A stretch of 64,000 nt of DNA from Pedobacter sp. Leaf194 (GTDB lineage Bacteria; Bacteroidota; Bacteroidia; Sphingobacteriales; Sphingobacteriaceae): positions 62,001 through 126,000 of the forward strand of contig NZ_LMPU01000011.1 of the NCBI RefSeq assembly GCF_001423945.1, in the 5' to 3' direction. The translations under genes and the position numbers were made by a program. Below, one piece after another: positions 1 through 64,000 of the stretch; within the stretch, counting starts at the first letter, position 1; the number at the start of each line of letters is the position of its first letter. The notes under the pieces are model-generated. The model saw only the letters and a list, made by a program, of their open reading frames with translations, had not been told where the DNA came from and made no database searches.

Positions 1-367
1 CCCAATTTAAGCCATAGCCTAAAAAGTTGGTATTGCCGTAGCTGTTTCCGTAATAGTAATTATCGTAATATGGGTCAAAGTAGCCTCTAAAAGTACTGCC
101 ATTATAAAAACGATTTATCCTCGAAGAATAATCCATGTCATAATAAGGATTACTGGTTCCGTAATACTCGTCGTAATCCTGATCGTTTTGTGTTTGAACT
201 TGTTGTTGTTGTGGCACCGGTGCAGCATATTCAACCTCCCTGGCTTTCGCAACAGTATTATAAACATCATCACCGGCGTTATTTTGCGCCAATTTTGATG
301 TAGAGCATGATGCCACCAGCCCTGCGGCGGCTATCATAACAATGGGTAAAAATTTAATTGGTTTCAT
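1..367 (-). CDS. Lipoprotein, Tyr/Asn-rich (partial, runs off the window start)
   Basis: Reading the minus strand from the ATG at 365-367 gives an open frame to the window edge, about 122 residues with no stop. The N-terminus is a lipoprotein signal: Lys-containing start, hydrophobic stretch, then a lipobox VASC with the acceptor Cys at residue 21. After it comes a Gln-rich linker (PQQQQVQTQ) and a low-complexity region full of Tyr, Asn, Asp and Gly. It should therefore be an outer-membrane or periplasmic lipoprotein. Its function is not recognisable and the C-terminus lies outside the window. It is divergent from proS across about 174 bp. Confidence 0.8.
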   Translation of the reverse strand, partial: MKPIKFLPIVMIAAAGLVASCSTSKLAQNNAGDDVYNTVAKAREVEYAAPVPQQQQVQTQNDQDYDEYYGTSNPYYDMDYSSRINRFYNGSTFRGYFDPYYDNYYYGNSYGNTNFLGYGLNW

Positions 368-482
368 TGTGTTTATATTTAGTTGTGTGTGTCAAAAAAA
401 TAAAAATCCAGTCTCAAACTAAGAAGGAAATATAAATAATCCTAATGCTTGTGCTGATAATCGTTTTGTAGGCATAAATTTA

Positions 483-490
483 TAAATTTG
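483..490 (+). promoter_or_regulatory. Possible -7 element (TAAATTTG) upstream of proS
   Basis: TAAATTTG matches the Bacteroidetes -7 consensus TAnnTTTG, 51 bases ahead of the proS start. A TTTG lies at 465-468 but the spacing is only 14, shorter than the usual 17-20, so the -33 element is doubtful. Confidence 0.3.
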
Positions 491-541
491 TAACTTAATT
501 TCACATTATTTAACACACAATTTACGTTCCAAATACATAAT

Positions 542-2014
542 ATGAGTAAAGAAATTACAAGTAGAGCAGCAGACTATTCCCAGTGGTATAATGATATCGT
601 GATTAAGGCCGATTTGGCAGAACATTCTGCAGTACGCGGATGTATGGTGATAAAGCCTAATGGCTACGCCATATGGGAGAAAATGCAGGCCGTTTTAGAT
701 AAAATGTTTAAAGATACAGGTCATCAGAATGCTTACTTTCCATTATTCATACCTAAGTCATTTTTTTCTAAGGAAGCCTCTCACGTTGAGGGGTTTGCGA
801 CAGAATGTGCAGTTGTGACACATTATCGCTTAAAAAATGATGGAAATGGAAATATTGTTGTCGATGAAACTGCAAAGTTGGAAGAAGAATTAATTGTTCG
901 TCCAACTTCTGAAACGATAATCTGGAATACCTACAAAGGTTGGATTCAATCTTACAGAGATTTGCCAATTCTGATTAACCAATGGGCAAATGTGGTGCGT
1001 TGGGAAATGCGCACCCGTTTATTTTTGCGTACGGCTGAATTTTTATGGCAAGAAGGTCATACCGCTCATGCTACCGCGCAGGAGGCGATAGAAGAAACTG
1101 AGCGTATGTTGCACATTTATGCTGATTTTGCGGAAAACTGGCTTGCCGTTCCGGTTATCCGTGGACGAAAATCGCCGAATGAGCGTTTTGCCGGCGCATT
1201 AGATACCTATTGTATCGAAGCCTTGATGCAAGATGGAAAGGCGCTGCAGGCGGGAACGTCACATTTCTTGGGTCAAAATTTCGCCAAAGCTTTTGATGTA
1301 AAGTTCACTGGCAAAGATGGTAAATTAGATTATGTGTGGGCAACATCGTGGGGCGTTTCTACCCGCTTAATGGGTGCATTAATTATGGCACATAGTGATG
1401 ATTCTGGTTTAATTATCCCACCAAAACTTGCGCCGATTCAAGTAGTCATCGTTCCAATTTACAAGGGCGAAGATGATTTAGCCAAAATTACAACCTATGT
1501 TAATGAGCTGACAATGCGCTTAAAAGGCATGGGCATTTCTGTTAAATATGATGATCGGGATACACAAAGGCCTGGCTTTAAATTCGCCGATTACGAAATG
1601 AAGGGTGTGCCTATCCGCGTTGCCATAGGTGGCCGTGATTTGGAAAACAAAACCGTTGAGGTTGCCCGCAGGGATACAAAAACTAAACAAACTGTACCTC
1701 AGGAAGGTTTAGATATTTACATTGCTAAATTACTTGAAGACATCCAAACCAGTATGTTTAACAAAGCATTGGCCTATCGTGATGAACACATTACAGAAGC
1801 GAACAGTTACGAGGAATTTAAAACGCTTCTTGACGGTAAGGCCGGCTTCATTTCTGCACATTGGGATGGAACTCCGGAAACGGAACAAAAAATTAAGGAG
1901 GAAACTAAAGCTACAATCCGTTGCATTCCTTTAGATAATAAACTGGAAGACGGAGTTTGCATTTACTCGGGTAAGCCCTCAAAAGAACGTGTGTTGTTTG
2001 CCAGGGCATATTAA
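542..2014 (+). CDS. proS: Prolyl-tRNA synthetase, archaeal/eukaryotic type
   Basis: Class II aminoacyl-tRNA synthetase that charges tRNA-Pro with proline in the cytoplasm. The 490-residue length fits the short ProRS type, which lacks the bacterial editing insertion. Visible motifs are motif 1 with [15 protein letters not shown] (residues 28-42), the proline/ATP-site RPTSE stretch, motif 2 around [15 protein letters not shown], and motif 3 with [17 protein letters not shown]. The protein ends in ARAY; a C-terminal tyrosine is typical of this ProRS type. The start codon is the first in-frame ATG and the N-terminus aligns well with the family. Monocistronic or read together with the following PLP enzyme (66 bp gap). 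Confidence 0.97.
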
Positions 2015-2080
2015 TTTGACTAATTGACGTAAATATCCGTCTGTAACGCATCTCTAAGTTCACATCAAAATACAACGAAA

Positions 2081-3220
2081 ATGAAATTCGCAACAAAAGC
2101 TATACACGCCGGTCAGGAGCCTGACCCAACAACAGGTGCCGTGATGACGCCTATATATCAGACGTCTACTTACTGGCAAAAATCGCCGGGCGACAATAAA
2201 GGTTATGAGTATTCCCGCGGAACAAATCCAACGCGTAAAGCCCTGGAGGATTGCCTGGCGGCTTTGGAAAATGCAAAATTCGGTTTGGCTTTTTCCAGTG
2301 GAATGGGTGCTACCGATGCCGTATTGAAGCTTTTGCAACCCGGAGATGAAGTTATTACCGGAAATGATTTATACGGTGGTTCTTATCGCATCTTCACAAA
2401 AATCTTTACCAAATACGGCATTAAGTTTCATTTTTTGGATTTGTCTAATCCAGAGAATATGCGGCCATACCTCAATGAAAAAACTAAATTGGTGTGGATT
2501 GAGACGCCAACAAATCCAACCATGCAAATTATTGATATTGAGGGCGTTGCGAAGATTACTAAAGAAAAGAACCTGATTTTAACGGTTGATAATACTTTTG
2601 CTTCGCCTTATTTGCAAAACCCGATTGATTTGGGTGCAGATATCGTAATGCATTCGGTAACGAAATATATTGGCGGGCATTCTGATGTTGTAATGGGCGC
2701 ATTAATTACAAATGACGAGGCACTTTACAAAGACCTTTGGTTTGTGTACAATGCCTGCGGTGCAACTCCAGGTCCGCAAGATGCATTTTTGGTTTTGAGA
2801 GGAATTAAAACGTTGCACTTACGCATGAAAGCACATTGCGAAAACGGCGAAAAGATTGCTCACTATTTAAAAAATCACCCTAAAGTAGATAAAATTTACT
2901 GGCCTGGATTTGAAGATCATCCTAATTTTGAAGTCGCGAAAAGACAAATGAGGGGTTTTGGTGGGATGATTTCGATAACCCTGAAAGATGCAGATTTACA
3001 AGAAACTTTCAGGATTGCATCTAACTTCTCGGTTTTCACTTTGGCGGAATCACTGGGTGGGGTAGAATCGTTAATCAATCACCCGGCAACGATGACGCAT
3101 GGTTCTATACCCAAGGAAGAACGTGAAAAAGTTGGCGTTACAGATAACCTGCTTCGCTTAAGCGTTGGTGTGGAAGATATCGACGACTTGCTCGAAGACC
3201 TGGAAAACGCATTGAAATAG
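2081..3220 (+). CDS. Cystathionine gamma-synthase/lyase family PLP enzyme
   Basis: A 379-residue Cys/Met metabolism PLP-dependent enzyme of the trans-sulfuration family. The PLP lysine is K195 in SVTKYIGGHSD; other family signatures are YEYSRGTNPTR (residues 42-52), FSSGMGATDA (71-80) and ETPTNPT (141-147), and the C-terminal SLGGVESLINHPATMTH segment. The family includes cystathionine gamma-synthase (MetB), beta-lyase (MetC), gamma-lyase and methionine gamma-lyase, which cannot be separated reliably by eye. In Bacteroidetes this form is usually annotated MetB or cystathionine gamma-lyase. The gene is followed by an intrinsic terminator and stands alone, so the neighbourhood does not settle the substrate. 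Confidence 0.9.
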   Translation: MKFATKAIHAGQEPDPTTGAVMTPIYQTSTYWQKSPGDNKGYEYSRGTNPTRKALEDCLAALENAKFGLAFSSGMGATDAVLKLLQPGDEVITGNDLYGGSYRIFTKIFTKYGIKFHFLDLSNPENMRPYLNEKTKLVWIETPTNPTMQIIDIEGVAKITKEKNLILTVDNTFASPYLQNPIDLGADIVMHSVTKYIGGHSDVVMGALITNDEALYKDLWFVYNACGATPGPQDAFLVLRGIKTLHLRMKAHCENGEKIAHYLKNHPKVDKIYWPGFEDHPNFEVAKRQMRGFGGMISITLKDADLQETFRIASNFSVFTLAESLGGVESLINHPATMTHGSIPKEEREKVGVTDNLLRLSVGVEDIDDLLEDLENALK

Positions 3221-3238
3221 TATTGCCCAAACTTTAAG

Positions 3239-3290
3239 AATCCGATAGTTAAGTGGTTTTTGCATTGAACTATCGGATTTTGTTTATTTT
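3239..3290 (+). terminator. Intrinsic terminator after the trans-sulfuration gene
   Basis: A perfect 12-bp inverted repeat, AATCCGATAGTT at 3239-3250 and AACTATCGGATT at 3268-3279, encloses a 17-nt loop and is followed by a T-rich stretch. It ends only a few bases before the next ATG at 3294. Confidence 0.75.
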
Positions 3291-3293
3291 AAG

Positions 3294-4145
3294 ATGGATT
3301 ATTTAGACCTCAAAAATTTTCTTGATGGTAAAGTTGAGCAATACAACAAGCCCGATTTTATTGAAAATGATCCAATATGTATTCCACATTTGTTCCTTAA
3401 AAAACAAGATGTAGAGATAGCAGGTTTTTTCGCCGCTGTGTTAGCTTGGGGCCAGCGCAAAACCATAATCAATAAGTGTAAAGAGTTGTTAACCCGTATG
3501 GATAATGCGCCATATGATTTCGTTCTGAATCATCAGGATAATGATTTAAAGCAGCTGCTGGGTTTCAAGCACCGAACTTTTAATGATACTGATTTACTAT
3601 ATTTCATTGCTTTTTTCAAATCACATTACCTTAAGTTCCAAAGTTTGGAAAGTGCCTTTATTCCGACTGCCACAGAATTTTTGCCTGCTTATTTAGAGTC
3701 AGCTTCGTCTAGTTCTGAACCATTACAGGCATCAGCACCATGCCTTTCATCTAATCTGACTTTTAGCATTGAACAATCTTTGAACCATTTTAGAAGTTAT
3801 TTTTTTTCTCTCAAAGACTTTCCGTACCGTACCAGAAAACACATCTCATCCCCGCAACAGAAATCAACCTGTAAAAGATTGAATATGTTTTTAAGGTGGA
3901 TGGTTCGCAAGGATGAAAACGGTGTCGACTTCGGCATATGGAATACTTTGAAGCCGGCAGATTTAATTTGCCCTTGCGATGTTCACGTAGACCGGGTTGG
4001 CAGATTGTTAAACCTGATTCACCGCAAACAAACCGACTGGCAAACTGCGTTGGAACTAACCCAGAATCTTAGAACGTTCGATAACCTTGACCCTGTAAAA
4101 TACGATTTTGCACTTTTTGGTTTGGGTGTGGAAAAAAAGATGTAA
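3294..4145 (+). CDS. TIGR02757 (DUF2400) family protein
   Basis: A 283-residue protein matching the TIGR02757 family by its N-terminal DPICIPHLF and AGFFAAVLAWGQRKTI segments (residues 26-59), the FKHRTFND motif near 91-98 and the C-terminal CPCDVHVDRVGR and FDNLDPVKYDFALFGLG stretches. The function of the family is unknown. It is cytoplasmic, with no signal or membrane segment. Residues about 121-158 form a Ser/Ala/Pro-rich stretch that looks like a low-complexity insertion. The start lies directly behind the previous terminator, so it needs its own promoter or read-through. Confidence 0.85.
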   Translation: MDYLDLKNFLDGKVEQYNKPDFIENDPICIPHLFLKKQDVEIAGFFAAVLAWGQRKTIINKCKELLTRMDNAPYDFVLNHQDNDLKQLLGFKHRTFNDTDLLYFIAFFKSHYLKFQSLESAFIPTATEFLPAYLESASSSSEPLQASAPCLSSNLTFSIEQSLNHFRSYFFSLKDFPYRTRKHISSPQQKSTCKRLNMFLRWMVRKDENGVDFGIWNTLKPADLICPCDVHVDRVGRLLNLIHRKQTDWQTALELTQNLRTFDNLDPVKYDFALFGLGVEKKM

Positions 4146-4246
4146 CTGCAAAAATTTTTCACCATAAATAACTTCGTCTTTAAAATTCATCTTCTTATAA
4201 TTGCGGTTTAAAGCACTGAGGGCTTTAATTTATCCCTAACAATTAT

Positions 4247-4867
4247 ATGATTGCAGTTAATTTGCCTGAAGAGGACCGGTGGAAAAAATACAACGGTTCT
4301 TCTCCGCTAATTTCGGTATTTAAACAATTTCACAATCTGAACAATGAGATTGAAGTGTACCTGAATCAAAATACCTTTCCGGTAAATTTTAAAAAGAACA
4401 AATTTATCATCACACCGGTTGAGCATAATGAAAGTCTTTTTTTGATTGTAAAAGGTATCGTAAGGGGCTTTATACAAGACAGTAAAACTGAGATTACAAC
4501 GTGGATTGCGGGTGAAGGTGAAATTGTTGGTACAATACATTACGTTCGGGCAAAACAAGATTTTCAGGAGTACTTGCAGGCGCTTGAAGATGTAGAATTA
4601 ATTTGTTTACCACGAGCAGTTTCAGATTATCTTTATGAGCATTATCCTGAGGCAAATATTGTCGGCCGGAAAATGATGGAACAGTATTATCGTGCCGCTG
4701 AGGAAAGCGCTTATTTATGCCGAATTTCGTCTGCCGAAAAGCGATACCGTAGATTTTTATCTTCTTTTCCCGATCTTATTAATCGGGTTTCCCTAAAGTA
4801 CGTAGCTTCTTTTTTAGCAATCAGGCTGGAAACGTTGAGTAGAATCAGAGCCAAAATTCAGGCCTAG
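4247..4867 (+). CDS. Crp/Fnr-family transcriptional regulator
   Basis: 206 residues with a cyclic-nucleotide-binding-like beta-roll in the N-terminal half (pattern LFLIVKGIVRGF, then GEGEIVGT and an ALEDVELICLP strand) and a short C-terminal helix-turn-helix region (SLKYVASFLAIRLETLSRIRAK). This is the usual Bacteroidetes Crp/Fnr architecture. The C-terminus is short, so the winged part is minimal. No Fe-S cysteine cluster of the FNR type is visible at the N-terminus. The effector and targets are unknown. Neighbours (TIGR02757 gene, tatA) do not suggest a pathway. Confidence 0.85.
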   Translation: MIAVNLPEEDRWKKYNGSSPLISVFKQFHNLNNEIEVYLNQNTFPVNFKKNKFIITPVEHNESLFLIVKGIVRGFIQDSKTEITTWIAGEGEIVGTIHYVRAKQDFQEYLQALEDVELICLPRAVSDYLYEHYPEANIVGRKMMEQYYRAAEESAYLCRISSAEKRYRRFLSSFPDLINRVSLKYVASFLAIRLETLSRIRAKIQA

Positions 4868-5046
4868 CAATTGAAATTTTAAGTTTTTGCTTTTCGGAGG
4901 TTTATATGTAAGAAAAATACCTTATTGCTAAGATTGCAATTGCCGGGCGATCCGAATTAATAGTACTGTGAAAAAAACCAATGGTTCGTAAAGTTCGTAT
5001 GTAATGTTGATTTGCAAATGCAAAATCAAACTTAAACCTGAATCAT

Positions 5047-5238
5047 ATGACAACTACTATCGCAGCCTTATTGGGCGGTCCTGAAATGATTATCCTTGCA
5101 TTAGCAATATTACTTTTATTTGGTGGAAAGAAAATTCCAGAACTAATGAAAGGCCTGGGTAAAGGCATCAAAGAATTTAAAGATGGCCAGGATGGTGCTG
5201 AAGTGCCAGTTCCGGTAAAAGAACCTGTTAAACCTTAA
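5047..5238 (+). CDS. tatA: Twin-arginine translocase subunit TatA/TatE
   Basis: 63 residues: a single N-terminal membrane helix (residues 13-26, [14 protein letters not shown]) followed by the conserved [21 protein letters not shown] amphipathic helix, in which the FG hinge and KIPELxKGLGKG are the TatA hallmarks, then an acidic and proline-rich tail. TatA forms the export pore for folded proteins that carry an RR signal. tatC is not in the window. A Tat-dependent SDR is encoded at 33323-34330. An independent hairpin follows the gene. Confidence 0.95.
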
Positions 5239-5278
5239 TGTGTTAAGGCACATTAGTTAATATTTATAAAATTTTAGG

Positions 5279-5311
5279 GGCCGCATGCTATTGTTGAAAT
5301 AGTATGCGGCC
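5279..5311. terminator. Bidirectional hairpin between convergent genes
   Basis: A 14-bp stem (5279-5292 with 5298-5311, one G-T wobble) with a 5-nt loop lies between tatA and the convergent hypothetical gene. The flanks are A/T-rich. It probably ends transcripts from both sides. Confidence 0.75.
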
Positions 5312-5319
5312 TCAACCAT

Positions 5320-5883
5320 TTACATAGCGGCCGAAGCCAGGGCAATGCTGTACTGAAGTTTTTGATATGCCTTGCTGCTTGCAACTATTTTCTGTGCAAG
5401 CTGCGTCCATTTTGTTCCATTATTCCTGTAAATAAATATTGTGGCCGGAAATGTCGTTACATTATTATTTTTATCTACCAGGATGCCTTTTTTATTATCC
5501 TGTTGAAGAAAAGCATAAATAGAAAATGTTTTTTCTCCGAACGAATGGTTTATTATACCAAGAGCCAGCGTTTTATTAATCGATGCTTTCTCTTTAGCAT
5601 TCTTCCCTTTAAATTTTTCATTCCATTTCGGCAGTGATTTTGGTACGCAAATAATTTTCGCATAGGTAGATTGTCCGTCGCGGTATATGAACATCGGTAA
5701 GTTTGTTATATGCCTGTCTGTATTGTCCGACTGTAAATCTCCGAGCCACGATAGCTTAATGTCTTCTGGCTTTTCGAATAAGTCGATTGCAACTGGTACA
5801 GGATTTTTCTTAAAAGCGAGCTTATTTACAGAGGATGGTAAGCTTAAACAAAGAAAGCTTAAGGCCAGCAGTAATTTGGTCAT
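5320..5883 (-). CDS. Secreted hypothetical protein
   Basis: 187 residues with an N-terminal signal peptide (MTKLLLALSFLCLSLPSS) and no lipobox. The mature part is Lys-rich, with two strands of similar form, PMFIYRDGQSTYAKIICVP and ATIFIYRNNGTKWTQLAQK, which suggests a beta-rich periplasmic or secreted fold. I do not recognise the family. It is convergent with tatA and read from its own promoter in the 234-bp gap before the AI-2E permease gene, in which nothing else is evident. Confidence 0.7.
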   Translation of the reverse strand: MTKLLLALSFLCLSLPSSVNKLAFKKNPVPVAIDLFEKPEDIKLSWLGDLQSDNTDRHITNLPMFIYRDGQSTYAKIICVPKSLPKWNEKFKGKNAKEKASINKTLALGIINHSFGEKTFSIYAFLQQDNKKGILVDKNNNVTTFPATIFIYRNNGTKWTQLAQKIVASSKAYQKLQYSIALASAAM

Positions 5884-6117
5884 TATTGGTTAGTTTAACG
5901 GGATTTAATGCAATTTAAGCCAATAAAGAGAACTTTCTGTTTTGGTGAGAAAAAATGACATTTCGCCCAATATTCCGTATTATTTATTAGCAACTGCATT
6001 GGCTAAAGACTACCTTATCGTTATTTTTGTAAGATATTTCCTTGTCTTTCTGAACGAATTCTGTCCTTTATCTATTTTAAAGTCTAGAAATGTATGCTGA
6101 TCGCTATAAAAAGTCGT

Positions 6118-7212
6118 TTACTTAACGGCAGCTACACTTCTTCTTCGTCGCATTCGCTTTAATTGGCCCATGTGTTCGGTGGGTATCGTATCGCCTAGGA
6201 GTTTACCCCATGGTTTTAAGCCTTCAATTCTATCAAAAATAATTTTTAGCACTGCGATAAAAGGAATGGAGAGAAACATGCCCGGCACGCCCCATAATGC
6301 AGCGCCCAAGAGTACAATTACAATAGAAATCAGCGCATTTATTTGAACTTTAGAAGAGACAATTCTTGGAACAAGTATGTTATTATCAATAAATTGAATT
6401 AAAGCATAAGATGCAATAATCAACAACTGAGTTGTGAACCCGTCCGACGTAAGCGTTGCCATTAATACGGGTAACGCAATCGCGATTATACCGCCGATGT
6501 ATGGTAACAAGTTGAGTATCGCACCAATTACACCTATTAAAATTGCATTAGGAACGCCTAAAATTAACAATGCACTAGAATTCATTACCGCCACAATACC
6601 GGTTTCTATAAGCAAACCAATAATGTAGCTCTGGATGGCTGCCTTTGTTTCTGAAAGGATCTCACCAACTTTTTTCTGATTTTCTTCAGAAAAAACTTCA
6701 TACAGAAAGTTCAATATCAAAGTTTTGTAAAGCATTATCAAAAAGGTGTAAACGGGAATCAGGAAAATTACGCTCAAAATGCCAAGCGCACCGCTAAGTG
6801 TTTGGCCAACCAATGCTTTACTGTTGTTCGCAGCTTCTTTCACCATCTGCACCTGCTTTTGCGTTGCAATACCGAAAGTTCTTTCCAGCCACGTTTGGAT
6901 AATAACCAGCAATTCAGAAAATTTTTGCTTCATTGCTTCAACGTTATCAAAGAAATGGGCAATTTGTGATGAAAGAAAGTAGGCCAGCCCGGCGATAAAC
7001 AGGAGCGCAATCAGCATCGCTAATATAATGGCTACAATTTTTGGTACGAATCGTTCAATTCTAACTGTTAAAGGGTTTAAAAGTATGGCTATCAGCGTAG
7101 CAAACGCTAAAGGTACAAGCACATCCCGCAGGGTGCTCAAAATAAAAACAGTTATTACAAGGCCAAGTAAAATTACCGGCGCCTTGATATAAAATGGATA
7201 GTTTTTGATCAT
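6118..7212 (-). CDS. AI-2E family transporter (PerM/YdiK-like permease)
   Basis: A 364-residue inner-membrane protein of the AI-2E/UPF0118 family (PF01594). It shows the family pattern of N-terminal hydrophobic helices (FYIKAPVILLGLVITVFIL, LVPLAFATLIAILLNPL), a central soluble helical region, and a C-terminal membrane block with the GVPNAILIGVIGAILNLLPYIGG and LGAALWGVPGMFLSIPF signatures. A basic tail (RMRRRRS) follows. Family members have been linked to signal, auxin or ion export; the substrate here is unknown. It starts at the first in-frame ATG. Confidence 0.9.
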   Translation of the reverse strand: MIKNYPFYIKAPVILLGLVITVFILSTLRDVLVPLAFATLIAILLNPLTVRIERFVPKIVAIILAMLIALLFIAGLAYFLSSQIAHFFDNVEAMKQKFSELLVIIQTWLERTFGIATQKQVQMVKEAANNSKALVGQTLSGALGILSVIFLIPVYTFLIMLYKTLILNFLYEVFSEENQKKVGEILSETKAAIQSYIIGLLIETGIVAVMNSSALLILGVPNAILIGVIGAILNLLPYIGGIIAIALPVLMATLTSDGFTTQLLIIASYALIQFIDNNILVPRIVSSKVQINALISIVIVLLGAALWGVPGMFLSIPFIAVLKIIFDRIEGLKPWGKLLGDTIPTEHMGQLKRMRRRRSVAAVK

Positions 7213-7635
7213 ATTTTCAGAATCGTAACACTGCTAACAAAAACAGCTTGATAATGTTCTGATTGTATGAAATAAAAGTTTACAATAAGCGTTATACAAA
7301 CATAAGTTCAACACACTCCCCACAGTTAGCACTTTTGCGCCCGGTTCATAATTAAATGAATAGAATGAACATTTTTTTAAGCAAAAAATGAACAGGGGAT
7401 TTGCCCAACCTGTTACTATTCCAATGCTTTCATTATCAGTACAATTTCCTAAAAGTTCCGAAGATTTCCGTTAGCGCTGGCTAATTTCCTTTCAAGCTTT
7501 CCTGTATAAAGTTTTACAGGTACATGTAATTAATTTGTAATACTGTTGAAATATAAATATTTTTCAAACTTTATATCAAACGGTTTTGATTTTTCTAAAG
7601 CTGAAAGTTAAAAGCGTGACTAAAATTCTAATAAA
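7213..7635. other. Intergenic region between divergent genes, no gene seen
   Basis: 423 bp of A/T-rich sequence between the AI-2E permease gene and the PAS protein gene. Apart from the possible minus-strand -7 element at 7297-7304 and a small 6-bp hairpin near 7501-7520, I see nothing. No ORF with protein-like content was found on either strand. Confidence 0.6.
7297..7304 (-). promoter_or_regulatory. Possible -7 element (TATGTTTG) for the AI-2E permease gene
   Basis: On the minus strand TATGTTTG matches TAnnTTTG, about 85 bases ahead of the start codon at 7212. No clear TTTG -33 partner is seen, so this is weak. Confidence 0.3.
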
Positions 7636-10600
7636 ATGTTAAAGGATATCTTTCGGGAATTGTTTCGCAAATCGCTAACGGCTGCAATGCTGATAGAGGT
7701 GGCAAGCGATTATTTTGGGGTGTTAGAGGTGACAGATTCCTACTTACAGTTAATGGGGTTAAACAATCCGCTAATTTCTTCTGATTCTACACCTAACACT
7801 CTTGCTCATTTAATAGCTGATGAGAAAAGCTATAATTTAATTCTAGATCAGCTAAGGGAAGCAAAACATTCCAAACAAGTTTCAAGTTTTCCCTTTTTTC
7901 ACGAAAATCAAGGCCGTGAATTTACTTGTATAGTCGAGCCTTATCATGCTACAGGGCAGGATTTCTCCTTTATCGTGGTCTCCTTTTCATTAGTTACTGT
8001 TCAAAATAGTCAGTCATTGGTAGAGAACACTGAGTTACCGGAGGATGAATTGATTAACAAGCGGTTTAATCACCTGATTCAGGATGGTTTAGACATGATT
8101 GCTATCCTTGATGATGCAGGAAACTACAAATATGTGGGCAATACATCACTTTCGGTTTTAGGCTTCGAGCCAGAATATTTCATTGGTCGAAATGCATTTG
8201 AATTTATCCACCCGGATGATGCAGAACAAGCAGTAATAGCGTTATCCAGCATCGCCGGGAAAAGCAGGGTTTTTCTACAGCCTTTTCGTTTCTTGCATCG
8301 TGATGGAAGCTGGCGATGGATAGAAACGATTTTAACTGACCTGCGTAAAGAGCCAACTGTAAATGGAATTGTTGCTAATTCAAGAGATGTTACCGATCAG
8401 ATAGATGCCCGAAATAATGTTTTGCTCACAAACGAACGACTTCGTTACGTAACAAAGGCAAGTTCTGAGGCAATATGGGACTGGGACATAGCAACGGGCT
8501 CATTATCATGGGGTGAAGGTTTTACCAAATTTGGTTACCAGGCCGATGAGATGGAAGCTACAATCCAATCCTGGTATGCCAAAATACATCCCGACGATCT
8601 GGATAGAGTATTGCAAAGCATCCACCTCGTAATAGATAATAAGGAAACAAATTGGTTTGATGAGTACCGTTTGCTAAATGCAGATGGGAGTTACTCCTTC
8701 GTAGCCGATAAGGGTTTTGTGATTTTTGACAAGAATGGTGTAGCCCTGCGCATGGTAGGTGCTATGCAAGATGTTACCAAGACTAAAAAAGAAGAACAGC
8801 ACCTGAAATTGCTCGAATCGGTGGTCTTAAATACAACGGATTCGGTTGCAATTATGGAAGTTGATCCGGAAAAATTTCCAATAAGTGAAATTGTTTATGT
8901 GAACGAAGCCTTCTGTAAAATGTCTGGCTACAGCTATGATGAAATTATCGGAAACTCGCCCAGAATGCTGGAAGGCTCCCGAACAGACCAGGAAGAGCTA
9001 AAGGGATTAATCCAGAAGTTATTGATGGGTTTACCTGGCGAGGCAACATTGATAAATTATAGAAAGAATGGAGAAGAGTTCTGGTTAAATTTATCGGTAA
9101 CACCTATAGCTGATGATAAAGGGCAATTTAATCGTTGGATATCCATTCAGCGAGATGTTACACAATTAAAAGTTGAAGCAGTAAGACAAAGCCTGCTATC
9201 CGGAATAAGTGTATTATTTAACGACCCGGCTGATTTGAAGAAAACGGCTGCTTCGGTTCTCGATGAAATTAGTAAATGTGGTAATTTTTGTACAGCGGAA
9301 CTTTGGCTGCCCGATGCTAATGAAATAAAGCTTAAACTATTTGCAAGGAGCGAGGTAGATGAAAGGATGGAACGTTTTTACGAGGAAACTGCAGATTTAA
9401 TGGTTTGTAAAAGGGGAGAGGGACTTGCAGGCCGCGTTTGGCACGAAATGAAGGCCGAAGATACATCCATATCGGGTATAAAAGTTGAAGGCAAACGGAT
9501 TCCTGCTGCAATAAATGCCGGGATAAAACATGTTTACGGCCTGCCGCTTATTTATAATGGCAAACTCGTAGGTGTTTTAGTCCTCGCTGTAAGGGCCAGC
9601 CATAAATTGGAAGGTATGGCTATACTTTCCGATAACTTTTCTGAATTTTTAGCAGGTGAGATTAAGCGGAAACTTTTAGAACAGGAACTTGGTGAGGTAT
9701 TTGAGTTCGCACCCGATATTTTAGCAACGCTCGATTATGACGGTTACTTTAAAAGGATAAATCCGGCCGCGGCAGATTTGTTGGGTTATTCGGAAGCTGA
9801 ATTGCTGAAAAAACCCGCTCAGTACTTTGTTCATCCTGCCGATAGGTTTGCCACGATAAGAATGATAAAGAAGCTTAGCAGAGGCGATAAAGCAATGAGT
9901 TTCGAGAATCGTTATCTAACAAAATCAGGTCAGGTGAAGTGGCTCTCGTGGACAGCAAATGCGGTTTCAGTCGACGGATTAATATTCGCGGTTGCAAAAG
10001 ACATCACAGAAAAAAAAATGCTTGCAGATTTGTTGCATAAAACCAACAGTCTGGCAAGGATAGGAAGCTGGGAAATAAATGTAGTTGATGGGACGGTCTT
10101 TTGGTCTGATGTAACTAAAGAAATAAGGGAAGCCGAGCTGGATTTCCAACCTGATTTAGACACAGGAATTCATTATTTTAGAGATGGTAAAGATAAAGAT
10201 ACCATAAAGGCAAAGGTACAGGCATGCATGATGCACGGAACACCCTGGGATGAAGAACTTGAAATTGAAACTTTTAAAGGCAACTTTAAATGGATTAGAA
10301 CAATAGGGCAAGCCGAAATGGTAGATGGAAAGTGTTTCAGGATTTTTGGAAGTTTCCAGGATATCGATGCAAGAAAACGTGCAGAATTGTTGAACAGTGA
10401 GATTTTGGCAGAGGTTGCAGAATCAGAGAAACGATATAGCGAGCTTTTTCATTTTAGTCCGCTGCCGATGTGGGTTTACGATTTAAATACTTTATACTTT
10501 TTAGATGTAAACCTCGCTGCCATAAGACATTATGGATACAGCAGAGAAGAATTTCTCTCAATGACAATCCGTGATATCCGGCCTGAAGCTGAAATTCCGG

Positions 10601-11016
10601 CGCTGGAGCAGGCTTTGGAACAGATAAGAAGTGGTCAATTGCTGTACAACAGAACGGTATACAGTCATCAAACCAAAGATGGCAACATTATCAAAATCGA
10701 TATTCGAAGTACACCAATGCTTTTTAAAGGAAGAGACGCAAAACTTATCGTTGCATCAGACATTACCAAAGAATTGTTGTATATAGATGCGATTGAAGAA
10801 AAGAACACCCGGTTAGAAGAAATTGCGTGGATACAGTCGCACACGGTTAGGGCACCATTAGCAAGAATTATGGCCCTTGTGGATATGCTTGGCAATGAAG
10901 CAAAGCAAAACGTAATTACAAAGGAAGACATACAAAAACACATTCAAACTTCTGCTGCAGAACTCGATAATATTATACGGGAGATTACAGCAATGTCTGA
11001 CAAAACAAATTTATAA
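7636..11016 (+). CDS. Multi-PAS/GAF sensory protein with HisKA-like end and no ATPase domain
   Basis: 1126 residues, cytoplasmic, with no membrane segment. Visible order: a degenerate PAS (about 15-115), PAS with FEFIHPDDAEQ and HRDGSWRWIET (about 145-255), PAS (265-385, KIHPDDLDRV), PAS (395-510, IVYVNEAFCKMSGY), a GAF domain (520-675, GEGLAGRVW), then three more PAS domains (690-790, 800-910, 925-1045). The C-terminus has a HisKA-like dimerisation helix with IQSHTVRAPLARI, His1069 being the likely phosphoacceptor. The protein stops 57 residues later, so the HATPase_c domain (N, G1, G2 boxes) is missing. Two receiver genes follow at once. It cannot autophosphorylate alone; phosphorylation by another kinase or a purely scaffolding role is inferred. 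Confidence 0.88.
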   Translation: MLKDIFRELFRKSLTAAMLIEVASDYFGVLEVTDSYLQLMGLNNPLISSDSTPNTLAHLIADEKSYNLILDQLREAKHSKQVSSFPFFHENQGREFTCIVEPYHATGQDFSFIVVSFSLVTVQNSQSLVENTELPEDELINKRFNHLIQDGLDMIAILDDAGNYKYVGNTSLSVLGFEPEYFIGRNAFEFIHPDDAEQAVIALSSIAGKSRVFLQPFRFLHRDGSWRWIETILTDLRKEPTVNGIVANSRDVTDQIDARNNVLLTNERLRYVTKASSEAIWDWDIATGSLSWGEGFTKFGYQADEMEATIQSWYAKIHPDDLDRVLQSIHLVIDNKETNWFDEYRLLNADGSYSFVADKGFVIFDKNGVALRMVGAMQDVTKTKKEEQHLKLLESVVLNTTDSVAIMEVDPEKFPISEIVYVNEAFCKMSGYSYDEIIGNSPRMLEGSRTDQEELKGLIQKLLMGLPGEATLINYRKNGEEFWLNLSVTPIADDKGQFNRWISIQRDVTQLKVEAVRQSLLSGISVLFNDPADLKKTAASVLDEISKCGNFCTAELWLPDANEIKLKLFARSEVDERMERFYEETADLMVCKRGEGLAGRVWHEMKAEDTSISGIKVEGKRIPAAINAGIKHVYGLPLIYNGKLVGVLVLAVRASHKLEGMAILSDNFSEFLAGEIKRKLLEQELGEVFEFAPDILATLDYDGYFKRINPAAADLLGYSEAELLKKPAQYFVHPADRFATIRMIKKLSRGDKAMSFENRYLTKSGQVKWLSWTANAVSVDGLIFAVAKDITEKKMLADLLHKTNSLARIGSWEINVVDGTVFWSDVTKEIREAELDFQPDLDTGIHYFRDGKDKDTIKAKVQACMMHGTPWDEELEIETFKGNFKWIRTIGQAEMVDGKCFRIFGSFQDIDARKRAELLNSEILAEVAESEKRYSELFHFSPLPMWVYDLNTLYFLDVNLAAIRHYGYSREEFLSMTIRDIRPEAEIPALEQALEQIRSGQLLYNRTVYSHQTKDGNIIKIDIRSTPMLFKGRDAKLIVASDITKELLYIDAIEEKNTRLEEIAWIQSHTVRAPLARIMALVDMLGNEAKQNVITKEDIQKHIQTSAAELDNIIREITAMSDKTNL

Positions 11017-11019
11017 GGA

Positions 11020-11427
11020 ATGAGTGAGAGAGAAATTTTAGTTATTGATGATGACCCGATCATATTGATGATTCATCAGGCGGTTTTAGAATCGGCCCTG
11101 CCAGATTCTACCTGCAAATATTTTGAAGACGCAGGCGATGCACTCCTCTACATGGAAGAGCAAAAAGAACAGTGTAAAAAATTTCTGCTTCTGCTGGATA
11201 TTAATATGCCAATGATAAGCGGCTGGGATTTGGTTGAAGAAGTAAGTGCCAGCGTTTTTAAGGAAAATGTTTCGGTGGTAATGGTTACTTCCTCTATAAA
11301 CGAACGTGATAAACAAAAGGCAAATACCTACGATAATATTTACGATTTTATTAGCAAACCTTTGAAGGAAGAGCACCTTGAAAAGTTGAAACAAATAAAA
11401 GAAATTACCGATTTTATTGCGCAGTAA
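11020..11427 (+). CDS. Single-domain response regulator receiver
   Basis: 135 residues forming one CheY-like receiver domain: acidic pair DDD at 10-12, phosphoacceptor D60 in LLLLDINMP, switch T90 and lysine K113 in ISKPL. There is no output domain. Only 3 bases separate it from the stop codon of the PAS/HisKA protein, so the two are translationally linked. It probably takes phosphate from, or passes it to, His1069 of that protein. Confidence 0.93.
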   Translation: MSEREILVIDDDPIILMIHQAVLESALPDSTCKYFEDAGDALLYMEEQKEQCKKFLLLLDINMPMISGWDLVEEVSASVFKENVSVVMVTSSINERDKQKANTYDNIYDFISKPLKEEHLEKLKQIKEITDFIAQ

Positions 11428-11449
11428 AAAATTTTAATCTCAAAATAAA

Positions 11450-11845
11450 ATGAAACCATCTGAAAAAACAGCCTATAGTTGCGTAATTCTCGACGACGAC
11501 CCGTTAAGTGTTTTCCTGTTGGAAAGTTATTTAACTAATATTGATAAGCTAGCTTTGAAGGGCACTTTTACCGATCCGGTGGCTGCAATGGCGGCATTTC
11601 AAAATTTTGAGCTAATCGATTTCCTGTTTCTTGATATTGGGATGGAGGTATCTGGACTAGATTTAGCAAGGATGCTGAAAAAAAAGGCCAGGTATATTAT
11701 TTTTGTAACCGGGCATGAAGAGTACGCTGTGAAAGCCTTCGAAAATGGTGATGCATACCTGATAAAACCTGTTGATTTTGATACAGTGCTAAAAACGATT
11801 AATAACCTGATTAGTAAAAACCTGACTAGGAACCGTTTGAAATAA
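11450..11845 (+). CDS. LytTR-type receiver protein without DNA-binding domain
   Basis: 131 residues: acidic DDD at 15-17, phosphoacceptor D62 in LFLDIGM, T87 in FVTGHEEYAVKAFENGD and K106 in YLIKPVDF. The FVTGH-EYAVKAFE pattern is typical of receivers of LytR/AlgR regulators, but the LytTR domain is absent and the sequence after the stop shows no remnant of one. It is the third gene of the operon, 22 bp after the first receiver, and is followed by a hairpin terminator. Confidence 0.9.
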   Translation: MKPSEKTAYSCVILDDDPLSVFLLESYLTNIDKLALKGTFTDPVAAMAAFQNFELIDFLFLDIGMEVSGLDLARMLKKKARYIIFVTGHEEYAVKAFENGDAYLIKPVDFDTVLKTINNLISKNLTRNRLK

Positions 11846-11876
11846 CAAGATTGTGTTTATCAAAATTATTATTATT

Positions 11877-11904
11877 GATTAAGCGTCGTCGTTTGCGCTT
11901 AATC
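11877..11904 (+). terminator. Hairpin after the two-component operon
   Basis: A perfect 9-bp stem, GATTAAGCG at 11877-11885 with CGCTTAATC at 11896-11904, and a 10-nt loop. The T tract after it is weak. Confidence 0.55.
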
Positions 11905-12008
11905 GTATGTCTTTAAACCTACCTCATCTGTATTAAAACATTGTTCCCAAATCTGCAATGATTTCTTCAAAAATCTGCTTTGGAAAACACTTTTTACGCT
12001 AAACCTAA

Positions 12009-12023
12009 GTGTAAAATTTACAC
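12009..12023. promoter_or_regulatory. Palindrome GTGTAAA-A-TTTACAC, candidate operator
   Basis: A perfect 7+1+7 inverted repeat about 180 bp ahead of the RND operon. The size fits a dimeric repressor or activator site, but no regulator gene is adjacent and no second copy was seen. Confidence 0.3.
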
Positions 12024-12200
12024 CTGAATTTTAACTTCATTATAACTTCATAATTCTATGGTTATTTCGTATCAGAATTAATCAACGGATAGCCCTAGTT
12101 TATTGAAGTCTCTCGTCTGCACTTGCAGTATCGTCTTTTATAGATTAACTATCTGAAGGTTAATAAGAAAAATAAATCAGATAAAACTATCAGTAAAAAG

Positions 12201-13283
12201 ATGAAGAGAAATGTCATGTTCCTTGGCCTGTGTGCTTTACTCTACGTAACAGGTTGTACCGAGAAAAAAGAAGAAAAAGAAGAAGTAGCAACATATGCGG
12301 TAACTTCGCCCGTAAAAATTGATACCTCTTTTACGAAAGAGTATGTTTCGCAAATTAAATCTGTGCGAAATATCGAAATCCGTGCCCTTGAAAAGGGTTA
12401 CCTCCAAAACATTTATGTAGATGAAGGGCAGCATGTGCATGCCGGGCAGGTTCTGTTTAGAATCATGCCTAAAATGCTTCAGGCTGAACTTTTGAAGGCA
12501 CAGGCAGAAACTAAAGCTGCAGAAATTGAGCTGGAGAATACAAAATTACTGACCGATAAGAATGTCGTTTCTAAAAATGAACTTGCAATGGCAAGAGCAA
12601 AACTGCAGGGCGCTAATGCAGAAACAGCGATGGCCAAGATGCATTTGGCATTCACAGAAATAAAGGCACCTTTTGATGGCACCATCGATCGCATTCCTTT
12701 GAAATTGGGAAGTATGGTAGATGAAGGCGCTCTGTTAACCAGTCTCTCCGATAACAGTCAGGTTTTCGCTTATTTTAATGTTTCCGAACCAGAATACCTA
12801 AGTTACCAATCGGCTGCAAAGGCCAAAGGACAGCAGGAGGTAGGTTTGTTACTTGCAAATAATGAAATGCTAAAATCGAAAGGTAAAGTTGAAGTTATTG
12901 AAAGTGAATTTAACAATGAAACGGGCAATATAGCCTTCCGTGCCAGGTTTAACAATTCGGATAACTTGCTTAGAAATGGCGAAACCGGCAAAATTCAGAT
13001 GGTTGTGCCCTTAAAAAATGCAATTGTTATTCCACAGAAAGCAACATACGATATCCAGGACAAAACATATGTTTTTGTTGTAGATAGCAAAAATAAAGTT
13101 CATTCAAGAGCAATTACTGTTGCCAGCGAATTACCAGATTTGTATGTTATAAGCGATGGTTTAGCACTTGGAGATAAAATATTGCTCGAAGGCGTACAGA
13201 AGGTTAAGGATGATGACAAAATCGCCTATAAATTCCAGAATCCCCAAGAAGTTATCAAACAGTTAAGATTGAAAACCGAATAA
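12201..13283 (+). CDS. RND efflux periplasmic adaptor (membrane fusion lipoprotein)
   Basis: 360 residues with a lipoprotein signal (lipobox VTGC, Cys19). It shows the AcrA/HlyD layout: biotinyl-lipoyl half motif GYLQNIYVDEGQHVHAGQVLF (about 67-87), an alpha-helical hairpin (100-150) with KNELAMARAKLQ, the second lipoyl half with FTEIKAPFDGTIDRIPLKLG, then beta-barrel and membrane-proximal parts. It links the inner-membrane pump to the outer-membrane channel. First gene of a three-gene operon, 23 bp ahead of the pump gene. The substrate is unknown. Confidence 0.95.
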   Translation: MKRNVMFLGLCALLYVTGCTEKKEEKEEVATYAVTSPVKIDTSFTKEYVSQIKSVRNIEIRALEKGYLQNIYVDEGQHVHAGQVLFRIMPKMLQAELLKAQAETKAAEIELENTKLLTDKNVVSKNELAMARAKLQGANAETAMAKMHLAFTEIKAPFDGTIDRIPLKLGSMVDEGALLTSLSDNSQVFAYFNVSEPEYLSYQSAAKAKGQQEVGLLLANNEMLKSKGKVEVIESEFNNETGNIAFRARFNNSDNLLRNGETGKIQMVVPLKNAIVIPQKATYDIQDKTYVFVVDSKNKVHSRAITVASELPDLYVISDGLALGDKILLEGVQKVKDDDKIAYKFQNPQEVIKQLRLKTE

Positions 13284-13306
13284 TCTTAAACCCTCATACT
13301 TAATTT

Positions 13307-16300
13307 ATGTTTAGCAAATTCATACAAAGGCCCGTCCTTTCTATAGTTATATCGCTTGTAATCGTGTTTCTTGGTGTGCTGGCAATCAGCTATCTGCCAG
13401 TTACGCAGTTTCCATCTATTTCGCCACCTAAGGTTAATATTACTGCAGAATATCCTGGAGCGAACAACGAATTATTAATAAAATCAGTTGTCATTCCGTT
13501 GGAGCGGGCCTTAAATGGTGTTCCCGGTATGAAATATATTGCATCCGATGCAGGTAATGATGGCGAAGCGTCTATTCAGGTAGTGTTCAATCTGGGTACC
13601 GATCCTAACCAGGCATCATTAAACGTTCAAAATCGTGTGGCTGCGGTAACGAATAAACTTCCTCCATTGGTTGTTCGGGAAGGGGTTAAAATTACCCGGG
13701 AAGAATCTAACATGTTGATGTACATTAACTTGTATAGTAAAGACCCGAAAATGAACCAAAACTTCCTATACAATTTTGCAGATATTAATTTACTTGCAGA
13801 GCTAAAAAGGATTGATGGTGTAGGTTTCGCCGATATTCTTGGTGACCGGGATTATGCAATGCGTATCTGGCTAAAACCCGACCGCATGCAGGCCTATAAA
13901 ATTTCTGTTGATGAAGTGATGAAAGCGCTTGATGAACAGAGTTTAGAAGCATCGCCCGGTAAAACAGGTGAGAGTTCTGGAAAAAGATCGCAGGCTTTTG
14001 AATATGTTTTAAAATATTCTGGCCGATTTAACACCAAAGAAGGTTATGAGAATATTGTTTTAAGAGCAAATGCCAATGGCGAAATGCTGCGCTTAAAAGA
14101 TGTTGCCGATGTAGATTTCAGTGCTTCTGCTTACAACCTATATTCAACATTAAACGGAAAGGCTTCGGCGGCGATTGTGTTAAAACAATCGTACGGTAGT
14201 AATGCAAGCCAGGTAATTAAAGATGTTAAGGCCAAAATGGCTGAGATTAAGGCAAGTTCGTTTCCTAAAGGATTGGATTATGAAGTAAGCTACGACGTTT
14301 CGAAGTTTCTGGACGCATCGATAGAAAAGGTTATCCACACACTTGTGGAAGCATTTATTCTGGTAGGCTTAGTTGTATTTCTCTTCCTTGGCGACTGGCG
14401 TTCTACCGTTATTCCGGCTATTGCAGTTCCGGTTTCCCTTATCGGAACATTTGTATTTATGTCGTTTTTTGGAATCACGCTGAATTTAATAACCTTGTTT
14501 GCGCTCGTGCTTGCAATTGGTGTTGTTGTGGATGATGCGATTGTTGTTATTGAAGCTGTACACGCAAAAATGGAAAACGATCCAAAATTGTCTGTACTCC
14601 GGGCAACACAGGAAGCCATGAAGGAAATAAGTGGTGCCATTATCGCCATTACCTTCCTTATGGCATCGGTTTTCATTCCGGTAACATTCATGTCCGGGCC
14701 GGTTGGTATTTTTTACCGTCAGTTCTCCATTACCATGGCAACCGCGATTATCCTTTCGGGTATTGTTGCCTTAACCCTCACACCGGCTTTATGTGCCATC
14801 ATGTTGAAAAATAATCATGGTCATGCTAAAAAGAAAACCATTGTAGATAGATTTTTAGATGGGTTTAACCGCGGTTTCGCGAAACTATCAGGCAAATACG
14901 AACTGGTTTTAACAAAGGTTGTTAGCAGGAGATTAGTAACCTTCGGGGTTTTAATTTTATTCTGCCTGGGTATTTGGGGCTTGAGTGGCAGCGTACCGTC
15001 AGGCTTTATTCCTAACGAAGATCAGGGTATGGTTTATGCAATTATTCAAACCCCGCCCGGATCTACTTTGGAACGTACCGACCAGGTTGCAGAGCGGTTA
15101 CAAAAAATGTGTGAAGGCATTGATGGCGTGAAATCGGTATCTTCTCTCGCCGGTTATGAAATCCTGACAGAAGGTACGGGCTCAAACTCGGGAACCTGTT
15201 TAATAAACCTTAAAGACTGGGATGAACGTAAAGGTTCTGCTCAAGACATCATTAAGGAACTCGAAGAAAAATCTAAATCGATTCCGGGTGCAACAATCGA
15301 ATTTTTCCAGCCACCCGCAGTTCCGGGTTATGGTGCGGCAGGAGGTTTTGAACTTCGTTTGCTGGATAAGGCGGGTAGTGGCGATTATAAAAAGATGGAA
15401 ACAGTTGCTAACGATTTTGTTCGCGAACTTAATAAACGCAAAGAGCTATCCTCTGTGTTTACATTTTATAGTGCCAGTTTTCCACAGTATATGCTAAATA
15501 TTGATAATGATATAGCACAGCAAAAAGGAATTACCATTGATAACGCAATGAACACGCTTTCTACATTTGTCGGCAGTAATTATGAAACTAGTTTCATCAA
15601 GTACGATCGCCAGTATAAAGTTATGGTGCAGGCTTTGCCACAATACAGAGCTTTACCCGAAGACATTTTAAAATTATCGGTTAAAAATGATAAGGATGAG
15701 ATGGTTCCGTTTTCAGCTTTTATGAAAATGCAACGGGTTTATGGTCTTTCAGAAATCACAAGACATAACATGTATAATGCTTCCGAAATTAGCGGTCAGT
15801 CTGCACAGGGTTATAGTTCCGGAGAAGCCATTGCCGCGATAACTGAAGTTGCCAAAAAGACTTTACCAAGAGGTTTCGGTATCGATTGGGCGGGTATTTC
15901 TAAAGATGAGGTATCGAGAGGTAATGAGGCGATATACATCTTTTTAATCTGTCTTGGCTTCGTTTACCTGGTGCTGGCGGCACAATACGAGAGTTTTATA
16001 TTACCGCTTTCTGTAATTTTATCACTTCCCGTTGGGATTTTTGGCGCCTTCCTTTTCCTCAAAATTCTAGGTCTGGAAAACAACATTTATGCGCAGGTAG
16101 CCATGGTAATGCTGATTGGTTTGCTGGGTAAAAACGCCGTGTTAATTGTTGAGTTTGCCACACAAAGGCAGGCACAGGGGGCCACGGTTCTAAAAGCAGC
16201 CATGGAAGGTGCAGGTGTTAGGTTCAGGCCAATTTTAATGACTTCGTTTGCCTTTATTGCCGGTTTAATTCCACTGATGATTGCCAGCGGCCCTGGTAAA

Positions 16301-16477
16301 ATAGGAAACAGAACGATTGGTTCTGCCGCGGCTGGTGGTATGCTTTTCGGAACCATTTTCGGTGTCGTTATCATCCCAGGATTATACTACGTATTTGGAA
16401 CAATTGCAGCAAAACATAAGCTGATTAAAATTGAAGAAGAACATCCATTAACTGAAGAAATAGAAGATAATGTTTAA
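13307..16477 (+). CDS. RND multidrug efflux pump, inner-membrane subunit (AcrB-like, HAE1)
   Basis: 1056 residues, full length for HAE1 pumps. The start has FIQRPVLSIVISLVIVFLGVL (TM1) and FPSISPPKVNITAEYPGAN; the TM4 segment carries the proton-relay Asp pair in GVVVDDAIVVIEAV. Other family signatures are FIPNEDQGMVYAIIQTPPG and the C-terminal GLLGKNAVLIVEFA and RFRPILMTSFAFIAGLIPL. It exports drugs or other amphiphiles using the proton gradient and works as a trimer with the adaptor before it and the channel after it. The last 8 bases overlap the channel gene. Confidence 0.96.
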   Translation: MFSKFIQRPVLSIVISLVIVFLGVLAISYLPVTQFPSISPPKVNITAEYPGANNELLIKSVVIPLERALNGVPGMKYIASDAGNDGEASIQVVFNLGTDPNQASLNVQNRVAAVTNKLPPLVVREGVKITREESNMLMYINLYSKDPKMNQNFLYNFADINLLAELKRIDGVGFADILGDRDYAMRIWLKPDRMQAYKISVDEVMKALDEQSLEASPGKTGESSGKRSQAFEYVLKYSGRFNTKEGYENIVLRANANGEMLRLKDVADVDFSASAYNLYSTLNGKASAAIVLKQSYGSNASQVIKDVKAKMAEIKASSFPKGLDYEVSYDVSKFLDASIEKVIHTLVEAFILVGLVVFLFLGDWRSTVIPAIAVPVSLIGTFVFMSFFGITLNLITLFALVLAIGVVVDDAIVVIEAVHAKMENDPKLSVLRATQEAMKEISGAIIAITFLMASVFIPVTFMSGPVGIFYRQFSITMATAIILSGIVALTLTPALCAIMLKNNHGHAKKKTIVDRFLDGFNRGFAKLSGKYELVLTKVVSRRLVTFGVLILFCLGIWGLSGSVPSGFIPNEDQGMVYAIIQTPPGSTLERTDQVAERLQKMCEGIDGVKSVSSLAGYEILTEGTGSNSGTCLINLKDWDERKGSAQDIIKELEEKSKSIPGATIEFFQPPAVPGYGAAGGFELRLLDKAGSGDYKKMETVANDFVRELNKRKELSSVFTFYSASFPQYMLNIDNDIAQQKGITIDNAMNTLSTFVGSNYETSFIKYDRQYKVMVQALPQYRALPEDILKLSVKNDKDEMVPFSAFMKMQRVYGLSEITRHNMYNASEISGQSAQGYSSGEAIAAITEVAKKTLPRGFGIDWAGISKDEVSRGNEAIYIFLICLGFVYLVLAAQYESFILPLSVILSLPVGIFGAFLFLKILGLENNIYAQVAMVMLIGLLGKNAVLIVEFATQRQAQGATVLKAAMEGAGVRFRPILMTSFAFIAGLIPLMIASGPGKIGNRTIGSAAAGGMLFGTIFGVVIIPGLYYVFGTIAAKHKLIKIEEEHPLTEEIEDNV

Positions 16478-17903
16478 AAGAAATATTTATAAGTGCGTTG
16501 GCCTGTTAATTATTTGCGCTACGTACTCGGCATGTAAAGTTCCTGATTTTGCACAACGCGATGAGCAAAAAAACCTGCCAATGGGTTTCAGCAACTCATC
16601 TGACAGTACAAATACTGGCAAAATACAGTGGAAACAGTTCTTTACCGACCCAAATCTGGTTAGTTTAATCGATACTGCCCTGAAAAATAATCAGGAATTA
16701 AATATTACCCTGCAGGAGATTGAAATCGCTAAGAATGAAATCAAAGCCAGAAAGGGCGAGCTATTACCAACTGTGGGCTACAGGGTTGGTGCTGGATTAG
16801 AGAAAGTTGGCCGCTACACTAGTTCTGGCGCTGGTGATGCATCTACCGACATTACGCCGGGTAAGGAAGTGCCCGATGTGCTGCCTGATTATGCTTTCGG
16901 CTTGCAGGCAAACTGGGAGGCCGATATTTGGCACAAACTACGCAATTCAAAAAAGGCTGCGGTAAATCGCTACCTTTCTACCGTAGAAGGCAAAAACTTC
17001 GTAATTACCAACCTGGTTGCAGAAGTGGCCAATGGCTACTATGAGTTGCTGGCTTACGATAACCAGCTGGCTATCGTAAAACAAAACATTGCCTTACAAA
17101 CCAATGCATTAGAGTTGATGAAAATTCAAAAACAGGCAACACGGGTAACTGAACTGGCGGTAAGAAAATTTGAAGCGGAGGTGTTAAATTCAAAAAGTTT
17201 GGAGTTTGATATTGAACAGAACATTACAGAAAGTGCAAATAAGATTAACTTTCTGCTAGGTCGCTATCCTCAGCCAATCGTTCGGGATAAAACAAGTTTT
17301 ACGGATTTGGTTCCCCCAAGAGTACAGGCAGGTTTACCTTCGCAATTATTGGCAAACCGCCCGGATATAAAACAGGCAGAATTCGATTTAGCAGCAGCGA
17401 AATTAGATGTAAAGGTTGCTAAAGCCCAATTTTATCCTTCACTGGGCATTTCTGCCACAATTGGTTACCAGGCCTTTAATCCTTCATACCTGTTGAGAAC
17501 GCCCGAATCTTTAGCTTATTCGTTAGCAGGGGATTTGGCTGGGCCGTTGATTAATCGTAATGCCATTAAAGCTGAATATTTAACAGCCAATGCAAAGCAA
17601 CTTCAGGCCGTGTTCAATTATGAAAAAACGGTACTAAATGGCTATATCGAGGTCGCTAATCAACTTTCGAACATTACTAATCTTCAAAAAAGTTACGATT
17701 TGAAATCGAAACAAGTCCTTGCTTTAACGCAGTCAATCGATATCTCAAATGATTTGTTTAAATCCGCAAGAGCAGATTACTTCGAAGTTTTAATGACTCA
17801 GAGAGATGCGTTGCAATCAAAACTAGAATTAATAGAAACTAAAAAGCAACAACTCAATGCTGTTGTAAACATCTACCATGCACTTGGCGGTGGCTGGAAC
17901 TAA
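16470..17903 (+). CDS. RND efflux outer-membrane channel (TolC/NodT family lipoprotein)
   Basis: 477 residues with a signal ending in a lipobox-like YSAC (Cys22), as in OprM/NodT proteins. It has two outer-membrane efflux protein repeats; the second begins at SQLLANRPDIKQAEFDLAAA. Long helical stretches of the alpha-barrel and strands such as YPSLGISATIGYQ are visible. It completes the efflux complex begun by the adaptor and pump genes; the 8-bp overlap with the pump gene supports co-translation. A strong terminator follows. Confidence 0.95.
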   Translation: MFKRNIYKCVGLLIICATYSACKVPDFAQRDEQKNLPMGFSNSSDSTNTGKIQWKQFFTDPNLVSLIDTALKNNQELNITLQEIEIAKNEIKARKGELLPTVGYRVGAGLEKVGRYTSSGAGDASTDITPGKEVPDVLPDYAFGLQANWEADIWHKLRNSKKAAVNRYLSTVEGKNFVITNLVAEVANGYYELLAYDNQLAIVKQNIALQTNALELMKIQKQATRVTELAVRKFEAEVLNSKSLEFDIEQNITESANKINFLLGRYPQPIVRDKTSFTDLVPPRVQAGLPSQLLANRPDIKQAEFDLAAAKLDVKVAKAQFYPSLGISATIGYQAFNPSYLLRTPESLAYSLAGDLAGPLINRNAIKAEYLTANAKQLQAVFNYEKTVLNGYIEVANQLSNITNLQKSYDLKSKQVLALTQSIDISNDLFKSARADYFEVLMTQRDALQSKLELIETKKQQLNAVVNIYHALGGGWN

Positions 17904-17921
17904 TAAAAACATTTATTATTC

Positions 17922-17955
17922 AACAAAGGATGGCTCTTTCAAGCCATCCTTTGTT
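17922..17955 (+). terminator. Intrinsic terminator of the RND operon
   Basis: Perfect 14-bp stem (17922-17935 with 17942-17955) and a 6-nt loop; the 3' arm ends in TTTGTTATTT. Confidence 0.85.
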
Positions 17956-18105
17956 ATTTAATGGTAGAACTAAAATCGAAATACTTAAAACGCAAGTTTG
18001 TTATCTCGCAATTTCCGGCCTCGGTTGCTAAGGCAGCAAACTGTATTAGCTGGAAGAGTTACAAACCAATATTTTTAGATCAGCTTAACGCTAATCACTT
18101 TCTTT

Positions 18106-18330
18106 TTAAAGCGGCGGACTATAAAATACCTCAAGAACGGTACAGTTAAAACCAAGCTTTTTAAATAGGGATATGATTACCTCATTAACGTTTTCCTGCG
18201 AATCTATGCGCAAAATCTTATCGCAGTCGTATAGGTCCAGGTTCCAGTTCACGTTTGGAAAGTTAAGCATTGGCTTTAGCTTGTGCAGTTCAACTTCAGA
18301 TTGCACATTAGTTTTAAATACAGAAATCAT
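18106..18330 (-). CDS. Small conserved-looking protein, ferredoxin-like fold suspected
   Basis: 74 residues: MISVFKTNV start, then LNFPNVNWNLDLYDCDKILRI, then an amphipathic helix (VNEVIISLFKKLGF) and a final strand. The beta-alpha-beta pattern with VNWNLDL-DCDKILR resembles heavy-metal-associated (HMA-like) domains that lack the CxxC metal site. I recall similar small proteins in Sphingobacteriaceae, but the function is unknown. The alternative frame on the plus strand (18173-18367) is less protein-like. Confidence 0.7.
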   Translation of the reverse strand: MISVFKTNVQSEVELHKLKPMLNFPNVNWNLDLYDCDKILRIDSQENVNEVIISLFKKLGFNCTVLEVFYSPPL

Positions 18331-18548
18331 AAGCTTTGGTTTTACTTCAGGAAAGCTTTTTTCATGAAGATTTATCTACGTAGACGAGTCAAAAGAGAAA
18401 ATACTTTAAAATTTAAATTTTTTTTAAAAAAACTAATGAGGGAAAAATATGTAGAGTAAGATGTACCCGGAAGGCTGTGTATTAAATTACAATTATGTTG
18501 CCTTTGCCGATTATAATCCATGTAACTTTAAGATTTAAAAGAAAACAT

Positions 18549-19037
18549 ATGAATACAGAAAAAGCGATACTTGCGGGCGGTTGTTTTTGGGGCGTAGAGG
18601 AATTGTTCAGACAACAGCCAGGCGTAATTTCAACAGTTGTTGGATATACCGGTGGCGATGTGCCCAATGCAACTTACAGAAATCACGGCACGCACGCGGA
18701 AGGAATCGAGATTATCTTTGACCCAGCGACATTATCCTTTCGGAAATTGCTGGAATATTTCTTTCAAATTCACAACCCAACCACAAAAAACAGGCAAGGT
18801 AATGACGTTGGCATGTCTTATCGCTCTGCTATTTTCTATTTAAACGATGAGCAGCGGGATATTGCAAACGCCTTGATTTCAGAGATGGATGCGTCAGGGA
18901 AATGGCCTGGAAAAATTATTACTGAGGTTGTTCCGGCTGGCGATTTCTGGAATGCGGAAGAAGAGCATCAGGATTACCTGCAGAAAAACCCTTATGGCTA
19001 CACCTGCCATTATGAGCGCCCCGAATGGACCTTGTAA
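18549..19037 (+). CDS. msrA: Peptide-methionine (S)-S-oxide reductase MsrA
   Basis: 162 residues from the ATG at 18549; the open frame extends 18 codons further upstream (to 18495) but that part is not family-like. The catalytic motif GGCFWG is at residues 10-15 with Cys12 as nucleophile. Further signatures are [37 protein letters not shown] and [13 protein letters not shown]. It repairs methionine sulfoxide in proteins with thioredoxin. A Cys in the C-terminal YTCHY may be the resolving residue. No MsrB domain is fused. Cytoplasmic. Confidence 0.95.
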
Positions 19038-19132
19038 ACTTATGAAACTACATTAAACTTTTCGCACCAATAACTGTCAAAAACATACACACAGCGAAAG
19101 GCTGAAGTTATTGTTTACTAAACGGTTAGGTT

Positions 19133-19291
19133 ATGAAAAGAATGGTAAATCTGTTACTCTTATTAGTTATAGTAATTAATTTGAGTGCATGCGTAGTTAG
19201 AACCAGAGCACCAAGAGCGCATTGGGTTCCCGGACATTATAATGTTGGGCCACATGGCGGGCGTTACTGGGTTCCGGCACATCGCTACTAA
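19133..19291 (+). CDS. Mini-lipoprotein, 52 residues, His/Trp/Tyr-rich
   Basis: A short ORF with a convincing lipoprotein signal: MKRMVNLLLLLVIVINLSAC with the lipobox Cys at residue 20. The mature part is only 32 residues and carries two related motifs, HWVPGHY and YWVPAHRY, similar in style to YXWGXW-type repeat lipoproteins. An intrinsic terminator follows directly, which supports a real transcription unit. Function unknown; a metal- or surface-binding role would be speculation. Confidence 0.7.
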   Translation: MKRMVNLLLLLVIVINLSACVVRTRAPRAHWVPGHYNVGPHGGRYWVPAHRY

Positions 19292-19297
19292 TCCGCG

Positions 19298-19336
19298 AAG
19301 CAAAATAGCGACACATTGATGTTGCTATTTTGCTTT
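19298..19336 (+). terminator. Intrinsic terminator after the mini-lipoprotein gene
   Basis: Stem AGCAAAATAGC (19299-19309) with GCTATTTTGCT (19324-19334), 14-nt loop, followed by TT. Confidence 0.7.
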
Positions 19337-19602
19337 ACCAGCCATTAGTTCTGAACAGACAAATTAAACTTGCAATTATCGAAGCAATCAAATACATTTG
19401 GATACAGAAAAGCGTAATAGAGGGTAGCATCGTCTATCGTATTAACCGACTTTTTTCTTAACCTTTTTTATAATGAGTTAGGAGAAACTATAAGCGAACC
19501 TAATACAGTTCTTTATTCGTTAATCTTATTCAATTTTGTGGATTGCCACAACTTAAAAGTGATGCCTTGGCTGACCTTTTGTTAAACAACCCACGCCATT
19601 TT

Positions 19603-19634
19603 AGCCCATTGCAAAAGCAACGGGCTTTTTTTTT
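19603..19634 (+). terminator. Orphan intrinsic terminator
   Basis: Stem AGCCCATTGC with GCAACGGGCT (one mismatch), AAAA loop, and a run of nine T. The nearest upstream stop codon is over 300 bp away and already has its own terminator, so this probably ends a small RNA or acts as an attenuator for 19734-20000. Confidence 0.8.
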
Positions 19635-19733
19635 GAATAATTGATTTTTGTCAACTCATTTTTAACAACAATTCAGTTTTTGAGTGGGTTTATAGCGCAT
19701 CTAGCCGTATTTTTATGGCTATAATGCTCAATC

Positions 19734-20000
19734 ATGGACGAAGTAATCGAAAATCAAAAAATCAAATCGTTTTTTAAGAAAATTGAACTGGAATGGCCCG
19801 GCAAAATCGACCGAATAAGCTTTAAAACACAGGATCTGGTCTTTATTCATTTGAAGGATGAGATTTCTCCTGCCGAATTTGCTGAAAGCTTAATGCCTAA
19901 AGTAAATTTGTTTGTAGATTTCTGCGGCCCTTTAAAAATTTGCTTTTTAAATATCGATGGAGAAGGCAGCAGTAGCCTGGTATTTAATCGGGTTGCTTAA
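19734..20000 (+). CDS. Small hypothetical protein
   Basis: 88 residues with balanced protein-like composition and no signal peptide or membrane segment. Predicted pattern: helix (IKSFFKKIELEW), strands (IDRISFKTQDLVFIHLKD), helix (AEFAESLMPKVNLF), strands (LKICFLNIDGEG). I do not recognise the family. The leader contains a short hairpin (19702-19721), and a strong terminator lies about 100 bp upstream. Confidence 0.55.
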   Translation: MDEVIENQKIKSFFKKIELEWPGKIDRISFKTQDLVFIHLKDEISPAEFAESLMPKVNLFVDFCGPLKICFLNIDGEGSSSLVFNRVA

Positions 20001-20086
20001 TAACGGAAGCAAAATTGATTAAAGCCATTTAATTTCTCTGGTTATCTTTCAGTTAGCTCAAAATAGTTTCGAAACTAAGATTTTAA

Positions 20087-20117
20087 TTTGCTATTGCAGT
20101 CTGAGTTCGTATTTTTG
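20087..20117 (+). promoter_or_regulatory. Bacteroidetes promoter for tRNA-Ser
   Basis: TTTG at 20087-20090, a 19-nt spacer, then TATTTTTG at 20110-20117, an exact fit to TTTG-N19-TAnnTTTG. Transcription would begin about six bases later, at or next to the first base of the tRNA. Confidence 0.75.
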
Positions 20118-20122
20118 CCGAT

Positions 20123-20210
20123 GGAAAGCTGGCAGAGTGGTCGAATGCGGCAGTCTTGAAAACTGTTGACTGTCATAGGTCCGGGGGTTCGAATCCCTCG
20201 CTTTCCGCCA
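20123..20210 (+). tRNA. tRNA-Ser (anticodon TGA)
   Basis: 88 nt including encoded CCA. Acceptor stem GGAAAGC/GCTTTCC, D arm with AGAGTGGTCGAATG, anticodon stem CAGT/ACTG around the loop CTTGAAA (anticodon TGA), a long variable arm typical of class II tRNA-Ser, and T arm GGGGGTTCGAATCCCTC. Discriminator G as expected for serine. It reads UCA and probably other UCN codons. Promoter and terminator are both visible. Confidence 0.97.
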
Positions 20211-20248
20211 AAGGGAAAAAACTCAAACGAGTTTTTTCCCTTTTTTCT
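20211..20248 (+). terminator. Intrinsic terminator of tRNA-Ser
   Basis: Perfect 14-bp stem (20211-20224 with 20229-20242), loop of four bases, followed by a T-rich tail. It begins at the base after CCA. Confidence 0.9.
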
Positions 20249-20328
20249 TTTAGAATTTTCCAGAGCTTAATGGCCAATAAACACAAACGCTAATTTAATT
20301 TGTTGTCTGTCAAAACTGATGTTTAAAA

Positions 20329-21153
20329 ATGGATGCATCGAAAATAGACCAGCAACGATTTCGGTTGCATGAAATTATTTATGAATCGAACACAAAAGCA
20401 GGTAAAGCTTTTGACGTAACCTTGTTGTTCGCGATTTTTGCGAGCATTATGGTGGTTATGCTGGATAGCGTGGTAAGCATACACAAACACCATGGCAACC
20501 TTTTTAATATTTTAGAATGGGTTTTCACGGCGCTTTTTACAGTTGAGTATTTTCTGCGTTTAATCAGCATTAAAAAGCCATGGCAGTATGTTTTCAGTTT
20601 CCTGGGTTTGATTGACTTAATCTCGCTGATTCCTTCTTATCTGAGTATTTTTATCCCCGGAGCGCAGGCGCTACTGGTGTTTAGGGCGCTTCGTTTACTG
20701 CGGGTTTTCAGGATTTTTAAGTTGGGTACCTTTCTTACTGAAATTAATTTTTTAACTACAGCATTAAAAGGCAGTGTTCGAAAAATAAGCATCTTTCTGT
20801 TAACAGTACTAACGCTTACTGTAATTTTAGGCTCGATTATGTATTTGGTTGAAAAGCGGGAAAACGGCTTTTCAAATATCCCCGAAAGCATTTACTGGGC
20901 AATTGTTACCATTACAACTGTTGGTTACGGGGACATTTCCCCGGTTACGCCTATTGGAAAGTTTGTAGCGTCAGTTGTGATGCTGATTGGTTACGCAATT
21001 ATTGCCGTACCCACCGGAATTATAACACATGATATTGCATTGGCCGCCAAACAGAAAAAGGAACTTCTCGAATCATGCCCTTCCTGCGGTAGGGAAGGAC
21101 ATGAAAATGATGCGTTGTTTTGTAAGTTTTGCGGTTCGTCGCTATACAGATAA
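20329..21153 (+). CDS. Voltage-gated-like potassium channel with C-terminal zinc ribbon
   Basis: 274 residues of the ion-transport family. S1-S4 cover about residues 28-133, with an arginine-rich S4 (FRALRLLRVFRIFK, 119-131) acting as voltage sensor. S5 is at 153-174, and the pore has the potassium selectivity filter TVGYGD at 197-202, followed by S6 (213-232). The tail carries two CxxC pairs (C250/C253 and C265/C268) forming a probable rubredoxin-like zinc ribbon. Inner membrane; it would conduct potassium as a tetramer. The ribbon may sense metal or redox state (inference). Confidence 0.93.
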   Translation: MDASKIDQQRFRLHEIIYESNTKAGKAFDVTLLFAIFASIMVVMLDSVVSIHKHHGNLFNILEWVFTALFTVEYFLRLISIKKPWQYVFSFLGLIDLISLIPSYLSIFIPGAQALLVFRALRLLRVFRIFKLGTFLTEINFLTTALKGSVRKISIFLLTVLTLTVILGSIMYLVEKRENGFSNIPESIYWAIVTITTVGYGDISPVTPIGKFVASVVMLIGYAIIAVPTGIITHDIALAAKQKKELLESCPSCGREGHENDALFCKFCGSSLYR

Positions 21154-21158
21154 CGTCT

Positions 21159-21359
21159 TTAAGATTTCTTCCGGGCTTTTTTTACATCCGAATTTTCTCC
21201 GAGAAGTAATGTTGCCATCAGCTCGAATTTTTCCGGATTTTGGTTGTATTCTTCTTCTATCGTTTGCCATTTCTGAAGTTCAACCTTCGCGTTTTCAACT
21301 TCAACTTTTAAAAGTTCTATTTTATTTTGCAATAACTTGCTAATATTTTGATTTGCCAT
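21159..21359 (-). CDS. Small coiled-coil hypothetical protein
   Basis: 66 residues, strongly helical and charged: ISKLLQNKIELLKVEVENAK and onward form a heptad-like helix. It is convergent with the channel gene, 5 bp between stops. No family recognised; cytoplasmic. The charge pattern and Bacteroidetes-like codons favour a real gene. Confidence 0.55.
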   Translation of the reverse strand: MANQNISKLLQNKIELLKVEVENAKVELQKWQTIEEEYNQNPEKFELMATLLLGENSDVKKARKKS

Positions 21360-21534
21360 GTTGCAAAATTAATAGCTTCCAACTGCATTAATTATAGTAA
21401 GTAGTCATAAAAAATGTAAGTAGCTGTTTTACAGTATTAAAAAAAACAGGATTTAGCTGCTTGCCAGTGTAACAAAATTTTATCAAACAAAATTTAAAAT
21501 AGCTTGTCTTTTTTATGTACGAAAACTAATAACC

Positions 21535-21705
21535 ATGATAAATACATTCGACTTTTCTAGTTATTTAAAAGGAACAAAACTTGCTGCCGATAATGTAAAA
21601 ATGCAGGTGATACAGGAAAATCAGGCTGATTTAAAAGAACAGCGGGAACGATTGTTAAAATGTCTTTTAGACCATTTGAATAATGAAACCGATTCAATTG
21701 AATAA
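21535..21705 (+). CDS. Small helical hypothetical protein
   Basis: 56 residues from ATG at 21535: MINTFDFSSYLKGTKLAADN, then a charged helix with QADLKEQRERLLKCLLDHL. It is preceded by A/T-rich sequence and ends 20 bp before the convergent aminopeptidase gene. No family recognised; it could be a small regulatory or partner protein, or a chance frame. Confidence 0.45.
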   Translation: MINTFDFSSYLKGTKLAADNVKMQVIQENQADLKEQRERLLKCLLDHLNNETDSIE

Positions 21706-21725
21706 CATTGCTTTGTTCCGCATAG

Positions 21726-24293
21726 CTAATTCTTCAACAACTTCTTTGCCTTAAATAAATTGTCTGTAGACTGCAGAATTTTATCTTTAAGCTTTGGGTT
21801 ATAACCCGGGTGAGTTTTTAGAAAGTCTGTAACAACCTGTTCAGCTTCTGCCGACTGATAACTGCCAAATGTTGCAGATAACCAGGATTGCGGAAAGAAA
21901 ATATCGCCGGTTTTCTGGATTTCTTCTAATAGTTTAAGGCTTTCTGGCAAATATTTTATTGAGGTATTTTGTCTCAGCGGATGGTGCAAATAAGAAAGCG
22001 CAGTAGTTACAAACGACTCTTTTGCCCTGTTTTTTCTTTCTTTTAAACTGAAGAAAAAACTATCTCTTACGGCCTCCACCGAAGAAAGGGCTGGTATCAA
22101 AAACATTAGCCTGGCTTTTCTGTCGGTGTTCGTAATTCTTTGCAATTGCTGATTTAAAACGTTTTTGGCTGTGTCAGCTTTTAATGCAATCGATAAAGCC
22201 AAACCCGTATAATCTTCATCAATCAATTTTACACCCACAGGTGCTGTTTGCGTTTCCCAAATGTTATAGATTTTTTTAGCTGCTGAAGCGCTTAAATAAA
22301 TATTCTGATAAGTATTAAATAAAATCTTTTTGTTATTGGGCGCAGTCTGATGTTCCATTGCCTGCCAAATCGCGTCTTCCAAGGTTTTGCTCAGGGCAAG
22401 GCGATCACTCGGCCGGGTAAAGTTCCAATATAAACTTGTTAAATAACCAGTTAAAAGGCGCAAATTCATTTCATTTTGCTCCTTCGATAAGCCGATCGTT
22501 AGAAATCTTAGAAGTCTCTTGGGATCTAAGGATTTGCCTGCCAGCGTGTTTTCGTACGCATTTATATAAACTGATGCACGCTCCAAAGGACTTTTAAGTT
22601 CATCGAAGTTTTCCAACATCATCATTTCCTCCGGGAATATTCCGTAACCCATTCCATCGGCGTTAAAGAGTACAAATGATGGCTTCGCTAAACCTTTTGC
22701 TTCAATTAAATCAATAGATGCATTTTTTATATTAACAGAAATCGTTTTACTGTAGGTGGGGTAGAAAAGTTTAACACTAAATAGCTGAGGCCAGATTCTT
22801 GCGTTTCCGCTTTCTGGCTTTTGAGAAATCGTCAAACTACTTATTTTATTCTCCTGATAATTTATGTTGTAGTTAAAAACCGGCCGACCGGGCAAATTCA
22901 CCCAGACTTTATTCCATTCTTCTAAATTAGTTTTACTGTATTTGTTCAGGATAGCAATAAGTTCTGTCCAGTCGGCATTATTGTAGCTGTATTTTTTTAA
23001 ATATTCTCTGATGCCTTTCTGGAAATTTTCTTTGCCCATAATCTGCTCCAGTTGTCGCATCATAATCGGTGCTTTGTGGTAGATGATGTTGCCGTACATA
23101 GAACCTGCATCCTGTAAATTATCCAACTCTTGCCTAATCGGATTTGCGCCTGCAGTTCTGTCGATACCATAAGCAGCAGGGTAGTGGTCTTGAAGGAATT
23201 TTAAGTCGAAGGTATTTTTACCCATCAGGTTTTCGGTAACTTTATCGGCCATAAAATTTGCGAACACCTCTTTCATCCAAACATCATTAAACCACCTCAT
23301 GGTAACCAAATCGCCAAACCACATGTGTGCAGTTTCATGCGAAATCAGGTTTGAGCGTGAAATGAACTGATCGCGGGTTGCGCCCTCATCTAAAAACAGT
23401 GCTGATGATTTATATTGAACTTCTCCAGGATGTTCCATTCCCCCGAACTGAAAGTCGGGTATGGCTGCAAAGCCAATTTTTTTAAATGGAAAGGGTATGC
23501 TTGTCCAGTTTTCTAAGAATTGGATTGCGTCTTTGTGCGCAATAAAAACCGAATCTACACTGAGCCTGAGCTTTTTGTCGTCAGTTTCCCTGTGAAGGAA
23601 TTCCATAGACCGGTTACCAAATACCTTTTTTAAAGCACTAAATTTTCCGGCAGCAAATGAAAAAAGATAAGTTGGAAGTAAATCTGATTTATCGAAACTG
23701 TAAGTATTACCCAAACTTGTAGCAATTGAGTCTTTTTTATTGCCGTTTGCAAGCACTTTCCAATCTTTTGGCACCGTCAAACTTAATAAAAACCGTGCTT
23801 TCAGGTCGGGCTGATCAAAACATGGAAAAACAGTTCGGGCATGGTCTGGAACAAATAAAGCGTATAAGTAATCAGAATTTCTATTTAGCGATTCATTGCC
23901 TGCGATGAACTGAACGGCAATATTGTTTGATGATTTTCGAAGGTGTTGTTTATCAATTATCAGATGCTCCTGTTCCAGTCTAATTTCACTCGGTTTACCG
24001 TTAACGGATACACTTTTAATGTGCGTTACGTCCTGCTTAAAATCCAGCTGTAGCAACGGGGGCAAATCCTCCAAATTAAAAGTGATTTCTTCATTAGCCA
24101 AAATATCAGCGCTTTTGTCGGCAGGGATGTTGAAATGAATTTTGTATTGAATATCGCTAATCATCGCTTTGCGATATTTTGCCAGTGATAAGGAAACTCC
24201 AGTTGTAACTAGCGGATTTGGTAGTTTTTGAGCGGATAAACCTGAACTTAACAGCAACAGGGTGAAAAGGAAACAGATTAAAAATTTCGACAT
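21726..24293 (-). CDS. M1-family zinc aminopeptidase, exported
   Basis: 855 residues with an N-terminal signal peptide ending near SGLSAQ. The gluzincin motif HETAH is at 319-323 and the third zinc ligand Glu342 lies 18 residues later. The substrate-binding GxMEN equivalent is GGMEHP (284-289), an altered form. The N-terminal beta domain is followed by the catalytic domain and a long helical C-terminus, as in full-length M1 enzymes. It removes N-terminal residues from peptides, here in the periplasm. Its start is 10 bp from the NRAMP-like gene, so it is the last gene of the pxp operon. Confidence 0.93.
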   Translation of the reverse strand: MSKFLICFLFTLLLLSSGLSAQKLPNPLVTTGVSLSLAKYRKAMISDIQYKIHFNIPADKSADILANEEITFNLEDLPPLLQLDFKQDVTHIKSVSVNGKPSEIRLEQEHLIIDKQHLRKSSNNIAVQFIAGNESLNRNSDYLYALFVPDHARTVFPCFDQPDLKARFLLSLTVPKDWKVLANGNKKDSIATSLGNTYSFDKSDLLPTYLFSFAAGKFSALKKVFGNRSMEFLHRETDDKKLRLSVDSVFIAHKDAIQFLENWTSIPFPFKKIGFAAIPDFQFGGMEHPGEVQYKSSALFLDEGATRDQFISRSNLISHETAHMWFGDLVTMRWFNDVWMKEVFANFMADKVTENLMGKNTFDLKFLQDHYPAAYGIDRTAGANPIRQELDNLQDAGSMYGNIIYHKAPIMMRQLEQIMGKENFQKGIREYLKKYSYNNADWTELIAILNKYSKTNLEEWNKVWVNLPGRPVFNYNINYQENKISSLTISQKPESGNARIWPQLFSVKLFYPTYSKTISVNIKNASIDLIEAKGLAKPSFVLFNADGMGYGIFPEEMMMLENFDELKSPLERASVYINAYENTLAGKSLDPKRLLRFLTIGLSKEQNEMNLRLLTGYLTSLYWNFTRPSDRLALSKTLEDAIWQAMEHQTAPNNKKILFNTYQNIYLSASAAKKIYNIWETQTAPVGVKLIDEDYTGLALSIALKADTAKNVLNQQLQRITNTDRKARLMFLIPALSSVEAVRDSFFFSLKERKNRAKESFVTTALSYLHHPLRQNTSIKYLPESLKLLEEIQKTGDIFFPQSWLSATFGSYQSAEAEQVVTDFLKTHPGYNPKLKDKILQSTDNLFKAKKLLKN

Positions 24294-24303
24294 AAATTTA
24301 AAA

Positions 24304-25485
24304 TTATGGAGTCAACATTTGGGCAATTGTGCCGTAGCCCATCCAAATCATGGTTAAAACCACTACGCCGCCGGCAACTGTGAGCCAAAGTGGTTGTTTA
24401 TAGCCAAAAACAATTTTTGTGCGATAAGCAGCAACCAACATTACGCCGAGGGCAATTGGCAGGATTAATCCATTTATTGCGCCAACGGTCAGTAATACCT
24501 TTATCGGCTTTCCAATTATCACAAAAATAAGGCAGGAGATTAATATAAAAACGATAATAATTTCCCGGTTGTACTTTAAGATTAACGGGTGAAAACTTTT
24601 AATGAATGAAACCGATGTGTAGGCAGAACCAACAACTGAAGATATTCCTGCTGCCCAAATAACGATACCGAAAACTTTATAACCAAATTGGCCGCTCGCC
24701 AGTTTAAAAACCGATGCTGCAGGATTTGCGGGGTCTAAACGTGCACCAGTGCTCACCACACCAAGCGCTGCAATAAAAAGGAGCAATCGCATTACCGAAG
24801 CCAAACCAATTGCACTTAAGGCACCTTTGTTTACCGCAGACAGATTATCGATGCCAGTTTGACGGGCATCCAGTAAACGATGAGCACCCGAAAAGGTAAT
24901 GTAACCACCAACGGTACCGCCAACAATTGTGAGTACAGCTGTAAAACTGAACTGTGTTGGATTTACGGAGCGAATTGCGGCTTCTGCAAGCGGAGGATTG
25001 CTGACCCAGGCGATAAATAAAGCCAGAAAGATTTTCAGGATGCCCATGGTTTTAGCAAATGCATCCATCGCTTTGCCGGCTTCTTTGTATATAAATATGC
25101 CGATAGCAATAATCGCACTAATTACGGCACCCTGGCCAACACTTATGCCAAACAGTACATTTAAACCTAAGCCGGCGCCGGCAATATTCCCAATATTAAA
25201 TGCAAGGCCACCCAAAAAAACAAGAAAGGAAAGAAAGTAGCCCAATCCCGGAAAAACTTTGTTCGCAATATCCTGGGCGGGTTTATCGGCCACTGCAATT
25301 ATACGCCAAATGTTCAACTGAGCAATGGCATCGAGCACAATAGATAACAAAATAACGAACGCAAAGCTGGCACCCAACTGTTCTGTAAAAACGGCAGTTT
25401 GAGTTAAAAAACCAGGCCCGATGGCTGATGAAGCCATTAAAAAAGCCGCACCAACTAAAACACTCCAGTTGTATTTTCTTTTCAT
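24304..25485 (-). CDS. NRAMP-like transporter of the 5-oxoproline cluster
   Basis: 393 residues with about 11 membrane helices; the start [16 protein letters not shown] is the NRAMP-fold helix 1 signature. Its ATG overlaps the pxpA stop by 4 bp. In B. subtilis and many other bacteria an NRAMP-like gene (ycsG) sits with ycsF-kipI-kipA, so substrate transport for that pathway (oxoproline or a related amino acid) is more likely than metal uptake. Without the classic DPGN metal motif (here GPGF) metal transport looks less probable. Confidence 0.85.
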
Positions 25486-26243
25486 TTTTTATGCGACTGA
25501 ATAATAATACCGGCAGCCTTTAATTGTTTAGAGATTAGTTTTGCAAACTCTACTGCATGCTGCCCGTCGCCATGGAGGCAAAGCGTTTCTGCTTTTAAAG
25601 CTATTTTCTGCTTATCTGTTGCGATAACACATTGATCTTTCACCATCATCAAAACCTGGCTCAAAGCCACCTGTTTATCCGCAATGATTGCGTTCTCTTC
25701 ACTTCTAGGCGTAAGTTGTCCGTTGGGTTGGTAAGTGCGGTCTGCGAAAACTTCCGATCCCGAAGGCAAGCCAATTGCTTCGGCGGCTTTTATCATTTCG
25801 CTTCCTGCAAGGCCATAGAAAATCAAACCCGCGTCGAAATCAAAAATGGCCTGGGCAATTGCTTTTGCCAAACCAGTATCAGTGGCCGCCATGTTGTATA
25901 ATGCGCCGTGTGGCTTTACGTGATTGAGTCTTCCGCCGGCAGCTTTAACAAATCCGTGCAGCGCACCAATTTGGTACAGTGTAATTTGGTAAGCTTCAGT
26001 TGCGCTAATTTTCATAGCCCGTCTGCCAAAACCCTGCAAATCTGGTAAGCCTGGATGTGCGCCGATCGCAACACCTTTTTTTATGGCCAGATTTACCGTT
26101 CGCTGCATCACTTCCGGGTCGCCTGCATGGAAACCGCAAGCAATGTTAGCCGAGGAAATGTAATCCATTAAAATCTCATCGTTAGGCATAAAGTAATTGC
26201 CAAACGCTTCGCCCATGTCACAATTTAGGTCAATACTCTGCAT
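25482..26243 (-). CDS. pxpA: 5-oxoprolinase subunit PxpA (LamB/YcsF family)
   Basis: 253 residues. The N-terminal [11 protein letters not shown] and the [30 protein letters not shown] and VKPHGALYN segments are LamB/YcsF hallmarks (PF03746). Together with PxpB and PxpC it makes the ATP-dependent 5-oxoprolinase that converts 5-oxo-L-proline to glutamate in the cytoplasm. The gene is 10 bp after pxpC and overlaps the transporter gene. Confidence 0.96.
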
Positions 26244-26253
26244 TAAAAATAGT

Positions 26254-27252
26254 TTAGCTTAAGAATTTGTTTTTAACCGCGAGTTTAATTTTTTGTAATA
26301 TTTTTTCCTGCTGAATATACAGCATTTCTGCTTCATCAAAACTAATTTCGGTAAAACAGATGGTGTCGTTTGGTTTTAGCTGTGCGCAAAGCGATAGGTC
26401 AACTGCGGTAACTTGTCCAATTCTTGGATAGCCACCAGTTGTCTGGCAATCGGCCATCAACAAGATCATTTCGCCATTTCCGGTAACCTGAATAGTGCCC
26501 GGACAAACCGCTGTACTTAACAATTCATCTTGTTTGCGCTTTGATATTTTATCGCCCGAAATTTGAATTCCCATTCTGTTGCTATTTATACCGACGAAAA
26601 AATCTTTAGAAAGAAAGTTTATAATAGAATCAGGGCTAAACCAGGTAAATTCCCCGGCTGGAAAAACCCTCATCGTTTTTTTATCGGAAGGTAAAAGAGA
26701 GGAGCGGGGAATGAACCACGCAGGCCAGGAAATTTTAGGTCCTTTAATACTTGCTATTATTTTTTGCGATAAGGAACTGAGATTTTCGCCTCCCGATAGC
26801 CTGTCGCCAATTTTTAAACATCTTCCTTCCAAGCCCCCGAAACCACCAAGTAAGTAGGTGCTTTTGCTCTTAAGCACATCGGGCACTTCAAATCCTCCGG
26901 CTATTGCAAAGTAAGTTGTTGCGCCTTCAGGATTGTTTGTCAACTTAATTAAGGTGCCGGCTGGGATAAAAACCGGTCGTTCTGACGGTATTTGTACGCC
27001 ATCAGCTACCAGCATTGCACCATCTCCGGCGTAGGCAATTACAAGATCCGTTTCTGCTTTAAACGCTGCCGCGGCATAAGTAAATTCGATTGTTGCAGAA
27101 TCCTCCTCGTTCCCTAAAGCAATATTTGCAATCCGGGCAGATAAATTATCCATTGCGCCGGAGATAGGTACAGCCTGGGCAAGGTAATTTTTCCGTCCGC
27201 CATCTTGAACGGTGGTTAATATGCCTGGTTTTAAAATGCTTATCGTCATCAT
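26254..27252 (-). CDS. pxpC: 5-oxoprolinase subunit PxpC (KipA-like, biotin-dependent carboxyltransferase fold)
   Basis: 332 residues: N-terminal [16 protein letters not shown], then [36 protein letters not shown], and the C-terminal [17 protein letters not shown] motif. These are typical of the KipA/PxpC family (cyclophilin-like carboxyltransferase fold). It works with PxpA and PxpB. Its start overlaps the pxpB stop by 4 bp. Confidence 0.95.
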
Positions 27253-27977
27253 TTCTCCAGCGCTTTAAATTCTTCTAAGTTAACCGATTTGAATTGCACC
27301 TCGTCGCCTGCTTTTAAAAGCGAAGGCTGTGAACGGTCTGAATCGAACATTTTCAATGGTGTTTGCCCGATAATTTGCCAGCCACCCGGCGTTTCCAAGG
27401 GGTAAATTCCAGTTTGTTTTCCGGCAATTCCGACACTCCCTGCTGCAACTTTTGCTCTGGGGACTAATTTTCTGGCAGTTGCCAGTCGTTCATCCATTCC
27501 ACCCAGATAAGCAAAGCCAGGTACAAAGCCAATCATGTATACCTTATAAATTTGACGGGTATGGAGGTCGATAACTTCATCAACAGATAATTTAGCATTC
27601 CTTGCAACCTCATCTAAATCCAAACCATAATCGGCAACGTAGCAAACAGGTAGTACAATGCGTTTTGGAGTAAAATTCCGGCCATCCAACTTACTATTAT
27701 CGCTCAGCGACTTTAAATAATGTGATACCTTTTCAAAGCCGTTGTCGCCACAAAGCTCACTACTACTTACCTCTAATAGATTGTAAAAAATACTTAACGT
27801 GGTATAACCCGCAACACATCCCTTAAAACCTGGAAAAGGATTAGCTTCGAGCAGCAAATTGAAGCGGGCGATTTTAGCAGCTGTTGGTTCTGCAATTTCG
27901 CTCCCGAAAGTAAGCGTAACTGCCTGCTCGCTTAGCGGATAAATCTTGAAATCAAATTCAGAGAATAAAGTCGACAA
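27249..27977 (-). CDS. pxpB: 5-oxoprolinase subunit PxpB (KipI-like)
   Basis: 242 residues. Signatures: YPLSEQAVTLTFG near the start, YTTLSIFYN, VCYVADYGLDLDEVA, YMIGFVPGFAYLGG and GSVGIAGKQTGIYPLETPGGW, all hallmarks of KipI/PxpB. It is the first gene of a five-gene minus-strand operon (pxpB, pxpC, pxpA, transporter, M1 peptidase). KipI of B. subtilis was also studied as a kinase inhibitor, but the full PxpABC set points to 5-oxoprolinase here. Confidence 0.95.
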   Translation of the reverse strand: MSTLFSEFDFKIYPLSEQAVTLTFGSEIAEPTAAKIARFNLLLEANPFPGFKGCVAGYTTLSIFYNLLEVSSSELCGDNGFEKVSHYLKSLSDNSKLDGRNFTPKRIVLPVCYVADYGLDLDEVARNAKLSVDEVIDLHTRQIYKVYMIGFVPGFAYLGGMDERLATARKLVPRAKVAAGSVGIAGKQTGIYPLETPGGWQIIGQTPLKMFDSDRSQPSLLKAGDEVQFKSVNLEEFKALEK

Positions 27978-28094
27978 TGCTATACATTAATGTTTCCGCT
28001 CTGAATATATAAATTTCAATCCTTTTTAGGTGCAATTTTATTTCATTAATCAACAGTAAGTTACCGCACGGAGGGTAAATTTATATCCTAAATA

Positions 28095-28125
28095 TTTGCT
28101 TGCTAAAAATATTAGTATATTTTTG
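28095..28125 (+). promoter_or_regulatory. Bacteroidetes promoter for 28189-29176
   Basis: TTTG at 28095-28098, 19-nt spacer, TATTTTTG at 28118-28125: an exact TTTG-N19-TAnnTTTG promoter. Predicted leader of about 57 nt before the ATG at 28189. Confidence 0.7.
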
Positions 28126-28188
28126 CCGTTGTAACAGTAGTTTATTTGTTGATGCTATTGTTCCAAAAAGATTAATTGAAGATTATAT

Positions 28189-28503
28189 ATGACGGTTACC
28201 GTACTTGCCATTACAGAAACTGATTTTGTACCGGATATTTCGCTTTCCAAAATAATGAATGAACGACTTAAGCAAGCCGCTGCCGAACTGCAGGATATTC
28301 ATTTGCAGGCTATGCTTTCTGTTGGGCAACCGAAAGATGATCTGGTAATTTACATAAGTTACAATCCAAAATATACGATTCGTTTTCGCGTGGTAAATGA
28401 TGTGCCGGAAGAAGTTGAAAATTTTGTTGCTTACACCTGTGGTAATCTTGGCTATATAAAATGGAAAACCAATGTGGTGAACATTTTTAAAGGAAATGAA
28501 TAG
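28189..28503 (+). CDS. Hypothetical protein, 104 residues, overlapping the CoiA-like gene
   Basis: No signal peptide; strand-helix-strand pattern: VTVLAITETDF, a helix with NERLKQAAAELQDIHLQ, then DDLVIYISYNPKYTIRFRVV. I do not recognise the family. A strong promoter lies in front of it, and its last 8 bases overlap the start of the CoiA-like gene, so the two are translationally coupled and probably act together. Confidence 0.7.
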   Translation: MTVTVLAITETDFVPDISLSKIMNERLKQAAAELQDIHLQAMLSVGQPKDDLVIYISYNPKYTIRFRVVNDVPEEVENFVAYTCGNLGYIKWKTNVVNIFKGNE

Positions 28504-29176
28504 GAGTGAAGAAAATCTTATTACAGAATTTCCGGATGCTGCTGCGTTAAGTCTGCCACCGCTTTGGGTTCCGGAGAAATATCATAAAGAAAGTGTATGG
28601 CATAGAAACTGGAAGAAAGCTTTTCCGCTGGAGTATAGGGAAAAAAGTTTTTGTTGCCAAACCACAGGCGAGTTACATCGTGCAGATGTGTATACACCTT
28701 GCGGCACCGCAATAGAGTTTCAGAACTCGCCAATAAGCGTTGCTGAGATGAAGAGCAGGGAAGCTTTTTATCCAAAGATGATTTGGATACTGAATGGAAA
28801 AAAATTCAAAGGCTTTAAGATTTTAAAGAACCTGCCTCACCCGGATGATCCAAAATTAAAAGACTACGAATTTAGAAAAAGCGACCACCTTTCTATGGTT
28901 AGGAAGGCTGATGTTTTAAGGGCGGTTGAAGTCCCGAAGGTTTTAAATTTCTACCATCCAGAAATAAAGGGTGTAAGCATTACCTCAAATTTTTATCATT
29001 TTTGCTGGAAACAGCCTCATGCTGTATGGTTTTCCGCAACAGCACCAATAATTGTTGATTTGGGAGGACATTTTTTATACCGCATGCGGGTGAGAAAGCA
29101 ACTTTCGGGCGATTATCCGTTTCTGGAAATGATTAACCGAAAAACTTTTATAGAGCGCTATGTTTGTTTTGGTTAA
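28496..29176 (+). CDS. Competence protein CoiA-like nuclease-related protein
   Basis: 226 residues. The segment HRADVYTPCGTAIEFQNSPI, then EMKSREAFYPKMIWIL, matches the CoiA family pattern (PF06054), in which D-x(n)-E-x-Q residues form a restriction-endonuclease-like site and the IS..E...R.. segment follows. The upstream WKKAFPLEYREK is also CoiA-like. CoiA in Gram-positives helps recombination during transformation; its role in Bacteroidetes is not established. It overlaps the previous gene by 8 bp and the convergent DUF481-like gene by 4 bp. Confidence 0.75.
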   Translation: MNRSEENLITEFPDAAALSLPPLWVPEKYHKESVWHRNWKKAFPLEYREKSFCCQTTGELHRADVYTPCGTAIEFQNSPISVAEMKSREAFYPKMIWILNGKKFKGFKILKNLPHPDDPKLKDYEFRKSDHLSMVRKADVLRAVEVPKVLNFYHPEIKGVSITSNFYHFCWKQPHAVWFSATAPIIVDLGGHFLYRMRVRKQLSGDYPFLEMINRKTFIERYVCFG

Positions 29177-29889
29177 AAATATTTATCTACACTTAACCCG
29201 TAAGTTAAATTTAAGTTTTCCCGCCCTGTAATGTTTAACTTGTTGTAATTTAAGGCTGTTGTTAAACTAATCCACTTTCTGATTTTAAGGCCTAAGGTTG
29301 TTGCAGAACGAATAATGTAATCGCCTTTTCTGGCATAAGAATTTTGCAAAAAGTGGCTTCCATCTATTGTGATGATATCTTTAATTAAAAAATGATATTG
29401 CAACCTCAGCGAATTTCGAAGTGTTGTATAATTTTCCAGTTCAACCAAACTGCTTTTATCAAACAAAATTCCATTACTTAAATTGATGTACGCATTCGGT
29501 TTATCGATAAAGTTGTAAGCGATGCCAACACCGGCAAGTAATTGGTTTTTAATCTGCAGGGAATAACTGGTGTTGTAATTAGCCAAACCCCAATAGTAAA
29601 AATGCGGAAAGGTTTTGTACAGGTTAAAGTTCATCGTTGTTGAGAAATCGTTGTTGCTTAATGCACTATTTTGCTTACCGTAAAGCCATGTGCTGCTGCT
29701 ATTTAAAACGATACTTTTCTTCTTCAAACCAAAATTCAAACTGTTATTTAGAAGGTATGCGTTCTCGTTATTTGTTCGGTTTACCGAACCCGAGGATGAC
29801 AGCACGATGTGGTAATTGGTAGAATCCGTAAACTGGCCGAAGGCGTTTGAACCCACAATGGAAAGCAAAAAACTCAAAAGTAACTTCAT
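29173..29889 (-). CDS. DUF481-like outer-membrane beta-barrel protein
   Basis: 238 residues with a signal peptide ending near NAFGQ. The mature part is a series of alternating strands with many Asn, Ser and Tyr, including NSSSTWLYG, INLSNGILFDKS, NSLRLQYHF and a final aromatic residue (VDKYF), as expected for an outer-membrane barrel. The pattern resembles DUF481 proteins (PF04338), which is a judgement by eye. Function unknown. Convergent with the CoiA-like gene. Confidence 0.65.
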   Translation of the reverse strand: MKLLLSFLLSIVGSNAFGQFTDSTNYHIVLSSSGSVNRTNNENAYLLNNSLNFGLKKKSIVLNSSSTWLYGKQNSALSNNDFSTTMNFNLYKTFPHFYYWGLANYNTSYSLQIKNQLLAGVGIAYNFIDKPNAYINLSNGILFDKSSLVELENYTTLRNSLRLQYHFLIKDIITIDGSHFLQNSYARKGDYIIRSATTLGLKIRKWISLTTALNYNKLNITGRENLNLTYGLSVDKYF

Positions 29890-29982
29890 ACCTCCTTTAA
29901 CAGATTTTTTCAGCCTGATGTTTGCTAATTAATCAAACTAAGTATGAACTGTTTCCATACCGTCATTTGTTTTAGGATAACC

Positions 29983-30011
29983 TTTGAATGGATATATAAA
30001 CAATATTTTTG
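29983..30011 (+). promoter_or_regulatory. Bacteroidetes promoter for the LLM oxidoreductase gene
   Basis: TTTG at 29983-29986, 17-nt spacer, TATTTTTG at 30004-30011. Because the -7 element covers the ATG at 30009, translation should begin at the next ATG, 30030. Confidence 0.65.
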
Positions 30012-30029
30012 TGCTTTATTATTCCCGCT

Positions 30030-31034
30030 ATGTTAGAAAATACCTTAAAAAATATACCTTATTCAGTTCTCGATCTTGCCACTGTTTTAGACGGCCATAC
30101 TGCTGCAGATACCTTTAAAATGAGTTTAGAAATTGCACAGCAGTCCGAAACATTGGGCTACAAAAGATATTGGTTTGCCGAGCATCACAACATGGCTGGA
30201 GTTGCAAGTTCGGCACCGGCGGTTTTGATAGGTTTTATTGCCGGTGGTACAAAGACCATTCGCGTTGGTTCTGGAGGAATAATGTTGCCGAACCATGCGC
30301 CGCTAATTGTTGCAGAACAGTTTGGAACACTTGCGTCACTTTATCCAAACCGAATTGATTTAGGCCTTGGTCGGGCTCCGGGAACGGATCAGGTTACGGC
30401 TTTAGCCATCCGGGGCGAAAATTTTAATGCTGCGCATAGCTTTCCACGTGATGTAGAAAAACTCCAACAATTATTTTCCGGAGATAACCGCACATCAAAC
30501 GTTCGGGCAATGCCTGGCGAAGGTCTTGAGGTGCCCATATGGATTTTAGGATCGAGTACAGATAGTGCAAGGTTAGCAGCCGAGAAAGGCTTACCTTATG
30601 CCTTCGCAAGTCATTTCGCTCCCGCATATTTTGAGCAGGCAATTACAATTTACCGGAATAATTTTAAGCCCTCTCCATTTTTGAAGGAGCCTTACGTTAT
30701 GGCCTGCGTAAATGTTGTAGCCGCCGATACTGATGCGGAAGCTGAGGTTTTGTCTAGTTCGGTAAAAAGAATGTTTCTAGGCGTAATTACCGGCAGGCGG
30801 GAAATGCTTAAGCCGCCTGTAGAAAATATTAACGCGTATTGGGATCAATTAGAAAAAGAAGCCGTTGAGCAAATGTTGTATTATTCATTCATTGGGAGCC
30901 AAAGTACAATTAAGGCCGATTTGGAGCGCTTCGTTTCAAAATTTGGCGTAAATGAAATCATGACCACATCCCATATTTACGATTATGACGCAAAGCTTCG
31001 TTCCAACAAATTACTTGCTGAAATATTTCAATAA
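30030..31034 (+). CDS. Luciferase-like (LLM class) flavin-dependent monooxygenase
   Basis: 334 residues from the ATG at 30030 (an in-frame ATG at 30009 would overlap the promoter). Family signatures: YSVLDLATVLDG, RYWFAEHHNMAGVASSAPAV, TIRVGSGGIMLPNHAP, VAEQFGTLASLYPNRIDLGLGRAPGTD, and the C-terminal MTTSHIYDYDAKLRS. The protein is a TIM-barrel enzyme that uses reduced flavin (FMNH2) with oxygen; the substrate is unknown. Cytoplasmic. It ends 2 bp before the convergent DUF4142 gene. Confidence 0.92.
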   Translation: MLENTLKNIPYSVLDLATVLDGHTAADTFKMSLEIAQQSETLGYKRYWFAEHHNMAGVASSAPAVLIGFIAGGTKTIRVGSGGIMLPNHAPLIVAEQFGTLASLYPNRIDLGLGRAPGTDQVTALAIRGENFNAAHSFPRDVEKLQQLFSGDNRTSNVRAMPGEGLEVPIWILGSSTDSARLAAEKGLPYAFASHFAPAYFEQAITIYRNNFKPSPFLKEPYVMACVNVVAADTDAEAEVLSSSVKRMFLGVITGRREMLKPPVENINAYWDQLEKEAVEQMLYYSFIGSQSTIKADLERFVSKFGVNEIMTTSHIYDYDAKLRSNKLLAEIFQ

Positions 31035-31036
31035 AA

Positions 31037-31663
31037 TTAATTAGCGGAAAACTTTTTAAGCTGTTCCAGTTGGGTTTTCGCGAACATTTTAAGCTCCGGG
31101 TCGCCAGATTGTGCTTCTTTCTGGTAAATCGAATTTAATTGCGCTAAGCTTTCCTTCAAATTACCTAAATATGCGCTGTCGAATTTAGTACCTGAAAGGG
31201 AAGCCAGCCCTGATGTTGCAGCTGGAGTAGCTGGCAAGTTTTTTGGACTTCTTGTTCCATTATTGCCAGCTTCGCCGGTTCCAGATTGATTCCGGCTCGT
31301 ATCCCGCATATTTTCAGGTGCCGAATCTATCCGGCCATCAGGGCGCATGCCACCTAAAGGCTTGCTCATGGGTAAGGCAACATTTTTTCTTTTCGCCAGC
31401 GCCCTCAGTTCAGTATTACTTTTTGTAAAGTAATCGGCAAGTTTTTTAGCCAGCGTTTTAGTTTTATTTGTACCCGAATTTAGCGCCAGGCCCGCTGCCT
31501 CCATTTCTTTAATGTTTATGGCGTATGCAGTAGAAATAGTATTCGCACTATCCTGCTTGTAAATAATTTTAATTGGTGAATATTCAACGCGGTTTTTGGC
31601 CTGCGTTTGCCCTGCCGAAAGAATTAATGCAATGCCTGCAGCGAAGAAAGTTGAGTTTTTCAT
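31037..31663 (-). CDS. DUF4142 domain protein, secreted
   Basis: 208 residues from the ATG at 31663, which begins a signal peptide (MKNSTFFAAGIALILSAGQTQA); the frame is open to 31729, but the extra 22 residues precede the signal and are not favoured. The mature protein has the DUF4142 (PF13628) helical pattern: EMEAAGLALNSGTNKTKTLA, then ADYFTKSNTELRALAKRKNVALP. A Gly/Asn/Pro-rich linker follows, then a second helical part with EAQSGDPELKMFAKTQLEQL. Periplasmic; function unknown. Confidence 0.8.
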   Translation of the reverse strand: MKNSTFFAAGIALILSAGQTQAKNRVEYSPIKIIYKQDSANTISTAYAINIKEMEAAGLALNSGTNKTKTLAKKLADYFTKSNTELRALAKRKNVALPMSKPLGGMRPDGRIDSAPENMRDTSRNQSGTGEAGNNGTRSPKNLPATPAATSGLASLSGTKFDSAYLGNLKESLAQLNSIYQKEAQSGDPELKMFAKTQLEQLKKFSAN

Positions 31664-31742
31664 ATCCTTAAGATGTTCTAAGATTATAACCTTCATACGT
31701 TTAAAAAGTTTTGTGATGTTAAAATCCATTGGTTAATTGGCT

Positions 31743-31750
31743 TATCTTTG
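31743..31750 (+). promoter_or_regulatory. -7 element (TATCTTTG) for the SulP gene
   Basis: TATCTTTG matches TAnnTTTG and lies 8 bases before the ATG at 31759. No well-spaced TTTG -33 is seen. It implies a nearly leaderless transcript from 31759 rather than the ATG at 31729. Confidence 0.45.
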
Positions 31751-31758
31751 TCGCTTCT

Positions 31759-33291
31759 ATGAAATCGTACCTTAATTTGTTTGATTTTAAACAAAAAGTT
31801 AATTACAAAAATGAAATCCTCGCGGGTTTAACGGTGGCAATGACGATGATGCCGGAATCCTTGTCCTTTGCAATTCTAGCTGGTTTTCCGCCACTTGTTG
31901 GTTTGTATGCGGCTTTCATAATGGGCCTGATCACATCCATTTTTGGGGGGCGGCCGGGTCTTATTTCCGGCGGGGCAGGAGCCACTGTTATTGTGTTAAT
32001 TGCTTTGATGAAATCTCACGGACTTGATTATGTTTTTGCTGCAGTTATTTTAGCTGGGGCAATACAAATCATAATTGGGCTGTTCAAGCTAGGAAAATTC
32101 ATTAGGCTTGTTCCACAACCGGTTATGTATGGTTTTGTTAACGGACTTGCTGTTATCATTTTTATGGCGCAGTTGCAACAATTTAAGACCGTTGTGAACG
32201 GCCAGGTTAGCTGGCTTGCGGGTCCGGCATTGTTTATCATGCTCGGTTTGGTTTTGTTAACCATCGCAATTGTTGTATTGCTGCCAAAAATCACGAAGGC
32301 AGTTCCACCATCATTAGTCGCAATTATTGTTGTTTTCCTTATTGTCTTTTTCTTTAACGTAGATACCAAAACTGTTAAAGATATCGCCTCTGTTAGCGGC
32401 GGGTTTCCTCCATTTCACATTCCGAAAATTCCTTTCCATTTTGATACGCTTAAAATAATTTTTCCTTACGCAATTATTATGGCGGGCGTAGGTTTAACTG
32501 AAGGGCTGCTTACGCTTAATCTTGTTGATGAAATGACCGCTACAAAAGGGAATGGCAACAGAGAATGCGTTGCTCAGGGTACTGCAAATATTGTTAACGG
32601 GTTTTTCTTTGGGATGGGCGGTTGCCCGATGATTGCCCAGACACTTGTCAATTTATCGGCGGGCGCAAGAGCGAGATTATCAGGTATTATAGCTTCGTTT
32701 ACCATTTTATTGATTATACTTTTTGGGGCGCCAATAATCGAGCGTGTACCCATGGCGGCACTCACCGGTGTCATGATAATGGTCGCTATTGGTACTTTTG
32801 AATGGGTTAGCTTCAGAATCATAAACAAAATGCCTAAACAAGATATCTTCACTGGCATTATCGTTGCCGCCATCACTATTTTTCTGCATAACCTTGCGCT
32901 GGCAGTTCTAATTGGTGTAATTATCTCAGCTTTAGTTTTTGCATGGGAAAGCGCAAAGCGAATTAGGGCCCGGAAATACCTGAATGATGCAGGCGTAAAA
33001 CACTATGAAATCTACGGTCCGCTATTTTTTGCATCCGTAACTGCATTTAATGAAAAGTTCGATATCGCCAAAGACCCTAACGAAGTGGTGATTGATTTTA
33101 AGGAAAGCAGGGTTGCTGATATGAGCGGAATTGACGCGTTAAATAAACTAACAGAACGATATGCTAGCGTTGGAAAAACCTTGCATTTAAAGCGCCTGAG
33201 CAATGATTGCCGGTTGCTTTTAAAAAATGCAGAAGCCGTTATTGATGTTAATATTATGGAGGATCCAGAATACCTTGTTGCGGTAAAATAG
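31759..33291 (+). CDS. SulP-family anion permease with STAS domain
   Basis: 510 residues from the ATG at 31759; an in-frame ATG at 31729 overlaps the -7 element and is not used here. Signatures: AGLTVAMTMMPESLSFAILAGFPPLVGLYAAF (start of the transport core, shown in the sequence from 31825), SGGAGATVIVL, VGLTEGLLTLN, GNGNRECVAQGTANI, and a C-terminal STAS domain (about 400-510) with DFKESRVADMSGIDAL. Inner-membrane transporter for sulfate, bicarbonate or another anion; the substrate cannot be read from the sequence. It shares a hairpin terminator with the SDR gene. Confidence 0.93.
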   Translation: MKSYLNLFDFKQKVNYKNEILAGLTVAMTMMPESLSFAILAGFPPLVGLYAAFIMGLITSIFGGRPGLISGGAGATVIVLIALMKSHGLDYVFAAVILAGAIQIIIGLFKLGKFIRLVPQPVMYGFVNGLAVIIFMAQLQQFKTVVNGQVSWLAGPALFIMLGLVLLTIAIVVLLPKITKAVPPSLVAIIVVFLIVFFFNVDTKTVKDIASVSGGFPPFHIPKIPFHFDTLKIIFPYAIIMAGVGLTEGLLTLNLVDEMTATKGNGNRECVAQGTANIVNGFFFGMGGCPMIAQTLVNLSAGARARLSGIIASFTILLIILFGAPIIERVPMAALTGVMIMVAIGTFEWVSFRIINKMPKQDIFTGIIVAAITIFLHNLALAVLIGVIISALVFAWESAKRIRARKYLNDAGVKHYEIYGPLFFASVTAFNEKFDIAKDPNEVVIDFKESRVADMSGIDALNKLTERYASVGKTLHLKRLSNDCRLLLKNAEAVIDVNIMEDPEYLVAVK

Positions 33292-33320
33292 TTAACGTGC
33301 CGCTAAACGCGGCACGTTAA
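33292..33320. terminator. Bidirectional hairpin between SulP and SDR genes
   Basis: Perfect 12-bp stem TTAACGTGCCGC (33292-33303) with GCGGCACGTTAA (33309-33320), 5-nt loop. It begins at the base after the SulP stop and ends 2 bp before the convergent SDR stop. Confidence 0.8.
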
Positions 33321-33322
33321 TG

Positions 33323-34330
33323 CTAAGGCTGGCCACTGCCACCAGCAGCACCATATATTTGTCCGGTAGAAAAACTTGCATCATTTGCAGCGAGTTGCAC
33401 ATAAATAGAGGCCAACTCTGCAGGCTGCCCTGGTCTGCCGAGCGGTGTTTCTTTACCAAACTCTTTTAACTTTTCTGGCGTTGAACCGCCTCCCATTTGC
33501 AATGGCGTCCAGATAGGACCTGGCGCTACACCATTCACCCGTATTCCCTTTGGTCCCAGTTGTTTCGCCAGCGATTTAACGTAGTTAGTTGTTGCGGCCT
33601 TGGTTTGGGCGTAATCATATAAATTACCAGATGGATCTGTTGCCTGAACTGATGTAGTGCCTATGATAGACGACCCGGGTTTTAAGTAGGGAAGTGCTGC
33701 CTTTATAATCCAGAATGGTGCATAAATGTTTGTTTTAATTGTCCAGTCGAACTGCTCACTGGTAATATCCATAATCGAATCGTGCGTTTGCTGTCTGGCG
33801 GCGTTGCTTACCAGAATATCAAGTCCGCCTAAACTCTTTGCAGCTTCATCAACTAGTCTTTTGCAGAAAGATTCGTCACGTATATCGCCGGGAATAGCAA
33901 CCGCTTTTCTGCCGGCTTTTTTAATTAATTCAACAACTTCTCTGGCATCGGGCTCTTCTCTTGGCAGGTAATTTATCGCAACATCTGCACCTTCACGGGC
34001 ATACGCAATTGCTGCAGCCCGTCCCATACCCGAATCTCCTCCCGTAATCAGGGCTTTTCTGCCTGCCAACCGACCAGAGCCTTTGTAAGTGGTTTCGCCA
34101 TGATCTGGTTTTGGGTTCATCTCGCTGGTAAGCGCAGGCCAGGGTGCGTTAACATGTTGAAATGGCGGCCTTGGATATTTTGTTGTCGGATCCACCAAGC
34201 CATCTGCAGCAACAGAAAATGCTCCGGTCCTGGCCGAAGCATCAAAAACCGGGGTAGCGGCCACGGCAGCCAAGCCAAGACCAAGGCTTCCTATTGCCTT
34301 GCGTCTGCTAATTTTATTTTCTTCTTTCAT
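33323..34330 (-). CDS. Tat-exported short-chain dehydrogenase/reductase (YghA-like)
   Basis: 335 residues. The N-terminus is a twin-arginine signal (SRRKAIGSLGLGLAAVAATP, RR at residues 9-10). After a Pro-rich segment comes a classical SDR: cofactor loop GGDSGMGRA, NYLPREEPD after beta2, NNAG equivalent VSNAAR, catalytic Ser and YxxxK in TTSVQATDPS and YDYAQTK, then VAPGPIWTPLQ. The layout is like E. coli YghA. It probably folds with NAD(P) in the cytoplasm and is exported through Tat. tatA lies at 5047-5238. Substrate unknown. Confidence 0.9.
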   Translation of the reverse strand: MKEENKISRRKAIGSLGLGLAAVAATPVFDASARTGAFSVAADGLVDPTTKYPRPPFQHVNAPWPALTSEMNPKPDHGETTYKGSGRLAGRKALITGGDSGMGRAAAIAYAREGADVAINYLPREEPDAREVVELIKKAGRKAVAIPGDIRDESFCKRLVDEAAKSLGGLDILVSNAARQQTHDSIMDITSEQFDWTIKTNIYAPFWIIKAALPYLKPGSSIIGTTSVQATDPSGNLYDYAQTKAATTNYVKSLAKQLGPKGIRVNGVAPGPIWTPLQMGGGSTPEKLKEFGKETPLGRPGQPAELASIYVQLAANDASFSTGQIYGAAGGSGQP

Positions 34331-34667
34331 GTTTTTGTTTACTAGATGTACTTAAAAAACCTATAAAACCATTTAAGGTTTAATAATTCGAAAAAAAATC
34401 CCTATAAAAGTTTTTTAAAAAAAATAAAACTATCTGTATAACAATCCGTTATTATGCTGTAAGAATTTAGTCAGTTCGTAATTTTGAAGGATTGATTAAG
34501 TTTTAAGTAGCCCTTCAGCTGAAAAGCAAAGGGCTTTGTTTGTATTATTGCCAAATAATTCACCTGATCCTTTAATCAAAAAAGTTGTGAGTTGTATTAT
34601 AGCGTATACAAATTAATATTACAATTATTTTTATTATTGCGCCAAATTACAATTTAGCTTTTGTTGT
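34331..34667. other. Leader region with -7 element and terminator hairpin
   Basis: 337 bp. It contains TAATTTTG (34479-34486, an exact TAnnTTTG), a hairpin AGCCCTT/AAGGGCT (34509-34515 with 34529-34535) with T-rich tail to 34540, and then about 127 A/T-rich bases before the small OB-fold gene. No -33 TTTG is found at the right spacing. No ORF. The rest is A-rich. Confidence 0.5.
34509..34540 (+). terminator. Terminator hairpin in the leader of 34668-34868
   Basis: Stem of 7 bp with a 13-nt loop followed by TTGTTTGT. It lies between a -7 element and the next gene, with no gene before it on this strand. Confidence 0.55.
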
Positions 34668-34868
34668 ATGCTTAGGAAAGGTACTATCACATCGATAGAA
34701 AATGATGGAAGAGGGATTATTACTGATGAGAATGATCAGGAAATTCCTTTTGAATTTGAAAGAAATATGTTGCAGAGTATAAAAGGAGCAACCGTAAGTT
34801 TTGATATAGAGTTGGGAAATGCAGGCCTGGTTGCAGTTGGAATACAGCTCATTATAAATCAAATGTAA
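34668..34868 (+). CDS. Small OB-fold (cold-shock-like) protein
   Basis: 66 residues: KGTITSIENDGRGIITDEND, then IPFEFERNML, GATVSFDIELGNAGLVAVGI. This is the strand order of a cold-shock/S1-like OB fold (GxI...DG.GxI, IPF, G..V.F), but the RNP1/RNP2 aromatic motifs are not conserved, so nucleic-acid binding is only a guess. The overlapping minus-strand frame is less protein-like. It is convergent with the STAND NTPase gene, with 6 bp between. Confidence 0.7.
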   Translation: MLRKGTITSIENDGRGIITDENDQEIPFEFERNMLQSIKGATVSFDIELGNAGLVAVGIQLIINQM

Positions 34869-34874
34869 CTAAAC

Positions 34875-37457
34875 TCAGGTTTGTTTGTAAGATTTAAGAA
34901 TACTGAAAGTGTGATCAAAGTCGCTGCTGTTTACGTTTGAAAAATCGGGCATATTTAAATTTCGAGCCTGTAAAAAGTTGAGTAGATCTTTAATGTTTTG
35001 ATTAATACTTTCGGTTTTATTGGAGCGCTTAAGCGCATCTATTTTAACTAAGCGAAGGGCAATTTCAGAGACATAAAGCTCGTTAGTATTTGTAATATTC
35101 AGTCCTTTATCTATTTCTGTTAAGGCACCTTCATAATTTTTGGTTTGGTTAAGAAAGTTTGATTTTGCAATATAGTATGCAGATTTTATATATGGCGTGT
35201 AATAGGTATTGCTTTCATTAATGAGTTTATCGAGGTATTTTATTAAACGCTGCGCCTGTTTGTGCTGATTCAGTTTGATGCAGATTTGAACAGAAAATAT
35301 CAACAGAAACGACGAGAATATAGACGATCGCAAGTAAAAAATTTTTGGATATTTGTTTATAATCGCTTGTAAAAACCGCCCGCACTCTTCATAACTTCTA
35401 TTGGTAAATAGCACTAAAACAACCAATCTATAAGTTATAATTTCTACACTTGTAATTTCCTCATTTCTTCTAGGCTCACTATTATATATTTCTTCACACA
35501 GGTGTAAAATCTTTGCATCAAGTGTTTTGCTCTTGTTAAGCTTATTGTTCAGTACGTTAGATAAATACAGAATTAAATCATAAGGATTTATTGGAAACAT
35601 ATCCTGCATGGTTTTGCTGTGTCTTTTTAAAACGTTCATGTTCTTAGTTAGGGCATTTCTGTCCATATCTATCACACAAACGCTGCATTCGATAACGTTC
35701 AGCAAAATTTGAATTTCTTCTTTGAAAACTTTCTCAGAAATTCTTTTTATCGTTTCCTTGTAGTTTTTACTAACAAGCTTTCCTAAAACTAAAATATCTA
35801 TGAAGTGTATATCAATAGTCTGGGCGTTAAAATTTCCATCTCCCTTCTCCAGCTCAAACAGCGCCACATCGCAAATAAAATCAAACGCATTATTTTTTTC
35901 ATCATTACTGAATGGTAGCCTAAAAATATGTTTAAGCGCCTGAATTTCATTTCTGTTCAGACAGAAACGGATGCTCCAGTTTAGCATAAGTGCCCTTAGC
36001 TCCGGCTCCAATTCGTAAACACTCAAAATTTCTTCAAAGAAGGCCTTGTCTGGCTTAAAGTTTACTTTTTCGGTAAGCTCCAGGAACAGAAAATAGGTGT
36101 ATAAATCATCGTTTAAAAACTTGATTATTTCCGTTGGAATCGATGTTGTTAATCTTTTTTCTTCGATAAGAATCCCGTCATAAATCAACTCCTGATAAGC
36201 TTCCGGATAGCTTGAAATGTAATTTAAGAGTTTCTCTTTGGCAACGCGGTGGCAAACATTCCCTTTAGAAATGGAATTGCTGACTTGCTTCAGAATGAAA
36301 ATTTTCTCAGTACTGTTTTTTGACAAAAATATTTTCTTCTCCAAAAAATAGTTTATCAGTTCGAGGCATAACAGGTAATTATCAAGCCTTATGGTGGTAT
36401 GCTCCTGTTTTAATTTAAAATAAACCTGCAGCCAGAATGGAGTTGAAAATTGCTTAATAAGCCCCGGATGTAAATCCCCCTCATCGATTTTTCTTCCTTC
36501 TATGTGGCTGAGCGTATAGAAAATCTCCTCTTGGTTTAACAGCGGTACATTTGTGCCATTTTCATCATCGAAAAACAAACCTTTGTACCACGATTTAGTT
36601 AAAAATGCAGAGCCCGTAATGGCTGGTTGCATATTAATCCAGGTATTTACCCTCAACCCAATAACAATCTTCAGGAAATCGCATTCTGCAACACTGAATA
36701 GAAAATCAGTGAAAACTTCAAAGTATTTATTTTTTGATAGGAAGTGGTCTGTTCCATCAATAATTAAAACAAAGCGACCCTTTCGTTCTCTCGGGTTTCG
36801 TTTGAAATAGGCAATAAGTTCTGAAATACCAGCAAATTTAAACTCTTTTAGAAACCATTCCTTTAACGATAAATCGTTCTGAATAATTTCATTTATCGTT
36901 CCTGAATTAATTAACAGAACGATGTCGTTTTTGTAAATGGCGTGTTCACTATAGAAAAAATGCTCTACCAAATGCGCTATAAAAATCGATTTCCCCTGAC
37001 CAGGTTGTGCGTTGATAGTTGTAAACTGGTAAGGTTTATTTAAAAAGTAGTCGAAATCAGCGTATAAAAAACTTCTGTTCGCTGTCGCGATGAAGGGGAC
37101 GCCCGAGTTATTTTTTTTCGCGATAAGCGATACATCTGTAACCGCCTGACATCTTATCTTGAGGTCAGACCAGACATCATTTACATCTTCGATTTGATTT
37201 TTCTTGTCTTTACAAAATGAATCCCAATCGGTATAGCCGATATACTGGGCAAGACTGTTTAAAGTAAAGAGGGAAAATTTATGCAAAGTTTGGGCAAAAC
37301 CAAAGAAGCGTTTAACGGTGGTTTCGCTAACGTAGTTTTTTGTTTCCTTAAATACGAGTTCAGATATCGTCTTACAATGTCCCGGGTCTATATTTCTCAA
37401 ACCCGATTTTATAAGAACGAATTTCCTGAGCTGGGAGAGCAATTCGTTTGTATTCAT
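34875..37457 (-). CDS. STAND/NACHT-like P-loop NTPase with Bacteroidetes N-terminal domain
   Basis: 860 residues from the ATG at 37457; an in-frame ATG at 37496 overlaps a -7 element (TAATTTTG) and is less likely. Residues 1-82 form a helical domain with TISELVFKETKNYVSETTVK and TLNSLAQYIGYTDWDSF, a pattern seen at the start of several Bacteroidetes proteins. The NTPase follows: Walker A AQPGQGKS (150-157), Walker B FVLIIDGTDHF with D234 (229-239), then a helical region and a long TPR-like helical C-terminus. No signal or membrane segment. STAND proteins include bacterial NACHT and Avs anti-phage sensors; whether this one is defensive is not shown. It stands alone, with no effector gene beside it. 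Confidence 0.75.
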   Translation of the reverse strand: MNTNELLSQLRKFVLIKSGLRNIDPGHCKTISELVFKETKNYVSETTVKRFFGFAQTLHKFSLFTLNSLAQYIGYTDWDSFCKDKKNQIEDVNDVWSDLKIRCQAVTDVSLIAKKNNSGVPFIATANRSFLYADFDYFLNKPYQFTTINAQPGQGKSIFIAHLVEHFFYSEHAIYKNDIVLLINSGTINEIIQNDLSLKEWFLKEFKFAGISELIAYFKRNPRERKGRFVLIIDGTDHFLSKNKYFEVFTDFLFSVAECDFLKIVIGLRVNTWINMQPAITGSAFLTKSWYKGLFFDDENGTNVPLLNQEEIFYTLSHIEGRKIDEGDLHPGLIKQFSTPFWLQVYFKLKQEHTTIRLDNYLLCLELINYFLEKKIFLSKNSTEKIFILKQVSNSISKGNVCHRVAKEKLLNYISSYPEAYQELIYDGILIEEKRLTTSIPTEIIKFLNDDLYTYFLFLELTEKVNFKPDKAFFEEILSVYELEPELRALMLNWSIRFCLNRNEIQALKHIFRLPFSNDEKNNAFDFICDVALFELEKGDGNFNAQTIDIHFIDILVLGKLVSKNYKETIKRISEKVFKEEIQILLNVIECSVCVIDMDRNALTKNMNVLKRHSKTMQDMFPINPYDLILYLSNVLNNKLNKSKTLDAKILHLCEEIYNSEPRRNEEITSVEIITYRLVVLVLFTNRSYEECGRFLQAIINKYPKIFYLRSSIFSSFLLIFSVQICIKLNQHKQAQRLIKYLDKLINESNTYYTPYIKSAYYIAKSNFLNQTKNYEGALTEIDKGLNITNTNELYVSEIALRLVKIDALKRSNKTESINQNIKDLLNFLQARNLNMPDFSNVNSSDFDHTFSILKSYKQT

Positions 37458-37483
37458 TTTAGAGGATAAAAAGCTAATGTCAC

Positions 37484-37491
37484 CAAAATTA
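37484..37491 (-). promoter_or_regulatory. -7 element (TAATTTTG) for the STAND NTPase gene
   Basis: Exact TAnnTTTG on the minus strand; it covers the third to fifth codons after the upstream ATG (37496), which favours the start at 37457. No TTTG -33 at a good distance. Confidence 0.4.
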
Positions 37492-37600
37492 TGCATTAGC
37501 AGAAATCATTTACGTAACAAAGTTCCTATGAACAAAATGAATGAAAATTTCTGAAAAACAATGAACAACAATGGATAAATCCTATTGCGATATGCTAACG

Positions 37601-37608
37601 TAGATTTG
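37601..37608 (+). promoter_or_regulatory. -7 element (TAGATTTG) for the giant adhesin gene
   Basis: Exact TAnnTTTG, about 75 bases before the favoured ATG. A TTG at 37585-37587 is too close (13 nt) to be a convincing -33. Confidence 0.4.
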
Positions 37609-37682
37609 ACAACGAATGCCAAACCACCCTTTAGAGGGATGTGCTATTGAGATTCGAAGAATCAAACCTAATAACGCCTGAT

Positions 37683-40600
37683 ATGATGAAATTCGCTACC
37701 CTTCAATCCCGTTTCGGGAAATTTTGCATTATCCAACTAGTTGCAATCATCTCATTACTAACGCTTACAAACACCGAATCGTATGCCCAAACAAAAATTT
37801 ATGCAAATACGGTAAGTAAAGTTAGCGCCAACGGCCAATCTTCTTTAACGGGCTGTGGCTTACTTAATGCCTTCGGATGTTTTGATACACCCACCGTAGA
37901 TAATGCTATAAACGCAACCACGGCTGATGAAACCACTTTTGCAACGGTCAAATCTTCGGGAGGTTTAGCACTCGGAATAGGCGCTTATGTGGGCGAGATT
38001 GAATTGAAGTTTCCAAATACGCTTCCTGCGGGCACAACATCCTTCATAAGAATTGATGCCGATCCAACTTTGCTAAACCAGTTACTTGGCGGTAACCTGG
38101 GTGGTCTGCTTTCTGGCGTGGTAGGAGGTGTTGCTTTGGGTAACCACTCCATCGAAGCGGGGGCAAGAAATGCTGGCGGAACAACTGTTCTTAGCGGTTC
38201 AAGTACCGGGTCTTTTACATCGCCAAACTTACGGTTGATTAGAGACGGGCAGGGCTTTTTCTACTTTGCGTTAAGGCCGTCACAAGCTTACGACAGGGTT
38301 TACGTTCGTGATGCAACAAGCGCTTTATTATTAGGTACATTAAACAATACAAAAGTTTTTAATGCTTTTTACACATCTGGCGTCGATGCCTGTTCGCCTG
38401 CTTTTGCGACCGATTTTGAAGGTAACGGCTTAACTGTAGATGCTTTAGGTTTAGGTAAAGCCGGTGTAACCAATCCAAGTTACGCCATAGATGCAAGCGC
38501 CACAAATTATTCGGAATTAAGCTTAGGTGCACTGGGTGTGGCCGGTTCAATTACCCAGAATTTTTATTTTAGTACACCATCAAATGCAGGCGACGATTTT
38601 AATTTGAGATTTAGTACTTCTTCTGCGTTGTTAACTGCAGGGGTGTTAAACAGGATTACCGTTACAGCATATAGCGGCAGCAATTCGGTATACTCAGCTT
38701 CCGCCTCGGCACTTTTGAATGTTGATTTGCTTGCACTGTTAACCAACGGCCAGCCAGTTACCGTGCCATTTTCGCCAGGCCTTCCTTTTGACCGGGTAAG
38801 TGTGACACTCTCATCTCTGCTAAATGCAAATTTAACGCAAACAATCCGGATTTACGGACTAACGAAGTCGGCAGGCAGACCAACATTCGTTTTACCTGCT
38901 AGTAATAATGTGGCAACATGTTTTAACGCTACTGCAACTTTAGCTGCTACAACTCCAAACACAAATGAATTGCGCTGGTATGATGTAATTGAAGGAGGAA
39001 CTGCTTTATCTACAACCGCTTATAATGGTACATTCACCACGCCGGCACTATCAGCCAATAAGGTTTATTATGTGGCTGCCAGGCGTTTGGGTTGCACAGA
39101 AGAGTCAGTAAGGGTTCCTATTAATGTTACCGTAAATCCAGCGATTACCTTTAACACAACAGCACTTTCCAATGCTGCTGTCGGCTCTTCGTATACGAAA
39201 CAAATTGATGCAGCCACCGGCGGAACACCTGCTTTTACCTATGCCTTAAGCAGTGGTAGCACGTTGCCTTCTGGCTTAAGCCTTTCTTCAGCAGGCGCAA
39301 TTTCCGGAACGCCATCACTTAGCGGCAATTATACCTTTTCGGTAACTGCTACCGATGCCAAAGGCTGCACAGCGATTGCGAATTATACGCTCACAGTTAC
39401 TGACGCACTTGCGCTTGCAACAGCAACTTTACCTGCTGGCGTAACAGGTAGTTCGTATCCTGCGCAAACAATCCCTTCTGCAACCGGCGGCACAGGTCCT
39501 TACGCGTATACAGCGGTTAATCTGCCTCCGGGTTTAACTTTTAATTCTGCAACCCGGGAAATTACCGGAACACCAACGCAGGCTGGTAATTATGATATCC
39601 CGGTAACGGTAACAGATGCAAACGGGAGTAGTGTAACAACGCTTTATTCGGTTAAAATAACTGATCCATTATTACTACCTGCTGCCACGCTGGCAAATGG
39701 TGCAACAGGTCAGGTTTACACACCACAAATTATTCCAGGTGCAACAGGTGGTACAGGTCCTTACACTTACGCAGCTGTTAATCTGCCTCCGGGACTAGGT
39801 TTTAACCCAGCAACAAGAGAAATTACAGGAACGCCAACTGCTTCCGGAACTTTTACCTTCCCGGTAACTGTTACAGATGCTGACGGCAAAACTGTAAGTA
39901 CAAATTATAGTATTGCTGTAATTGATCCGTTTTTATTACCAGCCGCAACCCTTGCCAGTGGCACAGCCGGAACTGCCTATCCAGCTCAAACGATTCCATC
40001 GGCAACAGGTGGGGTTGGGCCTTATACTTACCAGGCAACCGGAATTCCTCCCGGACTAACATTTAACGCAACCACAAGAGAAATAACCGGAACACCAACT
40101 CAGGCGGGAAATTATACCATTTCGGTAACTGCCACAGACAGTCAGGGAAGAACGGCATCTAACACTTATCCGTTGAGCGTATCGGGCGTTTTATCGCTGC
40201 CGACAGCAGCCTTACCAAGCGGTGTTGTTGGAACCGCTTATTCAACGCAGACTTTGCCACCGGTAACCGGCGGTACTCCACCATATACCTACATTGCAAG
40301 TAACCTGCCTCCGGGATTAAGTTTTAATACCGTTACCAGGGAAATTGCAGGCACGCCGACACTAGGAGGAACCTATGTTGTTTCTTTAAGCGGAACAGAC
40401 GCGAATAACAATAAGGTTAATACAGATTACACAATTGTTATCAATGTAAATCAGCCTGTTGTAGCCAGTGTAGCTGTTTGCGCAGGAAGTTCGGCTACTC
40501 TGACAGTTGGCAATCTGCAAACTGGTGTTACTTATAATTGGTATGGTGCAACAGGTAGCACGCCACTTGTAACAAACAATTCGGGTGTTTTTGTTACACC

Positions 40601-43600
40601 AGCCATTAACTCTTCAACTACTTTTTATGTTGAAGCAATTTCAGGAACTGCAGTCAGCAGCAGAACAGCGGTTAATGTTACGGTTAACCCACCGGCAAAT
40701 CCAGCGGTTGTAACCACCAATAACCAGGTTGTAAATTCGGGTCAGAGTACGGTATTGTCGGCAACAGCCGATGCCGGCAACACGATAAAGTGGTACGCTG
40801 CAGCCACAGGAGGAGCGCAATTGGCTGCAGGATCTAACTTTACCACGCCTGCATTAACGGCAACAACTACCTATTATGTTGAAACCACAAATGCAAATGG
40901 TTGTGTAAGTGAAGCGAGGGTTCCGGTAACCGTTACCGTTATCAGCGGAGGCGGAAATACCGCTTGTAACACTGCGAACAATCAAAATACAGGAATCACT
41001 GGTATTTGCCTGTTATGCAGTATTAGTGGTGCCGGAAATTCTACCGATGTAAACCCAAATAATTTTACAAGAATTAGTCTGGCGGTTGGCGTATCCTCAA
41101 CAGGATATCAACAACTGATATTTCCTTCAGTAGGGGTAGCAACAGACAGTATCCGATTAGATCTGGGTTTGCCAACCGGATTGCTGGATTTATCGCTCTT
41201 GAGCAATGTAACCGTAAATGTTATGAACGGGCAGACAATTGTTTCCAGCAACCAGTTAAATTCATCAACACTTAAACTAGCGCTTTTAGGTGGAAGCAGG
41301 TTTACTGCTACACTTGCAGCTGGTGGCGCTTACGACAGGGTGGAAGTGCGTTTCGGTGGTTTGGTTTCAGCGGTTAGCAGCCTTGATATTTATGGAGCAA
41401 CTGTTATTTATCCAAATCCAACGCTTACAAGTGGTTCTCAAACAATTTGTTCAGGAACTACAGCCACACTTTCAGCAACAGCAAATGGAGGCACATCTTT
41501 AAGCTGGTTTGATGCGCCAACCGGCGGAAATCTGCTTGCATCCGGCGGAACGTTTACAACGCCAACCCTAAATGCGACAACTACCTATTATATCGAAGTT
41601 ACAAACAGAAATTGTGCAAATACAACCCGACTGCCGGTTGTTGTAACGGTAACACCGGCCGTGGCTTTACCTGTATTAGCACCGATTGCGAATGCCTGCA
41701 TCGGCTCGTCAGCAACTTTGTCGGTTAGCAACCCAGACCCTGCACAAACATACAGATGGTACTCGGCGGCTACGGGTGGTAGTTTACTCTTTACCGGAAG
41801 TACTTTTGTAACACCAGCTTTGAACGCTGATATAACTTATTTTCTCGAAGCTGCCAACGGAAGTTGCGTTAGTCCAAACAGAGTTCCTGCAGCAGTAACA
41901 GTAACTCCAAGACCGGCGATTCCGACAGTAACAGCTTCATCATTGAACGTAAACGCTGGTCAAACCGCAACGTTAACCGCAAGTTCAAATGAAACCAGCG
42001 TTACCTTTAACTGGTACGATTCACAATCATCCACAACACCAGTTTTCTCGGGTTCAACTTTTGTAACGCCTCCAATAACAACAACCACCAGCTACTATGT
42101 CGAATCTGTTTCGGCATCTGGCTGTGCATCTTCGAGCAGGGTACAGGTTACAATAACCGTAAATGGTACTGGTACGCCAACTATAATACCTTGTGAAGTT
42201 GCCGCAACTCAAACTAACGGCGTTTCGGGAGTGGCTTTGCTTGCCGGTGTTTTTAATGCTGATTTAGCAATTGATAACGATGCGCAAACTGCATCCTCAC
42301 TCGTTATGCCGGTAGGTGCGATTGGCGCAACCGTTTATCAAAACTTATATTTTGGAAGTTTGTCTAACGTTGGGGATACATTGAAGGTACTCGTTTCTTT
42401 TCCTCAAAGCCTGGCTTCAGTGGGCGTGTTAAATAATATTTCGATTACCACTTACAACGGTGCAAATTCGAATAATGATGCTGTACTTTTAAATAGCGGG
42501 CTACTTAACGTCAGGCTTTTGAACGGTAACACTCAGGCCCTGATTACCCTGATTCCTACCGGTCAATTCGACGGCGCAAGATTAAGTTTAAATTCAGGTG
42601 TGTTGGGAGCGTTAACCTCTGTAGACCTTAACTATATGCAGCGTGCTATATTAGCACCGAAGGTAGCTTCTGCAAGCGTTTCGGGTTGCGCTGGTTTAAC
42701 AACAACATTGTCGGTTTTAAATCCTGTTGCGGGTGTAACTTACAGATGGTTTGATGCAGCTCAAAATGTATTGGCAGATGGGCCTACTTACACAACCGCA
42801 GTTTTAACTGCTGATACTAGATTTTATGTAGCAATAGTTTCTGCCTCAGGCTGCGTAAGCGCTAAAACAGCAGTAGATGTTACCGTTCAACCATTGCCTG
42901 CCACGCCAGAATTATTGGCTCCAACCGTGAGCGCTTGTGCCGGAAGTTCCATCGTGTTACAGGTTAAAAATCCTGTTAACGGAATAATCTACAGGTGGTT
43001 CGATGTAAATGGTAACAGCGCTGGAGCCGACGGAACAACTTTAACCGTTACGCCATTAACAAGCACTACTTATACCGTAGAGGCCGTAAACAGCTGCGGA
43101 ACAGCATCAGCCAGAGCTACGGCTACGGTAAATATCGGGGCAATCCCTGATGCGCCTGTAATTACACCGGCATCTGCAACAATTGTTTCAGGTACACGTG
43201 CGTTTCTTACGGCAACAACATCAATTGTTGGTGCGACAATTAACTGGTACAGCGATTCCGGAATGCTCAATTTGGTAAACACCGGCAACACATTTCTAAC
43301 ACCAGTATTAGCAGCAAATACAACTTATTATGTAACAACGACCGTTTCAGGATGTGGTACAAGCACACCTGTTCCGGTAACTGTTATTGTAACACCGGCA
43401 ACGCCAGGCACTACGCCATGCGGAATTGCTACCGTAACAGGAGCTACCGGAGTGGATGGAGTAAATATCGGAGCCGCAGTCTATAATCAAGGTTCTGCTA
43501 CAGATAGCGATTTAAACACCGGGTCGACCCTGTTTATTCCTGCCGGGATTTTGAACACCTCAGTTTATCATCGCTTAGGTTTCACTGGCGGCTTATCAAA

Positions 43601-46600
43601 CGTTGGAGATACTTTAAGAATAAAAATTTCATCACCAGGTAATTTATTATCTGCAGCTGTACTTCCAAATATTACTTTAACAACCTATAGCGGAAGCACC
43701 AGTAATAATGATGGTGTAACATTAAACAGCCAGCTTATTCAGCTTAATTTAGCTAATAACGGCAGCGAAGCAACTTTAATTTTTGTTCCTGCTAAGCAGT
43801 TTGATGGTGTAGAATTAAGGCTGAGTTCCGGGTTGGTGGGTATACTCAATTCTATTGACTTTAATTATGCGCAGCGTTCTATTGCAGCCCCTGAAGTAAG
43901 TGTTGCAAGCGCTACTACTTGTTTAGGTTCGTCGGCTGTTTTAACAGTAAACAATCCTAAACCAAATACAACTTATAAATGGTATCAGGGAACAGTTTAT
44001 CAGGCCAATAAAGATGGCGTAACGTTTTTAACGGATCCAACACTTGCCGCCGGAACTTACGATTTCTTTGTAACCGCTACAGGTAACAATGGTTGCGAAT
44101 CTGCGCCTGTAAAAGTTGTCGTTACCGTTTCTGCACCGCCTGCAGTTCCTGTTACCGCAACAACGAATCCTGCGTCAACCTGCTTAAACTCGCCTGTTAC
44201 CTTAAGTATACAACCTGTTGCAGGAATAATTTATAAGTGGTATGATGCAGCAACCGGAGGTAATTTACTGGTAAGCAACAGTAATACGTTTACAACGAGC
44301 GCAAGTTTAGCGGCAGGTACTTATGTTTATTATGTCGAAGCGTCATCTGCCTCAGGTTGCGCTAATGCGGTTAGAACACCGGTAACCATTACCGTAAATC
44401 CAAATGCTTTGGCATCGGATATCAGTATTACAGGCAATACATCTCTGTGTACAGCCGGAACCACAATATTAACCGCGAGCAGTACAACGGTAACCAATCC
44501 GGTATTTACGTGGTATGGCGACGCCGCTTTAACCAACCAGTTATTTGTTGGTCCTGCATTTACCACACCTCAAATTTCAGGCAATACAAATTATTATGTT
44601 ACTGTTAGCGGAAGTAATCGCTGTGCGAACACTTCAGGTAATGCAGCAGTGGTGTTAATTAGCATTAACCCTGTTGCGACAGCTTCGGATATCAATGTTA
44701 CCGGAACCAGTACAATTTGCGCAGGTTCATCGACCACGCTGGTAGCAAGTTCTGCTATTCCAAACGCTGTGTTTACCTGGTATAATGATGCGGCTTTAAC
44801 CAGTGTAGCATTCACTGGTGCTTCATTCCAAACGCCATCTTTATCAGCCGAAAAAATTTATTACGTAACTGTAAAGGGTGATGGCAGATGTGAAAATTCG
44901 CCGGCCACAGCGAAAGCCGTAGTGGTAAATATAAATACGCTATCAACTGCGGCAGATATTAACGTGACCGGGTTGAATATTATCTGCAAAAATTCTACTG
45001 TAGCTTTATCGGCATCTTCTGGTACAGTTACCAATCCGGTGTTTACCTGGTACACAGATGCTGCTTTAACGAATGTAGCATATGTTGGCTCTTCATTTAC
45101 AACACCTGCTTTAGCTATTACAACAACTTATTATGTAACGGTAAAGGGCGATAATAGTTGTGCAAACGCACCGGCCGACGCAAAGGTTGTAACGGTTACT
45201 GTTAAGGATTATGCTATGGCGGCCGACATCACTTTGAACAACTTAAACATTTGTTCGGGTAATTCTGCAACCTTAATGGCATCGAGCGTTACAGTAACAC
45301 AACCGGTATTTACCTGGTATAGCGATGCATCGCTAACTGTTCCGGTATTTACTGGTCCAACTTACAACGTTTCGGTAACAACCACGACAAGTTTTTATGT
45401 TACGGTTAAGGGCACAAATAAATGCGAAAACGCTGCGGCGGATGCTAAAGAAGTTACTGTAAATGTTAATCCACTGGCAACCACAACTGATATAATCGTA
45501 GCCGGAAATACAAATGCCTGCGCTGCTTCTTCAGCAGTGTTAACGGCAAGCTCAACAACGGTAACCAATCCAGTATTTACCTGGTACAGCGACGCCGCTT
45601 TAACAAATGTTGCTTTTGTTGGTGCAGTATTTAATACCCCAGCATTAACAACGAACACTACATATTACGTAACCGTTCGGGGCAATAATAAATGTGAAAA
45701 TGCAGCATCAACTGCGAAAATAGTAACGGTAACGGTAAACGCTGCGCCTGCAAATCCGGTAATCGCAGCCGCTGGATCTACTGTTTGTTCGGGTAATGCG
45801 ACAACGTTGAACATTCAGAATCCTCAGGCGGGTGTAACTTACCAATGGTACGATGCCGCTTCCGGTGGAAATCTTTTAACAACCGGTACAAGCTTCACAA
45901 CGGGTGTATTAAATGGTTCTGTAAGTTATTATGTAGAAGCAATTGGTGCTGGCGGCTGTGTGAGTTCATCGGCAAGAACAATGGTTATGGTGACCGTAAA
46001 TCCGCAGCCATTTGTACCGATTGTTGCAAGCAACTCAGTAAGTGCCTGTGCCGGAAGTACCGCTGCACTTTCCGTTACAAATACGCAACCAGGCGTTACC
46101 TACAACTGGTACACAACACTCACAGGCGGAGCCATTGTAGGCAGCGGAAGTACATTTACAACACCTGCTTTATCTGGCAACGTAACCTATTATGTAGAAG
46201 CGGTATCCGGAACCTGTACATCGGCTAACCGTACGCCGGTTGCAATTACCGTTTCGCCGCTGCCAGTTGCACCACTTCTGGTTAGTGCCACAAACGGCCT
46301 TATCTGCTCAGGAAGCACAGCAATACTAAATGTAAGTTCTCCTGATGCAGGTTTAACTTACCGGTGGTACAACGTTAGTTCTGGCGGTACAGTTTTGGGT
46401 CAGGGTACAAGTTTTATAACTCCGGCGCTTACCACAACAACTATTTTTTACGTGGAAAGCGTAAGTGCAGCGGGTTGTAGCAGTGCCACCCGAACTGCTA
46501 CAACGGTTACCGTTCTGCCGGTTTTGGCTGCGCCAGTTGTCAGGGTGCAAACAACTACACCTGCTAGCGTAACCTTTGCGTGGAATCCGGTTGCTAATGC

Positions 46601-47072
46601 TACAGGATACGAGGTATCTATGGATAATGGCTTAAGCTGGCAATCGCCATCAAATGGTGCCGCTTCAACAAGTCATGCGGTTACAGGTTTAAAACCTGAT
46701 CAAGGTGCTGTAATCCTGGTTAGAGCGCTCGGCCAGATTGGTTGTCAAACCAGTGCAAATTCAATCCCGGTAACAGGAAAAGCATCAAATCCGATAGGAA
46801 ACGACATTTACATTCCTAATGCATTTACTCCAAATAATGATGGTAAAAATGATGTATTCTTAGTTTACGGTACTACAATCGCATCGGTTAAAATGAGCGT
46901 TTACACACAGTGGGGTCAATTAATTTATCAGGTAAATTCTACAACTACCGGCTGGGATGGAACATACAAAGGCGTTGCTCAACCAAGTGGCGTTTATGTT
47001 TACATGATCGAAATTGAATCAAACGATGGAACGAGAGTAATGAAAAAAGGAACCGTAACGCTAATCAGATAA
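37683..47072 (+). CDS. Giant T9SS type B surface adhesin (Ig-like repeats, gliding-type C-terminus)
   Basis: 3129 residues from the ATG at 37683 (37686 is equally possible; the frame is open from 37641). A signal peptide ends near ESYAQ. Order: two copies of an unrecognised ~165-residue beta-rich domain, an Ig-like module, five He_PIG repeats (39141-40446), Ig-like modules mixed with three more copies of the unknown domain, five closely similar Ig modules (44412-45740), three further Ig modules, one FnIII-like domain, and the CHU_C/type B sorting domain (PF13585; IPNAFTPNNDGKNDVF, then WDGTYKGVAQPSGVYVY). About 19 Ig-like modules in all, each with the pair CxGSxxTL and WYxxxxG. It is exported by T9SS and held on the surface, probably for adhesion or gliding. 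The first gene of an adhesin-PorP-OmpA cluster. Confidence 0.93.
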   Translation: MMKFATLQSRFGKFCIIQLVAIISLLTLTNTESYAQTKIYANTVSKVSANGQSSLTGCGLLNAFGCFDTPTVDNAINATTADETTFATVKSSGGLALGIGAYVGEIELKFPNTLPAGTTSFIRIDADPTLLNQLLGGNLGGLLSGVVGGVALGNHSIEAGARNAGGTTVLSGSSTGSFTSPNLRLIRDGQGFFYFALRPSQAYDRVYVRDATSALLLGTLNNTKVFNAFYTSGVDACSPAFATDFEGNGLTVDALGLGKAGVTNPSYAIDASATNYSELSLGALGVAGSITQNFYFSTPSNAGDDFNLRFSTSSALLTAGVLNRITVTAYSGSNSVYSASASALLNVDLLALLTNGQPVTVPFSPGLPFDRVSVTLSSLLNANLTQTIRIYGLTKSAGRPTFVLPASNNVATCFNATATLAATTPNTNELRWYDVIEGGTALSTTAYNGTFTTPALSANKVYYVAARRLGCTEESVRVPINVTVNPAITFNTTALSNAAVGSSYTKQIDAATGGTPAFTYALSSGSTLPSGLSLSSAGAISGTPSLSGNYTFSVTATDAKGCTAIANYTLTVTDALALATATLPAGVTGSSYPAQTIPSATGGTGPYAYTAVNLPPGLTFNSATREITGTPTQAGNYDIPVTVTDANGSSVTTLYSVKITDPLLLPAATLANGATGQVYTPQIIPGATGGTGPYTYAAVNLPPGLGFNPATREITGTPTASGTFTFPVTVTDADGKTVSTNYSIAVIDPFLLPAATLASGTAGTAYPAQTIPSATGGVGPYTYQATGIPPGLTFNATTREITGTPTQAGNYTISVTATDSQGRTASNTYPLSVSGVLSLPTAALPSGVVGTAYSTQTLPPVTGGTPPYTYIASNLPPGLSFNTVTREIAGTPTLGGTYVVSLSGTDANNNKVNTDYTIVINVNQPVVASVAVCAGSSATLTVGNLQTGVTYNWYGATGSTPLVTNNSGVFVTPAINSSTTFYVEAISGTAVSSRTAVNVTVNPPANPAVVTTNNQVVNSGQSTVLSATADAGNTIKWYAAATGGAQLAAGSNFTTPALTATTTYYVETTNANGCVSEARVPVTVTVISGGGNTACNTANNQNTGITGICLLCSISGAGNSTDVNPNNFTRISLAVGVSSTGYQQLIFPSVGVATDSIRLDLGLPTGLLDLSLLSNVTVNVMNGQTIVSSNQLNSSTLKLALLGGSRFTATLAAGGAYDRVEVRFGGLVSAVSSLDIYGATVIYPNPTLTSGSQTICSGTTATLSATANGGTSLSWFDAPTGGNLLASGGTFTTPTLNATTTYYIEVTNRNCANTTRLPVVVTVTPAVALPVLAPIANACIGSSATLSVSNPDPAQTYRWYSAATGGSLLFTGSTFVTPALNADITYFLEAANGSCVSPNRVPAAVTVTPRPAIPTVTASSLNVNAGQTATLTASSNETSVTFNWYDSQSSTTPVFSGSTFVTPPITTTTSYYVESVSASGCASSSRVQVTITVNGTGTPTIIPCEVAATQTNGVSGVALLAGVFNADLAIDNDAQTASSLVMPVGAIGATVYQNLYFGSLSNVGDTLKVLVSFPQSLASVGVLNNISITTYNGANSNNDAVLLNSGLLNVRLLNGNTQALITLIPTGQFDGARLSLNSGVLGALTSVDLNYMQRAILAPKVASASVSGCAGLTTTLSVLNPVAGVTYRWFDAAQNVLADGPTYTTAVLTADTRFYVAIVSASGCVSAKTAVDVTVQPLPATPELLAPTVSACAGSSIVLQVKNPVNGIIYRWFDVNGNSAGADGTTLTVTPLTSTTYTVEAVNSCGTASARATATVNIGAIPDAPVITPASATIVSGTRAFLTATTSIVGATINWYSDSGMLNLVNTGNTFLTPVLAANTTYYVTTTVSGCGTSTPVPVTVIVTPATPGTTPCGIATVTGATGVDGVNIGAAVYNQGSATDSDLNTGSTLFIPAGILNTSVYHRLGFTGGLSNVGDTLRIKISSPGNLLSAAVLPNITLTTYSGSTSNNDGVTLNSQLIQLNLANNGSEATLIFVPAKQFDGVELRLSSGLVGILNSIDFNYAQRSIAAPEVSVASATTCLGSSAVLTVNNPKPNTTYKWYQGTVYQANKDGVTFLTDPTLAAGTYDFFVTATGNNGCESAPVKVVVTVSAPPAVPVTATTNPASTCLNSPVTLSIQPVAGIIYKWYDAATGGNLLVSNSNTFTTSASLAAGTYVYYVEASSASGCANAVRTPVTITVNPNALASDISITGNTSLCTAGTTILTASSTTVTNPVFTWYGDAALTNQLFVGPAFTTPQISGNTNYYVTVSGSNRCANTSGNAAVVLISINPVATASDINVTGTSTICAGSSTTLVASSAIPNAVFTWYNDAALTSVAFTGASFQTPSLSAEKIYYVTVKGDGRCENSPATAKAVVVNINTLSTAADINVTGLNIICKNSTVALSASSGTVTNPVFTWYTDAALTNVAYVGSSFTTPALAITTTYYVTVKGDNSCANAPADAKVVTVTVKDYAMAADITLNNLNICSGNSATLMASSVTVTQPVFTWYSDASLTVPVFTGPTYNVSVTTTTSFYVTVKGTNKCENAAADAKEVTVNVNPLATTTDIIVAGNTNACAASSAVLTASSTTVTNPVFTWYSDAALTNVAFVGAVFNTPALTTNTTYYVTVRGNNKCENAASTAKIVTVTVNAAPANPVIAAAGSTVCSGNATTLNIQNPQAGVTYQWYDAASGGNLLTTGTSFTTGVLNGSVSYYVEAIGAGGCVSSSARTMVMVTVNPQPFVPIVASNSVSACAGSTAALSVTNTQPGVTYNWYTTLTGGAIVGSGSTFTTPALSGNVTYYVEAVSGTCTSANRTPVAITVSPLPVAPLLVSATNGLICSGSTAILNVSSPDAGLTYRWYNVSSGGTVLGQGTSFITPALTTTTIFYVESVSAAGCSSATRTATTVTVLPVLAAPVVRVQTTTPASVTFAWNPVANATGYEVSMDNGLSWQSPSNGAASTSHAVTGLKPDQGAVILVRALGQIGCQTSANSIPVTGKASNPIGNDIYIPNAFTPNNDGKNDVFLVYGTTIASVKMSVYTQWGQLIYQVNSTTTGWDGTYKGVAQPSGVYVYMIEIESNDGTRVMKKGTVTLIR
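39141..40446 (+). repeat. Five tandem He_PIG (putative Ig) repeats inside the adhesin gene
   Basis: Units of about 258 bp (86 residues) sharing NLPPGLTFNxxTREITGTPT and GxYxxxVTxTDxxG patterns. The first unit is diverged (SGLSLSSAGAISGTPS); units two to five are close. Confidence 0.85.
44412..45740 (+). repeat. Five tandem Ig-like repeats inside the adhesin gene
   Basis: Units of about 267 bp. Each has a DI-xxx start, a Cys, TLTASS, NPVFTWYxDAALT and YYVTVxGxxxCxN. They are more alike than the other Ig modules of the protein. Confidence 0.85.
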
Positions 47073-47108
47073 TTAACAGATATAATTTACCGATATAAAC
47101 TACATGCC

Positions 47109-48110
47109 ATGAAAATTCTATCACCTCTAAAAATATATGCTACAATGCTTCTGCTTAGTGTTTTTACACTAAACTTGAAAGCGCAGACCGACCCACATTT
47201 TTCGCAATATTATGCATATCCGTTATGGCTAAATCCGGCTTTAACTGGTGTTATCGACGGTGATTACCGAGCTTCGGTTAATTTTAAACAACAATGGGGT
47301 GCACTTTCGAACTCCTTTTTAACTGGTGGCGCATCATTTGATGTTGCGCCAACAAAAAATTTCGCTTTTGGTGCAACAATTTTAAATCAGCGGGCAGGCG
47401 AGTTGGATTTCAATTATTTAACTGCGCTGGTTTCAGGTTCTTACCGGTTAAGATTTGGATTAGAAGGTTTGCAAATGGTGAGTTTCGGCTTGCAAGCTGG
47501 CTTTGTAAACAGAAGTTTCGACTTGTCGCAGGGAAGATTTGGCAATCAGTTTAATCCTGTTTCAGGTTACGACGGCGGACTTTTGAGTGGCGAAACCTTT
47601 TCTTCGACCTCCTCATTTGTACCGGATATTAACGCCGGCATAATGTATTTCGACGGAAACCCAAACCAGAATGTAAACGTTTTTATTGGCGCCAGTGCAG
47701 CACATTTAAACCGGCCGATTGAGCGGTTCTCAGACAACAGCACGCGTACACCAATCCGGTTTACCGGTCATGGTGGCGCCAGAATAAGGGCCTCAGAAAT
47801 ACTTGACGTAGTTCCAAATGCCTTGGTAATGTATCAGGGAAATACCAATGAAGTTTCTTTAGGTGCCTATGCGCAGTTGATGGTCAACAACCAATCGAAC
47901 ATCTTGTTCGGTGGAAACTACCGCATAAAAGATGCGGCGATTGCTTTCGTCGGCTTACAATTTAAAAACATGGTTTTTGGTTTAAGCTATGATGTTAACA
48001 CCTCAACTTTTAACCGGGCATCAAATAGTAACGGCGGTTTAGAATTGTCAATTTCACTAATCGGTCGTAATGGTATCATCGGTCCTAATTTCTTCTGTCC
48101 TCGTTTATAA
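47109..48110 (+). CDS. PorP/SprF family type IX secretion membrane protein
   Basis: 333 residues with a signal peptide ending near LNLKAQ and the family hallmark DPHFSQYYAYPLWLNPALTG at the mature N-terminus (PF11751). The rest is a predicted outer-membrane beta-barrel. In other Bacteroidetes, SprF/PorP-like proteins are encoded next to a type B adhesin and are needed for its export or surface attachment. The gene lies 36 bp after the adhesin gene and 7 bp before the OmpA-family gene. Confidence 0.95.
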   Translation: MKILSPLKIYATMLLLSVFTLNLKAQTDPHFSQYYAYPLWLNPALTGVIDGDYRASVNFKQQWGALSNSFLTGGASFDVAPTKNFAFGATILNQRAGELDFNYLTALVSGSYRLRFGLEGLQMVSFGLQAGFVNRSFDLSQGRFGNQFNPVSGYDGGLLSGETFSSTSSFVPDINAGIMYFDGNPNQNVNVFIGASAAHLNRPIERFSDNSTRTPIRFTGHGGARIRASEILDVVPNALVMYQGNTNEVSLGAYAQLMVNNQSNILFGGNYRIKDAAIAFVGLQFKNMVFGLSYDVNTSTFNRASNSNGGLELSISLIGRNGIIGPNFFCPRL

Positions 48111-48117
48111 TCGTATT

Positions 48118-50109
48118 ATGAAAAAATTGATCCTCTTCCTGATTACAATTTCAGCAATATCTGCTGAAGCACAGTATGTTGTTAATTACAAAAAAGTTGC
48201 TGATGCTTATTTCCAAAATAGGGATTATTACGCGGCTTCAACTTTCTACAAAAAAGCCTTAAAAATAACTTCAGATAGCTCACAAATTGTTTTGCCATAT
48301 GGTAATGAAACAAAGAAGGGCAGCGATGATAAAGTGATTGAAGATTACGAGAGTTCACTCTATAATCTGGCTGAAGCCAGCAGGTTGTACCGGGATTTTT
48401 CTGAAGCTGAAAAGTATTATTCGATTGCCAGCACATTTTCCAATCCAAAATACAAAAGGGCAATGTTTTACTATGGCGAAAGTTTGAGGGCAAACAAGAA
48501 ATTTCCGCAGGCCATAACTGCTTTCGAAAATTTTATCCAGAAAAACAGTTCGGATGAGTTGATAAAACAAGCCCGGCTTGAAGTTCTTTCCTGCAAGTTT
48601 GCGGTTAAAGAGATGAAGTATCCAAGGTTGGTGCAAATGAAAAGATTACCAAACGATTTAAATGGGTTAGGTTCTAATTATGCACCTTTTAAAATGGGCA
48701 GCGAATTTTATTTTACCTCATCAAGGCCGGTTTCCGTATCCGGAAAACCTGAAGTAGTAAAGGCGGTAAAAGGGGAAACGGTTGTTTCCACCAAAGCGAA
48801 CCCATTTATTAATAACATCTACCAGGCGAAGAAAAACATCGATGAAGCGGAAGTGGGTGTAAAAAAAGTCGATATTAACTTTCAGAAAGATATGGAGGTT
48901 GCCGCAGTTACCTTTAATCCGGAAGGCACCGTAGCTTACTTCACCGCTTGGAGAGAACAAGAAAAGTACGCGATTTACTCCGCATCAAAAATTAATGAAA
49001 AATGGTCTGACCCGCAACCATTAGGCTTACAGATTAACAGTAAAGATCACAATTCTGCCCAACCTTTTGTAACGAAAGACGGTAAATTTCTGATTTTTTC
49101 TTCAGACAGAGCTGGCGGATTTGGTAAATACGACTTATGGTACGCTGCAATCCGTAACGATGGCTCTGTAGGCAATGTTGTAAATCTGGGTGCCACCGTA
49201 AACACCGAAGCGGATGAAAAAGCACCGTACTACAATACCACTACTAAAACGTTAATTTTTAGCAGTAACGGGCGTGTTGGTTTCGGCGGACTTGATTTTT
49301 TTGAATCGAAGGGCGATTTGATAAATTGGACTGCACCAAAAAACATGGGCTATCCCTTAAATTCATCAAAAGATGATGTCTATTTCACTGCTGCAAACGA
49401 TGAAGGCAGCAAAGGTTATATCAGTTCTGACAGGGAGTCTTCTTGTTGTTTAGAACTTTTCGAAGTTAAAATAGAATATGTTACCATTTCCGGAACCATT
49501 ACAGATTGTAAAACAAAAGCACCTTTGAGCGGCGTTTCGGTTAAAATGATTGATCAGGATGTTGAAGATACTTTAGTGACGGATAATTCCGGACGGTATC
49601 AGTTTAAAATTGATCGCCGGAGACCAGTTAAACTAAACTTTGCCAAAGAGAATTACTTCGCACTAAATAAGGGTTACACATACGAAGAAATTGCCAAAGC
49701 CGATACGCTGATGAACGTCGATTACTGTCTGAATTCATTCAAAGTAAATGTGCCAATCGTTTTAGATAACATTTATTATGAGTTTAACAGTGCGGAATTA
49801 ACAGAGCCATCAAAAAAAGTGCTTGATGCCTTAGTTTTAATTATGGAAGATAATCCTGAAATGGAGATAGAACTTGGTGCCCATACAGATGATGTCGGAA
49901 CGGCAGTTTATAACCAGGATTTATCAGAAAGAAGGGCGAAATCTTGCGTTGATTATTTGGTAAGTAAGAATATAGCGCAAAACAGAATGACATCCAAAGG
50001 TTATGGAGAAAGTATCCCTGTTGCGGCGAACAAGTTTAAAAACGGCAAAGATAATCCGGCTGGCCGTGCCAAAAACAGAAGAACAGAATTTAAGGTAACG
50101 AAGAAATAG
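48118..50109 (+). CDS. TPR-PD40-OmpA family protein (PorE-like)
   Basis: 663 residues from the ATG at 48118; the frame is open to 48070 but those codons overlap the PorP gene and precede the signal peptide (MKKLILFLITISAISAEAQ). Order: TPR repeats (about 20-160), a PD40/WD40-like beta-propeller (180-440, with FLIFSSDRAGGFGKYDLWY), a carboxypeptidase-regulatory-like domain (ISGTITDCKTKAPLSGVSV), and a C-terminal OmpA peptidoglycan-binding domain (YYEFNSAELT, then GHTDD-like GAHTDDVGT and LSERRAKSCVDYL). The same order is known for PorE of P. gingivalis, an outer-membrane-associated T9SS protein. It probably ties the adhesin and PorP complex to peptidoglycan. Confidence 0.93.
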   Translation: MKKLILFLITISAISAEAQYVVNYKKVADAYFQNRDYYAASTFYKKALKITSDSSQIVLPYGNETKKGSDDKVIEDYESSLYNLAEASRLYRDFSEAEKYYSIASTFSNPKYKRAMFYYGESLRANKKFPQAITAFENFIQKNSSDELIKQARLEVLSCKFAVKEMKYPRLVQMKRLPNDLNGLGSNYAPFKMGSEFYFTSSRPVSVSGKPEVVKAVKGETVVSTKANPFINNIYQAKKNIDEAEVGVKKVDINFQKDMEVAAVTFNPEGTVAYFTAWREQEKYAIYSASKINEKWSDPQPLGLQINSKDHNSAQPFVTKDGKFLIFSSDRAGGFGKYDLWYAAIRNDGSVGNVVNLGATVNTEADEKAPYYNTTTKTLIFSSNGRVGFGGLDFFESKGDLINWTAPKNMGYPLNSSKDDVYFTAANDEGSKGYISSDRESSCCLELFEVKIEYVTISGTITDCKTKAPLSGVSVKMIDQDVEDTLVTDNSGRYQFKIDRRRPVKLNFAKENYFALNKGYTYEEIAKADTLMNVDYCLNSFKVNVPIVLDNIYYEFNSAELTEPSKKVLDALVLIMEDNPEMEIELGAHTDDVGTAVYNQDLSERRAKSCVDYLVSKNIAQNRMTSKGYGESIPVAANKFKNGKDNPAGRAKNRRTEFKVTKK

Positions 50110-50451
50110 CGTTATCAATCCATAGTTTAGTATGAAAGGCAGGCGCTTTACAGCTCCTGCCTTTTTTAACGTCTGCTGATTTGGTGAAGTATCACCTCGA
50201 ATCATTATTGCTCTAAAAAGCCCGAAAAGGCTCCGTACCGCCCCATCAAAATAAAGAAGCATCTTATGTTCGGTATCCTCATCGAGCAATTCATAACCAG
50301 CCACGTTTTGTGTTTTTGTTGCAACACGGAACATCGCTGTAGCAAATCACTTTTGTTGCCTGCTTCTTCATTACAAGAAATATTTGGATATAACAGACTG
50401 ATTACATTAACTTTAGGGTAAAATCATCTAATCATCATTATTAACTACTCA
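50110..50451. other. Intergenic region after the adhesin cluster
   Basis: 342 bp: the terminator at 50136-50168, a possible promoter with TTTG (50383-50386), 21-nt spacer and TAACTTTA (50408-50415, one mismatch to TAnnTTTG) for the DUF2235 gene. A minus-strand frame here runs through the terminator into the OmpA gene and is not accepted. Confidence 0.5.
50136..50168 (+). terminator. Intrinsic terminator of the adhesin cluster
   Basis: Stem AAAGGCAGG (50136-50144) with CCTGCCTTT (50157-50165), 12-nt loop, and six T in a row at the end. Confidence 0.85.
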
Positions 50452-51513
50452 ATGAAAAGAATTATTATTTGCTGCGATGGTACCTGGAATAGTCCCGGAG
50501 ATACAGAAGACGGCGAGCCCATAAAAACCAATGTTCAAAAACTGTTCGAAGGTGTTTGCAACATCGATGAGCAGGGGATATTCCAGATAAAGCATTACAT
50601 AGAAGGGGTGGGCACTTCTGGCAGTAAAACCAGGCAGATTTTAGATGGTGCAACGGGTTGGGGTTTAGATCACAACATTATCAGTGCCTATAAATTTTTG
50701 GTTTGGAACTATGTTAAAGGCGATGAAATTTATCTATTTGGCTTCAGTCGGGGAGCATACACGGCAAGAAGTGTAGCCGGACTAATTAGAAATTGCGGCA
50801 TAATACGAAATGATGATTTAGGCTTGATTAACGAAGCTTATCACCATTACAGAAACAGGGGCGAGGGCGATTGGAGTCCTGACGGTAAAAATGCAAAAGC
50901 ATTTCGTGCTAAACATAGCGTAGAAACTGCCGTAAAATTTATTGGTGTTTGGGACACAGTAGGCTCTCTAGGCATTCCATTGAGTATTTTTCGGCTATTT
51001 AACAGCAACAAATATAAATTTCATGATACTACGCTAAGCAGCTACGTAGATTATGCTTATCATGCGCTGGCGATTGATGAAAAAAGAAAGAGCTTTAAAC
51101 CAACGCTTTGGTCGCAAAGTAAAAATGCCCACAAGCGTGAAATTCCGCAGGTTATGGAGCAGCGCTGGTTTGCGGGTGTACATTCCAACATTGGAGGAGG
51201 CTATCCTGATGCCCGGTTAAACGATATTACACTCAACTGGATAATAGAAAAAGCAGCAGCGGTAGGCTTAGCCATAGATAATGCTTATTGCGAAACCCAT
51301 CTTCATCCGAGCATTGACGGGAAGTTGTACAATTCTTCTGTTTTTCCATTTAATTTATTCGGTCCGGTTTACCGCATAATTAGCTCAAAAGAAAATTATT
51401 GTGCAACAATAGATGCTTCAGTAATTAAAAAATGGGCGTTGAATGAAAAATACCGCCCGAAAAATTTGGTACACGTTATGCATACGCTCGAACGAGATGG
51501 GCGCTGGCCATAA
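50452..51513 (+). CDS. DUF2235 alpha/beta hydrolase (Tle1-like phospholipase domain)
   Basis: 353 residues. N-terminal RIIICCDGTWNSPG is the family opening (PF09994). The nucleophile motif GFSRGAY has Ser99, the likely acid is Asp168 in VWDTVGSLG, and the likely base is His244 in WFAGVHSNIGGGYPD, so the catalytic triad is intact. The Tle1 family includes type VI secretion phospholipase effectors, but there is no T6SS gene here and no signal peptide, so a cytoplasmic hydrolase with unknown substrate is the safe call. It lies upstream of two giant unknown genes. Confidence 0.9.
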   Translation: MKRIIICCDGTWNSPGDTEDGEPIKTNVQKLFEGVCNIDEQGIFQIKHYIEGVGTSGSKTRQILDGATGWGLDHNIISAYKFLVWNYVKGDEIYLFGFSRGAYTARSVAGLIRNCGIIRNDDLGLINEAYHHYRNRGEGDWSPDGKNAKAFRAKHSVETAVKFIGVWDTVGSLGIPLSIFRLFNSNKYKFHDTTLSSYVDYAYHALAIDEKRKSFKPTLWSQSKNAHKREIPQVMEQRWFAGVHSNIGGGYPDARLNDITLNWIIEKAAAVGLAIDNAYCETHLHPSIDGKLYNSSVFPFNLFGPVYRIISSKENYCATIDASVIKKWALNEKYRPKNLVHVMHTLERDGRWP

Positions 51514-51600
51514 TTTATTTCACAATTGTTAAAAACTTTTGAAATCTTTAAGTGTTTAATTTTCGAGTTTTATAAAAACATAAAGATTAAACGCCAAAAC

Positions 51601-51804
51601 ATGGAAGCTATTTTAACTGATGCTGAGTATAAAAATGTTATCAATCGCATCGCTGCTCTTACAAATACTATGAGTGAGTTAAACCTTAGTAATAACCTTC
51701 TAGAGCTGAATAACTTAAGGCGAATGGCGATTAATTATGAACTTACCAAATATGATTTGACCCTTCGCATCAATCAGGATTACGCCTGGTCGGTGGCGGG
51801 TTAA
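51601..51804 (+). CDS. Small helical hypothetical protein after the DUF2235 gene
   Basis: 67 residues from the ATG at 51601; the frame is open from 51526 but the upstream codons are not protein-like. It looks all-helical: AEYKNVINRIAALTNTMSEL, then LLELNNLRRMAINYELTKYD. No signal peptide. A partner or immunity role for the hydrolase would be a guess. It is followed by a hairpin at 51853-51874. Confidence 0.55.
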   Translation: MEAILTDAEYKNVINRIAALTNTMSELNLSNNLLELNNLRRMAINYELTKYDLTLRINQDYAWSVAG

Positions 51805-51852
51805 ACAACTTGTCGTTTTTAAACCTCTCAAATTTTAACGCCCGTTCCCAAA

Positions 51853-51874
51853 GAATACCGTAAATCGGGTATTC
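51853..51874 (+). terminator. Weak hairpin after 51601-51804
   Basis: Stem GAATACC/GGTATTC with an 8-nt loop, followed by CTTCCTAGAG and ATTTTT. It suggests that the giant gene pair at 52095 has its own promoter. Confidence 0.35.
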
Positions 51875-52061
51875 CTTCCTAGAGATTTTTATTGCAGATT
51901 TACATCGTGTATTTGTATAATTACATTGCAGGATCTTAAATTCAGATTATTGTAGCGGCTTTCTTCTACCAAAGCCCGGTTGTGCGCTTCCTGCTTTTTT
52001 GCTCTATCCTTATTTACAGCGGCACATACACGATTGTTTCTTTTTTCATTGCGTTTAATTT

Positions 52062-52087
52062 TTAATTGGCACTTGTGCTATAATTAA
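52062..52087 (+). promoter_or_regulatory. Imperfect inverted repeat just before the 1698-residue gene
   Basis: TTAATT-GGCAC and GTGC-TAT-AATTAA flank TT; the 3' arm ends 7 bases before the ATG, so a folded RNA could affect translation start. The match has an internal bulge. Confidence 0.25.
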
Positions 52088-52094
52088 TCCTGAA

Positions 52095-55000
52095 ATGGCT
52101 AAAACTATCTCATTAAAGAGCCGTGTAACGCTCATACACGATTTAAAAGCACAACCCGAAGTTCATGCGGCAAAGATTGACACTCTTTTAAATCAGATTA
52201 AGAAATCTGATGTATCTCCGCTAAGTGTGAGGCCCCTTAAAACGGAAAGCAAAACGCAGATAACCGAGAACATCCGTAAAAATGTGTTCTTGAGTGATTT
52301 TGTAGAATCGAAAATCCCTAAAACTGATAATGAGCAGTTAGTTGTTCGTCGGGAAACCCCGTTTTCTGCCTTAAGCAACATTGCCATTCCATCCGGTGCT
52401 GCTTCGCCCGGGACCGCATTTTCACCACTAGGTGGCCTGGCGTCGCTTGCTTCGGCGTCAAAAACTTTAGGCCCATTTACTGCTAATGATGGACGTTTGG
52501 TATGGTACGATTTTTTCAACTACGAAAAACTAATACCCGTTTATTTAAATGGCGAAGCAAAACCACTAATGCTGATTCCTGTAAAATTGTCGCTAGTTAG
52601 CAGGCCGACTGGAACCTATTCGCTTACAAAAGGAAGCATCTGGTTAAGAGCCGATTTATTTGCAGCCGGTGCAGGCAGCTCGAAATACACGGGATTTAAA
52701 ATCACTTCCGGCAAAATAATTTTTTCGAAGACGACCGCTATCGCTGCTGATTCGATAAAGATTACTCCAGAGATATCTCTTTCACTAGAGTTAAACCTCG
52801 ATAATGCCTTTACCTCAAAAGGCAATGGTGTTTATGGCGCTGACTCAAGAAATGCGGATATCAAAATGCCAGAACTGTTAACAATGACTTATTCTGCCAA
52901 AAAATTCACCATCACGAGAATTGGCGATGCTGGCTGGCAGCTTTACGGCGACCGCAGAAGTTTTACATATACCAATAAACAAGCAACTTTTAGTGCCCCG
53001 CTTGATAAGCTTTTAATTCCACTCGATACCGGCAATTTATCCTTTAGACCAGTTGATGTAAAGTCGACATTTTTTCAGCTTGATGGCGAATCGTCAGTAA
53101 AAGCATCGTTTTGGTCGTTATCGTTGAATGAACTTGATGTAACTAAACCGTTCTCGATCCGAAATAATGGGGCTCTTGCGCTGTTTTGTAGTCAGGGCCT
53201 TAGCTGCAGCTGGCAGGGCATTGATAATCGTTTGCCTGTAGAACTTTTAAGTCCGTTTATTTTTGCAGAACAGGGTTTGTTTCTTATCCACGAACTTAAA
53301 GCTGATTTTAAAACAATTGAAGAAAATTATAAGCTTTGGGATATATCAGCCGAGCGAGAAATAAAAGCGGGCTTGAAGCTAAGTTTTAATCGCCAGAAAA
53401 AGTTCGATTATACCTGTTTTGAAGAAGGTATTGAGGGGATAGTTGCTAAGGCAGATGCTTACACAGATGCCGATAAGCCTTTACAAGTGGATGGAACTGC
53501 GGTAGCGCCAAAAACTAAAGACAGCATTTACTTCAAATACATTTCTGAAGCATTGGCGCAAATGATGGTTATCGATCAGGATATGCTTTATGAACAAAAT
53601 GCGGTTACTGAAAATACAGAAAATCTGATTTCTCCCGGAAAATTTAAGGAGATAAAAAAGGCAGATTTAAGATATCGATTTGCTTTGGAGAATGCCTATT
53701 TGTTGTGCACGCCGCCTGCAGCGCTGATGCTTATGGGAAGCTGGGATGCTGAAAATGTTATAACTAAAGGCAACCTGACAATTCTCTACGGCTTAACCGA
53801 CCTCATTCCAACTTTGCCGCATCCCTATACTTCAGAATTTTTGTATCAACCAAGTCGTGCGGCGGCCACTTTTCGCGATGCCGCAACTTACAACCAGAAT
53901 ATGGCAGGTTTGTTAACCTCAACCTGCGAGTGGGTGCAAAACGAATCTGGTTTCGCTCCTGTACAAGTCGATTTTAAATTGACCTACAATACCGCTCAAA
54001 CCATTCCGCCAATTATACAAACGCCTGCCAACAGCGGGGCGAATGTACAAGCCGCATCTGCAATGGTTTCAACCGGTATAATGCATCTCGACAGGATGAA
54101 TAATTCTGCGATGCTTAGAACACCACGGATTTTTTCTTTACTGGATTTGAGTACCAATTATGATCTGCTCGGCATTTCAATGTCGTTTAATCAGGTAAGG
54201 GTTGTCGCCGAAGGCTATGCAAAAGTAAAACAAACGGCGGAGCAGGTGGTTACCATCGAAAAAATGAATTTGCGTTCGCCAATGGCAATGTTAAACGGCT
54301 TTACGCTGCCACACATTACCTGGGAACCCTTAATTAACCTTGCCCCACCGGACGATGGAACATATCCAAAACTTGGCGTATTAGGCTTTAGCGATCAGGG
54401 TCCGGCAACTGTATTTACGCAGTTGGATAGCAGGGCAATTGACATTGACCCTTTAAAATACATTCAGCGTTTCAGGAGAAACCTGAAGCCTGATGATGTA
54501 GTTGCAAATGCAAATGTAACTCCCCTTAATCCCCTGGAAAAGGACGGCAACCTGAGAAGCTCTATATTATTTGCTTTGCCAAACGGAAAATTCTCAATTG
54601 CAAATCTGGTTCCTTTTAATGCGCAACAGGCAACGGTAAACAGCCGGCATTTAGATTTCATCATGCCTGAGTTTGAGGTTAAGGAAGTAAAGCTTGCGGG
54701 AGGCGTGCAATTTCGTCTGGCTGCAAATAAAGCACTGGAAGAACTAAACCCGCCAGAGATGCAGGGTATGACCGGGCAAATGCGCAACCTGGTTGATGAA
54801 TGGGGCAATTCGCTTCCGCAGAGTATTTTGGGTGAAAGCGTACATAAAATTTTTAACCGGAGATTTGGCGAATCTGGAAGTATTAAAACCGGAATTCCAT
54901 TAACACACATAGATTTTTCGGGTTATGGAGCGAGTATGTTTAGCAACTGGTTGGCACCGCTATCGAAATTTGCATCCATTGCCCAGGTAAAGTTCGATGT

Positions 55001-57191
55001 TATGCGTGGACGGCTGTCGCACGAAATTGTACAGGCAGTGAGCATGCTTTATCCCTGGGGAATTTGTGTGGTGCGAACCGTTACGTTTTTCAGGCGCAAC
55101 AATGCAATAATTTACCGGGAAGACAGCGGCTGGCAGGCAAAAAGTGAAGGTACTTTCGATTTTTCGTTCGAAACCATGGCAGATGCAGCAGGCAATAACG
55201 CTAAGTTTGAGAATCCTTACTTTTTTTACCCGGGTTTGGTAGGCGGTTTATTTAATGTCCACAACATCAAAGAAATTGCCGGCGAAACCATAAAAATAGA
55301 TTACACACCGCAAAACGGTGAGTACTGGAAATCCAACCCATCCGATTTTGTTCACCGGACGCAAGCCGGAACGCCGGTTCGTGCTGAATTTATTGCAGTT
55401 ACTTTCGACGCCAATGCGAATCTCGATATCGACGGCAAGGGAACCTACGTTTTGCAAACCGGAAAGCAATTTAAAGGTTACCTCCAATTAGGTCCTGAAG
55501 GTGTTCCCGTTCCGCAAAGGGTGTTTAGGGAACTGATGATTAAAGCGCAGAATTCTGTTGGCGGCAATGTAGATTGCGTACTTAATTTAGGGGCGAGCGA
55601 ACAATCTGTCCAGGTTAACCGTGTCGATGTATCGGCTTCTTTCAGAAACAACAATACTAATGAAATAATCTTTGTGGCTGCCGCAAGAGGTTCTGTTCAG
55701 TTACCTGCCGATGGGAGCTGGAGTGTAGTCGAGCTCGATAAAACTTCTGGCGATGTGTTACCTCTGGCAAATAAAGGAAGTGTGCCGGTGATACGTGACG
55801 GTTTACGCGACCGGGCAAATCCGCTGTTTAAGGTTGCCGGACCGAAAAGTATTTCTAAAATTGCTTTCCCAGATGCTTTGCTGAACAATGTAACAACTTT
55901 CGCCAAAAGATATGGCTTTGTACAAAATACCGGCACACAGAAACTATTAATGGCCGATCCAAATTACGATATAAACAAGATAGGGTCATTGTTGACCGAG
56001 GCGCCGTTACTGGCAGACAGTTTCAGGCTGCTGAATAGCAAAGGCCCGTTTCCGAATTTGAGTAATGCGATTACCATTGAGAATGTTACCACTGCGGTTA
56101 CTAAGATTCTTCCCAATGGCTTAGCGAAAGAAATTCTGGGCTTTAAGGTGCCAGATAATTTTACTTTCGATGTGATTGGTTCTGAAGGTTCGCCTTTCAG
56201 GATGTACATTAAATACAAGAGCGACCCTAAAACAGGGCCTAGCTCGAACACGATGGTAGATTACGTGACGAACTCAGAAGCCGCTTTAGATAAATGGAAA
56301 AACGAGCTGGGCAACATGAGTATCGTGGTAGATTTGGCATCATTTAAATCACTAATGACAATCAGCGGTGATTTTAAAGCGAATGCATCTATAAACCCTG
56401 ATTTTGCATCAGGCACAGCGCCCCAGTTAAAGCTTGCAGAGCCGCTCGAGAAAATATACCAGATTCTGGAGTTTCTTGATAATCTCGACCCAACTCAGCC
56501 TGTTGATGCCATTAAAAAAGGCTTAAAGATTGCCATGAGTAATGCAGCAGATAGCTGGGACTACAAATTTAAAGCTTCGAAGGAGATTCCTTTTGTAAAG
56601 TTTCCGTTTGACCCTATTAACTATAATTCGCCAACAACACCGTTAAAGCTTGATGCATACTTTAAGATTGGCTGTTACTTTAATCAGCCTATAAAAATTC
56701 CAAAAACAATTGATCAGGTAATGCCTTCGGCAGGGGCCTTTCTGGAACTTGGCGCCGATTTAAGGGTTATGTGCGTTTCTTTAGCGGCGGCAACAATTTA
56801 TGCCACAGGCAGGGCAGAGGTTGGCTTAGCTGCCGATTTAAAAAGTTCGCCAACGCTTTATTTTAAATTTGGCTTCGGCGTAGAATTGTGTGTTGGTTTG
56901 CCTGTAATCGGTAGCGTTGCCGTAATGTATATGGTTGGCGTCGATATGTCGCTAAATACCGAAGAACTTGTTGTAGGCGCATTTATTTATTTTAGAGGTC
57001 GGGCAGAGATTTTCGGTGGCATTGTTACCGTAACCATCCAGATTGAAGCGGCAGGTAAAATTCAAAAACCATTAAATGATGGCCCAACCAGTTGTATTGC
57101 AATGTGCACCTTCGCACTTGACATCAGTATTTTTTGGGTTATCGACATCAATTTCTCAGAAACCTGGGAAGAAACACGTCAAATTGCTTAA
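52095..57191 (+). CDS. Giant protein of unknown function (1698 residues)
   Basis: No signal peptide, no lipobox, and no family that I recognise. Residues 1-60 are charged and helical (SLKSRVTLIHDLKAQPEVHA); residues about 90-140 are Ala/Ser/Gly-rich with little structure; from 140 on it is beta-rich with many short strands. The last 160 residues hold amphipathic strands with small and aromatic residues: SLAAATIYATGRAEVGLAAD, TLYFKFGFGVEL, GAFIYFRGRAEIFGG, VTVTIQIEAAGKI. The end (FSETWEETRQIA) is charged. The codon use looks like that of its neighbours. It is 18 bp ahead of another giant unknown gene; the two are surely co-expressed. Export by an unusual route, or a cytoplasmic assembly, are both possible. 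Confidence 0.85.
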   Translation: MAKTISLKSRVTLIHDLKAQPEVHAAKIDTLLNQIKKSDVSPLSVRPLKTESKTQITENIRKNVFLSDFVESKIPKTDNEQLVVRRETPFSALSNIAIPSGAASPGTAFSPLGGLASLASASKTLGPFTANDGRLVWYDFFNYEKLIPVYLNGEAKPLMLIPVKLSLVSRPTGTYSLTKGSIWLRADLFAAGAGSSKYTGFKITSGKIIFSKTTAIAADSIKITPEISLSLELNLDNAFTSKGNGVYGADSRNADIKMPELLTMTYSAKKFTITRIGDAGWQLYGDRRSFTYTNKQATFSAPLDKLLIPLDTGNLSFRPVDVKSTFFQLDGESSVKASFWSLSLNELDVTKPFSIRNNGALALFCSQGLSCSWQGIDNRLPVELLSPFIFAEQGLFLIHELKADFKTIEENYKLWDISAEREIKAGLKLSFNRQKKFDYTCFEEGIEGIVAKADAYTDADKPLQVDGTAVAPKTKDSIYFKYISEALAQMMVIDQDMLYEQNAVTENTENLISPGKFKEIKKADLRYRFALENAYLLCTPPAALMLMGSWDAENVITKGNLTILYGLTDLIPTLPHPYTSEFLYQPSRAAATFRDAATYNQNMAGLLTSTCEWVQNESGFAPVQVDFKLTYNTAQTIPPIIQTPANSGANVQAASAMVSTGIMHLDRMNNSAMLRTPRIFSLLDLSTNYDLLGISMSFNQVRVVAEGYAKVKQTAEQVVTIEKMNLRSPMAMLNGFTLPHITWEPLINLAPPDDGTYPKLGVLGFSDQGPATVFTQLDSRAIDIDPLKYIQRFRRNLKPDDVVANANVTPLNPLEKDGNLRSSILFALPNGKFSIANLVPFNAQQATVNSRHLDFIMPEFEVKEVKLAGGVQFRLAANKALEELNPPEMQGMTGQMRNLVDEWGNSLPQSILGESVHKIFNRRFGESGSIKTGIPLTHIDFSGYGASMFSNWLAPLSKFASIAQVKFDVMRGRLSHEIVQAVSMLYPWGICVVRTVTFFRRNNAIIYREDSGWQAKSEGTFDFSFETMADAAGNNAKFENPYFFYPGLVGGLFNVHNIKEIAGETIKIDYTPQNGEYWKSNPSDFVHRTQAGTPVRAEFIAVTFDANANLDIDGKGTYVLQTGKQFKGYLQLGPEGVPVPQRVFRELMIKAQNSVGGNVDCVLNLGASEQSVQVNRVDVSASFRNNNTNEIIFVAAARGSVQLPADGSWSVVELDKTSGDVLPLANKGSVPVIRDGLRDRANPLFKVAGPKSISKIAFPDALLNNVTTFAKRYGFVQNTGTQKLLMADPNYDINKIGSLLTEAPLLADSFRLLNSKGPFPNLSNAITIENVTTAVTKILPNGLAKEILGFKVPDNFTFDVIGSEGSPFRMYIKYKSDPKTGPSSNTMVDYVTNSEAALDKWKNELGNMSIVVDLASFKSLMTISGDFKANASINPDFASGTAPQLKLAEPLEKIYQILEFLDNLDPTQPVDAIKKGLKIAMSNAADSWDYKFKASKEIPFVKFPFDPINYNSPTTPLKLDAYFKIGCYFNQPIKIPKTIDQVMPSAGAFLELGADLRVMCVSLAAATIYATGRAEVGLAADLKSSPTLYFKFGFGVELCVGLPVIGSVAVMYMVGVDMSLNTEELVVGAFIYFRGRAEIFGGIVTVTIQIEAAGKIQKPLNDGPTSCIAMCTFALDISIFWVIDINFSETWEETRQIA

Positions 57192-57209
57192 GGCTTTATC
57201 TTAATTATT

Positions 57210-60200
57210 ATGGAACCAAATCTATGTATTTTAACCTTCCCTCAATACTATAAAAACGGAAGAATTACTTTCAATATCGTTATCATTCCAAGAAATTTAA
57301 ATCCTTTATTGCCGCTGCAGGCAGGTTTACCGGCATTTGCAGATGCAAAAATTTTATTCAAGGCTATGGTAATAAACAGTTTGGAAGGTTTGCCATTGTC
57401 TGGCAGTGCGGTTCAATCATCTTCGCTAATCATCGAAGATCAGATTGCATCAAGCCGGGAAGTTTGGGAAGCCTTAAAAGTGCAGATGGAAGCAAGCGAT
57501 GGCATGAAAATAACTGATGCAGAATCGGCGAAAAGCGAACAAAGGTCTGCTCATGCGATTGATAAGTACAAAAACGTATCAATAAAAAAATATTTGCCTG
57601 AAAGTTACAGAGCTTCTTTTAATTATGTGCGGGCGAGGAGTAAGTATGCGTTAACAGGTGACGAGTACAGTTGCGCTGTTAAAAATAAAAATCCAGAAAA
57701 TACTGATACAGGCTCGCACAGAGATGCACTTTCCTGGGGGAAAGTAATTGCCCTTTGTTTGCGCAATCCGGCTTTGGCACAAAAAGGAGGCTTAATTTAT
57801 AAAGCCTCCATCGCAGTAAACGATTCTGCGGGATTATTTGAAAAAGGGGGTTGGCTTTATTGTGGATTTGCTGCGGGCAGCCCTTTTGAAGGGCTTGACG
57901 ACATGCAGTATGCAGCAAGAATACCTGCATTGAAAGGGCTGCAAGAGCGGATTTTGTTTTCTGCAGTTCAATTCCCGGTTTCAGCTGTAGCAAACAATAG
58001 CGTTGGTTACGATGAAGTTTTGCGTGATGCAATTGTATATGATGATGGATTTGCCAAAATTGTTCATGCAAATCAGCCTGTAAACCAGGATTTGCTTCAG
58101 GAAAAGGATAATTCAAATCCGCCTTTAAAAGATATCGGAATCCGTTTAGGATGGGACGATGAGCAAATTGCCGTTTGGTATAATCGGCAAATGCTTAAAA
58201 AAGAAGAGCAGACTGACGCACCGGTGGATGCGCCGCTAGGCGTTTTCGGCTATAAGGTAGATGTTAGAAAAAAAGGCGAGGAACTCTGGCTTTCTCAAAA
58301 CAGCCTCGTGCTTCAACATAATACGGCTCTAAAAAACGGCCAGTTAGTGATTTCTAACGCTGGCGAAATTATCGAACCAGGAATTGAAATACACCCTGCT
58401 GCACATGGAGATTCGCAGGGCTCGGGCTTTTGGTTGCCAATGTACTTTAGCAGTTGGATTGGCAAACCGGTTACAATTGCCGATAAGGATGCTGAAGATA
58501 TTAATATGCTCCGGCCGGATAAGATGATTGAACCCCGCCCGGGAATCAAAAATTCGATAAATTCAATTCCGAAAAGAACTTTCCATCCTTACCTTGCCGA
58601 CCCCGCTAACGCTTTGGCCCTTGTTTATGGCAATGATTATCAGTTTAGGGTTAGGTTAATGGATATCTCCGGTGGCGGCCCACCAGCGGCTGCAAAAGCA
58701 TTAAACGGTGGAGAAAAGCCCGTAGCAGATTTGCATTTTAAAAGGCATATTGCTGCCGGAGCTTTAAAAATTCTCAACATTAATGATGTTTTTGACAAAC
58801 TTCCTGCAAAAGAAGTTAAGCCAATTATCGACACCAGTATTCTTCAAAATATTATCACTGCAGACCGTCCGGTTTTAAAAATTAAAAGACCATTGTTGGG
58901 CTACCCGGCAGTTGTATTTACCGGAAAATATACTGATGCAGTTGGCAAACTGAGCGCCATCTTAAACGATTTACCTCCCGGCGAGAGAAAATCTGTCGAC
59001 ATTGGTTTGTGTGACCCAGACGTTGATTGTTTCAAAGTTAGGGTAGAGGTTAAAAGTCTTGAAATGGATAATGGCCGGTCAGAAAATGGCAAGGAATCGT
59101 TCATCATCTTATATGAGAAAAAGTTTGCTTTCGAGGCAGCGGAAAATAACTACGACCAGGAGTTTCCGGTAACAGTTGTTTACAAGGAGTACGATGTCGT
59201 CGATTTTACCGGGGCATTTGATGATACAGGAAGCGAAAGTGAATTGGTTTTGCCAACTTCCAGACACATCCGCTTAACTTTTACACCAATTATTTCTGCT
59301 GCCAATAACGACTACGCCGACTCAAGTATTTTGGAAGGTAAAAAGCTTATCTTAACTGCCTATCAGGCATCTAAAACTGAATTAAACCTACTCTCTAAAA
59401 TTGACGGTGGGTTTAAGGCACTGTATCTTCAGCCAGAAAACGCTGTTGACCAAAATCAGGTTAAAATATACAAGACAATGGTTACGCTTAATTTGGTTAA
59501 AAGCAGCACGCCTGTAGAAGTGAGTCGCCTCGCCGATGCATTTAACCTGATTGCGCACAATTTAACGCTGGAAGGCGAAAAAGGAAAGCGCCTGCAGTTT
59601 GGATGTTCGAAAATGTTGCGGCATTCATTGGCTCCCGATTCCTCATCGATTTCATTTTCATCGCTTGGCGAACTTTTTAACCACTGGATGATAGGCGTAA
59701 ACTTCTCTCTAAACCGGGATTGGGCCTGGGATGGGTTGGAACGGGAGAGCTTCTCCGTTTTTCGTAAATGGAAAAGAAAGGGAGATATGAATTTTAGCAA
59801 CGAAGTGCTCGCCGGAACAATCAACTTTTCAAATACGGTGGCTATTAATGCATTAAGCGATCCGGAACGGAGCTATTCGAGGTTGCTGTTTTTAGATGCA
59901 TTTGATCCAAAAGAAGCTGCAACGCCATTTCCTGCCGAAATTATTTTGAGTTACAGAATTGAAACTCATTTTAAGAAAGATGGCCGTCCGGCACGTGCAG
60001 ATCTCGATATAACCGACCAGGAATTGCATTTGCCGGTAACGATAATTCCTGCGCAGATTCCAAAACTGATATCAGCAGGGATTGCCCTTTCACCCTATAT
60101 CGCCGACGAACAGAAATACGCGTCAACAGAGTCGAGGCAGCGGTTTTTATGGTTGGAAATGGATGCCCCGCCAATTGATCCGAACGATACTTATTTTGCC

Positions 60201-61208
60201 AGGGTGCTTTCGAACGCACCAGATCCTTTACTGAGCTTGGTTACGCAGAAGTTAATGACTTACGACCCAGTTGACCCGCCATTGAATATCAACGATGAAA
60301 AAGTAAGGGCGATTGTTGCGGGCATGGATAATGATTTTGCTGGTATCGGTGCGATGCAGGAAATGCTTAAAGGCGATGATGCTTCCGGTAGATCGAATTT
60401 TTATATGCTGCCGCTGCCTCCTGGATTAAATGCCGACAGTGATGAAGTGTTTGGTTTTTTCAGTTATGAAATTCGGGTGGGACACAATAAGGATTTATGG
60501 AGTACAGCCCAGGCAAGATACGGCCGACCCCTGAAAGTAAATGGCGTGCAACATCCGGCTCCAAACTTGAATTGTAACGTGTTCAGAAGGAAAATACCAG
60601 TCTTTTCTAGAAGCCTAAAAGAGAAAGTGCTGATCAGCAGAGGCGAAAAGATCAGTAAGATTCCATCGAGATTGGTGACAACTGCTCCGGTTAAAACTAC
60701 ATTTTTAAATGAAATTGTAATCACCGCACCCTTTGCAACTGCTGTTCTCAATGGAGAAAATGTGACTGCAAATCCACCGCAAACATCGCTTTGGTATATG
60801 CTTTATACCCAAGTCCGTCAGGCAGATGGGGCATCATACCGCAACCTTTTATTAAGTTCAGGCAACATGGCATATGTTCCGCCGAAACGTAGGGTTTTAG
60901 GAAAAAATGAACTTGCCTTAAAAAGTGAAGGAACTAAATCAGGCATTGCAGTTTTGAAGTTGGAAGAGGTACAACAAAAGCTTTCAGAATTAGGCTTGTC
61001 ATCTGAAAGCAGTTTGAGTGTGCTTTGCGTTGAAATGTTTCCTATGGAAAATATGTGGCAAACTGAAGATGCAAAAAACCGTGCCCTGGTTGAAAGCGCT
61101 GCAGCCAGGCAACCTCTAAACCCGCTTACTACGGGTTTAGGATCGTACCGAATTTATCGAACCTCTGCATTAGTGCCTGTTGCTGATGTTTGCTGCGATG
61201 ATTGTTAA
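57210..61208 (+). CDS. Giant protein of unknown function (1332 residues)
   Basis: No signal peptide or membrane helix. It begins EPNLCILTFPQYYKNGRITFN. The centre has a stretch with YGNDYQFRVRLMDISGGGPP (about residues 475-495) that resembles a fibronectin/Ig-type strand pair; upstream are GSGFWLPMYFSSWIG and FHPYLADPANALALVYG. Long beta-rich regions alternate with charged loops. The C-terminus ends in VADVCCDDC, a cysteine/aspartate cluster directly before the stop. It has no motif of Tc toxins (no RHS repeats) or of T9SS cargo (no CHU_C or Por-type tail). It is the second gene of a pair with 52095-57191 and is followed by a GC-rich hairpin. Confidence 0.85.
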   Translation: MEPNLCILTFPQYYKNGRITFNIVIIPRNLNPLLPLQAGLPAFADAKILFKAMVINSLEGLPLSGSAVQSSSLIIEDQIASSREVWEALKVQMEASDGMKITDAESAKSEQRSAHAIDKYKNVSIKKYLPESYRASFNYVRARSKYALTGDEYSCAVKNKNPENTDTGSHRDALSWGKVIALCLRNPALAQKGGLIYKASIAVNDSAGLFEKGGWLYCGFAAGSPFEGLDDMQYAARIPALKGLQERILFSAVQFPVSAVANNSVGYDEVLRDAIVYDDGFAKIVHANQPVNQDLLQEKDNSNPPLKDIGIRLGWDDEQIAVWYNRQMLKKEEQTDAPVDAPLGVFGYKVDVRKKGEELWLSQNSLVLQHNTALKNGQLVISNAGEIIEPGIEIHPAAHGDSQGSGFWLPMYFSSWIGKPVTIADKDAEDINMLRPDKMIEPRPGIKNSINSIPKRTFHPYLADPANALALVYGNDYQFRVRLMDISGGGPPAAAKALNGGEKPVADLHFKRHIAAGALKILNINDVFDKLPAKEVKPIIDTSILQNIITADRPVLKIKRPLLGYPAVVFTGKYTDAVGKLSAILNDLPPGERKSVDIGLCDPDVDCFKVRVEVKSLEMDNGRSENGKESFIILYEKKFAFEAAENNYDQEFPVTVVYKEYDVVDFTGAFDDTGSESELVLPTSRHIRLTFTPIISAANNDYADSSILEGKKLILTAYQASKTELNLLSKIDGGFKALYLQPENAVDQNQVKIYKTMVTLNLVKSSTPVEVSRLADAFNLIAHNLTLEGEKGKRLQFGCSKMLRHSLAPDSSSISFSSLGELFNHWMIGVNFSLNRDWAWDGLERESFSVFRKWKRKGDMNFSNEVLAGTINFSNTVAINALSDPERSYSRLLFLDAFDPKEAATPFPAEIILSYRIETHFKKDGRPARADLDITDQELHLPVTIIPAQIPKLISAGIALSPYIADEQKYASTESRQRFLWLEMDAPPIDPNDTYFARVLSNAPDPLLSLVTQKLMTYDPVDPPLNINDEKVRAIVAGMDNDFAGIGAMQEMLKGDDASGRSNFYMLPLPPGLNADSDEVFGFFSYEIRVGHNKDLWSTAQARYGRPLKVNGVQHPAPNLNCNVFRRKIPVFSRSLKEKVLISRGEKISKIPSRLVTTAPVKTTFLNEIVITAPFATAVLNGENVTANPPQTSLWYMLYTQVRQADGASYRNLLLSSGNMAYVPPKRRVLGKNELALKSEGTKSGIAVLKLEEVQQKLSELGLSSESSLSVLCVEMFPMENMWQTEDAKNRALVESAAARQPLNPLTTGLGSYRIYRTSALVPVADVCCDDC

Positions 61209-61215
61209 CCACTTA

Positions 61216-61260
61216 GGCGCCCGCGTAATGGGCGCCAGGTTAGCTTCGGGCCATTTTTTA
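61216..61260 (+). terminator. GC-rich hairpin after the giant gene pair
   Basis: Perfect 7-bp stem GGCGCCC (61216-61222) with GGGCGCC (61230-61236), 7-nt loop. The T tract (TTTTTT) comes about 20 bases later, so termination strength is uncertain. Confidence 0.55.
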
Positions 61261-61454
61261 CCAGCAAACAACACAAGTAATTTAAGCTGCATGAACGATA
61301 TTAGCTACGAGGGTGTTTCTCTATACTCCAACGCGTCATAATCTGGTAAAGGTAATTGCATAATAGCGACCGTATTTTTTCACATCTTCGCTTTAATTCA
61401 CGCTCAAAACCTTTTTTGTGAAAATACTGTTTTACAAAGAAAAACAGAACAGTT

Positions 61455-64000
61455 ATGAGTCTTGAAAAGTATGTGTCCAAACGAGATTTTTCGAAAACGA
61501 AAGAGCCCAAAACCGGCAAAAGCGTCGACAAAGAAAAACTTCATTTCGTTATTCAGAAACATGATGCTTCAAGGCTTCATTACGATTTCCGGCTCGAAAT
61601 GCGGGGTGTTCTAAAAAGCTGGGCTGTTCCGAAAGGGCCATCTACAGATCCAAAAACAAAACGTCTGGCCATGATGGTCGAGGATCATCCATATGATTAT
61701 AAAGATTTTGAAGGTATTATACCTAAGGGCGAATATGGTGGTGGAACCGTAATCGTTTGGGATGAAGGAACATATGAGCCGATAGAAGAGATTGAAGGAA
61801 AAAAAGCTCAGGAAAAGCATCTAATTCATCAACTGAAAGAAGGTTCGCTGAAAATTAAGCTAAAAGGGAAGAAGCTTAAGGGCGAATTTGCCTTGGTTAA
61901 AACGCATGGCATGGGCGAGAATGGCTGGCTGCTGATAAAACATAAAGATGAATTTGCTTCGGTTAAAGATATAACTAAGGAAGACAAATCGGTTTTGTCT
62001 GGAAAGACCATTGAAACGATGGAACACACATCTGAAAAGGTTTGGAAAGAGGGGCACGAGGAAGAGATAAAGCCTGAGAAAAAATCAAAAGCTAAAACAG
62101 AAACTACCCAGGATAAACTTGAAAAAAAAATTGAAGCAGATGAACCGGACGATGATTACAATATCGAAACGGCTCTAAAGAAAATAAAGAAGTCTGCTAT
62201 TCCGGAGGGGATGAAGCCAATGCTGGCAACTTTGGTGGATGAACCTTTCGATAACCCCGAATGGCAATACGAAGTTAAATGGGATGGTTACCGTGCCCTT
62301 GCCTTTGTAAATAAAGGCAATGTTGACCTGCTGTCGCGGAACAATAAATCCTTCAACGATAAATTCTATCCCATTTATGAATTGCTCAAAACTTGGAGAA
62401 TTGACGCTGTTGTTGATGGTGAAGTTTTGGTGTTAAATGATAAAGGCGTTTCAAATTTTGGTGCTTTACAAAACTGGCGCAGCGAAGCTGATGGAGAACT
62501 TGTATTTTATGTTTTTGATTTGCTTTGGTACAACGGTAAAAATTTGATGGATTTGCCTTTAAGTGAACGACAGGCCATTTTGCAACAGGTTTTGCCAGCT
62601 GATGATGACCGCATACGAATCAGTAAGGTTTTCAAAGCAAGCGGTATCGACTTCTTTGCAGCCGCTGAAAAGATGGGTTTAGAAGGTATTATCGCGAAGA
62701 AATCAGACAGCGTTTATAGCCCGAACCGACGCTCTAAAGACTGGTTGAAAATTAAGGTTCATAAACGGCAGGAAGTAATAATAGTCGGTTTTACAAAAAA
62801 TGAAGACACTTCCAAATCATTCAGCTCGTTATTGCTTGGCGTTTATGAAAATAAAGTGCTACAATATGTTGGCAAAGTTGGAACCGGTTTTTCTGATAAA
62901 CTCCAGAAAACGATGATGGCTCAGTTTAAGCCGTTGATAATTGATAAAAGCCCGTTTGATGATATTCCAGACATAAATAAGCCATCTCGCTTTCGTCCGA
63001 ACCCGCCGAAGGCTAAAGCTACCTGGTTAAAACCTGAGCTCGTTTGTGAAGTTGCCTTTACAGAAGTGACAGACGATGGGGTATTTCGACACCCTTCATT
63101 TCAAGGGATGCGTGAAGATAAAAAGGCTAAAGATGTTGTAAGGGAGCAGGAGGTGGAAACCGAAGCAATAGTGGAAGGGGATAAGGATGAGCAGAAACAT
63201 GACAACCACGCCCAGGCAATAAAACCACCAAAAGGTAAAGAACCAAAAACCCTGCTTAACCCGAAAGATGAAACCCAGGTTAGGAAACTGAATGGGCATG
63301 AATTAAAATTTACGAATCTAAGCAAAATATACTGGCCTGAAGATAAGGTAACTAAGCGTGATATGTTTAATTATTACTATCAGGTAGCCGATTACATATT
63401 ACCGTATTTAAAAGATAGACCACAATCATTAAATCGTTTTCCCGGAGGCATACACGGACCGAGTTTTTATCAAAAGGATGTTAAAGGAAAAGCTCCGGAT
63501 TGGGCGCAGACATTTCCATATGAAAACGGGGAAGGAGAAAAGAAAGAATACCTGGTCGGTACCAATGTTGATAGTTTACTTTGGATGGCTTCACTAGGTT
63601 GCATTGAAATGAATCCGTGGTTTAGTAGGGTGCAAAGCCCGGATAACCCTGATTATTGTGTTATCGACCTTGACCCCGACAAGCAGAGTTTCGACGAGGT
63701 TGTAGAAGCGGCATTAGAAGTGAAAAAGGTGCTGGATGCGATAGATGTGCCTTGCTATCCAAAAACTTCCGGTTCTACGGGGATTCATATTTACATCCCT
63801 TTAGATGCGAAATACAGCTACGACCAAAGCCAGATGTTCGCAAAGATTATTGTTACATTGGTTAACAAGCAAATTCCTGATTACACTTCGCTTGAGCGGA
63901 TGATTTCTGCAAGGAAGGGGAAAATGTACCTTGATTTTTTACAGAACAGACCAGGAGCCACTATTGCGGGGCCGTATTCTTTAAGGCCAAAACCTGGGGC
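61455..64000 (+). CDS. ligD: DNA ligase D, PE-LIG-POL order (partial, runs off the window end)
   Basis: Open frame of 848 codons from the ATG at 61455 to the window edge. Order: 3'-phosphoesterase domain (about 30-160; HDASRLHYDFRLEM, WAVPKGPS, GEYGGGTVIVWDEG), a Lys/Glu-rich linker, ATP-dependent ligase domain (about 250-560; adenylated Lys275 in EVKWDGYRA, DGEVLVL, GLEGIIAKK, DWLKIKV) and the start of the polymerase/primase domain (about 615 on; NLSKIYWPED, LNRFPGGI, catalytic acidic VIDLDPD, SGSTGIHIYIPL). This order is the usual one in Bacteroidetes. It repairs double-strand breaks by NHEJ with Ku; no ku gene is in the window. Confidence 0.96.
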   Translation, partial: MSLEKYVSKRDFSKTKEPKTGKSVDKEKLHFVIQKHDASRLHYDFRLEMRGVLKSWAVPKGPSTDPKTKRLAMMVEDHPYDYKDFEGIIPKGEYGGGTVIVWDEGTYEPIEEIEGKKAQEKHLIHQLKEGSLKIKLKGKKLKGEFALVKTHGMGENGWLLIKHKDEFASVKDITKEDKSVLSGKTIETMEHTSEKVWKEGHEEEIKPEKKSKAKTETTQDKLEKKIEADEPDDDYNIETALKKIKKSAIPEGMKPMLATLVDEPFDNPEWQYEVKWDGYRALAFVNKGNVDLLSRNNKSFNDKFYPIYELLKTWRIDAVVDGEVLVLNDKGVSNFGALQNWRSEADGELVFYVFDLLWYNGKNLMDLPLSERQAILQQVLPADDDRIRISKVFKASGIDFFAAAEKMGLEGIIAKKSDSVYSPNRRSKDWLKIKVHKRQEVIIVGFTKNEDTSKSFSSLLLGVYENKVLQYVGKVGTGFSDKLQKTMMAQFKPLIIDKSPFDDIPDINKPSRFRPNPPKAKATWLKPELVCEVAFTEVTDDGVFRHPSFQGMREDKKAKDVVREQEVETEAIVEGDKDEQKHDNHAQAIKPPKGKEPKTLLNPKDETQVRKLNGHELKFTNLSKIYWPEDKVTKRDMFNYYYQVADYILPYLKDRPQSLNRFPGGIHGPSFYQKDVKGKAPDWAQTFPYENGEGEKKEYLVGTNVDSLLWMASLGCIEMNPWFSRVQSPDNPDYCVIDLDPDKQSFDEVVEAALEVKKVLDAIDVPCYPKTSGSTGIHIYIPLDAKYSYDQSQMFAKIIVTLVNKQIPDYTSLERMISARKGKMYLDFLQNRPGATIAGPYSLRPKPG

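Follow-up and report, generated by a model that had tools for sequence, protein, structure and literature searches.

A sensor protein of Pedobacter sp. Leaf194 that ends after its DHp domain is a candidate phosphotransferase from a Bacteroidota family lacking the CA domain

A 64,000-nucleotide stretch of the Pedobacter sp. Leaf194 genome (contig NZ_LMPU01000011.1, positions 62,001 to 126,000; the window) encodes a sensor protein of 1126 aa with PAS-like and GAF domains and a DHp but no CA domain. As judged by profile matches, it is a member of a large Bacteroidota family, the proteins of which end at the same point. Its members probably hand phosphate from one signalling protein to another and do not generate it themselves. 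The best reading of the window protein, drawn by analogy, is that it would work like Spo0B, ChpT or PhyT, with the CA domain gone.

The window protein and its C-terminus

The initial annotation described seven PAS-like domains, one GAF domain and a HisKA-like helix with His1069, followed after 57 residues by the end of the protein with no ATP-binding part, and by the next gene 3 bp on with no frameshift remnant. This architecture was borne out by the translation, Pfam searches and a structural model (Table 1). PAS models matched up to six stretches, while the seventh, N-terminal stretch was recognised by eye in the translation and has no separate Pfam row. The matches to GAF_2 and HisKA (residues 1068-1122, E 0.006) are weak, both being below the cut-off. 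No HATPase model was matched at E up to 1, and at the same limit there was no row for HPt (PF01627), though filters can lose weak matches. His1069 lies in the sequence IQSHTVRAPL with 57 residues remaining to the C-terminus, and the residue after it, Thr1070, is non-acidic. With the last base of the stop codon at 11016 and the following ATG at 11020, the gap is 3 bp.

In the AlphaFold model of residues 902-1126 (monomer, 73 sequences, mean pLDDT 88.4), a PAS domain and both DHp helices, 1044-1086 (with a break) and 1096-1123, are present. As the second helix ends at 1123, the coding sequence runs just to the close of a complete DHp. Structure prediction from the single sequence was useless (pLDDT 37.8). 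Comparison of the model with solved structures using Foldseek/VIA-align gave mostly PAS domains, and LOV-kinase entries such as 8a52 and 4gcz aligned over PAS and DHp at 8-9 Å rmsd, which therefore backs the overall layout but nothing finer. Neither Spo0B nor ChpT was among the matches listed for the model. The best E value between solved histidine kinase domains and the DHp family profile was 1.1e-8.

Table 1. Features of the window protein gene and the two receiver genes that follow it (positions in the window).
Feature	Position	Strand	Basis
CA-less sensor protein, 1126 aa	7636..11016	+	translation, Pfam; P. rhodius orthologue 64% identity
N-terminal PAS-like region (approximate)	7636..8025	+	reading of translation
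PAS, residues ~141-255	8056..8400	+	Pfam; boundaries by motif
PAS, residues ~270-384	8443..8787	+	PAS_3 292-376; boundaries by motif
PAS, residues ~393-512	8812..9171	+	PAS_9 414-510; boundaries by motif
GAF, residues ~520-678	9193..9669	+	GAF_2 532-651, E 7e-4, below cut-off
PAS, residues ~681-794	9676..10017	+	PAS_8 688-723; boundaries by motif
PAS, residues ~804-914	10045..10377	+	number of Pfam stretches; boundaries by motif
Sensor half, residues 136-918	8041..10389	+	collinear with cassette-kinase sensor half, L280, 34% over 793 aa
Last PAS, residues ~933-1048	10432..10779	+	PAS + DHp 52% over 206 aa to L041; AlphaFold model
DHp, helices within 1044-1086 and 1096-1123, no CA after	10765..11004	+	Pfam, family profile, model
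Codon of His1069, in IQSHTVRAPL	10840..10842	+	His in 90/90 profile-selected relatives
Receiver 1, single-domain response regulator of the family's downstream type	11020..11427	+	Pfam, receiver profile
Receiver 2, LytR/BtsR-type receiver domain without output domain	11450..11845	+	Pfam; P. rhodius 74%

The same gene is present in P. rhodius (locus L036), where the product is 64% identical and ends within one residue of the window protein's end, and the gene order (sensor gene, receiver 1 (71%), receiver 2 (74%), HlyD and RND) is that of the window. Copies in P. aquatilis (54% identity) and P. mendelii (48% over residues 142-1124), each with receiver 1 beside it, end no more than four residues from the same point; receiver 2 was not found beside either. 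Two paralogues, both on contig C9 of the same 4.57 Mb genome, likewise end with the DHp, and each has a receiver gene behind it. A frameshift remnant of a CA domain is ruled out, since orthologues and paralogues likewise stop after the DHp. A close homologue with a HATPase domain at the locus was sought and none was found, the closest, in L036, having no HATPase. The expectation that other Bacteroidota would have the truncated form was upheld, but the same two receivers accompany it, among the closest loci, only in P. rhodius. Frame breaks do occur in the assembly, as another kinase of the genome (L145) is frame-broken, and nothing at the window locus itself points to one. With three orthologues ending within four residues of the same place and the domain absent across the whole family, a sequencing or assembly error or a recent pseudogene is extremely improbable.

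Extent, origin and conserved residues of the family

Of the 151 genomes of the taxonomic family, 107 matched a DHp profile built from three sequences at E 1e-5, and 82 matched one built from 60 sequences at E 1e-15. A pattern scan covering 84,980 species, each represented by a single genome, yielded 120 relatives, and the best 80 of the 120 were kept; all but one of these are titled with names that we take to be those of Bacteroidota. The exception, an Azovibrio MAG (L088), we take to be misbinned, because its H-box and ORF length are the same as those of L089. Because the scan pattern partly contains QSH, counts of the His in these loci prove little. Across the phylum, 92 of 392 genomes had a match at E 1e-9, and in 33 the strongest match reached E 2e-20 or below (counted by eye), indicating a patchy distribution; 10 of 20 weaker matches that were fetched have a HATPase domain, so weak matches include full kinases.

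In a scripted profile scan of the fetched loci, in which HATPase and receiver assignments relied on profiles built from sequences of this analysis, HATPase was absent in 199 of 200 unique family ORFs scoring at least 60 bits and in all 175 scoring at least 80 bits. A further set, starting from 198 unique ORFs found with the DHp profile, was reduced to 176 by setting aside 20 with HATPase and one with a long tail and by dropping one kinase cut by a locus end; 83 of the 176 came from the pattern scan, 3 from the own genome and 90 from the profile. Their distance from His to stop has a median of 58 residues (range 51-122), with no CA-like remnant. Of 160 eligible full-length members, 103 were searched with Pfam, and the input domains found were PAS, REC (23), MASE11 (15), ETR1_N (11), GAF and CHASE, with no HATPase among the 25 Pfam families listed out of 30 for these members.

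In the tree (78 columns, 108 rows, 3 of 105 inner branches starred), 72 truncated DHps fall on one side of a branch with support 90 that is not starred. Kinases with the SHNLRAP box, which retain HATPase, adjoin them and are their nearest DHp relatives. A grouping of the truncated rows with six of these sister kinases was not rejected by the AU test (p 0.67). The tree suggests that the CA-less DHps have one origin.

All 90 relatives found with the profile have the His, Arg at +3 and Pro at +5, an acid at +1 is present in only 2, and Thr/Asn at +4 in none; the profile used to find them also scores the His. The His is likewise present in 199 of 199 HATPase-less family ORFs at 60 bits or more, part of which were found with the His-containing pattern. 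Among full kinases of the same genome with the H-box read, 38 of 39 (30/30 and 8/9) have the acid. The acid following the His is described as the general base of autophosphorylation, and a polar residue as serving the phosphatase reaction of HisKA (PMC7005713). As judged by these positions, the family keeps what phosphotransfer needs and is mostly devoid of the residues for HisKA autophosphorylation and dephosphorylation. The sister SHNLRAP full kinases also have no acid at +1 (Asn) yet keep HATPase, so loss of the acid alone is no proof against a CA domain acting on the His.

Receiver partners, gene cassettes and the composite protein

The window gene and its two paralogues are all followed by one type of single-domain receiver. 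An adjacent single-domain receiver was identified for 53 of 199 family members (36 downstream, 27 upstream, 10 both) and a REC domain of their own in 43, while 131, including 94 with both flanks readable, had neither as judged by our own receiver profile. The phospho-acceptor Asp is kept in 41 of 42 rows of adjacent receivers, and the Lys and Thr/Ser in all 42, these rows including both window receivers, receiver 1 twice. Of 28 RECs belonging to the members themselves, 23 have the Asp and 20 the Lys.

The downstream receivers form a distinct type: a split-half test gave scores of at least 91 for 34 of the 36, as compared with no more than 84 for the upstream receivers (28) and no more than 43 for the members' own RECs (43). 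The two off-type downstream receivers (14 and 68 bits) were left out of the type alignment. Every one of the 82 family-bearing genomes holds the type, as compared with 35 of the 69 that lack the family (Fisher p 8e-15, phylogeny ignored). At E 1e-24, the own genome gave three matches, which are the three neighbours, all included in the profile. Receiver 1 is of the recurrent partner type of the family. An exclusive partnership is rejected, as 17 of 76 other receivers also scored at least 96 with the downstream-type profile and 35 of the 69 genomes without the family have the type. Of these 17 receivers, eight lie close downstream of sister SHNLRAP kinases, which suggests that the family kept an ancestral receiver when the CA domain was lost.

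Another arrangement was seen in 27 loci, most of them with REC-bearing members, that were chosen for a REC in the CA-less protein, an upstream receiver or a length of ~330-390 aa. A full kinase with an SHDL[QRK]EPLR box lies upstream on the same strand in 24 of them; in the other three, one case each, the kinase is split over two ORFs, on the other strand or lacking. By our own count, the CA-less protein has a receiver of ~140-165 aa before it in 21 of the 27 loci and a second receiver after it in 11; domain searches covered two example loci. Where 1.5 kb was available on both sides, a same-strand upstream kinase was present for 26 of 32 members with REC versus 2 of 69 without, flanks having been extended mainly for REC-bearing members; for 7 of the 69, a kinase lies downstream or on the other strand. 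Eleven REC-bearing members had shorter flanks, three of them with an upstream kinase. By analogy, genes of the complete kinase-receiver-(REC-PAS-DHp) cassette are arranged as in a His-Asp-His-Asp relay, resembling the Pak-SdrG-PhyT-PhyR relay of Sphingomonas melonis, which is reported to run through the degenerate kinase PhyT (PMC5898713). No kinase is present beside the window locus, and none of the kinases of this genome with the H-box read shows the cassette kinase box SHDLQEPLR, the nearest being SHDLKEPL in L160.

Both halves of the window protein are related to products of this cassette. Its sensor half is collinear with that of a cassette kinase, and residues 913-1118 match the cassette REC-PAS-DHp proteins (identities in Table 1). 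The sensor-half match extended over at least 400 aa in 16 of 24 SHDLQEP-type kinase ORFs (of at least 500 aa) versus 0 of 43 other kinase ORFs, with some ORFs cut by locus ends and most SHDLQEP kinases drawn from the cassette loci. In the own genome, only a paralogue matched the sensor half nearly in full; its other kinases gave short PAS matches only. Composite proteins often join parts of one pathway.

Proposed function, alternatives and related systems

With confidence slightly above even, we propose that the window protein is a sensor-gated histidine phosphotransferase that arose when a HisKA kinase lost its entire CA domain and takes part in a His-Asp-His-Asp relay. A receiver charged by a kinase encoded elsewhere would donate its phosphoryl group to His1069, from which it would pass to receiver 1 and perhaps receiver 2, or the transfer step could run backwards instead. 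Ligands of the PAS/GAF array would set how well the DHp transfers, and the input would therefore act at the transfer step of the relay and not at the kinase step. The phosphotransfer idea of the initial annotation thus gains support from the strict conservation of the His, the loss of the acid, the phospho-competent neighbouring receivers, the relay-like cassette and the 82/82 co-occurrence, whereas none of these bears out its suggestion of a hub.

A different role for the same DHp would be to remove or buffer the phosphate of receiver 1, or to hold receiver 1 unphosphorylated, under control of the sensors. The receiver gene beginning 3 bp past the stop and the recurrence of the partner type fit such a role, and for PhyT both activities, transfer as well as sequestration, are reported (PMC5898713); but the Thr/Asn at +4 of HisKA phosphatases is absent in 90 of 90 relatives, and the cassette order with its upstream kinase suggests forward flow, so that we regard this as rather unlikely. 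Reverse transfer is possible, and overlaps with the phosphotransferase explanation. Somewhat less likely still is that a full kinase or a separate CA protein phosphorylates His1069 from ATP, with the sensor steering the heterodimer. EnvZ is functional in vitro with its HisKA and HATPase on two chains, and SMART records 1556 HisKA proteins without HATPase out of 42417 (PMC3591291); the sister kinases with Asn at +1 keep HATPase, and the sensor half resembles that of the cassette kinases. Against this, the window protein and 88 of the 90 profile-selected relatives lack the residue described as the general base (PMC7005713), and none of the 58 HATPase matches in the genome, most judged by open-frame length, is a free-standing CA protein that could serve as partner. 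The single short HATPase frame (144 aa) belongs to the frame-broken kinase L145.

That the DHp merely dimerises and binds the receiver as a docking scaffold, its His unphosphorylated, would fit the loss of the CA domain and the changed +1 and +4 positions, as in a catalytically dead domain. It is improbable given the His in all 199 HATPase-less ORFs (partly found with a His pattern) and in 90 of 90 found by a profile that scores it. A role as stand-in for missing HPt proteins is unsupported, because the genome has five HPt matches, four of them over the cut-off; one is a stand-alone frame of 135 aa.

Several known systems come close to the phosphotransferase favoured here. Spo0B of Bacillus is a dimeric DHp-type phosphotransferase, and ChpT retains an atypical Bergerat-fold domain; to our knowledge, neither carries a sensor array. 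The family, in contrast, has no CA-like domain and has PAS, GAF, MASE11, ETR1_N or REC inputs. ChpT of Caulobacter is likewise described as a dimeric DHp-type phosphotransferase with no autophosphorylation (PMC3433190). PhyT, like the window protein, has a suspected kinase descent and a conserved His, and is reported to pass phosphate from a single-domain receiver to a regulator, with separate kinases feeding the relay (PMC5898713). However, its authors suspect a degenerated catalytic domain, whereas the CA domain of the window protein is absent, and PhyT acts on PhyR, which has an output, whereas the window neighbour is receiver-only and the inputs of the family are PAS/GAF or REC. Split kinases (CheA3/CheA4 and HATPase-less HisKA proteins) share with the window protein a phospho-acceptor domain with no CA domain on the chain (PMC3591291), but the window protein lacks the HE/DxxN/T motif counted in that source, and its genome gave no separate CA protein among the 58 HATPase matches, by frame length. 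The SHNLRAP PAS kinases of Bacteroidota have the same receiver type downstream in eight cases and, unlike the family, keep HATPase.

HisKA proteins without HATPase are already known from the SMART counts (PMC3591291) and from the class of 'incomplete HKs' in P2CS (PMC3018481). No description of the family, its receiver partner or the cassette was found in the titles and abstract starts of the literature searched, which left most subscription journals outside. Genes of this kind are easily mistaken for truncated or broken kinases.

It is conceivable, at a little under even confidence, that Bacteroidota evolved a large and diversified class of sensor-phosphotransferases with a wide range of kinase-type inputs and sensing at the transfer step of the relay, which arose once from an SHNLRAP-type kinase that lost its CA domain and kept its partner receiver. 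The window protein would then be the relay's kinase-type sensor array joined to its transfer domain, which would let signals of the same kind act with no kinase core. If the proteins are phosphotransferases with sensors, signals could enter the relays of many Bacteroidota at a second point, independent of the kinase, and some adjoining receiver-only proteins would gain a partner. The kinase-receiver-(REC-PAS-DHp) cassette offers a compact setting for direct tests of transfer order and of how a sensor affects the transfer step.

Receivers and input domains of the CA-less proteins

The second receiver of the window is of the LytR/BtsR type and is conserved next to the P. rhodius orthologue of the CA-less sensor protein. 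Receivers of this type normally carry a DNA-binding domain, but here the LytTR output domain is absent and the protein is receiver-only. Among 103 CA-less proteins, an ethylene-receptor-like ETR1_N domain is present in 11 and a MASE11 membrane domain in 15.

Receiver, DHp and kinase features with coordinates
Feature	Position	Strand
Second receiver	window 11450-11845	
Receiver-DHp protein (329 aa)	L051:6412-7398	
Histidine kinase, frame-broken or misassembled	L145:1437-2326 (contig C9 of the window's genome, ~933.4-934.3 kb)	-

The L051 protein joins a partner-type receiver to a DHp-like SHELRPP stretch and has a tail of 121 aa; a profile built from sequences of this analysis found no HATPase domain in the protein. 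It is either a fusion of both partners, receiver and DHp, or a divergent kinase.

Divided and Asn-bearing kinases

HisKA (H-box AHDLAGPIG) and HATPase of the L145 kinase lie in separate frames, and this kinase is frame-broken or misassembled. In the L287 cassette, the HisKA and HATPase of the kinase are on separate ORFs, the kinase ORF being 1238 aa and the HATPase ORF 136 aa.

Full Bacteroidota PAS kinases with a HATPase domain, encoded at L260, L261, L263, L267, L268, L272, L273 and L279, have the H-box SH-N-(L/M)R(A/S/G)P, in which Asn replaces the acidic residue after His, and a single-domain receiver is located shortly downstream of each.
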